A stretch of DNA of 41,191 nt from NCBI GenBank assembly GCA_019115285.1, contig DXDU01000107.1, forward strand, positions 1 to 41,191. Direction: 5' to 3'. A model generated the notes under the pieces. The model searched no databases. It saw only the letters and a program-made list of their open reading frames with translations, and was not told the DNA's origin. A program made the translations under genes and the position numbers. Of this stretch, positions 1 to 41,191 are shown one piece after another. The number at the start of each line of letters is the position of its first letter. Position 1 is the first letter of the stretch. Source of the stretch: Candidatus Acutalibacter pullistercoris (lineage in GTDB: Bacteria > Bacillota > Clostridia > Oscillospirales > Acutalibacteraceae).

Positions 1-29
1 GAGGACTGGCAGTTTCCGCCGGGCGGGCA

Positions 30-61
30 CATAGGTATGCACAAACCGAGAAAAGGGAGTG
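30..61 (+). promoter_or_regulatory. possible mother-cell promoter -10 and RBS of sigK
   Basis: CATAGGTAT at 30-38 resembles the CATA-type -10 of the mother-cell sigma factors E and K. An AAAGGGAG ribosome binding site at about 53-60 precedes the ATG at 69. No convincing -35 was found, so the promoter part is weak. The RBS is the firm part. Confidence 0.3.
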
Positions 62-68
62 GCAGCCT

Positions 69-275
69 ATGTTCTTTGCCCAGCTTTTGGAACTGTTTTC
101 CCACGTGTTCGCCTTTTTCCTCCACGTCACCGGGCCGGGGAGCTTCCCCCGGGCCCTCACCGCCGCCCAGGAGCGCCAGTATTTGGAGGAGATGGGCCGG
201 GGGAGCCGGGCCGCCCGGCAGAAGCTCATCGAGCACAACCTGCGTCTGGTGGCGCACATCGTAAAAAAGGGGTAA
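69..275 (+). CDS. sigK: 5' half of split sporulation sigma factor gene sigK
   Basis: This encodes the N-terminal part of pro-sigma-K, the last mother-cell sigma factor of sporulation. The product reads MFFAQLLELFSHVF at the start and runs through LIEHNLRLVAHIVKK, the region 2 core of sigma-K, then meets a stop two codons later (273-275). Compared with B. subtilis pro-sigma-K it keeps a hydrophobic pro-sequence of about 20 residues, the part normally removed by the membrane protease SpoIVFB. Sixty-seven codons (69-269) belong to sigK. The remaining GGG-TAA comes from the inserted element. The matching 3' half is at 8666-9160 in the same orientation and phase. Joining the two at the shared AAAAAG gives a 229-residue protein through VAHIVKKYYATPTDQEDL. 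The start is the only ATG with a good RBS (53-60). Confidence 0.93.
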   Translation: MFFAQLLELFSHVFAFFLHVTGPGSFPRALTAAQERQYLEEMGRGSRAARQKLIEHNLRLVAHIVKKG

Positions 276-1881
276 AGCGGAAGGAGCCCTGTTCCCGAAA
301 GAGGCTGGCCCGCCAGCGGCTGCCCCCTGTGAGGGCAAGCTCCAGCTCCAGGGCGGCGCCCTCTTGCCCCGGGAGGACCACCGCCCTTTCCAGTATGATG
401 GCGGCCAGGGGGGAGGGGTCCTCCGTCTCGAAGCGCAGTTCTTGGGACAGGGCCTCCTCCACCTGCCGGCGCTGGGCCGGGGACAGGGAGCGCCGGTCCC
501 GCTCCAGGAGCAGCTCCCGGCGGCGGTCCTCCAGGGTTTCCAGCTGCCCGTTGAGCTGGCTGTTCCAGGATTTGAACTCCTCCGGGGACAGGGCTCCCGC
601 CAGGCTCAGCTCCAGAAGCCTGTCTTTTTTCGACCCCAGGGCCTCCCGCTGCCGCTCCAGGGCCAGCAGTTCCCCGGGCAGGTCCCCCAGTCCGGCGGCC
701 TCCTCCAGGGCCTGGAGCACCGCCTGGCGCAAGACATCGGGCCGGGGGAACACCTGGGGGAACAGCTGGGCCAGGGCCCAGTCCAGCTCCCTTGTCTCCA
801 GCCGGGGCAGGGGGCAGCCGGCCCGGCCCTTTCGCCGGTACTCCCGGCACTCCCACACCTCCCGCTCCCCCTGCTGCCGCCGGTGGAAGCTGCACCCGTG
901 CAGGCCGCAGCGGATCTTCCCGCTGTAGGGGTAGCGGCGGTGGTACTCCGCCCCCTGCTGGCGGGCCTTCATCTCCCGGCTGCGCCGCTTGTACAGGGCA
1001 TTGGCCCGGTCCCACAGCTCTTCCGAGACCAGGGCGGGGATGGCCGGGTCCCGGTAGGTGGTCCACTGGCTCTCCTCCAGCTGGACCTTCCGCTTGCTGC
1101 GGTAGTCCACGGTCTGGGACTTCCCCCCGCAGTACCAGCCCTTGTACTTGGGGTTTTGCAGGATGTGCCGGATGGTCAGCTCGTTGAAGGGCCCGCCCTG
1201 CCGGCTGGTGAAGCCCTGCTGGGTCAGGCGCTGGGAGATCTTCCGGATGCCCAGGCCCTCCAGGGCGTAGAGCCTGAAGATCTGGCGCACGGCCTGGGCC
1301 TCCCGCTGGTTTACGGTGAGGACGCAGTCCTTCTTGTCGTAGCCCCACAGCTGGCTGTTGCCCAGGACCCTGCCGTTTTTCACCGCCTGGCGGAAGCCGA
1401 ACTTCAGCCGCTGGGAGAGCTTGCGCACCTCGTCCTGGGCCACCCCGGCCATGATGGTCAGCCGGAACTCGCTGTCCGGGTCCAGGGTGTTGATGTTGTC
1501 GTTCTGGAACAGCACCCCCACGTTGTGGTCCAGCAGCTCCCTGGTGTAGCGGATGCTGTCCAGGGTGGAGCGGGAAAACCGGGAGATCTCCTTGGTGATG
1601 ATAAAGTCGAACCTGCCCGCGGCCCCGTCCCGGATCATCCGGAGGAAGCTGTCCCGGCGGCAGGCGCTGGTGCCGCTCAGGCCCTCGTCGATATAGCCCG
1701 GCACCAGGGTCCACCGGGGCTTTTCCTGGATAAAGGCGGTGTAGTACTGGACCTGGTGCTCCAGGCTGCTGCGCTGCTCCTCCTTGTCCGTGGACACCCG
1801 GGCGTAAAAGGTCACCCGCAGGGGCAGGTCATACAGGCTCCTGCCCTGGGCAATCTCGCGGCGGACGGCCAGCAGGTCCAT
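226..1881 (-). CDS. large serine recombinase, SpoIVCA type, of the sigK element
   Basis: This is the site-specific recombinase expected to excise the element and rebuild sigK in the mother cell. The 551-residue product has an N-terminal resolvase domain (about 20-165) with the catalytic serine in FYARVSTD (Ser30), EGLSGTS at 67-72 and ISRFSRS at 99-105. A recombinase domain (about 170-290) follows, then a zinc ribbon with Cys325, Cys330, Cys345 and Cys356, and a charged helical region (about 395-460). The ATG at 1881 has an AAAGGAGG site. The reading frame runs leftward through the recombination core and stops inside sigK at 226, so its last 12 residues (LRCAPPDAGCAR) are antisense to sigK. 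In an excised circle the frame would end at TAA immediately after TPF. B. subtilis spoIVCA and the C. difficile skin recombinase occupy the same position next to the sigK 5' half. Confidence 0.93.
   Translation of the reverse strand: MDLLAVRREIAQGRSLYDLPLRVTFYARVSTDKEEQRSSLEHQVQYYTAFIQEKPRWTLVPGYIDEGLSGTSACRRDSFLRMIRDGAAGRFDFIITKEISRFSRSTLDSIRYTRELLDHNVGVLFQNDNINTLDPDSEFRLTIMAGVAQDEVRKLSQRLKFGFRQAVKNGRVLGNSQLWGYDKKDCVLTVNQREAQAVRQIFRLYALEGLGIRKISQRLTQQGFTSRQGGPFNELTIRHILQNPKYKGWYCGGKSQTVDYRSKRKVQLEESQWTTYRDPAIPALVSEELWDRANALYKRRSREMKARQQGAEYHRRYPYSGKIRCGLHGCSFHRRQQGEREVWECREYRRKGRAGCPLPRLETRELDWALAQLFPQVFPRPDVLRQAVLQALEEAAGLGDLPGELLALERQREALGSKKDRLLELSLAGALSPEEFKSWNSQLNGQLETLEDRRRELLLERDRRSLSPAQRRQVEEALSQELRFETEDPSPLAAIILERAVVLPGQEGAALELELALTGGSRWRASLFREQGSFRFTPFLRCAPPDAGCAR
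248..272 (+). other. left recombination site of the sigK intervening element
   Basis: The core AAAAAG (264-269) is shared exactly with 8666-8671 and lies where the sigK reading frame breaks. The arm GGTGGCG at 248-254 is the inverted complement of CGCCACC at 8677-8683. In the rejoined gene these two arms are separated by 20 bp, and the dyad centre falls between the bases corresponding to 264 and 265. The predicted crossover dinucleotide is therefore AA, as expected for a serine recombinase, which makes a 2-bp staggered cut. The exact cut position is inferred. Confidence 0.75.
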
Positions 1882-2008
1882 GGGCTCCCTCCTTTCCCCG
1901 GCGCTTCTCCAAGGCCTCCAGGGCGGCGGCCCAGGTCTCTTTTGGGATCAGGCCCCGGTCCAGCAGCCGCCCCAGCAGGGCCAGGGCCGCCTGTGTGGTT
2001 GTTTCCAT
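1829..2008 (-). CDS. small SHOCT-like protein upstream of the recombinase
   Basis: A 59-residue product begins METTTQAALALLGRLLDRGL and continues IPKETWAAALEALEKRR, then a basic Pro/Gly-rich tail. The first half resembles a SHOCT-type short helical hairpin (L..LLDRGLIP.E.W...L..L). The start at 2008 is preceded by GGAGGGGGTGACGCC; an ATG at 2026 is possible but lacks a good RBS. The gene overlaps the recombinase start by 53 bp in another frame, so the two are probably cotranscribed and translationally coupled. Function is unknown. A small protein in this position could be a recombination directionality factor or a regulator, by analogy with the small activator encoded in the C. difficile skin element. 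That is inference. Confidence 0.5.
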   Translation of the reverse strand: METTTQAALALLGRLLDRGLIPKETWAAALEALEKRRGKEGAHGPAGRPPRDCPGQEPV

Positions 2009-2060
2009 GGCGTCACCCCCCTCCATCCTATGAGGGCACAGCGCGGCCTATGAGGGCAAA

Positions 2061-2088
2061 GAAAAAAGCCCCCATCGGGAGCTTTTTC
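2061..2088 (-). terminator. terminator of sufCB
   Basis: On the minus strand AAAAGC-CCC pairs with GGG-GCTTTT and ends in a run of six T, 17 bp after the sufB stop. Confidence 0.75.
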
Positions 2089-2104
2089 GTTCTGTTGGGA
2101 GCGT

Positions 2105-3022
2105 TCAGCTCAGGAAGCCCTCCACGATCTTTTCCTCGGCCTCCTGTTCTGTCAGGCCCAGGGTGCGCAGCTTCATGATCTGCTCCCCGGCGATCTTTCC
2201 GATGGCGGCCTCGTGGATCAGGGCGGCGTCGCCGTGGTTGGCCACCAGCTCGGGGGAGGCGTCCACCCGGCCCCGGTCGGCGATGATGGCGTCGCACTCC
2301 GAGTGGCCGGCGCAGGGCACGTTCCCCACGATCCGGGAGCGGTAGGCCTGGTAGGAATCCCCCCGGGCCACAGACCGGCTCACCAGGTTGACGGTGGAGC
2401 CCTCGCCCTCCATCACCACCTCAAAGTCGGTGTGGGCCTGCTGCTCCCCCTCGGTGAGCAGCCGCTCCCGGATGACCAGCTTGGCCCCCTTGCCCAGGGT
2501 GGCCTTGGTCTTCCGGGTGGTGCGGTCCACCCCGCCGATCTGGGAGGTGTCCATCTCCAGGACGGCGTCCTCCTTCAGGTCGCACTGGGTGACGGGGTCG
2601 ATGGAGCGGATGCCCGCGCCGCGGCCGGTGCCCACGTGCTTTTCCACGTACTTGACCCGGGCGCCCTTCTCCAAAAAGAACCGGTGGATGCCGTTGTGCC
2701 GGGCGGGTTCGCCGTTTTCCGTGTGGACGCCGCAGCCCGCCACAATGGTGACGTCGGCGTACTCGCCCACGTAAAAGTCGTTGTACACCAAGTCGTCTAC
2801 GTCCCCGTGGGTAACGCAGGCGGGGATGGACACGGTCTCTCCCTTGGTACCGGGGAGGATGCGGATGTCAAGGCCGGGCAGGTCCTGTTTCGTCTCGATC
2901 TTGATGTGCTCCGTGGACTGGCGGCCGGCGCAGCCCCCGTCCTCCCGGATGTTGAAGGCCCCGGTGAAAGTGCCGTCCCAGTTGGAGATGAGCTTTAAAA
3001 GTTCCTCGGTCTTGCTCTTCAC
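2105..3022 (-). CDS. sufB: SufB/SufD-family Fe-S cluster scaffold protein
   Basis: This is a SufB-like scaffold for iron-sulfur cluster assembly, partner of the SufC ATPase encoded just upstream. The 305-residue product shows the family C-terminus (SPELVANHGDAALIHEAAIGK, then a helical region ending EEKIVEGFLS) and the beta-helix core with ECDAIIADRGRV. At 305 residues it is shorter than the roughly 460-residue SufB of full SUF operons and matches the short SufB of minimal SufBC systems (called SMS), common in anaerobic Clostridia and archaea. The start is a GTG at 3022 overlapping the sufC stop by 4 bp (GTGA), with RBS AGGGAGG upstream. No sufS, sufU or sufD is nearby. It is unusual in lying inside the sigK element. 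Confidence 0.88.
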   Translation of the reverse strand: MKSKTEELLKLISNWDGTFTGAFNIREDGGCAGRQSTEHIKIETKQDLPGLDIRILPGTKGETVSIPACVTHGDVDDLVYNDFYVGEYADVTIVAGCGVHTENGEPARHNGIHRFFLEKGARVKYVEKHVGTGRGAGIRSIDPVTQCDLKEDAVLEMDTSQIGGVDRTTRKTKATLGKGAKLVIRERLLTEGEQQAHTDFEVVMEGEGSTVNLVSRSVARGDSYQAYRSRIVGNVPCAGHSECDAIIADRGRVDASPELVANHGDAALIHEAAIGKIAGEQIMKLRTLGLTEQEAEEKIVEGFLS

Positions 3023-3747
3023 GCGAACACCGCCTCCCTTCTGGCGCAGGCGCCGCACTGGGGGCTGCCCGCCATAAGCTGGGGCAGGATCTCCGCCGCC
3101 GGGCCCTTTTTCTGCAGCGTCCCGGCGGAGATGACCACCAGCTCGTCGGCGATCTCCAGGATGCGCTCCTGGTGGGAGATGATGATCAGGGTGCCGTGGA
3201 GCTTCCCCCGCATGGACTGGAACACGTCGATGAGGCTGGAGAAGCTCCACAGGTCGATGCCGGCTTCCGGCTCGTCGAACAGGGAGAGCTTGGTGTGCCG
3301 GGCCAGCACCGTGGCGATCTCGATGCGCTTGATCTCGCCTCCGGAGAGGGTGGCGTCCACCTCCCGGTTCAGGTACTCCCGGCCGCACAGCCCCACCCGG
3401 CTGAGCATCTCGCAGAGCTTGTCCGTGGAGAGCTTCCCGCCGGAGGCCAGCTCCAGCAGGCGGCGGACGGTGAAGCCCTTAAAACGCACGGGCTGCTGGA
3501 AGGCGAAGCTCACCCCCTGCCGGGCCCGCTCCGTCACGTTCAGGGGGGTGATGTCCTCTCCGTCTAAAAGGATCTTCCCGCTGTCCGGGGTCTCGATCCC
3601 CGCGATGATCTTGGCTAAGGTGGTCTTGCCGCCGCCGTTGGGCCCGGTGATCACCGTGAGCTTTCCTTCGGGGATGGAGAGGCTCACGTCCCGAAGGACC
3701 TGGCTGCCGTCCGGGGCAGTCCAGGAGATGTGCTGCAGCTCTAACAT
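3019..3747 (-). CDS. sufC: SufC-like Fe-S assembly ATPase
   Basis: This is an ABC-type cytosolic ATPase that energises Fe-S cluster assembly on SufB. The 242-residue product has Walker A GPNGGGKT (35-42), Q-loop FQQP (83-86), signature LSGGE (134-138), Walker B LSLFDEPEAGID (154-165) and H-loop SH (191-192), the features of SufC. The C-terminus adds a CGAC pair (about 231-234) beyond the usual SufC end, which might bind metal. It is followed by sufB with a 4-bp overlap, so the two form one operon behind the promoter at 3810-3838. Confidence 0.92.
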   Translation of the reverse strand: MLELQHISWTAPDGSQVLRDVSLSIPEGKLTVITGPNGGGKTTLAKIIAGIETPDSGKILLDGEDITPLNVTERARQGVSFAFQQPVRFKGFTVRRLLELASGGKLSTDKLCEMLSRVGLCGREYLNREVDATLSGGEIKRIEIATVLARHTKLSLFDEPEAGIDLWSFSSLIDVFQSMRGKLHGTLIIISHQERILEIADELVVISAGTLQKKGPAAEILPQLMAGSPQCGACARREAVFA

Positions 3748-3809
3748 AGCGCGCTTGGCTCCTTTCTATGGGTCAAAGGGGGAAGGCCCCCTTCTAGCTT
3801 GCCCACCCT

Positions 3810-3838
3810 ATTGTAGTTGATTTCCCCGCCCCATGCAA
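3810..3838 (-). promoter_or_regulatory. sigma-A promoter of sufCB
   Basis: On the minus strand TTGCAT (3833-3838), a 17-bp spacer and TACAAT (3810-3815) point toward sufC. This predicts vegetative expression of sufCB from inside the element. Confidence 0.75.
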
Positions 3839-3870
3839 GGCCCCCGCTCCCCTTTCTTCGGCAAAAAAGG

Positions 3871-3898
3871 AAAAAAGCCCCCGGAGAGGCTTTTTTTC
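3871..3898. terminator. terminator, duplicated copy
   Basis: AAAAAAGCC pairs with GGCTTTTTTT around a short loop. It is U-rich in both directions and is repeated 173 bp to the right. Confidence 0.6.
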
Positions 3899-3906
3899 TT
3901 GGGCCG

Positions 3907-4013
3907 TCAGCCTTGGGGCGGCTGGCGCAGGGTCCGGTCTAAAATCTCCCGGGCCTCTTCCAGCTGGCTCTTCCGGACAAAGACCTGGTAGAGCACCGAG
4001 CTTCCGGCGGAGG
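3907..4013 (-). pseudogene. duplicated 3' fragment of the DUF2007 gene
   Basis: The fragment encodes ASAGSSVLYQVFVRKSQLEE and continues REILDRTLRQPPQG before a stop. It is nearly identical to the end of the intact neighbour at 4080-4340. It has no start codon of its own and arose by the 173-bp tandem duplication described at 3854-4186. Confidence 0.8.
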
Positions 4014-4043
4014 CGGTCGTCCCCCCTTCTTCGGCAAAAAAGG

Positions 4044-4071
4044 AAAAAAGCCCCCGGAGAGGCTTTTTTTC
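4044..4071. terminator. terminator of the DUF2007 gene
   Basis: This is the second copy of the hairpin (AAAAAAGCC / GGCTTTTTTT), lying 9 bp past the stop at 4080. Confidence 0.65.
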
Positions 4072-4079
4072 TTGGGGCG

Positions 4080-4340
4080 TCAGCCTTGGGGCGGCTGGCG
4101 CAGGGCGTGGTCTAAAATCTCCCGGGCCTCCTCCAGCTGGCTCTTCCGGACGAAGACCTGGTAGAGCACCGAGCTTCCGGAGGAGGCCCCCACATTCCCG
4201 GTGCGGCGGGTGACGTGGCCGGCGTTCTGGATTTTCTCCCGGCAGGGGGAGCCCGCCTGCTCTAAGGCGGCCAGGACCTGGCTGTGGCGGGAGGCTTCCA
4301 GGGTGAGGAACAGTTCGGTCCAGGGGTCCAGCAGTTTCAT
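4080..4340 (-). CDS. DUF2007-like small protein
   Basis: An 86-residue product starts MKLLDPWTELFLTLEASRHS and ends with LYQVFVRKSQLEEAREIL, the pattern of DUF2007 (putative signal-transducing) proteins, where a short beta strand is followed by a helix ending in 'EAREIL'. The domain is thought to occur as small regulatory or sensor modules; no biochemical role is established. The ATG at 4340 has AAAGGAG upstream. The gene stands alone between the sufCB promoter and the divergent esterase gene, and its 3' end is duplicated to the left. Confidence 0.65.
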   Translation of the reverse strand: MKLLDPWTELFLTLEASRHSQVLAALEQAGSPCREKIQNAGHVTRRTGNVGASSGSSVLYQVFVRKSQLEEAREILDHALRQPPQG

Positions 4341-4503
4341 GGGAACAGCTCCTTTCCAAATCCCGGGGCTTTTAGGGGGGCTGGCCGGTTGTTTCCCCAG
4401 CCCTGCCTTGTTCTAGCTAAGAATAACACCGGTGAGGGAAAAACGCAAGGGGCGCGCCGGGTTTCCCTGGGGCAGAAGGAACAGTTTTTGAGAGAACGCT
4501 CCC

Positions 4504-4532
4504 TTGCTTTTTGGGGAAAAAGCGTGTATACT
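4504..4532 (+). promoter_or_regulatory. sigma-A promoter of the carboxylesterase gene
   Basis: TTGCTT (4504-4509), 17-bp spacer, TATACT (4527-4532). This places transcription start near 4539 and rules out ATG codons upstream of 4570. Confidence 0.75.
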
Positions 4533-4569
4533 GAAGCCCAAGAGAAACTGTTTTGGGAGGCTGTCCTCT

Positions 4570-6153
4570 ATGAAAGAATTTGTCATGAGCAAGGAAAGCC
4601 CCATCGTCGCCACCGCCCAGGGCAAGCTGCGGGGGTTCCGGTTCGACGGGGTGGATCACTTTTTCGGCATTCGGTACGCCAAGGCCAAGCGCTTCCAGAT
4701 GCCCGAGCCTGTGGCCCCCTGGGAGGGGGTGAAGGACGCGGGCAGCTACGGCATGAACTGCCCGGTGCTGGACGAGCCCATGCCCACCGGGGAGGTGATG
4801 ATCCCCCACCGGTTCTGGCCCTCGTCTGAACACTGCCAGTACCTGAACGTGTGGACCGACGGGTGCGACCCCGCCGCCAGGAAGCCCGTGCTCTTCTGGA
4901 TCCATGGGGGCGGCTACGCCGCGGGCTCCGCCATCGAGCAGGTGTGCTACGACGGCTTCAACCTGGCCAAGAAGGACGGGGTGGTGGTGGTCACCGTGAA
5001 CCACCGGCTAAACGCCTTCGGCTACCTGGACCTGTCGGACTTTGGGGAGAAGTACTGGAACAGCGTGAACGTGGGCATGGCCGACCTGGTGGCGGCCCTG
5101 CGCTGGGTGAAGGAGAACATCGCGAACTTCGGCGGCGACCCGGGGAACGTCACCATCTTCGGCCAGTCCGGCGGCGGGGGGAAGGTCACCGTCCTGGGGC
5201 AGATCCCCGAGGCGGAGGACCTGTTCCAGAAGATGATCGTCATGTCCGGCGTCATCCCCGCCGGGGAGTTTGACAGCCAGTGCACCAGCCGGGAGCTGGT
5301 GCTGGAGATCCTCTCCCAGCTGGGCCTTGGGGAGGGAGACGTGGAGAAGCTGGAAAAGGTGCCGGCGCCCCAGTTCATCTGGGCGGTCAACGGGGCGGTA
5401 AAGGCCCTGGAGGCCCAGGGCAAGCGGGTGGGCTGGGCCCCGCAGCCCAACGCCTACTACACCTGCGACCCCCTGGAGGGGGACTTCAGCGCCTCCTCCC
5501 TGCAAAAGCCCACCATGGTGGGCAGCGTCATCGCGGAGTTCACCTCCTTCGGGGAGAAAGGGGACAGGCAGTCCCTGACCCAGCAGGAGCGGGAGGCCGC
5601 GGTGAAGGCCCACTTTGGCGAGGAGAGCGGGGAGAAGATTCTGGCGGCCTTCCGCAAGGCCTTCCCCCATACCAACCCGGCCTTCGCCCCGGACTACGAC
5701 ACCATGTTCCTGCCCGCCACCGTGGCGTACGTGAAGAAGAAGGCCGCCCAGGCCAGCGCCCCGGTGTACAACTACTTCTTCTCCAAGGTCTTCGATCTCG
5801 ACGGGGGCAAGGCCGCCTGGCACTGCTCCGACATCCCCTACTTCTTCCACAACGGGGAGCTGGTGCCTGTGTGCCACCAGGTCAACGGGGAGATGCTGAA
5901 TCAGGTCATGTCCGGCGCCTTTGTGAACTTCGCCAAAACCGGCGACCCCAACTGCCCTGGCCTGCCCCAGTGGGACCGGTGCCAGCCCGGGAAGATGGTG
6001 ACCATGGTCTTCGACGACGTGTGCGAGGCCAGGGAAAACCTGCAGGAGGAGCTGCTGCCCCTGGTGCTGCAGTATAAGCCTGCGCCTGCGCCCCAGCCCG
6101 CCCCCGCCCCGGCGGAGGACGAGGAGGAGTCCGGCAGCGCCTGGGTCTTCTGA
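4570..6153 (+). CDS. type B carboxylesterase (para-nitrobenzyl esterase family)
   Basis: This is an alpha/beta hydrolase that cleaves carboxylic esters. The 527-residue product has the oxyanion loop IHGGGY (111-116), nucleophile elbow GQSGGG with Ser200, acid Glu323 (AEFTSF) and His418 (AAWHCSDIPYFF), plus the family motif EHCQYLNVW (87-95). It lacks a signal peptide and is probably cytoplasmic. The C-terminus carries a Pro/Ala tail followed by acidic residues (about 504-527). The start at 4570 is supported by GGGAGG 8 bp upstream and by the promoter position. The gene is monocistronic, with a terminator at 6178. The natural substrate is unknown. Confidence 0.93.
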   Translation: MKEFVMSKESPIVATAQGKLRGFRFDGVDHFFGIRYAKAKRFQMPEPVAPWEGVKDAGSYGMNCPVLDEPMPTGEVMIPHRFWPSSEHCQYLNVWTDGCDPAARKPVLFWIHGGGYAAGSAIEQVCYDGFNLAKKDGVVVVTVNHRLNAFGYLDLSDFGEKYWNSVNVGMADLVAALRWVKENIANFGGDPGNVTIFGQSGGGGKVTVLGQIPEAEDLFQKMIVMSGVIPAGEFDSQCTSRELVLEILSQLGLGEGDVEKLEKVPAPQFIWAVNGAVKALEAQGKRVGWAPQPNAYYTCDPLEGDFSASSLQKPTMVGSVIAEFTSFGEKGDRQSLTQQEREAAVKAHFGEESGEKILAAFRKAFPHTNPAFAPDYDTMFLPATVAYVKKKAAQASAPVYNYFFSKVFDLDGGKAAWHCSDIPYFFHNGELVPVCHQVNGEMLNQVMSGAFVNFAKTGDPNCPGLPQWDRCQPGKMVTMVFDDVCEARENLQEELLPLVLQYKPAPAPQPAPAPAEDEEESGSAWVF

Positions 6154-6177
6154 CGAACAGACAAAGAAAAACACAGA

Positions 6178-6210
6178 GAGCCGCCCCACAGCCGGGGCGG
6201 CTCTTTCGCG
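6178..6210. terminator. bidirectional terminator between the esterase and blaR1-like genes
   Basis: GAGCCGCCCC (6178-6187) pairs perfectly with GGGGCGGCTC (6194-6203), followed by T-rich sequence. It lies between two convergent genes. Confidence 0.85.
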
Positions 6211-6228
6211 CTTTTTAAAGGGGCTGTC

Positions 6229-7353
6229 TCACTTGGGGGCCTGGCGGATGGGAAAGCCCTCGGCCCGGTAGTCCGGGAACTCCTCCACCCCAAAGGGGGC
6301 GGCCACGATCTTCCGGTCGGTGAACAGGTAGAAGCTGCCGTCCTTCCTGTCTAAAATGACGCAGTCCGCGGGGTCGTACCGGGGGGTCACCACAAAGGCG
6401 TAGGAGAGCAGCACCACCGCCCCCAGCAGCACCCCGGTGAGGACTGCTCCCACCACAAGCCGCAGGGGCTTGGGACGGTAGTTGAGGATCACGTCCGCCC
6501 GCTGGAGCAGGTCTTTGCCGCCCCGGGAGCTGAGCTCCGCCAGAAAGCAGGAACAAGGGACCGAGGCCTTTCGCCGCAGGTGGGAGAACACCAGGGTCTT
6601 GCGCAGCGTCTCCACGTAGCCCAGGCGCTCCTCCTCGGTGAGGCCCTGGGCCACGGCCATGTCGCACTTGAGCTCCAAGGTCTGGGACAAGCTCTTTTGC
6701 AGCAGCCGGAACAGGGGGTTCCACCAGAACAGGTCACGCAACAGCTCCGCCAGCAGCCGGACCCACAAGTCCCCATGCTTCCAGTGGGTGAACTCGTGGC
6801 GGAACACGCAGCGGTAGTCCCTCTGTCCGTAGGGGAAGTCCGGCAGGAGCACGTGGGGGACAAAGAACCCGCAGAGCATGGGGGACCGAAGAGAGGGCAG
6901 CACCGTCACCCGAAAGCGGCGGATGCCCAGCTCCCGGGCGGAAGCGGCGGCCCAGGCCCAGGCCGGGTCCCCATGGGAGAGGGGCAGGCCTCGGCGGGCC
7001 AAAGCCCAGCGAAAGGACAGGTACCCCCAGGCTGTGCGGCCCAGAAAGGCGCAGACCCCCAAAGCCCACAGGGCCACCAGCAGCCTCAGGGGCGTCACAT
7101 GGTCTTTTCCCACGGAGGAGAAGAGGAGGGTGTTCAGGTCCCGCACAGGGCCGGGCAGGGCCACCGCCTGGGTAAAGGCGGGGAGCTCCACCGGCAGCAG
7201 GCACCGGCCCACCACCACCCCCACTAAAAGCAGCAGGGGCCACACCCCAAAGAGCTTTACCAGCCGGCGGCTCTTCTGGGCCAGGCACAGCAGGCCGATG
7301 AGGGCGCTGGCCCACACCAGGGACAGCAGGGCGGTGTAAAAGGTGATGTCCAT
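6229..7353 (-). CDS. BlaR1/MecR1-type M56 membrane metallopeptidase
   Basis: This is a transmembrane zinc protease of the BlaR1 family, which senses envelope stress or beta-lactams and inactivates a BlaI-type repressor. The 374-residue product has membrane segments at about 5-25, 36-56, 89-112, 196-216 and 303-325. The zinc motif HEFTH (186-190) is followed by WKHGD, with a likely third ligand at Glu228 (LELKCD). The C-terminal extracellular part is only about 50 residues, so the penicillin-binding sensor domain of true BlaR1 is missing and the ligand must differ. The gene starts 1 bp after the BlaI-like stop and is cotranscribed with it. No beta-lactamase gene is adjacent. Confidence 0.85.
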   Translation of the reverse strand: MDITFYTALLSLVWASALIGLLCLAQKSRRLVKLFGVWPLLLLVGVVVGRCLLPVELPAFTQAVALPGPVRDLNTLLFSSVGKDHVTPLRLLVALWALGVCAFLGRTAWGYLSFRWALARRGLPLSHGDPAWAWAAASARELGIRRFRVTVLPSLRSPMLCGFFVPHVLLPDFPYGQRDYRCVFRHEFTHWKHGDLWVRLLAELLRDLFWWNPLFRLLQKSLSQTLELKCDMAVAQGLTEEERLGYVETLRKTLVFSHLRRKASVPCSCFLAELSSRGGKDLLQRADVILNYRPKPLRLVVGAVLTGVLLGAVVLLSYAFVVTPRYDPADCVILDRKDGSFYLFTDRKIVAAPFGVEEFPDYRAEGFPIRQAPK

Positions 7354-7354
7354 A

Positions 7355-7798
7355 TCAGTCGTCGTTGGGGAAGGGCTCCTTCTTGGCCAGCTGTTCCCGC
7401 TTCTTCTGGATGAGCTGCTCCATGCCGGTGAGGATGGCGCCCACGTCCGCGTCTTTGGAGTAGTCCATCAGGGCGGCGAAGATCTCGGGCATGTCCTGGG
7501 GGGAGTAGTTCTCGGTAGAGGACACCTGCAGGGCCAGGAACTCGTTGCGGGAGAGGGTGGGGGCGTAGCGCCGGGCGTTCTTCCGGCCGATGCCCATGTT
7601 GTCCACCGGCACCAGCAGGCCCTTCTTGTGGAGCTCGTTGGCCAGAAGGTGGAAGGACGTTCTGGCGAACAGGGGCTCCTCGGGGTTTTCGTAAGCTTTG
7701 GCCATGATCTCCTGGCGGTTGAGAGGCCGGGAGGCGTCCCACAGGATCTGGAGCAGGGCCATTTCTGAGAATGTGACGTAGAATTTTGAGTATGCCAT
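7355..7798 (-). CDS. BlaI/MecI-like winged-helix repressor
   Basis: A 147-residue product starts MAYSKFYVTFSEMALLQILW and has a helix-turn-helix over about residues 10-60, with a charged C-terminal dimerisation region. Its position directly upstream of a BlaR1-type protease is the usual arrangement of the BlaI repressor. Sequence similarity to BlaI is loose, so the call rests partly on context. The start at 7798 has AGGAGG upstream; longer frames begin upstream of the promoter and are rejected. It is expected to repress its own operon. Confidence 0.7.
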   Translation of the reverse strand: MAYSKFYVTFSEMALLQILWDASRPLNRQEIMAKAYENPEEPLFARTSFHLLANELHKKGLLVPVDNMGIGRKNARRYAPTLSRNEFLALQVSSTENYSPQDMPEIFAALMDYSKDADVGAILTGMEQLIQKKREQLAKKEPFPNDD

Positions 7799-7855
7799 GG
7801 TCTCCTCCTGCTTTCGTAAAATAGGATAAAAAGCTTCTCGCTCTTTGCTGATTTT

Positions 7856-7884
7856 AGTATAAGAGAGAGACGGGGGTTTGTCAA
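7856..7884 (-). promoter_or_regulatory. strong sigma-A promoter of the blaI-blaR1-like operon
   Basis: On the minus strand a consensus TTGACA (7879-7884), a 17-bp spacer and TATACT (7856-7861). No classical BlaI TACA/TGTA operator was recognised around it. Confidence 0.85.
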
Positions 7885-7925
7885 GGGAGGAAGGGCGGGA
7901 AAGCCGGGAAAATGCCCTATTCCCC

Positions 7926-7960
7926 ATAAAAGAGAGGACGCGGAACGTCCGCGCCCTCTC
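7926..7960 (-). terminator. terminator of a broken minus-strand gene
   Basis: GAGAGG-CGCGG pairs with CCGCG-CCTCTC with one mismatch. A TTTTAT tract follows on the minus strand. It lies about 20 bp past the stop of the remnant at 7982-8062. Confidence 0.75.
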
Positions 7961-7981
7961 GGGTGGTGCAAGTTAAGTTTT

Positions 7982-8062
7982 TTACTTCAGGCTGATCCAG
8001 TCCTCGCCGATAGCGGGCTTCTTGTAGTTGTGCTCGTTGGTGGCTTCCACGATGGTGTAGTA
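7982..8062 (-). pseudogene. 3' remnant of an unidentified gene
   Basis: The last 26 codons of a minus-strand gene remain, reading from YYTIVEATNEHNYKKP to EDWISLK and a TAA, followed by a good terminator. Codon use resembles the neighbouring genes. The frame has no start and is cut off at about 8062, exactly where the truncated acetyltransferase begins on the other strand. I do not recognise the family from this fragment. Confidence 0.55.
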
Positions 8063-8609
8063 TCAGGATGAGCTGGCCCAGTACAACCGCACCAGGCCCT
8101 CGGAACACGAAAAGCGCCGGGAGATGCTGCGAAAAATCACCGGCAGCGTGGGGGAGGACGTGACCATCGACACGCCGGTTCACGCCAACTGGGGGCTGCG
8201 GCACGTCCACTTTGGCAAGCAAATTTACTGCAACGCCTTTGTCTCCTTCGTGGATGACGGGGAGATTTTCATCGGTGACGACTGCATGATCGGGCCCGGG
8301 ACCGTCTTCGCCACCGCGGGACACCCGGCGCATCCCAAGCTGCGGCAGCTGCGCTACGTGTACAACCTGCCCATCCGTGTGGGGAAAAACGTGAGGATCG
8401 GCTCTGGGGTGCAGATTGTGCCCGGTGTGACCATCGGGGACAACAGCGTCATCGGTGCTGGCTCGGTGGTGACCAAGGATATTCCCGCCAACGTGGTGGC
8501 GGTGGGCAGCCCCTGCCGGGTCATCCGGGAGATCGGCCAGTGTGACAGGGAATATTACTACAAGGACAAGCCGCTGGATTTTGACCCGGAAGGGGACGAG
8601 CTGCCTTGA
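8061..8609 (+). pseudogene. 5'-truncated maltose/galactoside O-acetyltransferase
   Basis: This encodes a left-handed beta-helix sugar O-acetyltransferase of the LacA/Maa type, transferring acetyl from acetyl-CoA. The frame opens directly after a stop at 8058 and reads YQDELAQYNRTRPSEHEKRR, i.e. it joins the family about 30 residues in. Hexapeptide repeats, the active-site region TAGHPAHP, and the closing GSPCRVIREI are all present. No start codon lies upstream in frame. The first ATG (8124) has only a GGGAG 2-3 bases away, so translation would be poor and the N-terminal helical part would be missing. It is probably inactive, but a shortened product cannot be excluded. Confidence 0.8.
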
Positions 8610-8660
8610 CGCAAAGGGAGTGAGGTGCTGGAAACAGCGCCTCTTTCCTTTTAGCGCAGC

Positions 8661-8683
8661 TCTTTAAAAAGTATTACGCCACC
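8661..8683 (+). other. right recombination site of the sigK intervening element
   Basis: AAAAAG at 8666-8671 repeats the left core at 264-269 in direct orientation. CGCCACC at 8677-8683 is the partner of the left arm GGTGGCG (248-254). Excision between the cores removes 8402 bp. Confidence 0.75.
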
Positions 8684-9160
8684 CCCACCGATCAGGAGGA
8701 CCTGATCTCCATCGGTACCATCGGGCTCATCAAGGGGGTGGATAGCTTCGACCCCACAAAGGGGATACGGCTCTCCAGCTACGTGTCCCGGTGCATCGAG
8801 AACGAGATCCTCATGCACTTTCGCAGCGGGAGGAAGTCCGCCCAGGACGTGTCCCTCAGCGAGCCCATCGACACGGACAAAGAGGGCAACGCCCTGACGA
8901 TTCTGGACACTATGGCGGTGGACGACACCATCCTGGAGACCATCGACCGGCGGATGAAGACAGGGCAGCTCTACGGGCTGCTGGAAAAGGCCCTCACCCC
9001 CCGGGAGCGGGCCATCCTCTGCCGGCGGTACGGCCTGCTGGGCTGCCTGCCCCAGCCCCAGCGGGAGGTGGCCCAGGCTTTGGGCATCAGCAGGAGCTAC
9101 GTCTCCCGCATTGAGAAAAAAGCCCTGGAGAAGCTGCGCCGGGCCTTCGGGGAGGAGTAG
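8666..9160 (+). CDS. sigK: 3' half of split sporulation sigma factor gene sigK
   Basis: This encodes the rest of sigma-K. The frame is open from 8624 without a usable start, enters sigK at the core and reads DQEDLISIGTIGLIKG, the region 2 continuation. RCIENEILMHFR, DVSLSEPI and the region 4 helix-turn-helix ISRSYVSRIEKKALEKL follow, all close to B. subtilis sigma-K (SpoIIIC part). Alone it lacks region 2.1 and a start codon; joined to 69-269 it forms a complete factor of 229 residues. Its separation from the 5' half by a recombinase-bearing element means functional sigma-K should appear only after excision in the mother cell. Confidence 0.93.
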   Translation, partial: KKYYATPTDQEDLISIGTIGLIKGVDSFDPTKGIRLSSYVSRCIENEILMHFRSGRKSAQDVSLSEPIDTDKEGNALTILDTMAVDDTILETIDRRMKTGQLYGLLEKALTPRERAILCRRYGLLGCLPQPQREVAQALGISRSYVSRIEKKALEKLRRAFGEE

Positions 9161-9163
9161 GGC

Positions 9164-9192
9164 TTTACAGACCGCCTGCTCCCAGGTACAAT
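9164..9192 (+). promoter_or_regulatory. sigma-A promoter of trmO
   Basis: TTTACA (9164-9169), 17-bp spacer, TACAAT (9187-9192), starting 4 bp after the sigK stop. Confidence 0.75.
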
Positions 9193-9216
9193 AACAGGGA
9201 GAGGGAGGGAGCGTCT

Positions 9217-9918
9217 ATGGAACAGTGGCAGCTGACCCCTGTGGCGGTGGTCCACAGCGATTTTGAGGAGAAGTTCGGCATTCCCAGGCAGAGCGGCCTG
9301 GTGGAGGAGCTGCGGGCCAGGGTGGTGTTCCTGCCGGAGTTTCGCAGCCGGGAGGCGCTGCGGGGGATTGAGGAGTTCTCTCACCTGTGGCTGGTGTGGG
9401 GGTTCTCCCAGCACCTGGGAAAGGGCTGGTCCCCCACGGTGCGGCCGCCCCGGCTGGGCGGGAATGAGCGCCGGGGGGTGTTCGCCACCCGGTCCCCCTT
9501 CCGGCCCAACCCCCTGGGCCTCTCCTGCGTGGAGCTGCTCTCGGTGGAGTGGGACGCCCCCGACGGCCCGGCCCTTGTCATCGGCGGGGCGGACCTGCTG
9601 GACGGCACCCCGGTGTTTGACATTAAGCCCTACGTGCCCCTGTCCGACTGCCGGCCCCAGGCGGCGGGGGGCTTCTCCGACGCCCACCGGGAGGACCATC
9701 TCCTTGTGGAGTTCCCCCCAGAGCTGGAGGAGAAGGTCCCCGAGGAAAAGCGCTGTGCCCTGCGGGGGGTGCTGGCCGGGGACCCCAGGCCCTCTTACCA
9801 GCGGGACCCGGGCCGGGTGTACGGCCTGGCCTTCGCCGGGCTGGAGGTGCGCTTCACCGTGGCAGGGGAGACCCTCACCGTGGAGGAAGTGGAGCCCCGG
9901 GGGCCGGAGAGAAATTAG
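9217..9918 (+). CDS. trmO: tRNA (adenine(37)-N6)-methyltransferase TrmO
   Basis: TrmO (TsaA/YaeB, UPF0066) methylates N6 of t6A37 in tRNA-Thr using S-adenosylmethionine. The 233-residue product shows the diagnostic GVFATRSPFRPNPLGLS (about 88-104), the early FGIPRQSGL and the core DLLDGTPVFDIKPYVP. The C-terminal part with YQRDPGRVYGLAF is the second conserved patch, used for substrate binding. Length fits bacterial family members. The ATG follows GAGGGAG. The gene is monocistronic, with its own promoter and terminator, and lies just outside the sigK element. Confidence 0.95.
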   Translation: MEQWQLTPVAVVHSDFEEKFGIPRQSGLVEELRARVVFLPEFRSREALRGIEEFSHLWLVWGFSQHLGKGWSPTVRPPRLGGNERRGVFATRSPFRPNPLGLSCVELLSVEWDAPDGPALVIGGADLLDGTPVFDIKPYVPLSDCRPQAAGGFSDAHREDHLLVEFPPELEEKVPEEKRCALRGVLAGDPRPSYQRDPGRVYGLAFAGLEVRFTVAGETLTVEEVEPRGPERN

Positions 9919-9927
9919 AAAGGAAAG

Positions 9928-9953
9928 GGAGCGGCATGTCCGCTCCTTTTTTT
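9928..9953 (+). terminator. terminator of trmO
   Basis: GGAGCGG (9928-9934), 5-nt loop, CCGCTCC (9940-9946), then seven T. Confidence 0.9.
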
Positions 9954-10181
9954 CATACAATGGAGAAGGGGGAGAGGGCGCCGCCTCTTTTCCATAAAAG
10001 AGAGAAAAAAGATCTGGACAGGGCGGTGCGGCGTCCCAGAGAAGGCCGCCCGGGGCCGGCGTTTCGGGCTTTTTTCTGGGCAGTAGGACGCTTGCCTAGA
10101 AAAGGCAGGTAGAATTTGTGCATTGCTCCTAAAGATTGCTTTTTAACGCCGTAGACTTTAAATCAAATAACTAAAAAGCCC

Positions 10182-10209
10182 TTGATTTTTTCCGCAGGTA
10201 TGGTATGAT
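10182..10209 (+). promoter_or_regulatory. promoter of the glycogen operon
   Basis: TTGATT (10182-10187), 16-bp spacer and TATGAT (10204-10209) with an extended TGG just before the -10. The upstream stretch 9954-10181 is AT-richer than the surroundings; no gene was recognised in it. Confidence 0.7.
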
Positions 10210-10255
10210 AGCTTTAGTACAGTCCGGAAATACTGGGAAAAGGAGCGAGAAAGCG

Positions 10256-12331
10256 ATGGATCCCAAGATGAATCCCGGCGTGGCTGCCGGAGAAAACAAG
10301 CCGGAAAACATCCCACTTTACCTGTTCCGAAGCGGCAAGAACCGCCGGTCTTACGAGTACATGGGCGTGCACAAGGCCACCCGGGACGGAAAGCCTTGCA
10401 TGGTGGCCCGGGTGTGGGCCCCCCGGGCCAGAGAGGTGTCTTTGGTGGGGGATTTCTGCAACTGGGACAAGGCCAAGTACCCCCTGCAGAAGATCGACGA
10501 CCAGGTCTGGGAAGGCTACACCGACTTTGAGTTCGAGCCCTACCAGATGTACAAGTTTTACATCAAGACCGCCCAGGGGGAGGACACCTACAAGTCCGAT
10601 CCCTACGCCCGCCACACCGAGACCCGCCCCGGCACCGCCTCCCGGTGGTACGACCTGGAGGGCTACCAGTGGCACGACCAGCAGTGGCTGGAGCACAAGC
10701 GGGAGCATCCCCACTACGAGCAGCCGGTGAACATCTACGAGGTCCACGCGGGCTCTTGGCGGAAGTACGAGGACGGCAGCGTCTTCCCTTACGAGAAGCT
10801 GGGGGACGAGCTCATCCCCTACGTGAAAGAGATGGGCTTTACCCATATTGAGTTCATGCCCCTGACGGAGTACCCCTTCGACGCCTCTTGGGGCTACCAG
10901 GTGACGGGCTATTTCGCCCCCACCTCCCGGTACGGCGCCCCCCACGACTTTATGCGACTCATCGACCGGTGCCACCAGGCGGGCATCGGGGTGATTATGG
11001 ACTGGGTCCCCGCCCACTTCCCCAGGGACGCGGCGGGCCTGGCCAAGTTCGACGGCACCCCCTGCTACGAGTATGAGGACCCCAGAAAGGGAGAGCACAA
11101 GGAGTGGGGCACCCTGGTGTTCGACTACGGCCGGCCCGAGGTGCAGAGCTTTTTGATGTCCAGCGCCGTGTTCTGGCTGAAGGAGTACCACGTGGACGGC
11201 CTGCGGGTGGACGCGGTGGCCTCCATGCTGTACCTGGACTACAACCGCCGGGACGGGGAGTGGATTGCCAACAAGGACGGGGGCAAGGAGAACTACGAGG
11301 CCGTGGCCTTCCTGCAGGCCCTGAACGAGGCCGCCTTCGCCGAGGCCCCCCACTGCATGATGATCGCCGAGGAGTCCACCTCCTGGCCCATGGTGAGCAA
11401 GCCCACCTTCCTGGGCGGCCTGGGCTTTAACTACAAGTGGAACATGGGCTGGATGAACGACATGCTCACCTACATGTCCCTGGACCCCTACTTCCGCAGC
11501 GGGGACCACAACGCCCTGACCTTCTCCTTCTTCTACGCCTTCTCCGAGAACTTCATCCTGCCCATCTCTCACGACGAGGTGGTGTATGGGAAGGGCTCTC
11601 TCTTCAATAAAATGCCAGGGGACGACCAGATGAAGGCCGACCAGATGCGGGCTTTCGTCACCTACATGATGGCCCACCCCGGCAAGAAGCTGCAGTTCAT
11701 GGGCACGGAATTCGCCCAGAAGAACGAGTGGAACTTCGAGAAGGAACTGGAGTGGGGCCTGCTCCAGTACGAGGAACACCAGCGGGCCCAGGCCTTCTTC
11801 AAGGCGGTGAACCACTTCTACCTGTCCCGTCCCGAGCTGTGGGAGATCGACTTCTCCTGGGAGGGCTTTGAGTGGATCTCCAACGACGACTACCAGCAGA
11901 GCGTCATCGCCTTCCGCCGGAAGGCCAAGGACGGCCGGGAGCTGGTGGCGGTGTGCAACTTCGTGCCGGTACAGCGGGAGAACTACTGCATCGGCGTGCC
12001 CTTCAGGGGCACCTGGGCCGAGGTCTTCACCTCCGACGCCAAGGAGTTCGGCGGCGGCGGGGTGACCAACGGCAAGTCCATCAAGACCCAGGACGTGCCC
12101 ATGCACGGCTGCGAGCAGAGCGTGTCCCTCACCCTGCCGGGAGACTCTGTGTTCTTCCTGGAGTGCGTGCGGAAGACCCCCAAGCGCAAGCCCAAAGAGC
12201 CCGGGGAGAAAAAGCCCGCTGCCAAGAAGGAGAGCGCCTCTAAGAAAGAGACCGCGGCCAAGAAGGAGGCCCCCAAGAAGGAGCCCGCCAAAAAGGCCGC
12301 CCCCAAGACCAGAAAGAAGACGGCAAAGTAA
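10256..12331 (+). CDS. glgB: 1,4-alpha-glucan branching enzyme with Lys/Ala-rich tail
   Basis: GlgB (GH13) transfers glucan segments to make alpha-1,6 branches in glycogen. The 691-residue product has an N-terminal CBM48-like domain (about 30-130) and the catalytic barrel with GLRVDAV nucleophile Asp319, acid/base Glu372 (MIAEEST) and HDE at 439-441. The Asp-Glu spacing of 53 equals that of E. coli GlgB. Residues 639-691 form an added tail with 20 lysines in 52 residues and AAKKE-type repeats, resembling a histone H1 tail and not part of the enzyme fold. The ATG at 10256 has AAAGGAG upstream and lies after the promoter. It is first in a glgB-C-D-A operon. Confidence 0.95.
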   Translation: MDPKMNPGVAAGENKPENIPLYLFRSGKNRRSYEYMGVHKATRDGKPCMVARVWAPRAREVSLVGDFCNWDKAKYPLQKIDDQVWEGYTDFEFEPYQMYKFYIKTAQGEDTYKSDPYARHTETRPGTASRWYDLEGYQWHDQQWLEHKREHPHYEQPVNIYEVHAGSWRKYEDGSVFPYEKLGDELIPYVKEMGFTHIEFMPLTEYPFDASWGYQVTGYFAPTSRYGAPHDFMRLIDRCHQAGIGVIMDWVPAHFPRDAAGLAKFDGTPCYEYEDPRKGEHKEWGTLVFDYGRPEVQSFLMSSAVFWLKEYHVDGLRVDAVASMLYLDYNRRDGEWIANKDGGKENYEAVAFLQALNEAAFAEAPHCMMIAEESTSWPMVSKPTFLGGLGFNYKWNMGWMNDMLTYMSLDPYFRSGDHNALTFSFFYAFSENFILPISHDEVVYGKGSLFNKMPGDDQMKADQMRAFVTYMMAHPGKKLQFMGTEFAQKNEWNFEKELEWGLLQYEEHQRAQAFFKAVNHFYLSRPELWEIDFSWEGFEWISNDDYQQSVIAFRRKAKDGRELVAVCNFVPVQRENYCIGVPFRGTWAEVFTSDAKEFGGGGVTNGKSIKTQDVPMHGCEQSVSLTLPGDSVFFLECVRKTPKRKPKEPGEKKPAAKKESASKKETAAKKEAPKKEPAKKAAPKTRKKTAK

Positions 12332-12430
12332 AAAAGCCCGCCTGGGGAGGGGGAGGGATCCAGGTCCCGTTCTCAGAAAGGCTTTGAGATATACAGTCAG
12401 CCAGCGATAGAAAATAAGGAGGACGATAAC

Positions 12431-13642
12431 ATGTTACCCAAACAAGAGGTCGTGGCTATGCTTCTGGCCGGCGGCCAGGGCAGCCGGCTGGGCGTGCTCA
12501 CCAAGAACCTGGCCAAGCCCGCCGTGCCCTACGGCGGAAAGTACCGGATCATCGACTTTCCCCTGTCCAACTGCGTGAACTCCGGCATCGAGACCGTGGG
12601 CGTGCTCACCCAGTACCAGCCTTTGGAGCTCAACGAGTACATCGGCAACGGCCAGCCCTGGGACCTGGACAGCATGAACGCCGGCGTCCACGTGCTGCCC
12701 CCCTACCAGAAGAGCAAGAAGACCGACTGGTACAAGGGCACCGCCAACGCCATCTACCAGAACATCCGGTTCATCGAGCGGTACGATCCTGATTATGTGG
12801 TGGTCCTCTCTGGCGACCATATCTATAAGATGGACTACTCCAAGATGATCTCCTTCCACAAGGAGCACGACGCCGCCTGCACCATCGCCGTGTACGAGGT
12901 TCCCATGGCCGAGGCTTCCCGGTTCGGCATTCTCAACACCAACGAGGACGGCTCTATTTACGAGTTCGACGAGAAACCCAAGAAGCCCAAGAGCAACAAA
13001 GCCTCCATGGGCATTTACGTCTTCACCTGGGAGAAGCTCCGCAAGTACCTGGAGGAGGACGAGAACGATCCCAAGAGCCAGAACGACTTTGGCAAGAACG
13101 TGCTGCCTGTCATGCTGGACGCCGGGGAGCGGATGTTCGCCTACCGGTTCGAGGGCTACTGGAAAGACGTGGGCACCATCGAGAGTCTGTGGGAGTCCAA
13201 CATGGACCTCCTCAATCCCAACATCCCCCTGGATCTCAGCGACGACCAGTGGCGGATCTACTCCCGCACCCCCGTGATGCCTCCCCACTATGTGGCCAAG
13301 GGCGCCCAGGTGCAGAACTCCCTGGTGGCCGAAGGCTGCAACGTCTACGGTGAGATCGACTTCGCCGTGCTGTTCGCCGGCGTGTACGTGGCCCCCGGCG
13401 CCGTGGTGAAGGACTCCATCGTCATGCCCGGCGCCCGCATCGAGGAAGGCGCCCGGGTGCAGTACGCCATCGTGTCTGAGAACGCCGTGGTGGGCGCCGC
13501 CGCCACTGTGGGCGAGCGGCCCGAGGATATGGAAAACAAGGAAGACTGGGGCGTGGCCGTCATCGGACCTGGAGCCACTGTGGCGCCGGGCACCGTGGTG
13601 CCCCCCAAGGCTATGATCGACGCTGAGGAGGGAATTAAGTGA
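12431..13642 (+). CDS. glgC: glucose-1-phosphate adenylyltransferase, catalytic subunit
   Basis: GlgC makes ADP-glucose from glucose-1-phosphate and ATP, the committed step of glycogen synthesis. The 403-residue product has the nucleotide-binding [14 protein letters not shown] (about 12-25) and [29 protein letters not shown] is the metal/substrate site, and the C-terminus is a left-handed beta-helix. AAGGAGG precedes the ATG. It overlaps glgD by one base (TGATG), which fits the GlgC-GlgD heteromer of Firmicutes. Confidence 0.96.
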
Positions 13643-14754
13643 TGCGTGGAAATGATGTGATCGGCATCCTCTTTGCCTATGTGCACGAGGAGCGCGTGAG
13701 AGAATTGACCGAGCACCGGGTGATGGCCTCCATTCCCTATGGCGGCCGCTACCGCCTGGTGGACTTCCCCCTGTCCAACATGGTGAACTCCGGGATCAAC
13801 AAGGTGGGCGTCATCACCGAGCAGAACTACCAGTCCCTGATGGACCACCTGGGCTCCGGCAAGGTGTGGGACCTGTCCCGGAAGCGGGAAGGCTTGTTCC
13901 TGCTGCCTCCCTTCGGCGCGGAGACCACCCGCACCGAGGGCAAGATCGCCTCTCTGGCCAGCATCCAGCGGTTTTTGAAGAACTCCCACGAGGAGTACGT
14001 GCTGCTCTCTGACTGCGACCTGGTGGCCAACGTGGACTACAAGCAGGTGTTCCAGTTCCACACCGATAAAGACGCCGACGTGACTGTGATCTACCGCCAC
14101 GGCATGTCCCCCGACACCGACAAGAACGTGGTCTTCACCGTAGACCCGGAAGGCGCCGTGCGGGATATGCTGGTAAAGCGGGGCAGCGACGCCGACTGCA
14201 ACTACGGCCTGGGCAAGTACCTCATCCGCCGCAAGCTCCTGATGGAGATGGTGGAGGAGTGCATGAGCCGCAACCTGTACGACTTCGACCGGGATCTGCT
14301 CCAGCGCCACCTGAAGGACCTGCGGGTGTACGGCTACGAGTTTACCGAGGCCGCTTACCCCATCACCTCCTTCGGCAGCTACTTCAACGCCAACATGGCT
14401 CTCATGGATCCCAAGATCCGGGGCCAGCTGTTCCCCGCGGACCATCCCATCTACACCAAGGTACGGGACGACATGCCCGCCCGCTACGGCCTGAGCGCCG
14501 ACGTGTCCAATTCCATCATCGCCGACGGCTGCGTCATCGACGGCGAAGTGGAGAACTGCGTGCTCTTCAGAGGCGTGCAGGTGAAGAAGGGCGCCCGGCT
14601 GCGCAACTGCGTCATCATGCAGGACACCGTCATCGGGGAGAACGCCCGGCTGGATTACGTGGTGGCCGACAAGGACGTGGTCTTCGACATAAACCGGGTC
14701 CTCACCGGGCACCAGACCTACCCGGTGTACGTGGCCAAGGGCAGCAGAGTGTAA
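13642..14754 (+). CDS. glgD: GlgD, non-catalytic subunit of ADP-glucose pyrophosphorylase
   Basis: GlgD pairs with GlgC in Firmicutes and boosts or tunes its activity. The 370-residue product keeps the IPYGGRYRLVDFPLSN segment but lacks the GGxGxRL nucleotide loop; the region instead reads ILFAYVHEERVREL, as in GlgD proteins. The C-terminal beta-helix is present. The ATG at 13642 shares its A with the glgC stop; a GTG one codon earlier is also possible. GAGGAGGG at about 13625-13632 serves as RBS. Confidence 0.94.
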   Translation: MRGNDVIGILFAYVHEERVRELTEHRVMASIPYGGRYRLVDFPLSNMVNSGINKVGVITEQNYQSLMDHLGSGKVWDLSRKREGLFLLPPFGAETTRTEGKIASLASIQRFLKNSHEEYVLLSDCDLVANVDYKQVFQFHTDKDADVTVIYRHGMSPDTDKNVVFTVDPEGAVRDMLVKRGSDADCNYGLGKYLIRRKLLMEMVEECMSRNLYDFDRDLLQRHLKDLRVYGYEFTEAAYPITSFGSYFNANMALMDPKIRGQLFPADHPIYTKVRDDMPARYGLSADVSNSIIADGCVIDGEVENCVLFRGVQVKKGARLRNCVIMQDTVIGENARLDYVVADKDVVFDINRVLTGHQTYPVYVAKGSRV

Positions 14755-14827
14755 CAGACTCCCCCCGCCCGCCCTGCCAGAAACGCCGCGGACCCCCCAG
14801 GGGACGGCCGCGAGAAAGGAAACCATT

Positions 14828-16255
14828 ATGAAAGTATTGTTCTGTGCCAGCGAGGCGTTGCCGTTTTCCGCCACAGGCGGCCTGGCTGACGTGGCAGGTT
14901 CCCTGCCCCAGGCCCTTCGGGCCCGCCTGATCGGCTGCCGGGTGGTGGTGCCCCTGTACGACAGCACCCCCCAGGAGCTGCGGGACCAGATGAAGTTCAT
15001 CACCAGCATCAGCGTGCCGGTGGCCTGGCGGCGTCAGTACTGCGGCATTTTCGAGGCCAAGGTGGGCAACGTCATCTACTATCTCATCGACAACCAGTAC
15101 TACTTCAAGCGCCAGGGGCTTTACGGGCACTTCGACGACGCCGAGCGCTTCGCCTTCTTCTCCCGGGCCATTCTGGAGATGCTGCCCTATATCGACTTCA
15201 AGCCCGACGTGATCCACACCAACGACTGGCAGACCGCCTTGGTGCCCATCTACTACCGGCTGTTCTACGCCAATAACGAGTGGTACTCCGGCATCAAGAC
15301 GCTGTTCACCATCCACAACATCCAGTACCAGGGCCAGTACGGCAAGGACATCCTGGAGGACGTGTTCGGCATCCCCAATTACGAAGCCCCCCTGCTGGAG
15401 TACGACAACTGCGTGAACCTGATGAAGGGCGGCATCGAGTGCGCCAACTGGGTCTCCACCGTGAGCCCCACCTACGCCCAGGAGATCCTGGACCCCTGGT
15501 TCGCCCACCGGCTGGACCCCATCCTCCGGGAGCGCAGTTGGAAGCTCTCCGGCATTCTCAACGGCATCGACACCGTGAGCTACGACCCTGCCGCCGACCC
15601 CAACATCTACGCCCATTACAGCAGAGAGGACAAGGCGGGCAAGGCCGAGAACAAGCGGAAGCTCCAGGAGCGGCTGTGCATCGAGCAGGACCCCGATCTG
15701 CCCCTCATCGGCATGGTCACCCGGCTGGTCTCCCACAAGGGGCTGGACCTGGTGAAAGAGGGCATCGACAACGTGATGACCTACTCCAACGCCCAATTTG
15801 TGGTGCTGGGGTCTGGGGACCTGGAGTACGAGAACTTCTTCCGCTGGATGCAGGAGCGGTATCCCGGCAGGTTCGTGCTGTGCCTGGGCTTTGTGCCCGA
15901 GCTCTCCCGGAAGATCTACGCCGGGGCGGACATCTTCCTCATGCCCAGCAAGTCCGAGCCCTGCGGCCTGTCCCAGATGATCGCCCTGCGCTACGGCACC
16001 ATTCCCGTGGTGCGGGAGACCGGCGGCCTGAAGGACTCCATCACCGACAGCGGCGACGGCCAGGGCAACGGCTTCACCTTCCAGACGTACAACGCCGGGG
16101 ATATGCTCAACTCCCTGCACCGGGCCATCTACGCCTACAACTCCGACAAAGAGGGCTGGGGCATGCTGGTGGACCGCGCCATGGGCTGCGACAATTCCTG
16201 GGGCAAGTCCGCCAACGAGTACATCAAGCTCTATAAGCAGATCTGCAAAGACTGA
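14828..16255 (+). CDS. glgA: glycogen synthase (ADP-glucose dependent)
   Basis: GlgA (GT5) elongates alpha-1,4-glucan using ADP-glucose. The 475-residue product starts MKVLFCASEALPFSATGGLA; the family loop K-T-G-G-L reads A-T-G-G-L here, so the usual Lys is replaced by Ala. HTNDWQTALVP, FTIHNIQYQG, the C-domain NGIDTVSYDP and SEPCGLSQMIALRYG with the retaining-GT Glu are present. AAAGGA precedes the ATG. It is last in the glg operon, with a strong terminator at 16271. No glgP or amylase lies in the window. Confidence 0.95.
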   Translation: MKVLFCASEALPFSATGGLADVAGSLPQALRARLIGCRVVVPLYDSTPQELRDQMKFITSISVPVAWRRQYCGIFEAKVGNVIYYLIDNQYYFKRQGLYGHFDDAERFAFFSRAILEMLPYIDFKPDVIHTNDWQTALVPIYYRLFYANNEWYSGIKTLFTIHNIQYQGQYGKDILEDVFGIPNYEAPLLEYDNCVNLMKGGIECANWVSTVSPTYAQEILDPWFAHRLDPILRERSWKLSGILNGIDTVSYDPAADPNIYAHYSREDKAGKAENKRKLQERLCIEQDPDLPLIGMVTRLVSHKGLDLVKEGIDNVMTYSNAQFVVLGSGDLEYENFFRWMQERYPGRFVLCLGFVPELSRKIYAGADIFLMPSKSEPCGLSQMIALRYGTIPVVRETGGLKDSITDSGDGQGNGFTFQTYNAGDMLNSLHRAIYAYNSDKEGWGMLVDRAMGCDNSWGKSANEYIKLYKQICKD

Positions 16256-16270
16256 GCCAGCTCTTTGCCG

Positions 16271-16301
16271 GCGGCCGGGGAACACCTCCCCGGCCGCTTT
16301 T
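16271..16301 (+). terminator. terminator of the glg operon
   Basis: GCGGCCGGGG (16271-16280) pairs with CCCCGGCCGC (16288-16297), followed by TTTTCT. Confidence 0.85.
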
Positions 16302-16356
16302 CTGCGCCCCGTTGTCAGGGGGAGCGGGAGAAGGCGCGAGCCCCGCCCCGGGGGAT

Positions 16357-16524
16357 GTTTCAAAAAGGCGGGCCTCTCCCGGGGCAGGCCTGGCGGCCGG
16401 GTGGGTTTCCCCGGCAGCGAGGTGCGGCCCTGACGCGGCGGGCAGGGGACGTTCCGGGGGATTCCGTTTCAAAAAAAGATGGGCCTCCCGGAGAGGGCCT
16501 GGCGGCCGGGTGGGTTTCCCCGGC
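16357..16524. repeat. two-copy GC-rich intergenic repeat
   Basis: Units 16357-16415 and 16466-16524 share GTTTCAAAAA, GGGCCTC and a block from GGCCTGGCGGCCGGGTGG to TTTCCCCGGC, with an offset of 109 bp. No reading frame with an RBS is conserved between them. They occupy the space between glgA and the next promoter. Confidence 0.75.
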
Positions 16525-16574
16525 GGAGGGCGTGGCCCCGGTACGCTGGGAGAGCGGGGCAGAAAACAGGGCGG

Positions 16575-16603
16575 TTGCGCCTTGTTCGGAAATGTGCTAC
16601 AAT
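16575..16603 (+). promoter_or_regulatory. promoter of the first O-antigen-ligase-like gene
   Basis: TTGCGC (16575-16580), 17-bp spacer, TACAAT (16598-16603). Confidence 0.65.
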
Positions 16604-16636
16604 AACCGCAAATCACCTGCTGGAAAAAGCGGGACA

Positions 16637-18163
16637 ATGGATGGTTTTCCCATGATGACTTTGGAACGACAGAAGACGCCCTTCCGGGCCGGGGAAGTGA
16701 TGGCAGCCCTGCTGCTGGTGCAGCCCCTGCTGGACGTGCTCTCTTACTTTATGCAGGAGGCGGGGACCACCGCCTTCACCACGGCGCTGCGCATGGTGCT
16801 GCTGGCGGCGGTGAGCCTGTACGGCTTTGTGATCACCGACAGGAAAAAGCCGGTGCTGGCGCTGTACGCCGTGGCCCTGGCCTTTTGGGTGATCCACATG
16901 GCCGGGTGCTTCCGCCAGGGGTACCAGGACCCGGTGGGGGACGCCGCCGAGTACTTGAAGCTTTTGCAATTCCCCCTGTGGACGGCGGCCTTCTCCGCCA
17001 TGCTCCGCCAGGGGCAGGACCTGGACCGTCGGGCGGTGGCCTGCCTGGTGGGGGACTTTTTGCTGATCTTGTTCATCATCGCCCTGTCCTTCGGCCTGGG
17101 GATGCCTGTGTACACCTACGACTACCCCGACCGGGGGATACAGCTGGGGATCTTGGGGTGGTTCGGCGTGGCCAACGCCCAAAGCGCCATTGTGCTGGTG
17201 CTGGGGGCTCCCCTGCTGCTGTGGGGCTACCGGTCCGGCAAGCTGTGGGTGTTCACCCTGTGCGCCGCGGGGGGCTTCTCCCTGCTGTACTTCACCGGCA
17301 CCAGGCTCACCTATTTTGGGGCCATCCTTCTGGCGGGAGGGTTCTTCGTGCTGGTGCTCCTGGGCCGGAAGCGGTGGGTCTTCTGCCTGCCGCTGGCGGT
17401 AGCGCTGGCGCTGCTGGTGGCCTTCCAGGGGATGTCCCCCATGGTGGCCCGGCAGGCCATGTCCGTGGACTCCGACTCCTACTACGAGGAGCTGACCCAG
17501 CAGTACCTGGGAGAGGACAGCGATTTCGTCTACCGGGAGGGGGAGGAGATCCCCCCTGAGATCCTGGAGAAGATTCGGGCCCTGTACACGGAGGTGTACG
17601 GCAAACGGGGGATCTACAACACCATGCTCCTGGGGGATCTGATCCAGGAGTTTGGCGTGGACCGGGTGATGGAGGAGTACGGCTACACCGTGGACGGGGA
17701 ACTGCTCTACGACGTGCGGGACAAGAAGCTTCACGCCCTGCACCTGGTGTGGGAGGACCAGGACCTGTTCACCCACCTGTTTGGCTTTGAGTACGCCAAG
17801 GCCCAGATCGGCGTCACCAATTACGACCCGGAGAACGATTTCCCGGCCCTGCGGTATTTCTACGGCTATGTGGGCGCCGCCCTCTACGTGGGGTACTGTC
17901 TCTACTTCCCCCTGCTGGCACTGTGGCATCTGGTGAGAAAGCTGCGCAGCTTCTTCTCCTACCCCTGGGCGGAGGCGGGGACCTACCTTGCCATGCTGGC
18001 CTTCGGCTTTGGGGCGGCCCAGTTCTCCGGCCAGGTGCTGCGCAAGCCCAGCGTGACGGTGTACCTGTCCCTGGCGGCGGCGCTGCTGCTGGGGCTGTTC
18101 TCCCGGGAGAGGGAACCCCTGGAAAAGGGGGAAGAACCTGTTGTGCTCCCGGGGAAAATGTGA
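16637..18163 (+). CDS. O-antigen ligase-like polytopic membrane protein, copy 1
   Basis: A 508-residue protein with about ten to twelve membrane segments belongs to the O-antigen ligase/polymerase-like group of Firmicutes, which link or polymerise surface glycans on the outer face of the membrane. The N-terminal core includes ALLLVQPLLDVLSYF, GMPVYTYDY, FGVANAQSAIVLVLG and FTGTRLTYF. A large hydrophilic loop (about 275-400) ends with DPENDFPALRYFYGYVGAAL, after which two or three more segments follow. The start at 16637 is the first ATG downstream of the promoter; its RBS is weak, and ATGs at 16652/16655 are alternatives. It is a tandem paralogue of the next gene. The glycan is unknown. Confidence 0.75.
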   Translation: MDGFPMMTLERQKTPFRAGEVMAALLLVQPLLDVLSYFMQEAGTTAFTTALRMVLLAAVSLYGFVITDRKKPVLALYAVALAFWVIHMAGCFRQGYQDPVGDAAEYLKLLQFPLWTAAFSAMLRQGQDLDRRAVACLVGDFLLILFIIALSFGLGMPVYTYDYPDRGIQLGILGWFGVANAQSAIVLVLGAPLLLWGYRSGKLWVFTLCAAGGFSLLYFTGTRLTYFGAILLAGGFFVLVLLGRKRWVFCLPLAVALALLVAFQGMSPMVARQAMSVDSDSYYEELTQQYLGEDSDFVYREGEEIPPEILEKIRALYTEVYGKRGIYNTMLLGDLIQEFGVDRVMEEYGYTVDGELLYDVRDKKLHALHLVWEDQDLFTHLFGFEYAKAQIGVTNYDPENDFPALRYFYGYVGAALYVGYCLYFPLLALWHLVRKLRSFFSYPWAEAGTYLAMLAFGFGAAQFSGQVLRKPSVTVYLSLAAALLLGLFSREREPLEKGEEPVVLPGKM

Positions 18164-18169
18164 TATGAT
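18141..18169 (+). promoter_or_regulatory. promoter of the second O-antigen-ligase-like gene
   Basis: TTGTGC (18141-18146), 17-bp spacer and TATGAT (18164-18169). The -35 and spacer lie within the end of the upstream gene. Confidence 0.6.
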
Positions 18170-18211
18170 GAAAGCGGCATCTGTTGACATAATCTGGAAT
18201 GGGGAAGAGCT

Positions 18212-19822
18212 ATGATGAAGTCTTTGACTGGGTTCTTGGAGAGGCGCCTGTCCGCCCTGGTGCTGGGGCTGATGGTGATACAGCCGGCGCTGGACGTGTT
18301 CTCCTATTTTCTGGAGCAGCAGGTGGGGAGCAACACCATCTCCACGCTCCTGCGGTTCTTTTTGCTGGCGGCGGTGGCCTTGCTGGGCTTCGCGGTGAGC
18401 AAGAAAAAGAAGTGGTACTTTGTCTTTTACGGGGTCGCCTTCCTGTTCTGGATGGTCCACATGCTCAACTGTTTCCGCATCGGGTACACCTCGCTGTACA
18501 CCGACGCGGCCAACTACCTGCGGATTATCAACTTCCCCATCTTCACCCTGTCCCTGATCACCTTCTTCCAACAGGGCCGGGACGTGCGCAAGAGCATTTA
18601 CCTGGGCTTTGCCATCGACCTGGGGGAGGTGCTGCTGTTTACCGCCCTGCCCTGGGCGCTGGGCATGCCGGTGTACACCTACCGGGACCTGTATGTGGGC
18701 GTGCTGGGATGGTTCTCCACCCCCAGCGCCCAAAGCGCCGTGGTCACCCTGCTGGTGCCCATGGGGCTGTTGTGGGCCCTGCGCACGGAGAAGTACCCGG
18801 TCTTCGCCGTCACGGCGGTGCTGGGCTTTGGGCTTATGTTCCTCACCGGGACGAAATTTACCTTCTACTCCATCTTCATCGTGGCGGGGGCTTACCTGTT
18901 CCTCTTCGTCCTCCAGTGGAAGAAGCGGTACATCGCCTATGGAGCCACCCTGCTGGTGCTGCTGGCGGCGGTGGTCCTGTTCCGGGATCAGTCCCCCATG
19001 GCGGTGCGGGAGCACATGACCGCCTACTCCCAGGGGGAGTATACCCGGCTGGTGGAGGAGAGCCTGAAGAACAGCGGCGTGGATGAGAGCGAGATTGAGG
19101 ACCTGCAGGAGGGCGAGGAAGAGCTGGAGGAGGAGCAGGAGGAGGACTACCTGCCTCCGGAAGTGCACCTGGAGAACAAGCGCCGGGCCCTGCTGGGGGT
19201 CTACACCGACCGGGAGGTCTACGGGCCGTTTTTCGCCAGTTTCCACGAGCGCTTCGGCGCCTACCGGGTGATGGATGCCTACGGCTACACGGTGGACACC
19301 AGCGTCCTGTCTGATACCCGGGTGCGCAAGTCCATGTTTGCCGACCTGGTGTGGGAGGAGAAAGACTTCTTCACCAAGCTCTTCGGCTTTGAGTACGCCG
19401 ACATGATCACCCCCGAGGAGATCTACGACCTGGAAAACGACTTCCCTGCCATTTTCTTCTTCTGCGGCTATGTGGGATTTGCCCTGTACCTGCTGTTCTT
19501 CGCCTACTTTGGGTTTATCCTGCTGCGGGCCTTCTGGTGGAAGCTGAAAGACGCCGCCGGTGAACGGCCCAAGGGCAGGCCGGTGCTGTGGCACCTGCAG
19601 GTGTTCTGGGACGGCCTGCGCCGGTACCTGACCCTGGAGATGGGCGCTGTGGGCATGACCTTCCTGCTGGCGGCCATTGCCGCCCAGATCTCTGGCAACG
19701 TGCTGCGCCGGCCCAACGTCACCGTGTACTTCGCCGCGGCGGCGGCCTGCATCTACTTCCTGACGGTGGAGCAGCCCAAGCGCCAGCGGGGAGAGCTGCC
19801 GTCCCAGACGGAGCGCTTCTAA
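18212..19822 (+). CDS. O-antigen ligase-like polytopic membrane protein, copy 2
   Basis: A 536-residue paralogue of the preceding gene. It shares VIQPALDVFSYF, GMPVYTYRD, FSTPSAQSAVV, FLTGTKFTFYS, the loop motif LENDFPAIFFFCGYVGFALY and a C-terminal AAQISGNVLRRPNVTVYF (copy 1 has AAQFSGQVLRKPSVTVYL). The extracellular loop (about 265-420) includes a very acidic stretch of Glu around residues 290-315. The start has GGGGAAGAG upstream; a second Met follows directly. A role in ligation or polymerisation of a cell-surface polysaccharide is inferred from the family. Confidence 0.75.
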   Translation: MMKSLTGFLERRLSALVLGLMVIQPALDVFSYFLEQQVGSNTISTLLRFFLLAAVALLGFAVSKKKKWYFVFYGVAFLFWMVHMLNCFRIGYTSLYTDAANYLRIINFPIFTLSLITFFQQGRDVRKSIYLGFAIDLGEVLLFTALPWALGMPVYTYRDLYVGVLGWFSTPSAQSAVVTLLVPMGLLWALRTEKYPVFAVTAVLGFGLMFLTGTKFTFYSIFIVAGAYLFLFVLQWKKRYIAYGATLLVLLAAVVLFRDQSPMAVREHMTAYSQGEYTRLVEESLKNSGVDESEIEDLQEGEEELEEEQEEDYLPPEVHLENKRRALLGVYTDREVYGPFFASFHERFGAYRVMDAYGYTVDTSVLSDTRVRKSMFADLVWEEKDFFTKLFGFEYADMITPEEIYDLENDFPAIFFFCGYVGFALYLLFFAYFGFILLRAFWWKLKDAAGERPKGRPVLWHLQVFWDGLRRYLTLEMGAVGMTFLLAAIAAQISGNVLRRPNVTVYFAAAAACIYFLTVEQPKRQRGELPSQTERF

Positions 19823-19836
19823 ACGAGACGAAACAA

Positions 19837-19867
19837 ATCCCCTGGGGAGATGCCCCAGGGGATTTTT
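19837..19867 (+). terminator. terminator after the O-antigen-ligase-like pair
   Basis: ATCCCCTGGGG (19837-19847), 5-nt loop, CCCCAGGGGAT (19853-19863), then T-run. Confidence 0.9.
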
Positions 19868-20271
19868 GCGTGGCAGGAGAAAGGGCACGCGGGGCCCACC
19901 CCGAAGGGGGGAGCGGGAGACAGGCAGCCGCCCCAGAGAGCGAGCGGGAGCGCCTGCCTAGGAGGGGGCCTGGGAAAGGCTGGGTCTGTGCGGATGCCCC
20001 CAGGAGCGGGGAAAGGAAATGAACCGGGGGAGCGGGGGAGGCCAAGGGAAGCAGGGGGGAGGCCTGGGGCTGTGCGGCCGCTTGCCCAGGGGCTGGAAAA
20101 AGAATCTCCCCCGGGAGGTCGGGGGAGGCGAGAAGATCCTACAATAGCCTGTGGGGTGCCCAACCCAGGGGGGAAGGAACTGCCCGTGGACCATGGAGGC
20201 CAAGGGAAGCGGGGGAGCCGGGTCTGTTCCTGATACCAGCGGGGGAGGTTGCGCCCTGTTCCCCAAAAAAA
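19868..20271. other. gene-free GC-rich interval with a short repeat
   Basis: No frame here has both an RBS and coding-like composition. GAGGCCAAGGGAAGC occurs at about 20037 and again at about 20190, each followed by a G-rich run, so the interval holds a degenerate two-copy repeat. Confidence 0.5.
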
Positions 20272-20310
20272 GGGAAAAGGAAAAGGCCTGGGAAGCATCT
20301 CCCAGGCCTT
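20272..20310 (-). terminator. terminator of the peptide operon
   Basis: AAGGCCTGGGA (20283-20293) pairs with TCCCAGGCCTT (20300-20310). On the minus strand it runs into TTTTCCTTTT. It lies 68 bp beyond the last peptide gene. A second hairpin (CCGCGC / GCGCGG, 20334-20349) sits between. Confidence 0.75.
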
Positions 20311-20377
20311 TCCTTCGTTTCGAGGAGGAGGAGCCGCGCTTTCGCGCGGTTTTGTATTACTTCAATGAGTCCTTCCC

Positions 20378-20533
20378 TTAGTAGGGGAGACGGACGGAAA
20401 TCACATACCCGTTGACGTTCAGGAACGCTCTGTCGGTATCCACCTGTTCGTTGGCGAAGTAGCCAAGCGTTTCGGAGATACGAGCGGCCTGGGCGCTGTC
20501 GTTGACAAAGAATTTCTTCTTCAGCTTGCTCAT
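20378..20533 (-). CDS. small peptide of the NGYV-SVRLPY family, gene 5 of 5
   Basis: A 51-residue peptide starts MSKLKKKFFV and ends FLNVNGYVISVRLPY. The first half is basic and helix-forming. The second contains FANEQVDTDR, shared with the upstream paralogues, then the conserved C-terminus. The RBS is AGAAAGAAGGG. It has no signal peptide, no cysteine and no membrane segment. I do not recognise the family. Nucleotide identity with the neighbours is highest in the 3' half, showing descent by tandem duplication. It is last in the operon. Confidence 0.8.
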   Translation of the reverse strand: MSKLKKKFFVNDSAQAARISETLGYFANEQVDTDRAFLNVNGYVISVRLPY

Positions 20534-20566
20534 GGTGAAACCCTTCTTTCTAGGCTCCCTTACTCC

Positions 20567-20716
20567 TTAGTAGGGGAGATGCACAAACATCACAGAGCCG
20601 TTGCCGTTGCTCAGGCAAGCCATGTCCTGATCGTGGACGAACTGGTCCAGGGCCTCGGCCACCTGGGCGGAACGCTCTTTCTTCTCGTTGTTGAACAGTC
20701 TATTCATGAAGCTCAT
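20567..20716 (-). CDS. divergent small peptide of the same family, gene 4 of 5
   Basis: A 49-residue peptide starts MSFMNRLFNNEKKERSAQ and ends LSNGNGSVMFVHLPY. It keeps the N-terminal basic helix, the NG near the C-terminus and the terminal LPY, but lacks the FANEQVD block and replaces SVRLPY with FVHLPY. One cysteine is present (Cys34). The stop region CCCTTAGTAGGGGAG-like sequence is shared with the paralogues. RBS AGAAAGAGG precedes it. It is the most diverged member and may have a different partner or target. Confidence 0.75.
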   Translation of the reverse strand: MSFMNRLFNNEKKERSAQVAEALDQFVHDQDMACLSNGNGSVMFVHLPY

Positions 20717-20768
20717 ATCAGTTACCTCTTTCTGTAAATTAAAGTTGTTGTTGGAAGTTGGAAAGTGC

Positions 20769-20924
20769 TTAGTAGGGCAGTCGCACGCTCATCACGTAGC
20801 CGTTGACGTTCAGGAAAGCCTTGTCGTTGTCCACCTGCTCGTTGGCGAAGCGGCCCATGGTGTCGGCGATCCGGTTGGCCTGCACTTTGGTATCATTCTC
20901 GAAAAACTTCTTAATCATGCTCAT
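20769..20924 (-). CDS. small peptide of the NGYV-SVRLPY family, gene 3 of 5
   Basis: A 51-residue peptide starts MSMIKKFFENDTKVQANRIA and carries GRFANEQVDNDK before the C-terminus FLNVNGYVMSVRLPY. It aligns without gaps to gene 5 (20378-20533). RBS GAGAGAGGAA precedes the ATG. It lies 37 bp downstream of gene 2 and 52 bp upstream of gene 4. Confidence 0.82.
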   Translation of the reverse strand: MSMIKKFFENDTKVQANRIADTMGRFANEQVDNDKAFLNVNGYVMSVRLPY

Positions 20925-20961
20925 GGTGAATTCCTCTCTTTCTCTCTCTCACCGGCGGCCC

Positions 20962-21138
20962 TTAGTAGGGGAGCCGCACGCTCATCACATAGCCGTTGAC
21001 GTTCAGGAAAGCCTTATCGTTGTCCACCTGCTCGTTGGCGAAGCGGCACAGGCCTCCGGTCAGTCTGGCGTTCTGGGCAGCCTCTTGGTTCGCATGGGCG
21101 CCCATCACTTTAGAAGCGAATCGAATTACTTTGCTCAT
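20962..21138 (-). CDS. small peptide of the NGYV-SVRLPY family, gene 2 of 5
   Basis: A 58-residue peptide starts MSKVIRFASKVMGAHANQEA; its second half reads LCRFANEQVDNDKAF and then LNVNGYVMSVRLPY. It has a longer N-terminal helix than genes 3 and 5 and one cysteine (Cys31) at the same place as in gene 1. RBS AGAAAGGGG precedes the ATG. The 3' half is almost identical in DNA to gene 3. Confidence 0.82.
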   Translation of the reverse strand: MSKVIRFASKVMGAHANQEAAQNARLTGGLCRFANEQVDNDKAFLNVNGYVMSVRLPY

Positions 21139-21193
21139 GGTTACTACCCCTTTCTGAAAACTCGTACTGTCTTTGTATTTGTGACGCCGGCCC

Positions 21194-21367
21194 TTAGTAG
21201 GGGAGCCGGACGCTCATCACGTAGCCGTTGACGTTCAGGTAAGTTCGGTCCGTGTCTACGGACTCGTTGGCGAAGCGGCACAGGCCCTCGCTCAGTTTGT
21301 GGGCAGCCTTATTCTCCTCATGCGCTGCCGGGATCATCTTCGAAACGATTTTCATTGCCTTGCTCAT
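21194..21367 (-). CDS. small peptide of the NGYV-SVRLPY family, gene 1 of 5
   Basis: A 57-residue peptide starts MSKAMKIVSKMIPAAHEENK, followed by LSEGLCRFANESVDTDRT and the C-terminus YLNVNGYVMSVRLPY. It is first in the operon; the leader is about 64 nt from the predicted transcription start. RBS AGAAAGGGG precedes the ATG. Conservation of the last 15 residues across the family, against variable N-termini, suggests the C-terminus is the functional or recognised part. No modification enzyme, protease or exporter gene is adjacent. Confidence 0.82.
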   Translation of the reverse strand: MSKAMKIVSKMIPAAHEENKAAHKLSEGLCRFANESVDTDRTYLNVNGYVMSVRLPY

Positions 21368-21437
21368 GGTAACTACCCCTTTCTTAGGTTTCTGTAATCC
21401 GGGCCGCCTGTTTGGCGTCTCTCTTGATTACGGCCTC

Positions 21438-21466
21438 ATTATAAACCCGGTTTATAAACTTGTCAA
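21438..21466 (-). promoter_or_regulatory. peptide operon promoter with operator in the spacer
   Basis: On the minus strand TTGACA (21461-21466), a 17-bp spacer and TATAAT (21438-21443), a near-perfect sigma-A promoter. The perfect palindrome GTTTATAAAC (21450-21459) fills the spacer, where a bound repressor would block RNA polymerase. Further TTTATAAA cores lie upstream at 21472-21479 and 21503-21510. Confidence 0.85.
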
Positions 21467-21519
21467 GCGCTTTTATAAAGATTTTTCAAAGAATTTACGG
21501 AATTTATAAAGCGCACAAA

Positions 21520-21880
21520 AAGTAAAAACTTCGCCCTTACATTTGTGCAAGTTGACAAGAGATTCCGGGAATTCCGCCCCGTTCCCCCGGAGATCCAGGC
21601 CTTTCCTCGGGGAGGGAAGGCGGGAAAAGCCCAGTGTTTCCAAGGGTTTTTCTCGAATTTACAAAGAAAAGCCCCCGAAGGAGGCGCTGGGTCTGGCCCT
21701 TCTCCCCAGCGGGAGAAAGATTCGACCCGGGGAGGGCCGTCCCTGTATTATAATAGTATAGGGGCAGGCCGGCCGGGCCGGGGAGGAGCGTGGGGCGGGC
21801 CGCCTAAAGATTTGGTGGACAGGGCGGAGAGGGGAAGGGGAAAAGCCCCGGGAAACCCTGGGGGACTGTCCGCCGGAGAA
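21520..21880. other. gene-free interval
   Basis: I see no supported gene. There is an AT-rich spot with TATAAT on both strands at about 21747-21760 but no matching -35, and a weak hairpin near 21665-21690. Confidence 0.4.
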
Positions 21881-21884
21881 AGAC

Positions 21885-21990
21885 AAAAGGGCCGCGGCAT
21901 TTGCCGCAGCCCTTTCGCCAGAGAATCTCTTCGCTGAAAAAACCTGAGAAATCAGCGTCCCGTCAGAGGGAAGTCCCGGTCCCTTTGACA
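21885..21990 (-). ncRNA. candidate small RNA under the same operator
   Basis: A strong minus-strand promoter (21997-22025) is followed after about 106 nt by a clear intrinsic terminator: GGGCTGCGGCA / TGCCGCGGCCC with a TTTT tail (21885-21912). No frame in between has an RBS, so the transcript is most likely non-coding. It contains a C-rich segment CTTCCCTCTG that could base-pair with GA-rich ribosome binding sites; this is inference. It is read toward the peptide operon, with which it shares its promoter layout. Confidence 0.55.
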
Positions 21991-21996
21991 AGACCC

Positions 21997-22025
21997 AGTA
22001 TAATGCCGGTTTATAAACTTGTCAA
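21997..22025 (-). promoter_or_regulatory. sRNA promoter with operator in the spacer
   Basis: TTGACA (22020-22025), 17-bp spacer and TATACT (21997-22002), with GTTTATAAAC at 22009-22018. The palindrome has exactly the same distance to the -35 as in the peptide operon promoter. A second near-match ATTTATAAAC lies at 22031-22040. Confidence 0.85.
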
Positions 22026-22073
22026 GGGGAATTTATAAACTTTTCTAAAAACTTTTCGAACCCTGGGGAAACA

Positions 22074-22104
22074 TGAAAAAAACCCGCAGGTTTTGGCCTG
22101 CGGG
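22074..22104 (-). terminator. terminator of the lacI-family gene
   Basis: CCCGCAGG (22083-22090) pairs with CCTGCGGG (22097-22104); on the minus strand a T-run follows. Confidence 0.85.
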
Positions 22105-22109
22105 AGGGG

Positions 22110-23186
22110 TCACTCTTTTGTCAGGTCCCGGACGCTGTCCCGGGGGATCAGGGCGGTGGGCAGCTCCAGCTTCAGGCTGGGGATGTGGAAGCCCAGCTTC
22201 TTGTTGCGCTGGAGGTTTCGCAGCATGGCCACGCACTCCCGGCCCATCAGATGCCGGTAATTGCGGACGCTTGTCAGGTTGGGCTCTACCATGGTGCAGA
22301 TGGACCTGTCGTCGAACCCGATGATGGAGATGTCCTGGGGGATCTTCAGGCCCTCCCGCTGCAAGGCCTTCATGGCCCGCCAGGCCAGCCTGTCATTTTC
22401 CGCCACCAAGGCGGTGGGCAGGCGCTCGGCGCTGCGGAACAGCTCCCGGAGGATGTCGAACTCCTCGGCCTCCGCCGCGTCCCCCGCGGTGAAGTAGTTC
22501 TCCCGCCGGTCCGCCAGGCCGTATTCCCGCAGGGCCTGGTGGAAGCACCGGCGGCGCTCCAGCAGGCTGTCGTTGCTTTTGCCGCTGTACACGTAGCCCA
22601 GGTTCTGGTGGCCCATGTTCTTTAAGTATTCCACCGCGGCGAAAATGCCCTGTTCGTTGTTGACGCACACGCTGCACACGTTCCGGTCCGGGCGGTAGGT
22701 GTCCACGAAGACGCAGGGGATGCCCAGGGATTCCAGGTCCGCCAGCATGGCGTCGGTGATGTGGTAGGTCTGCACGATGGCCCCCACGGCGTTGCCCGTG
22801 TCCTCCACCAGGCGCTTTAAGTTCCGGTTGCCCTGGTAGCTCATGTGCAGCACCACCAAGTTGTAGTGGCTGTCCCGGGCCTCCATCTCCGCCCCTTCCA
22901 GCACGGCGGGGTAGAAGGCGAACCTGTCGTTGTCCTCATCGAAGTTGGTGTAGATCAGATAGACGATCACCGGCCGGCTCTGGGGAGAGCTGTCCTGGTT
23001 TTCCCGGGGAAGGGCGGTGGAGGAGGAGAGCATGTTCTCGCACCCCAGCTCCCGGATCTTCTCCAGCAGGGAGTGGCGCAGGGAGTCGCTGATGCCGGGC
23101 TTATTGTTGAGGACCAGTGATATGGTGGCGGGAGAGACCCCCAGCTTTTTTGCCAGATCTTTCGCTTTCATGGTTGGTTTTTTCAC
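22110..23186 (-). CDS. LacI-family transcriptional repressor
   Basis: A 358-residue regulator has an N-terminal LacI helix-turn-helix (MKAKDLAKKLGVSPATISLV, about residues 6-25, with the hinge helix region near 50) and a periplasmic-binding-type effector domain. The C-terminal part shows IGFDDRSICTMVEPNLTSVR, typical of the family. The start is taken as GTG 23186, giving MKKPTMKAKDL; ATG at 23171 is possible, but neither has a strong RBS. GTTTATAAAC-like sites overlap its own promoter and two promoters downstream, so it probably represses itself, the candidate sRNA and the peptide operon. The inducer is unknown; no sugar catabolic gene is adjacent. Confidence 0.92.
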   Translation of the reverse strand: MKKPTMKAKDLAKKLGVSPATISLVLNNKPGISDSLRHSLLEKIRELGCENMLSSSTALPRENQDSSPQSRPVIVYLIYTNFDEDNDRFAFYPAVLEGAEMEARDSHYNLVVLHMSYQGNRNLKRLVEDTGNAVGAIVQTYHITDAMLADLESLGIPCVFVDTYRPDRNVCSVCVNNEQGIFAAVEYLKNMGHQNLGYVYSGKSNDSLLERRRCFHQALREYGLADRRENYFTAGDAAEAEEFDILRELFRSAERLPTALVAENDRLAWRAMKALQREGLKIPQDISIIGFDDRSICTMVEPNLTSVRNYRHLMGRECVAMLRNLQRNKKLGFHIPSLKLELPTALIPRDSVRDLTKE

Positions 23187-23219
23187 ACACCCCGGGACCG
23201 GCGGCCAGAGACCACCGCA

Positions 23220-23268
23220 GTTTATAAATCTTTATAAAATATTATACCCCTTTTTCGGGGAATTGCAA
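23220..23268 (-). promoter_or_regulatory. lacI promoter with overlapping operators
   Basis: On the minus strand TTGCAA (23263-23268), 16-bp spacer, TATAAT (23241-23246). Two TTTATAAA sites (23231-23239 and 23220-23229) lie at and after the start of transcription, a layout for autorepression. Confidence 0.75.
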
Positions 23269-23376
23269 GAGTTCCCGGGGAAAGAGAAATGTAAAAAATT
23301 TAGGCCCGTAGTTGTGATTTCTTTCCAAAAAATGTGGGGGAGGCTGGGGGAAAAGGGGAGAGAGGGAAAAATCCCG

Positions 23377-23405
23377 TTGACAAGAGAGGGAGAAATGGGT
23401 ACAAT
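23377..23405 (+). promoter_or_regulatory. promoter of the TPP riboswitch transcript
   Basis: TTGACA (23377-23382), 17-bp spacer, TACAAT (23400-23405), a strong sigma-A promoter. Confidence 0.85.
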
Positions 23406-23425
23406 GGGAGTTGAAAAATGAAAGA

Positions 23426-23540
23426 AGGGGTGCCCGCTGTTCCAGTTCTTGGGGAGCAGGCGGCTGAGAGGAGCTTCGAGCTTAAACCCTTTGCCCATCT
23501 GGGCAGGAACCTGATCCGGGTAATACCGGCGTAGGGAGCA
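23426..23540 (+). promoter_or_regulatory. TPP (thiamine pyrophosphate) riboswitch
   Basis: The THI element is present in order: GGGGTGCC, GGCTGAGA, AAACCCTTTG, ACCTGATCCGGGTAATACC and GGCGTAGGGA. It binds TPP and lowers expression of the downstream thiamine transporter gene. The terminator at 23609-23640 is the expected expression platform. Confidence 0.95.
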
Positions 23541-23608
23541 TTTCATCACAGGGCGGCCCGGAGGGTTTTGGGGCTGCCGGGGGCCTGTCCCCTTTGAAAT
23601 GTCTGCTT

Positions 23609-23641
23609 CGCCGTCCGGAGGGCTTCCGGGCGGCGTTTTTC
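23609..23641 (+). terminator. riboswitch-controlled terminator
   Basis: CGCCGTCCGGA (23609-23619) pairs with TCCGGGCGGCG (23625-23635) with one G-T pair, then TTTTTC. It lies between the TPP aptamer and thiT, so TPP binding should favour it. Confidence 0.85.
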
Positions 23642-23704
23642 TTTCCCCGGGAGTTTGGGACGGGAGGTTTCATTTTTCAAATCCTATTGAGAGGGAGAAT
23701 CTCT

Positions 23705-24343
23705 ATGACCAACACCGCTTCATCCAAACGTATTTTCAACCTGGTGCTGGGGGGCGTCATGGTGGCAATGGCCACTGTGCTGGGCTTCATCAAGCTGTAC
23801 GACGCCCCCTACGGCGGGTCCATCACCGTCTGCTCCATGCTGCCCATCCTGTTCTTCGGCTACCGCTGCGGCCTGAAGTGGGGCCTGGGGGCCGGCTTTG
23901 TGAACAGCGTCCTCCAGCTTTTGCTGGGCATGAGCGCCTTAAAGGGCGTCAGCGCCGGGGTGCTGGTGGGCTCCATCTTCCTGGATTACCTCATCGCCTT
24001 TACCGTGCTGGGCCTGGCCGGCATGTTCCGGGGGAAGATTAAGAACGACGCCCTGGCCTTCACCCTGGGCAGCCTGGTGGCCATGCTCCTGCGGTACCTG
24101 TGCTCCTTCCTGTCCGGGTGGCTGCTGTGGGTGGACGTGGTAGAGGACGCCGGCTACATGCAGGAGGTCATCGGCGCCTACATCCCCGCCCTCTCCGGCC
24201 TGACCGGCAACACCCTGGCCATTGTGTACTCCCTGGTGTACAACGGCGTGTACATGATCCCCGAGATCATCCTCACCTGCGTGGTGGGCTTCCTGCTGGT
24301 GCAGTTCGCCGGGAACCAGATTCTGGACAAGAAAGACCAGTAA
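23705..24343 (+). CDS. thiT: ECF transporter S component for thiamine
   Basis: ThiT is the membrane substrate-binding subunit that captures thiamine and works with a shared ECF module (EcfAA'T) encoded elsewhere. The 212-residue product has six membrane segments and begins MTNTASSKRIFNLVLGGVMV. The segment FIKLYDAPYGGSITVCSMLP matches the ThiT loop 1 region, and the later YSLVYNGVYMIPE belongs to the thiamine-site helix. The TPP riboswitch directly upstream confirms the substrate. GAGAGGGAG serves as RBS. Confidence 0.95.
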   Translation: MTNTASSKRIFNLVLGGVMVAMATVLGFIKLYDAPYGGSITVCSMLPILFFGYRCGLKWGLGAGFVNSVLQLLLGMSALKGVSAGVLVGSIFLDYLIAFTVLGLAGMFRGKIKNDALAFTLGSLVAMLLRYLCSFLSGWLLWVDVVEDAGYMQEVIGAYIPALSGLTGNTLAIVYSLVYNGVYMIPEIILTCVVGFLLVQFAGNQILDKKDQ

Positions 24344-24518
24344 ACACCTCATTTCTAAATTTATCGCGGAGCGGGCGCGTCTTTCCCAAACGGGAGGGCG
24401 CGCCTGTTCCCGTTCCAAACAAAAGGAGCTAAGCCGGGAGCTGGTATAAGAACGGCTCCCCGGGGCACACTGTGAGTGGGAAAAACTTCCCCCATCTTAC
24501 AGAGAAGAAGGTGCCATC

Positions 24519-24845
24519 ATGAGAAATCGTCTGCAATGCGAAGTGACCAGCTGCCAGCACTACAGCAACAGCCAGTGCTGCCTGCCGGGGATCCAGGTGG
24601 AGGGGCCGGGGGCCAGGCAGCCCAGCCAGACCTGCTGCGCCTCTTACCAGGAGCGGCGGCCCGGCTCTGGGGAGAACGCCAGCCACAGCCGCCCCAGCGG
24701 CCACAGCGACATCCGCTGCCAGGCCTGCCACTGCACCTACAACCAGGGAGAGGACTGCACGGCCTCCAGCGTGTCTGTGGGCTGCTGCGGGGGGCAGGCC
24801 ACCTCGAAAAGCGGCACGGAATGCCGGTCCTTCCGGGAAAAGTAA
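24519..24845 (+). CDS. DUF1540 cysteine-rich protein (two domains)
   Basis: A 108-residue protein with two DUF1540-type repeats: LQCEVTSCQHYSNSQCC to CCASY (about 5-43), and IRCQACHCTYNQGEDCTASS to ECRSF (about 65-105). Twelve or more cysteines suggest metal binding or disulfide cross-linking. DUF1540 proteins are typical of Clostridia; some are made during sporulation or found in spore layers, but this is not established here. The ATG at 24519 follows AGAAGAAGG. It is monocistronic, with a terminator at 24861. Confidence 0.9.
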   Translation: MRNRLQCEVTSCQHYSNSQCCLPGIQVEGPGARQPSQTCCASYQERRPGSGENASHSRPSGHSDIRCQACHCTYNQGEDCTASSVSVGCCGGQATSKSGTECRSFREK

Positions 24846-24860
24846 GAGCGTCAAACAGGA

Positions 24861-24902
24861 CTGCGCCTGGGCCTCTCTTTGGCCTGGGCGCAGCCCTTCT
24901 TT
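24861..24902 (+). terminator. terminator of the DUF1540 gene
   Basis: CTGCGCCTGGGCC (24861-24873) pairs with GGCCTGGGCGCAG (24881-24893) including two G-T pairs, then CCCTTCTTTTT. Confidence 0.8.
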
Positions 24903-24929
24903 TTGGCGAGGTCCCCACAGTCCCGCCCC

Positions 24930-25350
24930 CCAGGGAAGGCCGGCGGGCAGGCGCCCTTATCTTGAAAAGGGGGGAAGGGGCTCCTTTTTTGTAGGACGCT
25001 CAGGGCGGGCAGGCAGCGCTCCCCTGCTGCGGGGTAGGTGTTCCGCTGGGCTGGGAGCTTCCCCCAACGAAAAAGGCCGGCCCGAAGGCCGGCGGGGAGG
25101 GGCGCCCTTTTCATAAAAAGGGGGGAAGGGGCTCCTTTTTTGTAGGACGCTCAGGGCGGCCGGGCGGCACCTCCGCCGCGGGGAAGGTGTTCCGCTGGGC
25201 TGGGGCTGTTCCCAACGAAAAAAAGCCGGCGGGGGAGGGGCCCTTTTTTTGTAGGACGCTCAGGGCGGGCAGCGCCCCCCCGCCGCGGGGAAGGCGTTCC
25301 CCTGGGCTGGGAACTTCCCCCAACGAAAAGGGCCGGCCCGAAGGCCGGCC
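24930..25350. repeat. three tandem GC-rich units with embedded hairpins
   Basis: The sequence GTAGGACGCTCAGGGCGG occurs at 24991, 25142 and 25251 (offsets 151 and 109). Each occurrence is followed by a degenerate CCGCGGGGAAGG-GTTCC-CTGGGCTGGG block and CCCAACGAAAA. Two units carry GGCCGGCC-CGAA-GGCCGGC hairpins, one of which is the terminator of the adjacent minus-strand gene. Unit 3 lacks about 40 bp. No conserved reading frame is evident. Confidence 0.85.
25325..25350 (-). terminator. terminator of the ECF S-component gene
   Basis: GGCCGGCC (25331-25338) pairs with GGCCGGCC (25343-25350) around CGAA; on the minus strand CTTTTCG follows. Confidence 0.75.
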
Positions 25351-25368
25351 TGGGAAGTCTCTTTTCTC

Positions 25369-25974
25369 TTACAGGGTGCGGGTGGCGTTGAGCTTCAGCA
25401 CCGCCTTGGACACCGCCGTGCCCACCACGCCGCAGAGGGCCAGCTCGATGGGGGCGTTGATGCTGGTGGCGGTGAGGATCACCAGGCCGATGGTGGAGTT
25501 GGCCTGCAAGGCCTGGGCCTGCTCGGGGGTGAAGCTCAGGTTAAAGTACAAGAGGGCCAGCAGCCCCAGGAACAGCACGGTGTTCAGCAGGGAGGCGGAC
25601 AGGTTGGCCACCAGCACAGGGCCCACCTTCTGGCTGCCTTTAAAGGCCTTGAAGACCAGGCCGCACAGCAGGCCCGCCAGGGTCCGGGAGACCACGCACA
25701 CCACAAAGGCGAAGAAGGGGTTAGCCGCCACCAGGATGCCCCCCAGGAAGTCCCCCATAAAGCACTGGGCAAAGCTGGTCAGGCCGAAGAGGCACCCCAG
25801 AATGGCCCCGGCCAGGGGGCCCATCACCACGGCGCCGATGGCCACGGGGATCATCAGCAGGCTCAGGGACAGAGGCCCGATGCGCAGGTACCCCAGGGGG
25901 GTGAAGGACAGCAGCAGCACCAGGGCCGCCAGAATGGCGATCTCCGCCAGAAACACGATCTTTTTCCGATCCAT
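25369..25974 (-). CDS. ECF transporter S component, substrate unknown
   Basis: A 201-residue membrane protein with about six segments has the S-component pattern near its N-terminus: AEIAILAALVLLLSFTPLG, then RIGPLSLSLLMIPVAIGA and GPLAGAILGCLFGLTSF. Such proteins bind a vitamin or small solute and pair with the shared ECF module. The sequence is reminiscent of pantothenate- or folate-type S components, but I cannot assign the ligand. The ATG at 25974 has AAAGGAG at a good distance; an ATG three codons upstream sits against the RBS and is rejected. No riboswitch was recognised in its leader. Confidence 0.8.
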   Translation of the reverse strand: MDRKKIVFLAEIAILAALVLLLSFTPLGYLRIGPLSLSLLMIPVAIGAVVMGPLAGAILGCLFGLTSFAQCFMGDFLGGILVAANPFFAFVVCVVSRTLAGLLCGLVFKAFKGSQKVGPVLVANLSASLLNTVLFLGLLALLYFNLSFTPEQAQALQANSTIGLVILTATSINAPIELALCGVVGTAVSKAVLKLNATRTL

Positions 25975-26072
25975 TGAACACATCTCCTTTACTCAGCCAG
26001 GCGGCGCCTGCCGCCGGTTTCTCATCCTTCCATATTCCCAAGAAAACCAGCTGTTGTGGTTTTGGATACCGT

Positions 26073-26101
26073 ATTATACCACCCTTTCCCGCCTGGCGCA
26101 A
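26073..26101 (-). promoter_or_regulatory. promoter of the ECF S-component gene
   Basis: On the minus strand TTGCGC (26096-26101), 17-bp spacer and TATAAT (26073-26078). The leader of about 90 nt contains a GGCGGCAGGCGCCGCC hairpin. Confidence 0.75.
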
Positions 26102-26166
26102 TACAAATGGAAAAGTTTCTCCCCTGGGGGTGACAATAGGAGAGAAGTGTTTTTCGCAAGTTTTTC

Positions 26167-26195
26167 TTGTGAGGGGGCCGGGGCCGGGGTATAAT
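26167..26195 (+). promoter_or_regulatory. promoter of the HAD hydrolase gene
   Basis: TTGTGA (26167-26172), 17-bp spacer, TATAAT (26190-26195). Confidence 0.75.
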
Positions 26196-26226
26196 CATTT
26201 AGAGAGAATCATGAGGAGGGATCCCA

Positions 26227-27075
26227 TTGGGAGACATCAAATTGCTGGCTTTCGATCTGGACGGCACCACCATCACCCAGCATAAGTACCTGTCCCGGGA
26301 GAACCGGGAGGCCTTGGTCCGGGCCCAGGAGAGGGGGGTGCTCTTAGTGCCCGCCACCGGCCGGATGAAGGACTTCGTGCCGGAGGAGATCTTGTCCCTG
26401 CCCGGGGTGCGGTATGTGATCACCGCCAACGGGGCGGCGGTGTACGACATGGTGGAGGATAAGCCCGTGTACCAGCGGCTCATCCCCAACGAGACGGCCC
26501 GGCGGGTCCAGGCCTTGCTGGACGGCTGGGACATCTATATCGAGTATTACAGTGAGGGCCGGGCCATCACCAAAAAGGGCTACCCAGAGCTTGCCAGGAC
26601 CCACTTCGCCCTGCCCCCCTCCAAATGGCACTTCGTGGAGGACAAGGACTACTGGCTCATCGACGACTTCGGCGTCATGCTCCGGGAGACGGGGCTGCGG
26701 CCGGAGAAGATCAACCTGCCCTATGTGGCCCCGGAGGAGGCCCACAAAACCCTTTGGGAACAGCTGGAGGCCATCGGCGGGCTGCGGCTGACCTCCTCCA
26801 TCCCGGACAACATCGAAATAAACGCCGGGGACGCGGAAAAGGGTGGGGCCCTGCTGGCCCTGGCCCAGATGCTGGGGCTCTCCCGGGAGCAGGTGATGGC
26901 CGCCGGGGACAACGGCAACGACGTGACCATGCTCCAGGCGGCGGGGCTTTCCGTGGCGGTGGCCGATGGCTCTCCCGAAGCCCGGGCCGCCGCGGGGTAT
27001 GTCACCGGCCCCCACGACCAGAACGGCCTGGCCCAGGCGGTGGAAAAATTCCTGCTGGGGGAAGGGAACGCTTGA
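26227..27075 (+). CDS. Cof-type HAD-IIB phosphatase
   Basis: A cytoplasmic haloacid-dehalogenase-like phosphatase of the Cof group, acting on sugar phosphates or cofactors. The 282-residue product has FDLDGTT (Asp10 and Asp12), motif II in VPATGR (41-46), and motif III/IV as Lys205 in the DAEKGGAL stretch plus GDNGND (227-232). A C2-type cap lies between about 85 and 190. Translation starts at TTG 26227, supported by GAGGAGGG 7 bp upstream and no alternative ATG. The specific substrate cannot be told from sequence. Confidence 0.88.
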   Translation: MGDIKLLAFDLDGTTITQHKYLSRENREALVRAQERGVLLVPATGRMKDFVPEEILSLPGVRYVITANGAAVYDMVEDKPVYQRLIPNETARRVQALLDGWDIYIEYYSEGRAITKKGYPELARTHFALPPSKWHFVEDKDYWLIDDFGVMLRETGLRPEKINLPYVAPEEAHKTLWEQLEAIGGLRLTSSIPDNIEINAGDAEKGGALLALAQMLGLSREQVMAAGDNGNDVTMLQAAGLSVAVADGSPEARAAAGYVTGPHDQNGLAQAVEKFLLGEGNA

Positions 27076-27100
27076 TTTTTTCGGGGCTTTGCTTTATAAT
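27072..27100 (+). promoter_or_regulatory. promoter of ddh
   Basis: TTGATT (27072-27077), 17-bp spacer, TATAAT (27095-27100). The -35 overlaps the stop region of the upstream gene. Confidence 0.75.
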
Positions 27101-27152
27101 TTTTCCGTTCTACAGGAAATTTGTGATCCTTTGAGAAATGGGGGAATCTACT

Positions 27153-28136
27153 ATGAAGATCAGGATCGCCATTGCCGGGTACGGCAATCTGGGCCGGGGC
27201 GTGGAGTGCGCCGTGACCCGCAACGAGGACATGGAGCTGGTGGGGGTGTTCACCCGCCGGGCCCCCGGTTCTCTCAAGACCGTCACCGGGGCCCCTGTGT
27301 ACCACATGGACCAGGTGCCGGCCATGGCCCAGGACATCGACGTGCTGGTGCTCTGCGGCGGCAGCGCCAACGACCTGCCCACCCAGACTCCGGAGCTGGC
27401 CCGGTACTGCAACGTGGTGGACAGCTTCGACACCCACGCCAAGATTCCCGAGCACTTCGCCGCGGTGGACGCCGCCGCCAAGAAGAGCGGGAAGCTGGCG
27501 GTGATCTCCACCGGCTGGGACCCGGGCCTGTTCTCTCTCAGCCGGCTGTACGCCCAGGCGGTGCTCCCCAACGGCCGGGACTACACCTTCTGGGGCAAGG
27601 GCGTGAGCCAGGGCCACTCCGACGCCATTCGCCGGGTGCCCGGGGTCAAGGACGCCCGGCAGTACACCATCCCGGTAGAGGCCGCCATGGAGGCCGTGCG
27701 CTCCGGCGCCCAGCCTGAGCTGACCACCCGGCAGAAGCACACCAGAGAGTGCTTTGTGGTGGCGGAAGAGGGGGCGGACCTGTCCGCCATCGAGCAGGCC
27801 ATCAAGACCATGCCCAACTACTTCGACGAGTACGACACCACCGTCCACTTCATCTCCCAGGAGGAGCTGGACCGGGATCACAAGGGCATCCCCCACGGCG
27901 GCGTGGTGCTGCGCAGCGGCGTCACCGGGCCCCAGGGGGAGAACCACCACGTCATCGAGTACAAGCTCACCCTGGACTCCAACCCGGAGTTCACCGGCAG
28001 CGTGCTCACCGCCTACGCCAGGGCCGTGGCCCGGCTGGCCAAAGAGGGCCAGACCGGCTGCAAGACCGTGTTCGACATCGCCCCGGCGTACCTGCACCCC
28101 ATGAGCCCGGAGGAGCAGCGCAGCCACTTGCTGTAA
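27153..28136 (+). CDS. ddh: meso-diaminopimelate dehydrogenase
   Basis: Ddh (EC 1.4.1.16) makes meso-diaminopimelate in one NADPH- and ammonia-dependent step from tetrahydrodipicolinate, supplying lysine and peptidoglycan precursors. The 327-residue product starts MKIRIAIAGYGNLGRGVE with the NADP-binding GYGNLG. Other family segments are CGGSANDLPTQTPELARYCN, VDSFDTHAKIPEH, STGWDPGLFS, WGKGVSQGHSDAIRR and IPHGGVVLRSG. ATG 27153 is preceded by GGGGGAA. The gene is monocistronic. Its presence suggests a DAP-type cell wall. Confidence 0.96.
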   Translation: MKIRIAIAGYGNLGRGVECAVTRNEDMELVGVFTRRAPGSLKTVTGAPVYHMDQVPAMAQDIDVLVLCGGSANDLPTQTPELARYCNVVDSFDTHAKIPEHFAAVDAAAKKSGKLAVISTGWDPGLFSLSRLYAQAVLPNGRDYTFWGKGVSQGHSDAIRRVPGVKDARQYTIPVEAAMEAVRSGAQPELTTRQKHTRECFVVAEEGADLSAIEQAIKTMPNYFDEYDTTVHFISQEELDRDHKGIPHGGVVLRSGVTGPQGENHHVIEYKLTLDSNPEFTGSVLTAYARAVARLAKEGQTGCKTVFDIAPAYLHPMSPEEQRSHLL

Positions 28137-28148
28137 AAAGACCGCCGG

Positions 28149-28175
28149 AGAGGAGCCCTAGGGCTCCTCTTTTTG
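28149..28175 (+). terminator. terminator of ddh
   Basis: Perfect palindrome AGAGGAGCCCT / AGGGCTCCTCT (28149-28170) followed by TTTTG. Confidence 0.9.
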
Positions 28176-28213
28176 CGTTTGGGGCAGCGGGAAAAAATAT
28201 TTTTGCAAATGCT

Positions 28214-28241
28214 TTGCATTTTTCTGAAAATTCGTTATAAT
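28214..28241 (+). promoter_or_regulatory. promoter of the flavodiiron protein gene
   Basis: TTGCAT (28214-28219), 16-bp spacer, TATAAT (28236-28241). Confidence 0.75.
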
Positions 28242-28305
28242 AATGGGGAAGAGCGCCTCCCGGCGCAGCGGCCCACAGCGATGAAAACAGAAAGGAATCA
28301 CCTCA

Positions 28306-30099
28306 ATGAAGATCACCGACGATATTTTGTATGTAGGCGTAAACGACCACCAGGTGGACCTGTTCGAAGGGCAGTACGTGGTGCCCCACGGCATGTCCTA
28401 CAACTCCTATGTGATCCGGGACGAGAAGATCGCCGTGATGGACACGGTGGACGCCAAATTCACCCACGAGTGGCTGGACAACCTCTCCGCCGCCCTGGAG
28501 GGCAGAAAGCCCGATTACCTGATTGTGCAGCACATGGAGCCCGACCACGCCGCCAACATCCACAACTTTATGAAGGTCTACCCCGACACCACCGTGGTGG
28601 CCAACGGGAAGACCTTTACCATGATGGGGAATTTCTTCCGGGACATGGACCTGACCGGCAATACCCTGGAAGTGAAAAGCGGGGACACCCTGTGCCTGGG
28701 GAAGCACACCCTGGCCTTCGTGTTCGCCCCCATGGTCCACTGGCCGGAAGTGATGGTCACCTATGACACCACCGAGAAAGTGCTGTTCTCTGCCGACGGC
28801 TTCGGCAAGTTCGGCGCCCTGGACGTGGAGGAGGACTGGGACGACGAGGCCCGCCGGTACTACATCGGCATTGTGGGCAAGTACGGCGCCCAGGTGCAGA
28901 ACCTGTTAAAGGCCGCCGCCACCCTGGACATCCAGACCATCTGCCCCCTGCACGGGCCGGTGCTCACCGAAAACCTGGGCCACTACCTGGAGAAGTACAA
29001 CATCTGGTCCTCTTACGCCGTGGAGAGCGAGGGCGTGATGATCGCCTACACCTCTGTCTACGGCCACACCAAGAAGGCCGTGGAGCTTCTGGCGGAGAAG
29101 CTGCGGGAGAAGGGCTGCCCCCAGGTGGTGGTCTGCGACCTGGCCCGCACGGACATGTCCAAGGCGGTGGAGAACGCCTTCCGCTACGGCAAGCTGGTGC
29201 TGGCCACCACCACCTATAACTCCGAGATCTTCCCCTTTATGCGGGACTTCATCCAGCACCTGACGGAGCGCAACTACCAGAAGCGCACCGTGGGCCTCAT
29301 CGAGAACGGCACCTGGGCCCCCATGGCCGCCAAGGTGATGAAGAAGATGATGGAGGGCTGCAAGAACATCACCTGGCTGGAGCCTGTGGTGAAGATCATG
29401 TCCTCCGTAAGCGGGGAGAACATGGACCAGCTGGAGGCCCTTGCCGCCGAGCTGTGCAAGGACTATATCGCCCAGTCCGCCGAGCGGGCCAACAAGAACG
29501 ACCTGACCGCCCTGTTCAAACTGGGCTATGGCCTGTACGTGGTCACCTCTAACGACGGGGAGAAGGACAACGGCCTGATCGTCAACACCGTGACCCAGCT
29601 CACCGACAACCCCAACCGGGTGGCGGTGAACATCAACAAGGAGAACTACTCCCACCACATCATCAAGAAGACCGGGGTGATGAACGTCAACGTCCTGTCG
29701 GTGGACGCCCCCTTCGCCCTGTTTGAGAACTTCGGCTTCCAGAGCGGCCGCCAGGCGGACAAGTTCGCCCACTGGAAGACCTACCGGGCCGACAACGGCC
29801 TGCCCTTCCTGTCCCAGTATATCAACGCCTTCCTGTCCCTGCAGGTGGAGCAGTACGTGGACCTGGGCACCCACGGCATGTTCATCTGCACCGTGACCGA
29901 GGCCCGGGTCATCAGCGACAAGCCCACCATGACCTACGCCTACTACCAGGAGAACGTGAAGCCCAAGCCCCAGACCGAGGGGAAGAAGGGCTTCGTGTGC
30001 AAGATCTGCGGCTACATCTACGAGGGGGACACCCTGCCCGACGACTTCGTCTGCCCCCTGTGCAAGCACGGCGCCGCGGACTTCGAGCCCATCGGCTGA
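28306..30099 (+). CDS. four-domain flavodiiron protein (diiron, flavodoxin, flavin reductase, rubredoxin)
   Basis: This protein reduces O2 to water (and possibly NO) and protects anaerobes from oxygen. The 597-residue product has a metallo-beta-lactamase-fold diiron domain (1-245) with H76-x-E-x-D-H81, His145, Asp164 and His216. A flavodoxin domain (about 245-390) has the FMN loop SVYGHTKKA, and a flavin-reductase-like FMN domain follows (about 405-545). The rubredoxin has Cys565, Cys568, Cys583 and Cys586. Carrying both a rubredoxin and a flavin reductase domain may let NAD(P)H electrons pass to the diiron site within one chain. AAAGGA precedes the ATG. The gene has its own promoter and terminator. 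Confidence 0.93.
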   Translation: MKITDDILYVGVNDHQVDLFEGQYVVPHGMSYNSYVIRDEKIAVMDTVDAKFTHEWLDNLSAALEGRKPDYLIVQHMEPDHAANIHNFMKVYPDTTVVANGKTFTMMGNFFRDMDLTGNTLEVKSGDTLCLGKHTLAFVFAPMVHWPEVMVTYDTTEKVLFSADGFGKFGALDVEEDWDDEARRYYIGIVGKYGAQVQNLLKAAATLDIQTICPLHGPVLTENLGHYLEKYNIWSSYAVESEGVMIAYTSVYGHTKKAVELLAEKLREKGCPQVVVCDLARTDMSKAVENAFRYGKLVLATTTYNSEIFPFMRDFIQHLTERNYQKRTVGLIENGTWAPMAAKVMKKMMEGCKNITWLEPVVKIMSSVSGENMDQLEALAAELCKDYIAQSAERANKNDLTALFKLGYGLYVVTSNDGEKDNGLIVNTVTQLTDNPNRVAVNINKENYSHHIIKKTGVMNVNVLSVDAPFALFENFGFQSGRQADKFAHWKTYRADNGLPFLSQYINAFLSLQVEQYVDLGTHGMFICTVTEARVISDKPTMTYAYYQENVKPKPQTEGKKGFVCKICGYIYEGDTLPDDFVCPLCKHGAADFEPIG

Positions 30100-30115
30100 A
30101 AAAAACGTACAAAAA

Positions 30116-30149
30116 AAGAGATCCCCGGCAGCCGGGGATCTCTTTTTTG
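30116..30149. terminator. bidirectional terminator between convergent genes
   Basis: AGAGATCCCCGG pairs with CCGGGGATCTCT around CAG, flanked by A-run and T-run. Confidence 0.9.
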
Positions 30150-30198
30150 CGCTTTGTGAGTAAGAAGGGGCCTTGGGCCGGGCCGGGGTTATTCCAGG

Positions 30199-32820
30199 TC
30201 ACTGGGAACTTAAAATCTCCCGGATCTCCCGCTGGGCCTGCTCCACCTCTTTCTGGAAGGACAGGGAGGAGACTCGCAGGGCGCCGGCCCCCAGGATGAT
30301 CAGCTGCTCGGTGGCGTCGGAGGTGACCACCCGGGTGTGATAGCGCCGGGCGATCTGGTGGGTGGCCTTCTCAATGTACATGTCGGCGGTCTCGGCCTCT
30401 TTGGTGTACACCACGTGGAGGTTGTGGTACTGCTCCACCGAGCCCACCCCGCCCTTGACCTTGTAGGCGTCGAAGACCAGAATGGCAACGCACCGCCGGT
30501 ACGCCGCGAAGTTGCACAGGATGTCCATGAGCTTGTGCCGGGCGGCCTCCAGGTTTTCCGCCGCCAGGGCCTTCAGGTCCTCCCAGGAGAAGATCACGTT
30601 GTAGCCGTCCACCAGCAGGTGCTCCGGCCCCTCTTTGGGGGGCTTGGCCTTGTAGGGGGCCGGGCTTTTTTTCGCCGGGGATTTTTTCACCGGCCGGAAG
30701 GCCTGCAGGGGGTCCCGCTTGATGGGGCCGTAGGTCCGCTCGAAAATGGCCATGAGCTCCTTGTCCTGCTCCAGGCTGGCCCGGTAGGCGGCGGCCCGGG
30801 CCTCCAGGGTGCGGGGGCCCTGCTCCTGGGCGGCCTCCTCCTGCTCTTTGGCTGCCCGGGCCAGGCGCTCTCCCCGGGCCAGGACGCTGGGCAGGTGCAT
30901 GTAGCTGGGCACCTTGTCCCAGCTTACGGAGAACCCCGCCCCATGGCTGCAGAACACGGAATCCGCCGTGTTTTCCAGGTCCCCGTCCATGTCGTAGCCA
31001 AGGGCTGCCACGGCTTCCTCGGTGTTGTGGCAGGGGGCGTACCCGGCGGGCAGACAGGCTAGCTGCCCCCGGCCCCGGGTGTAGGAGCTCACCTCTCTGG
31101 CGTAGCCCCGCAGGCAGGCCACCGGGGCCCTGCCGGTGAGCACTGCCTCCTCCCCCTGGGTCTGGGGTGGGTCGAACTCCCCGCAGAGCCGGGGCATGTC
31201 CGCCAGAGCCCGGCCCAGGTTCTCCTGGGGCACCCGCAGGGTGAAGTGGTACCAGGGCTCCAGCAGCTGGCACAGCCCCTGGGATTGGGCAACGCGCAGC
31301 CCCTGGCGCACCGCCCGGTAGGTGGCCTGGCGGAAGTCCCCGCCCTCGGTGTGCTTTTCGTGGGCCCGCCCGGCGGCCAGGGTGATCTTCACATCGGTGA
31401 GGGGGGAGCCGGTGAGGGGCCCCAGGTGGGTCTTCTCCGCCAGGTGGGTGAGGATGAGCCGCTGCCAGCTGCCCTCCAGCACGTCCTCCCGCAGGCAGGT
31501 GCCGATCTGCACCCCGCTGCCCCGGGGGCCTGGCTCCAGAAGGAGGTGGACCTCGGCGTAGTGGCGCAGGGGCTCGAAGTGGCCCACCCCCTCCACCCGG
31601 CCGGTGAGGGTCTCTTTGTAGAGGATGCCCCCCTGGTCGAAGGCGATGTCCCAGCCGAAGCGGCGCTGCACCAGGCTTTGGAGGATCTCCAGCTGCACCT
31701 CCCCCATGAGCTGCAGGTGGAGCTGGCCCAGGCGCTGGTCCCACACCACGTGGAGCAGGGGGTCCTCCTGCTCCAGCTCCCGCAGCTGGCCCAGGGCGGT
31801 GTGGTCATCCACCCCCTGGGGCAGGAGCACCCGGTAGCGCAGCACAGGCTCTAGGGCCGGGGCGGCGGCGTCGGGCTCTGTCCCCAGGCCTTCCCCGGGG
31901 TAGCTGTCCTCCAGGCCGGTGACCGCCACCACCATGCCGGGCAGGGCCTCCTCCACCAGCTGGTACTTGGCCCCGTTGTAGAGCCGCAGCTGGTCGGCCT
32001 TGGCCGTCCAGGGGGAGCGGGCGTCCTCCCGGGCGGAGAGCTGGGCCTTGACCTGCAGGGCGCCTCCGGTGATCTTCATCCAGCTCAGCCTGGCCCCGGC
32101 GCCGTCCCGGGTGACTTTGAAGATCCTGGCCCCGAACTCCTTCCGCTCCGGCAGGGGCAGGGTCAGGTCCTCCAAGGCCTGGAGCAGTTCCTCCACCCCG
32201 GAGAGCCGCAGGGCCGCCCCGAAGTAGCAGGGGAACAGCTGCCGCCGGGCGATGGCCCGGGCCAGCTGCTCCTGTCTGGGTGCCTCTCCCGCCATGACCG
32301 TCTCCAGCAGCTCCTCGCTGCACAGGGCCAGGTCCTCGGCGTTGTCCGGGTCGCCCATGTCCACGCACCGGTCTCCCAGCCGCCGGCGGAGCTCCTCCAT
32401 CCGGGCGGCCCGGTCGGCGCCATTTAAGTCCATTTTATTGAGGAAGAGGAACACCGGCACCTGGTACCGCTCCAGCAGCCGCCACAGGGTCTCGGTGTGG
32501 CTCTGTATGCCGTCGGTGCCGCTGATGACCAGCACGGCGTAGTCCAGCACCTGCAGGGCCCGCTCGGCCTCGGCGGAAAAGTCCACGTGGCCCGGGGTGT
32601 CCAGCAGGGTCAGCTGGGTCTGGGGCAGGGTGAGCACCGCCTGCTTGGAGAAGATGGTGATGCCTCTGGCCCGCTCCAGGGCGTCTGTGTCCAGAAAGGC
32701 GTTCTGGTGGTCCACCCGGCCCAGCTTCCGCAGGGCCCCGGCCTGGTAGAGCATTGCCTCGCTCAAGGTGGTCTTTCCCGAGTCCACATGGGCCAGGATG
32801 CCGATGACTAAGCGCTTCAT
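30199..32820 (-). CDS. ribosomal-protection-like translational GTPase fused to a Rae1/YacP-like NYN nuclease domain
   Basis: An 873-residue fusion. Residues 1-650 form an EF-G-like GTPase of the TetM/TetW shape, with G1 AHVDSGKT (10-17), G2 RGIT (52-55), G3 DTPGH (74-78), G4 NKMD (128-131), then domains II-V. A charged linker with an Ala/Glu helix and a Lys/Pro stretch (about 650-732) leads to a NYN domain (733-873). The NYN part starts EHLLVDGYNVIFSW, with acidic residues Asp738, Asp784, Asp813 and Asp835 in VDGYN, VFDAYK, ETADMY and TSDATEQ. B. subtilis YacP (Rae1) with this domain cuts mRNA in the ribosomal A site. The TetM drug-displacing loop SPVSTPAD is replaced by RAHEKHTEGGDF, so tetracycline resistance should not be assumed. 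It follows a DUF6054 gene by 31 bp. Confidence 0.9.
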   Translation of the reverse strand: MKRLVIGILAHVDSGKTTLSEAMLYQAGALRKLGRVDHQNAFLDTDALERARGITIFSKQAVLTLPQTQLTLLDTPGHVDFSAEAERALQVLDYAVLVISGTDGIQSHTETLWRLLERYQVPVFLFLNKMDLNGADRAARMEELRRRLGDRCVDMGDPDNAEDLALCSEELLETVMAGEAPRQEQLARAIARRQLFPCYFGAALRLSGVEELLQALEDLTLPLPERKEFGARIFKVTRDGAGARLSWMKITGGALQVKAQLSAREDARSPWTAKADQLRLYNGAKYQLVEEALPGMVVAVTGLEDSYPGEGLGTEPDAAAPALEPVLRYRVLLPQGVDDHTALGQLRELEQEDPLLHVVWDQRLGQLHLQLMGEVQLEILQSLVQRRFGWDIAFDQGGILYKETLTGRVEGVGHFEPLRHYAEVHLLLEPGPRGSGVQIGTCLREDVLEGSWQRLILTHLAEKTHLGPLTGSPLTDVKITLAAGRAHEKHTEGGDFRQATYRAVRQGLRVAQSQGLCQLLEPWYHFTLRVPQENLGRALADMPRLCGEFDPPQTQGEEAVLTGRAPVACLRGYAREVSSYTRGRGQLACLPAGYAPCHNTEEAVAALGYDMDGDLENTADSVFCSHGAGFSVSWDKVPSYMHLPSVLARGERLARAAKEQEEAAQEQGPRTLEARAAAYRASLEQDKELMAIFERTYGPIKRDPLQAFRPVKKSPAKKSPAPYKAKPPKEGPEHLLVDGYNVIFSWEDLKALAAENLEAARHKLMDILCNFAAYRRCVAILVFDAYKVKGGVGSVEQYHNLHVVYTKEAETADMYIEKATHQIARRYHTRVVTSDATEQLIILGAGALRVSSLSFQKEVEQAQREIREILSSQ

Positions 32821-32851
32821 ACTGTTGGTTCCCCTCTTTTCTCTCCCGCAG

Positions 32852-33187
32852 TCACAGGCTTTCCAAGGCCTGGGAGATGGTGTCCAGGAAGGCTTCCTCC
32901 CCCAGGGTGTTGAACTTGAAAAAGGTCCCTGTGCTCCCGCCGGCAGTGATGGCGGAGAGGAAGTACTTCCCCGGCCGGCCCGCCAGGGTGAGGGTCAGGC
33001 TCACCCGGTTGCCGCCGGTCCAGCTGTACCGCTCGTACACCCGCACGGCGCAGCGGAAGGGGCCGTCCTCCCAGTCGCTGCCGTCCTCGTAAGAGGCGGA
33101 GAAGCTGCCCCCCAGCACCGCCTGGTGCAGGGCGTTCAAAATGTCGTCAAAGTCCCCCCGCAGGATCTCTCGCTGGTATTTCGCCAT
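32852..33187 (-). CDS. DUF6054 family protein
   Basis: A 111-residue protein starts MAKYQREILRGDFDDILNAL and contains SASYEDGSDW, RCAVRVYERYSWTGGNRVSL, FLSAITAGGS and FFKFNTLGEEAFL, the pattern of DUF6054 in Clostridia. Function is unknown. The start at 33187 has AAGGAGGCGAGG upstream; longer frames precede the promoter-proximal region and lack an RBS. It is first in a probable two-gene operon with the GTPase-NYN fusion, which hints at a shared process. Confidence 0.8.
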   Translation of the reverse strand: MAKYQREILRGDFDDILNALHQAVLGGSFSASYEDGSDWEDGPFRCAVRVYERYSWTGGNRVSLTLTLAGRPGKYFLSAITAGGSTGTFFKFNTLGEEAFLDTISQALESL

Positions 33188-33215
33188 GACCTCGCCTCCT
33201 TGTCTTGTCTGCTCC

Positions 33216-33244
33216 ATCCTACCACAAATGGCCCGCCGCCACAA
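33216..33244 (-). promoter_or_regulatory. promoter of the DUF6054-GTPase operon
   Basis: On the minus strand TTGTGG (33239-33244), 17-bp spacer, TAGGAT (33216-33221). Confidence 0.55.
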
Positions 33245-33254
33245 CCAGGTTTTT

Positions 33255-33293
33255 TTGAAAAAGCAAAACCAGCCGGGGGAGAGGCCCGGCTGG
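33255..33293 (-). terminator. terminator of the aminoglycoside-phosphotransferase-family gene
   Basis: CCAGCCGGG (33269-33277) pairs with CCCGGCTGG (33285-33293); on the minus strand TTTTGCTTTTTC follows. Confidence 0.8.
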
Positions 33294-33311
33294 CCGCGGC
33301 ATTTTTTGCGC

Positions 33312-34214
33312 TCATCTCAGCTTGTTTTCCAGGTAGTTTCGAACTTCCTCCAGGGTGGTGAAGGGCGGGCGCCCGGCGGCCTGGGCCGCCTCCCGGAGGA
33401 TATCCGGGCCGAAATCGTGCAGGGCCAGGCCGTCCAGGACCTGTTCCAGGAAAGGCTCCAGGCCCTGGTCCATCCAGGGGGCCAGCAGGGCGGGGTCCTC
33501 CCCCAAAGGCCCGAAGACCAGGGGTGGCAGCTCGTACCACGGCGGGGCCAGGCAGGCGTCGGCCCAGTCCAGGAGCACCGGCGCCCCCTGGGAGGACACC
33601 AGCACGTTTTCCCCGGTCAGGTCCCCGTGGACCAGCACGGGCCGGGAGAGGTCGGCTCCCTCCGCCCGCTGGGTGAGCTCCCGCGCCAGGGAGGCGGGGA
33701 CGTGTTCCAGGCGGAAGTTCTCCAGGGCACGGCGGCGCAGGTCCAGAGGGGCCAGCAGACCGGGGGCCTCCTGGTGGACCTGTTCCAACAGCCAAAACAG
33801 CTGCCGGGAGAGGGAGAGTTTTTCCCTCTGAGCCGCCTTGGGCAGCCACTGGCCCAGCTCCTCCCCGGGGCAGAACTGGGTGACCAGGTAGGGGAAGGTG
33901 TACCGGTCCCGTAAACGGCCTGCCGCCAAAAGCCGGGGCACCGGCACCTGCCGCTGGGTGAGGACCCGGCACACCGCCCCCTCGTTTTGAAAGTCCCCTT
34001 CCGGGTCCAGGCCGGACTCTTTGGGGAAGAAGACCTTCACCACCAGCTCCCCGCTGCGGAACACGGCGTTGGTGCCGGGAGTCAAGGGGGAGAGTGGGGA
34101 GAAGGGCAGGTCCTCCCGGCGGAAGATCTCCTGAATAAGAGGGGTGAAGGCGGGAATGGACTGGTACACATCGGCCCAGTCCTCCCAGCTTTGGATGGTG
34201 TGAGCAAACAGCAT
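33312..34214 (-). CDS. aminoglycoside phosphotransferase (APH) family kinase-like protein
   Basis: A 300-residue protein of the APH/choline kinase fold. It has the catalytic loop VLVHGDLTGENVL (His196, Asp198, Asn203) and metal-binding LLDWADA (Asp216). The nucleotide-site lysine is in ELVVKVFFPKES (Lys60). Family members phosphorylate aminoglycosides, macrolides, sugars or choline; the substrate cannot be told here, and resistance should not be assumed. AAAGGAG precedes the ATG. It may be read through from the GntR-ABC operon, from which it is separated by a cloverleaf repeat. Confidence 0.82.
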   Translation of the reverse strand: MLFAHTIQSWEDWADVYQSIPAFTPLIQEIFRREDLPFSPLSPLTPGTNAVFRSGELVVKVFFPKESGLDPEGDFQNEGAVCRVLTQRQVPVPRLLAAGRLRDRYTFPYLVTQFCPGEELGQWLPKAAQREKLSLSRQLFWLLEQVHQEAPGLLAPLDLRRRALENFRLEHVPASLARELTQRAEGADLSRPVLVHGDLTGENVLVSSQGAPVLLDWADACLAPPWYELPPLVFGPLGEDPALLAPWMDQGLEPFLEQVLDGLALHDFGPDILREAAQAAGRPPFTTLEEVRNYLENKLR

Positions 34215-34243
34215 AAGGCGTCTCCTTTCTCGTTTTGCCGCCG

Positions 34244-34409
34244 GCCCCAGAGCCGCCGGGCGGCGTGGGGGACCCTCGGGGGGCCTCCCGATCCCCGCCC
34301 TCCCTCGAGGGCGGGGATCCTTCCCCCTGCGGGGGAAGCGGCCTTGGGGGGCCCCAAGGCCGGGGAGGCCCCCCCGAGGCCCGGGTTCCCCGCTTGCTTG
34401 CTCTGGGGC
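34244..34409. repeat. cloverleaf-forming repeat, copy 1
   Basis: A 166-bp element is bounded by GCCCCAGAGC (34244-34253) and GCTCTGGGGC (34400-34409). Inside, CCTCGGGGGGCCTCC (34274-34288) pairs with 34364-34379 (one bulged C) and encloses three adjacent hairpins. Their stems are 34290-34302/34307-34319 (13 bp), 34320-34327/34331-34338 (8 bp) and 34339-34349/34352-34362 (11 bp). The second copy is at 36205-36367, in the same orientation. Loops differ between copies while stems are conserved. Confidence 0.85.
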
Positions 34410-34430
34410 AGGGGGCGGGGCCGGCGGCCC

Positions 34431-34652
34431 TTACCCGAAGGCCTTCCGCAGGGCCTCCAGCTCTTCCGTGCCCTCCACCCAGTTTTCCACATAGCCGCAG
34501 GAGCAGCAGGCGTAGCGGATCACCGGGATCTTCCCGAAGAGGGTGACGGAGCTGGTGTAGATGTTGTTCCCGCTGGCGTAGCGCCCCGGGTGGTCCGGCA
34601 CCCGGACGATGTCTCCGCTGCCGCACTTGGGGCAGCGCCCTGTGTGTCTCAT
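34431..34652 (-). CDS. small zinc-ribbon protein
   Basis: A 73-residue protein has two Cys pairs, MRHTGRCPKCGSGDIVRV (Cys7, Cys10) and RYACCSCGYVENWVE (Cys49/50, Cys52), making a zinc ribbon, followed by a short helix. The start at 34652 has AAAGGAGG upstream. It lies 14 bp after the ABC permease gene and is probably in the same operon. Such stand-alone ribbons often accompany membrane transporters in Clostridia, but the function is unknown. Confidence 0.78.
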   Translation of the reverse strand: MRHTGRCPKCGSGDIVRVPDHPGRYASGNNIYTSSVTLFGKIPVIRYACCSCGYVENWVEGTEELEALRKAFG

Positions 34653-34666
34653 GAAGAAAGCCTCCT

Positions 34667-35305
34667 TTAAAACTCCATGTTCCGGAACATCCGCACGGTG
34701 AGGAAGAAAGAGCCCACGTACAGGGCCACAACTGCCAAAGCGCCCAGGGACCCAAACAGGGCGGCGTTTTGCTGCACAAAGTCGAAGGCGGCCCGGATGG
34801 CCTCGTCGCTCCACACCCCAATGCGGTTCAGGCCGAAGAGAATAGCCAGCGGGGTGAACACGATCCCCATAAACACCCCCACCACGAAGTTCTGCCCCAG
34901 TTTCAGGCAGACGGGGAGCATCACCGCCTGGAGGAACAGGGTAAGGCACAAAAACACCGGGTAGCTCCAGCTGGGCAGGGGGGAGCCCAGGGCCAGGTTG
35001 TCGGCGATGATAATCAGGTTCATCACCACCACGCTGCCCAGCCCCGCCAGGTATTTCGAGAGGACCACCTTGGTCCGGCTCAGGGGGGAGGCGCAGATAA
35101 ACGAGTTCCAGCGGTTCACTTTGTCGTAGTGAATGGAGTAGGTGGGCACCAGGCTGCCCACGGAGATGAGCACCCCGATGGTGGGACCCAGCATCCCGGC
35201 CTGGCCTAAAACCAGGTTGTACACAAGGAAGGCCAGGGCCATAAAGCCGGTGAGGGCCAGCTCCTTTTTCGCGGTGAAAAAGTCTTTGTACAGAAGACCC
35301 AGCAT
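34667..35305 (-). CDS. ABC-2 type transporter permease
   Basis: A 212-residue protein with six predicted membrane segments starts MLGLLYKDFFTAKKELALTG, the typical beginning of YtrC/ABC-2 permeases. The motif ICASPLSRTKVVLSKYL (about 70-86) is the conserved cytoplasmic loop of these exporters. It follows the ATPase gene with a 1-bp gap, so the two form the transporter. The substrate is unknown. GntR/YtrA control suggests a response to envelope-active compounds, by analogy with B. subtilis ytr. Confidence 0.85.
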   Translation of the reverse strand: MLGLLYKDFFTAKKELALTGFMALAFLVYNLVLGQAGMLGPTIGVLISVGSLVPTYSIHYDKVNRWNSFICASPLSRTKVVLSKYLAGLGSVVVMNLIIIADNLALGSPLPSWSYPVFLCLTLFLQAVMLPVCLKLGQNFVVGVFMGIVFTPLAILFGLNRIGVWSDEAIRAAFDFVQQNAALFGSLGALAVVALYVGSFFLTVRMFRNMEF

Positions 35306-35306
35306 G

Positions 35307-36167
35307 TTAGTTTCTCTCCTTTCCCAGCTTCTGCCCCTTGATGGAGTAGAGCATCAAATCGTCCAGGGTGGCATTTTCCACCCCGACAGTCCCGGGCATC
35401 TCGTAGCGTTTGACCAGGGCGGTCACCCCGAAGCTGCCTGGCCGGTAGCCCGCCACCGCCTGGGGCGGCAGTTCCCCCAGCTGTTCCTCGGTGCCGTGGA
35501 ACAGCCCGTAAGTCTGCAGCAGGGTGTCTTTCTCCCCCGCCATCAGGATCTGCCCCTGGTGGAGGAAGGCGATGTAGTCGGCGATCTTTTCCAGGTCCCC
35601 GGTGATGTGGGAGGACAGGAACACGCTGTGCTCCTCGTCCTGGATGAAGTCGTAGAGGATGTCCAGGATGTCGTCCCGGACGATGGGGTCCAGGCCGGAG
35701 GTGGCTTCGTCCAGGAGCAGCAGCTTGGCCCCGTGGGACATGGCGGCGGCCAGGGAGCACTTCATGGCCATGCCCCGGGAGTAGGCCTTCACCTTCTTGT
35801 CCAAGGGGATCTGAAAGCGCTCCAGGCGGCGGAAGAAGCCCTCCTGGTCCCAGCTGGGGTAGACGCCGGACAGCGTCCGGCTGAGCTGGCGCCCGTTCAT
35901 CTCCGGGGGGAAGGTCCCGGCGTCCAGCACCACCCCCACTTGGCTCAGGACCGATCTGTCCTGTTCCGGGTCTTTTCCCAGCAGGCGGACGGAACCTCCG
36001 TCCGGCCGGACCAGCCCCAGGGCCGCCTTGATGGTGGTGCTTTTCCCCGCGCCGTTCTCCCCGATAAACCCCAGGATGGAGCCCATGGGCAGAGTGAGGT
36101 CCAGGGGGCCCAGGGTAAAGCCGGGGTATTGTTTGCAAAGGCCGTGCAGTTCCAGTGCGTATTCCAT
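35307..36167 (-). CDS. ABC transporter ATP-binding protein (YtrB-like)
   Basis: A 286-residue ATPase has Walker A GENGAGKST (36-44), a degenerate signature YSRGM (129-133) in place of LSGGQ, Walker B LLLLDEATSGLD (149-160) and the H-loop SSH. The YSRGM form is characteristic of the YtrB/BcrA-like drug and cell-envelope exporters. AAAAGGAG precedes the ATG. The gene is downstream of a GntR/YtrA regulator, with a cloverleaf repeat in the 211-bp gap. Confidence 0.9.
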   Translation of the reverse strand: MEYALELHGLCKQYPGFTLGPLDLTLPMGSILGFIGENGAGKSTTIKAALGLVRPDGGSVRLLGKDPEQDRSVLSQVGVVLDAGTFPPEMNGRQLSRTLSGVYPSWDQEGFFRRLERFQIPLDKKVKAYSRGMAMKCSLAAAMSHGAKLLLLDEATSGLDPIVRDDILDILYDFIQDEEHSVFLSSHITGDLEKIADYIAFLHQGQILMAGEKDTLLQTYGLFHGTEEQLGELPPQAVAGYRPGSFGVTALVKRYEMPGTVGVENATLDDLMLYSIKGQKLGKERN

Positions 36168-36204
36168 GTGACGATCTCCTTTTTAAAGTGATGGGCGGGC
36201 TTTG

Positions 36205-36367
36205 GCCCCAGAGCTGCCGGGCGGGGTGGGGGACCTCGGGGGGCCTCCCGATCCCCGCCCTCCCCTGAGGGCGGGGATCCTTCCCCCGCAGGGGGAAGCG
36301 GCCTTGGGCGCCCCAAGGCCGGGGAGGCCCCCCGAGGCCCGGGTTTCCCGCTTGCTGGCTCTGGGGC
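36205..36367. repeat. cloverleaf-forming repeat, copy 2
   Basis: A 163-bp element is bounded by GCCCCAGAGC (36205-36214) and GCTCTGGGGC (36358-36367). A perfect 15-bp stem (36234-36248 with 36323-36337) closes a four-way junction. Its three hairpins are 36250-36262/36267-36279 (13 bp, loop CCCT), 36280-36287/36291-36298 (8 bp, loop GCA) and 36299-36308/36312-36321 (10 bp, loop CGC). Linkers between arms are 0-1 nt. It lies between the gntR and ABC ATPase genes. Confidence 0.88.
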
Positions 36368-36378
36368 TGGGGGTCTTG

Positions 36379-36753
36379 TCAGCCCTCCTCCCAGAGCAGA
36401 GCGGCGGTGTCCAGAAACTCCCCCTTCTCCAGGCCGGCCAGCTGGGCGGCCTGCACCGCCTGCTGCAGGTGGCTCTCCACCTGGCGCAGCTGCTCCTCCC
36501 TGAGGAAGTCGGCGTTCTTTCCCGCCACAAAGCTGCCCTTTCCGGCCACAGAGCAGAGAAATCCCTCCCGTTCCAGCTCCTCGTAGGCGCGCTTGGTGGT
36601 GATGACGCTGATGCGCAGCTCCTTGGCCAGCAGCCGCAGGGAGGGAAGGGCGTCCCCTTCCGAAAGCTCCCCTGAGAGGATGGCCCCCTTGATCTGCTGG
36701 ACGATCTGCTCGTAAATGGGTTTGTCGCTTTGGTTGCTGATGGTGAGATGCAA
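36379..36753 (-). CDS. GntR-family regulator, YtrA type
   Basis: A 124-residue regulator has an N-terminal winged helix ([20 protein letters not shown], then [13 protein letters not shown] and [19 protein letters not shown]) and a short helical C-terminus, the YtrA layout. Translation most likely starts at TTG 36753 ([12 protein letters not shown]), with AGGAGG 7 bp upstream; a longer frame would begin at the promoter. The palindrome ACTGTATATATACAGT overlapping its -10 is the likely operator. It is expected to repress its own ABC transporter operon. Confidence 0.85.
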
Positions 36754-36807
36754 AGCTTTGCCTCCTGCTGCCCGCCGGACGGGGGCGGGCGGATTTTCAG
36801 TGTCGCG

Positions 36808-36850
36808 ATACTGTATATATACAGTATACACAGTAAAACATCCCTGTCAA
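36808..36850 (-). promoter_or_regulatory. promoter and palindromic operator of the gntR-ABC operon
   Basis: On the minus strand TTGACA (36845-36850), 16-bp spacer and TATACT (36823-36828). A perfect 20-bp palindrome centred on TATATA covers 36808-36827, overlapping the -10 and the transcription start. This is the expected site for YtrA-type repression. Confidence 0.85.
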
Positions 36851-36973
36851 GGGGAGAGAAAAACTTTTTCTTCCCCGGCCCTCTCTCCGGCGGTGGGAAG
36901 AGGAGGTGGAAATCCCTGGGGGATTGTGGTATACTGGACAAAATCGGCCAAAACTGGAAAAGGAGGCGCGGCT

Positions 36974-38146
36974 ATGGACGGGGAGAAGACGCCCTGCTTC
37001 GGCGCGGTGCTGCTGGGAGCGGGCAACTCCACCCGCATGGGAGGAGAGAAGTCCAAGGTGCTGGAGAGCTTGGGGGGGAAGCCGGTGCTGGCCTGGTCCC
37101 TCCAGGTGCTGGGAGAGTGCCCCTGGGTGGGGGAGGTGGTCCTGGTGTGCCGGGAGGAAGACCGCCCCGCGGTGGAGGCCCTGGCTGGGAGCTGCCCGGT
37201 GCCCGTCCAGGTGGTGGCCGGCGGCGCCCAGAGGCAGGACTCGGTGGCCAGAGGGGTGGAGGCCCTGTCACCCCGGTGGGAGTATTTATTGATCCACGAC
37301 GGGGCCAGGCCCTTGGTGACCCGGGAGGTGACCGACGCCGTGTGCCGGGACGCTATGGCCTTCGGAGCCGCCACCGCCGCCGTGCCCAGCAAGGACACCT
37401 GCAAGCTGGGGGACGAGGAGGGCTTTGTGGAATCCACCCCGCCCCGGGAGCGGCTGTGGGCGGTGCAGACCCCCCAGGCCTTTCAAAGGGAGCTGTACCA
37501 GAGGGCCCTGTCCCTGGCCAGGGAGGCCGGACAGAGCTACACCGACGACTGCCAGCTGGTGGAGGCCGCAGGCTGCCGGGTGAAGCTCACCCAGGGCGAC
37601 TACAGGAATTTGAAACTCACCACCCCGGAGGACCGGCTGGCCGCCCGGGCGTATACGAAAGGGGAAAGGACCATGCGCGTAGGCTACGGGTACGACGTCC
37701 ACCGGCTGGTGGAGGGGAGAAAGCTGATCCTGGCGGGGGTGGAGATCCCCTTTGAGAAGGGGCTGCTGGGCCACTCCGACGCGGACGTGGTGGCCCACGC
37801 CGTGGCCGACGCCCTGCTGGGAGCCGCCGCCCTGGGGGACATCGGCCACCTGTTCCCGGACACGGACCCCCAGTACCAGGGGGCGGACAGCCTGGCGCTC
37901 CTGGGGGAGGTGTGCCGGGTGCTTAGGGAAAAAGGCTTTTCCCTGGGGAACCTGGACGTGACCCTGATGGCCCAGCGGCCCAAAATCGCCCCCTACATTC
38001 TGGAGATGCGGGAGAACCTGGGGAAGGCCTGCGGCCTGCCCGTGGAGCGGGTGAGCGTGAAGGCCACCACCGAGGAGGGTCTGGGCTTTACCGGCAGCGG
38101 GGAGGGCATGTCTGCCGCCGCCGTGTGCCTGGTGGAGGAGACCTGA
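36974..38146 (+). CDS. ispDF: bifunctional IspDF of the MEP isoprenoid pathway
   Basis: A 390-residue fusion catalyses two MEP pathway steps. IspD (1-230; CDP-ME synthesis) has [16 protein letters not shown] (13-28), [10 protein letters not shown] and [12 protein letters not shown]. IspF (234-390; MEcPP synthesis) has [37 protein letters not shown] and the C-terminal [25 protein letters not shown] 36974 follows AGGAGG. Met234 (ATG at 37673) is itself preceded by AAAGGGGAAAGGACC, a good RBS, so free IspF might also be made. The frame continues without interruption, so the fusion is real in the DNA. Confidence 0.95.
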
Positions 38147-38150
38147 CCAT

Positions 38151-38179
38151 TTGCTTTCTGGCCCGGGATGTGCTATCAT
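38151..38179 (+). promoter_or_regulatory. promoter of the polyprenyl-sugar cassette
   Basis: TTGCTT (38151-38156), 17-bp spacer, TATCAT (38174-38179), beginning 5 bp after the ispDF stop. Confidence 0.65.
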
Positions 38180-38190
38180 GGGCCGGGAAA

Positions 38191-38230
38191 AAACAAAAGC
38201 GAGCTTTTGTTTCTGGACCTGTTGGTCCAG
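38191..38230 (+). promoter_or_regulatory. two consecutive hairpins in the GT2 leader
   Basis: AAACAAAAGC (38191-38200) pairs with GCTTTTGTTT (38203-38212), and CTGGACC (38213-38219) pairs with GGTCCAG (38224-38230). Both lie in the predicted 5' leader just ahead of the RBS at 38243. The first ends in a T-rich arm. They could stabilise or attenuate the transcript; this is inference. Confidence 0.5.
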
Positions 38231-38258
38231 AATTGGACCCTATAAGGAGGTGGATGGG

Positions 38259-38978
38259 ATGCGTGTGCTGCTGATCATCCCAGCCTACAACGAAGAGGCC
38301 AACATCAAAAAAGTGATCGAGCGGGTGCGGGAGTACCGGGAGCGCTGCGGCTTTGCCCTGGACTACGTGGTCATCGACGACGGCTCCCGGGACAGCACCG
38401 CCCAGATCTGCCGGGAGGAGGGGATCCACTTCATCTCCCTGCTCCAGAACCTGGGTATCGGCGGGGCGGTGCAGACCGGCTACCTCTACGCCCAGCGCCA
38501 GGGGTACGACGTGGCGGTGCAGTTCGACGGGGACGGCCAGCACGACTTGGAGAGCCTGCCCCAGCTTTTGGCGCCGGTGGAAAAAGGGGAGTGCGACTTC
38601 TGCGTGGGCTCCCGGTTTTTGGAGGGCACCAGCCAGTTCCAGTCCACCAGGCTCCGGCGGCTGGGGATCCGGTACCTCTCCTTCCTCATCCGGCTGCTGT
38701 CGGGGACCAAGGTCACCGACCCCACCTCGGGCTTCCGGGCGGCCAACAAGAAAGTCATCGCCGCCCTGGCGGACTACTACCCCACGGACTACCCGGAGCC
38801 TGAGTCCATTGTGCAGATCGCGAAACAGCGCTTCCGGGTGTCGGAAGTCCAGGTGAACATGTTCGAGCGGGAGGGAGGCGTGTCCTCCATCCACTCCTGG
38901 AAGAGCGTCTACTATATGATTAAGGTGAGCGTAGCGATTCTCTGCGCCAGCCTGCAAAGGGGGAAGAAACCATGCTGA
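38259..38978 (+). CDS. family 2 glycosyltransferase (polyprenyl-phosphate sugar synthase type)
   Basis: A 239-residue GT-A enzyme has IIPAYNEEANI (6-16), VVIDDGSRDST (37-47), FDGDGQHD (89-96) and VGSRFLEGT, with TDPTSGFRAANKKV later, as in dolichol-phosphate-mannose synthase and GtrB-type enzymes. It likely makes a polyprenyl-phosphate-linked monosaccharide on the inner face of the membrane. There are no clear C-terminal membrane helices, so it may rely on the next gene product for anchoring. ATG 38259 follows AAGGAGG. It overlaps the next gene by 7 bp. Confidence 0.9.
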   Translation: MRVLLIIPAYNEEANIKKVIERVREYRERCGFALDYVVIDDGSRDSTAQICREEGIHFISLLQNLGIGGAVQTGYLYAQRQGYDVAVQFDGDGQHDLESLPQLLAPVEKGECDFCVGSRFLEGTSQFQSTRLRRLGIRYLSFLIRLLSGTKVTDPTSGFRAANKKVIAALADYYPTDYPEPESIVQIAKQRFRVSEVQVNMFEREGGVSSIHSWKSVYYMIKVSVAILCASLQRGKKPC

Positions 38979-39349
38979 GCACGATGCTCCGGGTGGAGCT
39001 GGTGGTTCTGGCTGTGCTGGCTTTGGCGGTGGTGATCTATGCCGTGAACCGCCGGGCCCTGCAGCTGAAGTACTCCCTGCTGTGGATGGTCATCGCCCTG
39101 GCCCTGGTGGTCACCGCCTGCTTCCCTGGGACGGTGGTGGCCCTGACCGCCTGGGCGGGGATCGAGACCCCCTCCAACTTGATTTTTTTGCTGGCCATTG
39201 TGGGACTTTTAGGCCTTTGCTTCTCCCTGTCCATCATCGTGTCCCGGCAGGAGGCGAAGCTGAAGCGGATCATCCAGCTGCTGTCGCTGGACCAGAGAGA
39301 ATGGAAAGGACGGGACAAGCTCCATGACCCAGAAAAGGAAGAGGATTGA
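38972..39349 (+). CDS. DUF2304 small membrane protein
   Basis: A 125-residue protein has three membrane segments (about 5-24, 34-55, 66-90) and a charged C-terminus, beginning MLSTMLRVELVVLAVLALAV and containing LKYSLLWMVIALALV. This matches DUF2304, usually encoded beside GT2 polyprenyl-phosphate sugar synthases and thought to assist or anchor them. It overlaps the GT2 gene by 7 bp and is followed after 1 bp by the SMR-like gene. Confidence 0.88.
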   Translation: MLSTMLRVELVVLAVLALAVVIYAVNRRALQLKYSLLWMVIALALVVTACFPGTVVALTAWAGIETPSNLIFLLAIVGLLGLCFSLSIIVSRQEAKLKRIIQLLSLDQREWKGRDKLHDPEKEED

Positions 39350-39350
39350 C

Positions 39351-39713
39351 ATGACCTTAGTCGTTTTGTTCGCTGTGTACGCCCTGCTCTCCGCGGGAGG
39401 GCTGGTGCTGTTCAAGCTGGGAGGCCAGGGCGCCGGCCTGCGCGTCGATGGGGGAGGGCTCTCCCTGCAGGTGGGCTGGAAGCTGATCGCCGGGGTGCTG
39501 TGCTACCTGTGCAGCTTCCTGCTGTGGCTCTACATCGTGAGCAGGACCCAGCTCACCTTCGCCCTGCCCCTTTCCGTGGGCATCGTCAACGTGCTGGTGT
39601 TTCTGGGCTCCGCCAAATTTCTGGGGGAGCAGATCACGCCCTTGAAGATCGCCGGGCTTGTGGTCATCGTCATCGGCCTGTTCCTGCTGTCCGCGGGACA
39701 GAAGGGAAGCTGA
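39351..39713 (+). CDS. SMR/EamA-type four-helix membrane protein (putative lipid-linked sugar flippase subunit)
   Basis: A 120-residue protein with four membrane segments starts MTLVVLFAVYALLSAGGLVL; its C-terminal half reads ALPLSVGIVNVLVFLG, then GEQITPLKIAGLVVIVIGLF, typical of SMR/EamA half-transporters. ArnE/ArnF-like proteins of this type flip undecaprenyl-phosphate sugars. Position between the GT2/DUF2304 pair and a GT-C transferase supports that role. ATG 39351 has AAGGAAGAGG upstream; an ATG at 39324 lies inside the previous gene and is less likely. Confidence 0.8.
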   Translation: MTLVVLFAVYALLSAGGLVLFKLGGQGAGLRVDGGGLSLQVGWKLIAGVLCYLCSFLLWLYIVSRTQLTFALPLSVGIVNVLVFLGSAKFLGEQITPLKIAGLVVIVIGLFLLSAGQKGS

Positions 39714-39723
39714 GGAGGCGCCT

Positions 39724-40950
39724 ATGAAGAAACTGTCTTGGACCAAGGACCAGCGCCGGAGGGCGGGGGCCTTTTTGGGGCTCGCCCTGCTCTGCGGCCT
39801 GACCCTTCTCTACTGCCTGGTGAACATCTTCACCATCGACCGGTTCGGCACCGCCTACAGCCCGGACGAGGAGAACTACATCAACATGGCCCGGAACCTG
39901 CTGGAGCATGGCTACTACAGCTACTGGGGCGGGGAGCCCGACGCCTACGTCAGCCCCGGGTACCCGGTGTTCCTCACCCTGTGCATGGCCCTGTTCGGCA
40001 CGGACCTGCAGGGCATCGACTGCATCAAGTTCGTCCAGGCCTTTCTGGTGTGCGGCACCGCCGCCCTGGTGTTCACCCAGGTGTGGCTGCTCACCAAAAA
40101 GTACAGCATGGCCCTGATCGCCGCGGCGCTGCAGGGCTTTAACGGGTGCTATCCCTACTACTCCCGGCGGATGCTGACGGAAGTGCTCTTCGCCTTTATG
40201 ATGATGCTGTTCTTCGTGGTGTTCACCCTGGCCCTGCAGCGGGAGAAGAAGTGGCTGCACTTCCTCTCGGGGCTGCTGTTCTGCGCCGCGGTGTTCGTCC
40301 GGCCCCTGCTCATCATCGTGCTGCCGGTGCTGTACCTGCCCCTGCTGGTGAAGTACTGGCGGCAGTGGAAAAAGTTCTTCCTGCCCCTGGGGCTGTTTCT
40401 GCTGGGCTTTGTTTTGCTGGGCCTGCCCTGGTGGATCAGGAACCTGGTGACCCTTCACAAGTTCGTGTTCCTGGCCACCCAGACCAACCCCCTGTTCTAC
40501 GGCATCGTAAAGGACCCCAAGGCCCTGGGCCTGGAGGACCCCCACTCCCTGTTGGGGAATATCCTGCTGTTCTTCCAGCTGCTGGTGCAGCGGCCGGTGG
40601 AGACCCTTCGGTGGATTCTGGTGGAGAAGTTCAACACCATCTTCATGGCCCCCGGCGGGGATGTGCAGTACCTGCCCACCATCACCGACTTTGTGAAGCT
40701 CGCTTCCCTGTTCCTGGGCCTGGCGGGAGCTTTGCGGGCCTTCTTCTCCAAGAAGCTGGTGTGGGCGGCCATCCCCTTCTTCCTGTACTTCCTGGCCATC
40801 TTCGCCTTCGTCCCCACCGCCCGCTTCGCCCTGCAGTACTGGCCCCTGCTGGCCTGCTTCGCCGGGTTTGCCGTGGGTGGGCTGTTCACCGGACTGGAGC
40901 CCGCCTGCTGGCCCTTTGGGAAGGGGAAGGCTTCCTCAGAACAAGAATAA
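39724..40950 (+). CDS. GT-C family glycosyltransferase (ArnT/PMT-like)
   Basis: A 408-residue polytopic membrane protein with about ten segments has the first extracytoplasmic loop motif YSPDEENYINMARNLLEHGY (about 46-65), where the Asp-Glu pair is the metal/catalytic site of GT39/GT83 enzymes. It should use polyprenyl-phosphate sugar to glycosylate a surface acceptor. AGGAGG precedes the ATG, 10 bp after the SMR-like stop. It is last in the cassette. Its C-terminal tail (PFGKGKASSEQE) is repeated in degenerate form downstream. Confidence 0.87.
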   Translation: MKKLSWTKDQRRRAGAFLGLALLCGLTLLYCLVNIFTIDRFGTAYSPDEENYINMARNLLEHGYYSYWGGEPDAYVSPGYPVFLTLCMALFGTDLQGIDCIKFVQAFLVCGTAALVFTQVWLLTKKYSMALIAAALQGFNGCYPYYSRRMLTEVLFAFMMMLFFVVFTLALQREKKWLHFLSGLLFCAAVFVRPLLIIVLPVLYLPLLVKYWRQWKKFFLPLGLFLLGFVLLGLPWWIRNLVTLHKFVFLATQTNPLFYGIVKDPKALGLEDPHSLLGNILLFFQLLVQRPVETLRWILVEKFNTIFMAPGGDVQYLPTITDFVKLASLFLGLAGALRAFFSKKLVWAAIPFFLYFLAIFAFVPTARFALQYWPLLACFAGFAVGGLFTGLEPACWPFGKGKASSEQE

Positions 40951-40958
40951 AGCAAAAG

Positions 40959-40983
40959 GAGCGCAGGGTGGCGCTCTTTTTCT
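40959..40983 (+). terminator. terminator of the glycosylation cassette
   Basis: GAGCGC (40959/60-40964) pairs with GCGCTC (40971-40976), followed by TTTTTCTTT. Confidence 0.8.
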
Positions 40984-41090
40984 TTGGCCCGTCGCCAGGT
41001 TCGGGGCGAGAGGGGTGTTCACCGGGCAGAAGCCCGCCCGCTGGCCCTTTGGGAAGGGGAAGGGTTCCTCGAAACAAGAATAAGCAAAAG

Positions 41091-41115
41091 GAGCGCCGGG
41101 GAAGGCGCTCTTTTT
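41091..41115 (+). terminator. second, duplicated terminator
   Basis: GAGCGCC (41091-41097) pairs with GGCGCTC (41104-41110), then TTTTT. It belongs to the second repeat unit, not to a recognised gene. Confidence 0.75.
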
Positions 41116-41191
41116 CTTTGCCCCTTCGCCGGGCCGGGGCGAGAGGGCTTGAGCCTGCCCGCTGGCCTTTTGGGGAGGGGAAGGGTTCCTC

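Follow-up and report, generated by a model that had tools for sequence, protein, structure and literature searches.

A candidate LacI-repressed operon of tandem small proteins with a possible RNA output in Candidatus Acutalibacter pullistercoris

The peptide array and its regulatory region

The window analysed here, i.e. the whole 41,191-nucleotide stretch of contig DXDU01000107.1 from Candidatus Acutalibacter pullistercoris, carries on its minus strand a LacI-family regulator gene and a series of small-peptide genes (Table 1). As a sequence-only reading of this DNA had stated, five open reading frames of 49 to 58 amino acids lie in tandem between 20378 and 21367, each with its own purine-rich ribosome-binding site (RBS) close upstream. 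Four of the five peptides share the C-terminus [FY]LNVNGYV[MI]SVRLPY together with FANE[SQ]VD, and the fifth (P0002) retains NGNGSV and LPY, so that the common ending with FANE-VD in four copies, and with NG and LPY in the other, had also been recognised correctly. The description of the N-termini as basic does not apply to P0002, which is acidic (pI 5.4, net charge -2). Since the array has one promoter and one terminator, the five genes probably form a single transcript (operon). Two P0002-like paralogues (..LDNGNGSVTYYRGL) are found elsewhere in the same genome (G000:C115, L019:4051-4385), between a gene for a LysR-type regulator and a downstream gene reading like an aldo/keto reductase. Glycogen genes, read as glgB, glgC, glgD and glgA, are also present in the window, at a distance of 4-11 kb.

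Table 1. Features of the locus, in the coordinates of the window
Feature	Positions	Strand	Basis
LacI gene, its terminator, second box-bearing promoter with candidate RNA, five-peptide operon	23186-20280	-	
Double box TTTATAAAGATTTATAAA, directly 3' of the -10 of the lacI promoter (23268-23241)	23221..23238	-	
LacI-family regulator gene, 358 aa (LacI HTH and Peripla_BP_3)	22110..23186	-	Pfam
Second TTGACAAGTTTATAAACC operator/promoter, -10 TATACT ending at 21997	22008..22025	-	
Short candidate RNA (ca. 110 nt) driven by the second promoter	21881..21990	-	sequence and fold; presumed extent
Peptide promoter/operator: TTGACA-N17-TATAAT, TTTATAAA boxes in the spacer and just upstream	21438..21479	-	
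Peptide gene 1, P0005, 57 aa	21194..21367	-	
Peptide gene 2, P0004, 58 aa	20962..21138	-	
Peptide gene 3, P0003, 51 aa	20769..20924	-	
Peptide gene 4, P0002, 49 aa, divergent and acidic	20567..20716	-	
Peptide gene 5, P0001, 51 aa	20378..20533	-	
Operon 3' end: GCGCG hairpin, unpaired CTCCTCCTCGAAA tract, terminator stem 20313-20280	20280..20377	-	

The peptide promoter (21466-21438) matches the sigma-70 consensus at 12 of 12 positions, and a further box pair upstream of it reaches 21510. Palindromic TTTATAAA boxes are present both in this promoter and in that of the upstream LacI-family gene. The product of the latter combines an HTH with a periplasmic-binding-protein-like domain, as in the LacI/GalR family (Pfam LacI, 1.4e-7, 31.6 bits for a cut-off of 27; Peripla_BP_3, 3.5e-32, 112.2 bits for a cut-off of 26.5), and it falls below every NCBIfam equivalog cut-off. 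The TTTATAAAGATTTATAAA double box is probably a site of autorepression; a box pair is also present in the lacI promoter of relatives. The longer element TTGACAAGTTTATAAACC occurs twice on the minus strand of the window (21466-21449 and 22025-22008), against 0.01 occurrences expected from shuffled sequences. The candidate RNA downstream of its second copy has at its end a G+C-rich hairpin followed by a short T tail, a terminator that is absent from the calls of the terminator scan. Over the 2.02 Mb of this genome, only four double-box matches were identified, all in the window, at the peptide promoter, the lacI promoter and the promoter at 22025 (control: 0).

Relatives of the array and of its promoter

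The window peptides belong to an undescribed family. That no known family could be recognised, as the sequence-only reading had remarked, was confirmed by our searches of Pfam, NCBIfam, PHROGs, PADLOC and the PDB, none of which returned a credible relative. None of the five window peptides matched a Pfam or NCBIfam family at E ≤ 10, and the members of profiles A4 and A2 gave only isolated matches to curated profiles, each to a single member. For nine peptides, 0 PADLOC families were obtained at E ≤ 0.1, i.e. no profile match of the kind that would indicate anti-phage defence. A sequence search of the PDB with A2 retrieved two designed proteins, 4rv1 (8.6e-8) and 4hxt (6e-4); we took these as an effect of composition, and no stretch passed alone. 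None of the 184 Foldseek matches against the PDB reached E ≤ 0.001. A scan of genome contigs with the window peptides gave no match; a second scan, with type B, matched five named loci (Bacterium D16-76, Neglectibacter sp. X58, an Oscillospiraceae bacterium of the MGBC set and two uncultured Clostridia MAGs). In the literature, we found no description of the peptide family, for which a small-protein catalogue may hold an entry, nothing joining Neglectibacter with a small protein, and nothing joining TTTATAAA, the LacI family and an operator.

Relatives within the genus have between 2 and 5 diverged copies, arranged as in the window, and the neighbours that the sequence-only reading had singled out, the LacI gene and the GTTTATAAAC promoter, are conserved. 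A profile of the five window peptides matched 6 of the 29 genus genomes at E ≤ 0.1: a two-copy array in G027, which adjoins the same pair of O-antigen-ligase-like genes as the window, and weaker matches in four further genomes and at G000:C115. The broader profile A2 matched 8 of the 29 genomes at E < 1e-10 and 10 at E ≤ 0.1; the five named loci given above are among these. Tandem arrays lie directly 3' of a LacI homologue in G007, G009, G016 and G023. Orthologous positions A, B and C follow one another in order in G007, G023 and G025; the same order, with an extra B-type copy, is found in G009 and G016, the latter having a further C-like copy as well. In the family sample, A2 matched 6 of the 398 genomes at E ≤ 0.01, only G000 and G007 strongly; the match in G247 is real by synteny, and those in G114, G072 and G189 were rejected as background inside long frames. 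In the order sample, 2 of 394 genomes were matched, both of the genus studied here. G226 and G247 represent two further genera; in each, the peptide promoter and A-like peptides come after a LacI homologue (one peptide in G226; one in G247, with three ORFs at a second site of this genome).

We also searched for the composite promoter TTGACANNTTTATAAANNNGGTTTATAAT, allowing up to two mismatches. In the genus, 18 sites were identified in 17 of 29 genomes, against 0 of 29 for the reversed control. With at most one mismatch, 15 of the 29 genomes have one site each, and all 15 sites lead into small-peptide ORFs (14 complete, that of G005 being cut by the contig end). The three sites with two mismatches correspond to a standalone short RNA in G027 and to two unrelated positions, at a tRNA in G019 and at another gene in G024. 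In the family sample (398 genomes), all seven exact promoter sites, from six genomes, precede peptide ORFs, and none of the six one-mismatch sites does. Within the genus, the promoter search added seven genomes without a strong peptide match (G003, G006, G008, G010, G011, G020 and G026). Their peptides are of type D (G011) or type E (the other six, with the pattern RRQ..NYERFMQEKADVFQVT..KEQAMFW), while the G005 peptide combines A-type ends with a FERFAREAS core. In hhalign, the basic/RF.xE.AD core of type E aligns with the other types over only 17-20 columns, with a probability of 52-54%, a weak link; the shared promoter and the tandem layout are the stronger argument for kinship. In bacterial genomes, annotation is poorest for small proteins, and this family, which is missing from profile libraries, is anchored by a promoter that finds the types missed by sequence search. 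Regulation can therefore be used to discover fast-evolving small proteins.

The LacI gene and the peptides occur together. A LacI homologue with at least 65% identity was found in 8 of the 29 genus genomes, and these are the eight with strong peptide matches. At E ≤ 1e-100, a LacI homologue is present in 11 of the 15 genomes with a peptide promoter, vs. 2 of the 14 without (P = 0.0025, Fisher test). In the remaining four of these 15 genomes, the LacI gene is more distant, a depth to which promoter-less genomes were searched in the family sample only. In type E arrays, the peptides are not beside lacI. Conversely, G028 has a LacI gene with 60% identity and neither peptide promoter nor peptide match, as does G022 (G022:C5, L080), whose lacI reads with one in-frame TGA. 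The exact pair TTTATAAAN{1,24}TTTATAAA matches in 18 of 20 genomes, mostly at lacI and peptide promoters; with the reversed pair as control, 7 of the 20 genomes gave matches too, so that single additional double-box sites have to be considered with care.

Some other genes recur around these loci. A Thia_YuaJ (ThiT-like) transporter gene neighbours the LacI gene in the window (23642-24343) and at 10 of 33 loci; no TPP riboswitch match was found in Rfam for the window copy. A pair of genes for O-antigen-ligase-like membrane proteins lies beside lacI or the arrays in the window (16616-19822, convergent with the peptide operon) and at 6 of 33 loci, with a single gene in G123. In this last genome, the LacI homologue (G123:C12, L094) has one in-frame TGA, and no peptide promoter was found.

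Selection, peptide properties and alternative readings

Pooled pN/pS values were 0.34 (9 comparisons), 0.25 (5) and 0.33 (5) in the sets of orthologues, and 0.48 for 11 paralogue or mixed pairs. Given the values of 0.25-0.34 between orthologues, the peptide ORFs are almost certainly translated. Moreover, with the same layout in related genomes and purifying selection between orthologues, chance or non-coding ORFs can be ruled out. The sequence-only reading was right in proposing tandem duplication and selection. For P0002, the pN/pS test gives no support for constraint, the value against its neighbour P0003 being 0.99. Over their final 15 codons, the four similar copies of the window gave a pN of 0-0.12 and a pS of 0.19-0.44, on few sites. 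Selection is not confined to the C-terminal segment: between distant relatives, the motif is replaced (types D and E), and what can still be aligned across types is the short basic/RF.xE.AD core.

Two AlphaFold models show one long helix followed by a C-terminal beta-hairpin with its turn at the conserved N-G, at modest confidence (pLDDT 69.6 and 68.6; pTM 0.35 and 0.28). The C-terminal motif is thus predicted, with modest confidence, to be a beta-hairpin behind a long, mostly basic helix, and such a turn would account for the strongest conservation in types A-C and W being at N-x-N-G. This motif is missing from type E.

Conservation of the C-terminus among the window copies would suit a secreted signal or a RiPP precursor with a conserved C-terminal product, as would a radical SAM/SPASM gene upstream of lacI in G007, G023 and G025. 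However, this gene, which looks like that for the SCIFF maturase, lies on the other strand and is missing next to the remaining arrays that we examined; we rejected the link as particular to three genomes. The C-terminus is not retained from one type to another but replaced, the combination of an adjacent maturation enzyme with a variable core was not found, and the window holds no maturation or export gene, in line with the earlier remark that no modifying enzyme or exporter is adjacent. We therefore consider this reading highly improbable.

The 44 peptides scored all have a negative GRAVY; 41 are net positive, 41 have a positive N-terminal half, and P0002 and two others are the acidic exceptions. 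These values, and the lack of any exporter, protease or immunity gene recurring beside the arrays, leave the secreted signal or toxin suggested by the sequence-only reading unsupported. Tandem small cationic peptides resemble multi-peptide leaderless bacteriocins, and the rapid diversification of the family would fit toxin-like peptides of this type, released without an exporter. Against this stand the hydrophilicity of all 44 peptides, the lack of a PADLOC match and the absence of a recurring immunity or transporter gene beside the arrays in annotated loci; amphipathic peptides with immunity or transport genes nearby, the mark of leaderless bacteriocins, were not found. Such a function has, in our opinion, little probability. 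It is unlikely, although somewhat less so, that the peptides are abundant structural or nucleic-acid-binding proteins, whose basic helices would coat RNA, DNA or membrane and whose paralogues would co-assemble, the 3' tract serving only mRNA stability or termination. The prevalence of positive charge, the recurring A, B, C order (which suits hetero-assembly) and the perfect promoter with strong RBSs (which suit a high dose) favour it, but dedicated LacI repression and an extreme turnover of sequence between lineages would be unusual for structural proteins, and three peptides are acidic.

Two of our observations involve cell-wall amidases. All six type E arrays adjoin an Amidase_3 gene. In G007, a distant single-copy family member (G007:C72, L092:4778-4942, minus strand) lies just 5' of an Amidase_2 gene; the surrounding stretch is prophage-like, with genes for a phage integrase and a reverse transcriptase (RVT_1). 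The latter, near a tail-like ORF, may belong to a diversity-generating retroelement. The family could accordingly come from prophages, or be shared with them, as a lysis-linked module of a phage or mobile element acting with these amidases. Yet the Amidase_3 gene is convergent with the arrays and not co-transcribed, no relative was found in phage and plasmid records (searched with P0004 only) or, by three scans, in IMG/VR, and the lacI-linked arrays are chromosomal in context; we regard such an origin as improbable.

The 3' end of the transcript and the proposed mode of action

The sequence-only reading had overlooked that the regulatory frame, including the RNA 3' end, is conserved at least as much as the peptides. 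In single-sequence folds, the 3' tracts are largely unpaired, and they are CU-rich, as would be expected for pairing to Shine-Dalgarno sequences. The same 16-nt tract, AACAATACATCCTCAT, is found exactly before a strong terminator in G007, G009, G016, G023 and G025 and in G226, from another genus; shorter versions occur in G005 (13 nt) and in the standalone RNA of G027 (11 nt). None of 5000 shuffles reached a shared tract of 15 nt, and the spacers that separate the peptide genes have no more than 15 nt in common, in most cases no more than 10. The six type E genomes have a different common tract, TTTTCGTCACTCCC. In the window genome, and likewise in G027, the CU-rich CTCCTCCTCGAAA (13 nt) follows a GCGCG hairpin. 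As the window operon has no AACAATACATCCTCAT tract and shares CTCCTCCTCGAAA only with G027, the RNA part of our reading is weakest in this genome; Rfam gave no match at the window 3' end. The standalone box-controlled transcript of G027 carries TACATCCTCAT, followed by a terminator. Searching 80 genomes for the tract pattern gave nine sites in eight genomes, six of them at peptide operons and one at this standalone RNA. Another, at a contig edge (G005:C24), looks like one more operon end, and the site at G008:C3, without terminator or box, is probably due to chance.

Of the options of the sequence-only reading, small regulators of a cell component fits best. The reading that we prefer, with slightly less than even confidence, is that a LacI-repressed operon encodes small regulatory proteins of the cytosol and probably has a base-pairing RNA half as well. 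The LacI-family repressor would bind the TTTATAAA boxes in the spacer and just upstream, keeping a very strong promoter shut, and would limit its own synthesis through boxes of the same kind. Release of the repressor by an effector would give one transcript and a burst of several paralogous small proteins, which, with their long, mostly basic helix and short beta-hairpin, would bind a cellular target and adjust it. At the 3' end, the unpaired CU-rich tract before the strong terminator would probably base-pair with Shine-Dalgarno regions of other mRNAs. The computations show the family, its selection, the architecture of the promoter, the joint occurrence with the LacI gene and, in relatives, the conserved 3' tract; repression, induction, protein binding and RNA activity are steps that we infer.

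The domain layout and autoregulation-like operator of the regulator recall LacI/GalR repressors such as CytR, RbsR, PurR and CcpA, from which it differs by its scores below the NCBIfam equivalog cut-offs and its TTTATAAA-type operator. As for the transcript, the orthologue pN/pS and the conserved RBSs suggest that it encodes translated small proteins, as a dual-function RNA does. In Bacillota, SR1/SR1P of Bacillus subtilis is such an RNA, whose small protein modulates an enzyme; SR1P is single-copy. The SgrS/SgrT system of Escherichia coli consists of a small RNA and a small protein acting on glucose uptake (PMC3901232). Here too, a carbon-type regulator, small soluble proteins and a presumed RNA output would meet at one locus, but the regulator is of LacI type, and 2-5 tandem paralogues replace a single SgrT with a known target (EIICB-Glc). 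In VcdRP of Vibrio cholerae, which is repressed by CRP, the 29-amino-acid VcdP binds citrate synthase, and VcdR acts by base-pairing through a segment in which four consecutive cytosines are required (PMC8672173). The likeness would be a metabolic repressor over a transcript with an ORF and a C-rich segment; in contrast to the single protein of VcdRP, several proteins of 47-71 amino acids and a putative 3'-terminal RNA tract are found here. Our best reading is that the system works like SgrS/SgrT or VcdRP, as a candidate dual-function RNA.

A broader reading, possible yet on the doubtful side, is that a dual-output metabolic switch (RNA plus several small proteins) consists of a regulatory frame that is fixed and a protein cassette that can be exchanged, the protein part being tuned to the target of each host. 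Across species and three genera, the repressor, the box promoter and the 3' RNA segment would still be recognised, while the tandem proteins diverge beyond recognition into sets specific to each lineage. If the RNA half is true, gut Clostridia would have a dual-function transcript that encodes several proteins.

Further pairing is seen at the 5' side of the transcripts. The operon leaders fold through GTAATC/GATTAC in the window genome and GTGATC/GATCAC in G027, a compensatory difference, and in G007, G009, G023 and G025 the leader GTAAGCTA complements TAGCTTAC of the last spacer. Finally, TTTATAAA double boxes occur 5' of the same binding-protein-dependent transport permease gene in G011, G023 and G025 (L143, 776-804; L148, 883-900; L149, 1062-1079), which may be a further member of the regulon. 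Double boxes also lie near the start of an ORF beginning MIFGR in G026 and G003 (L144, 1157-1186 and 1220-1236; L150, 996-1025).
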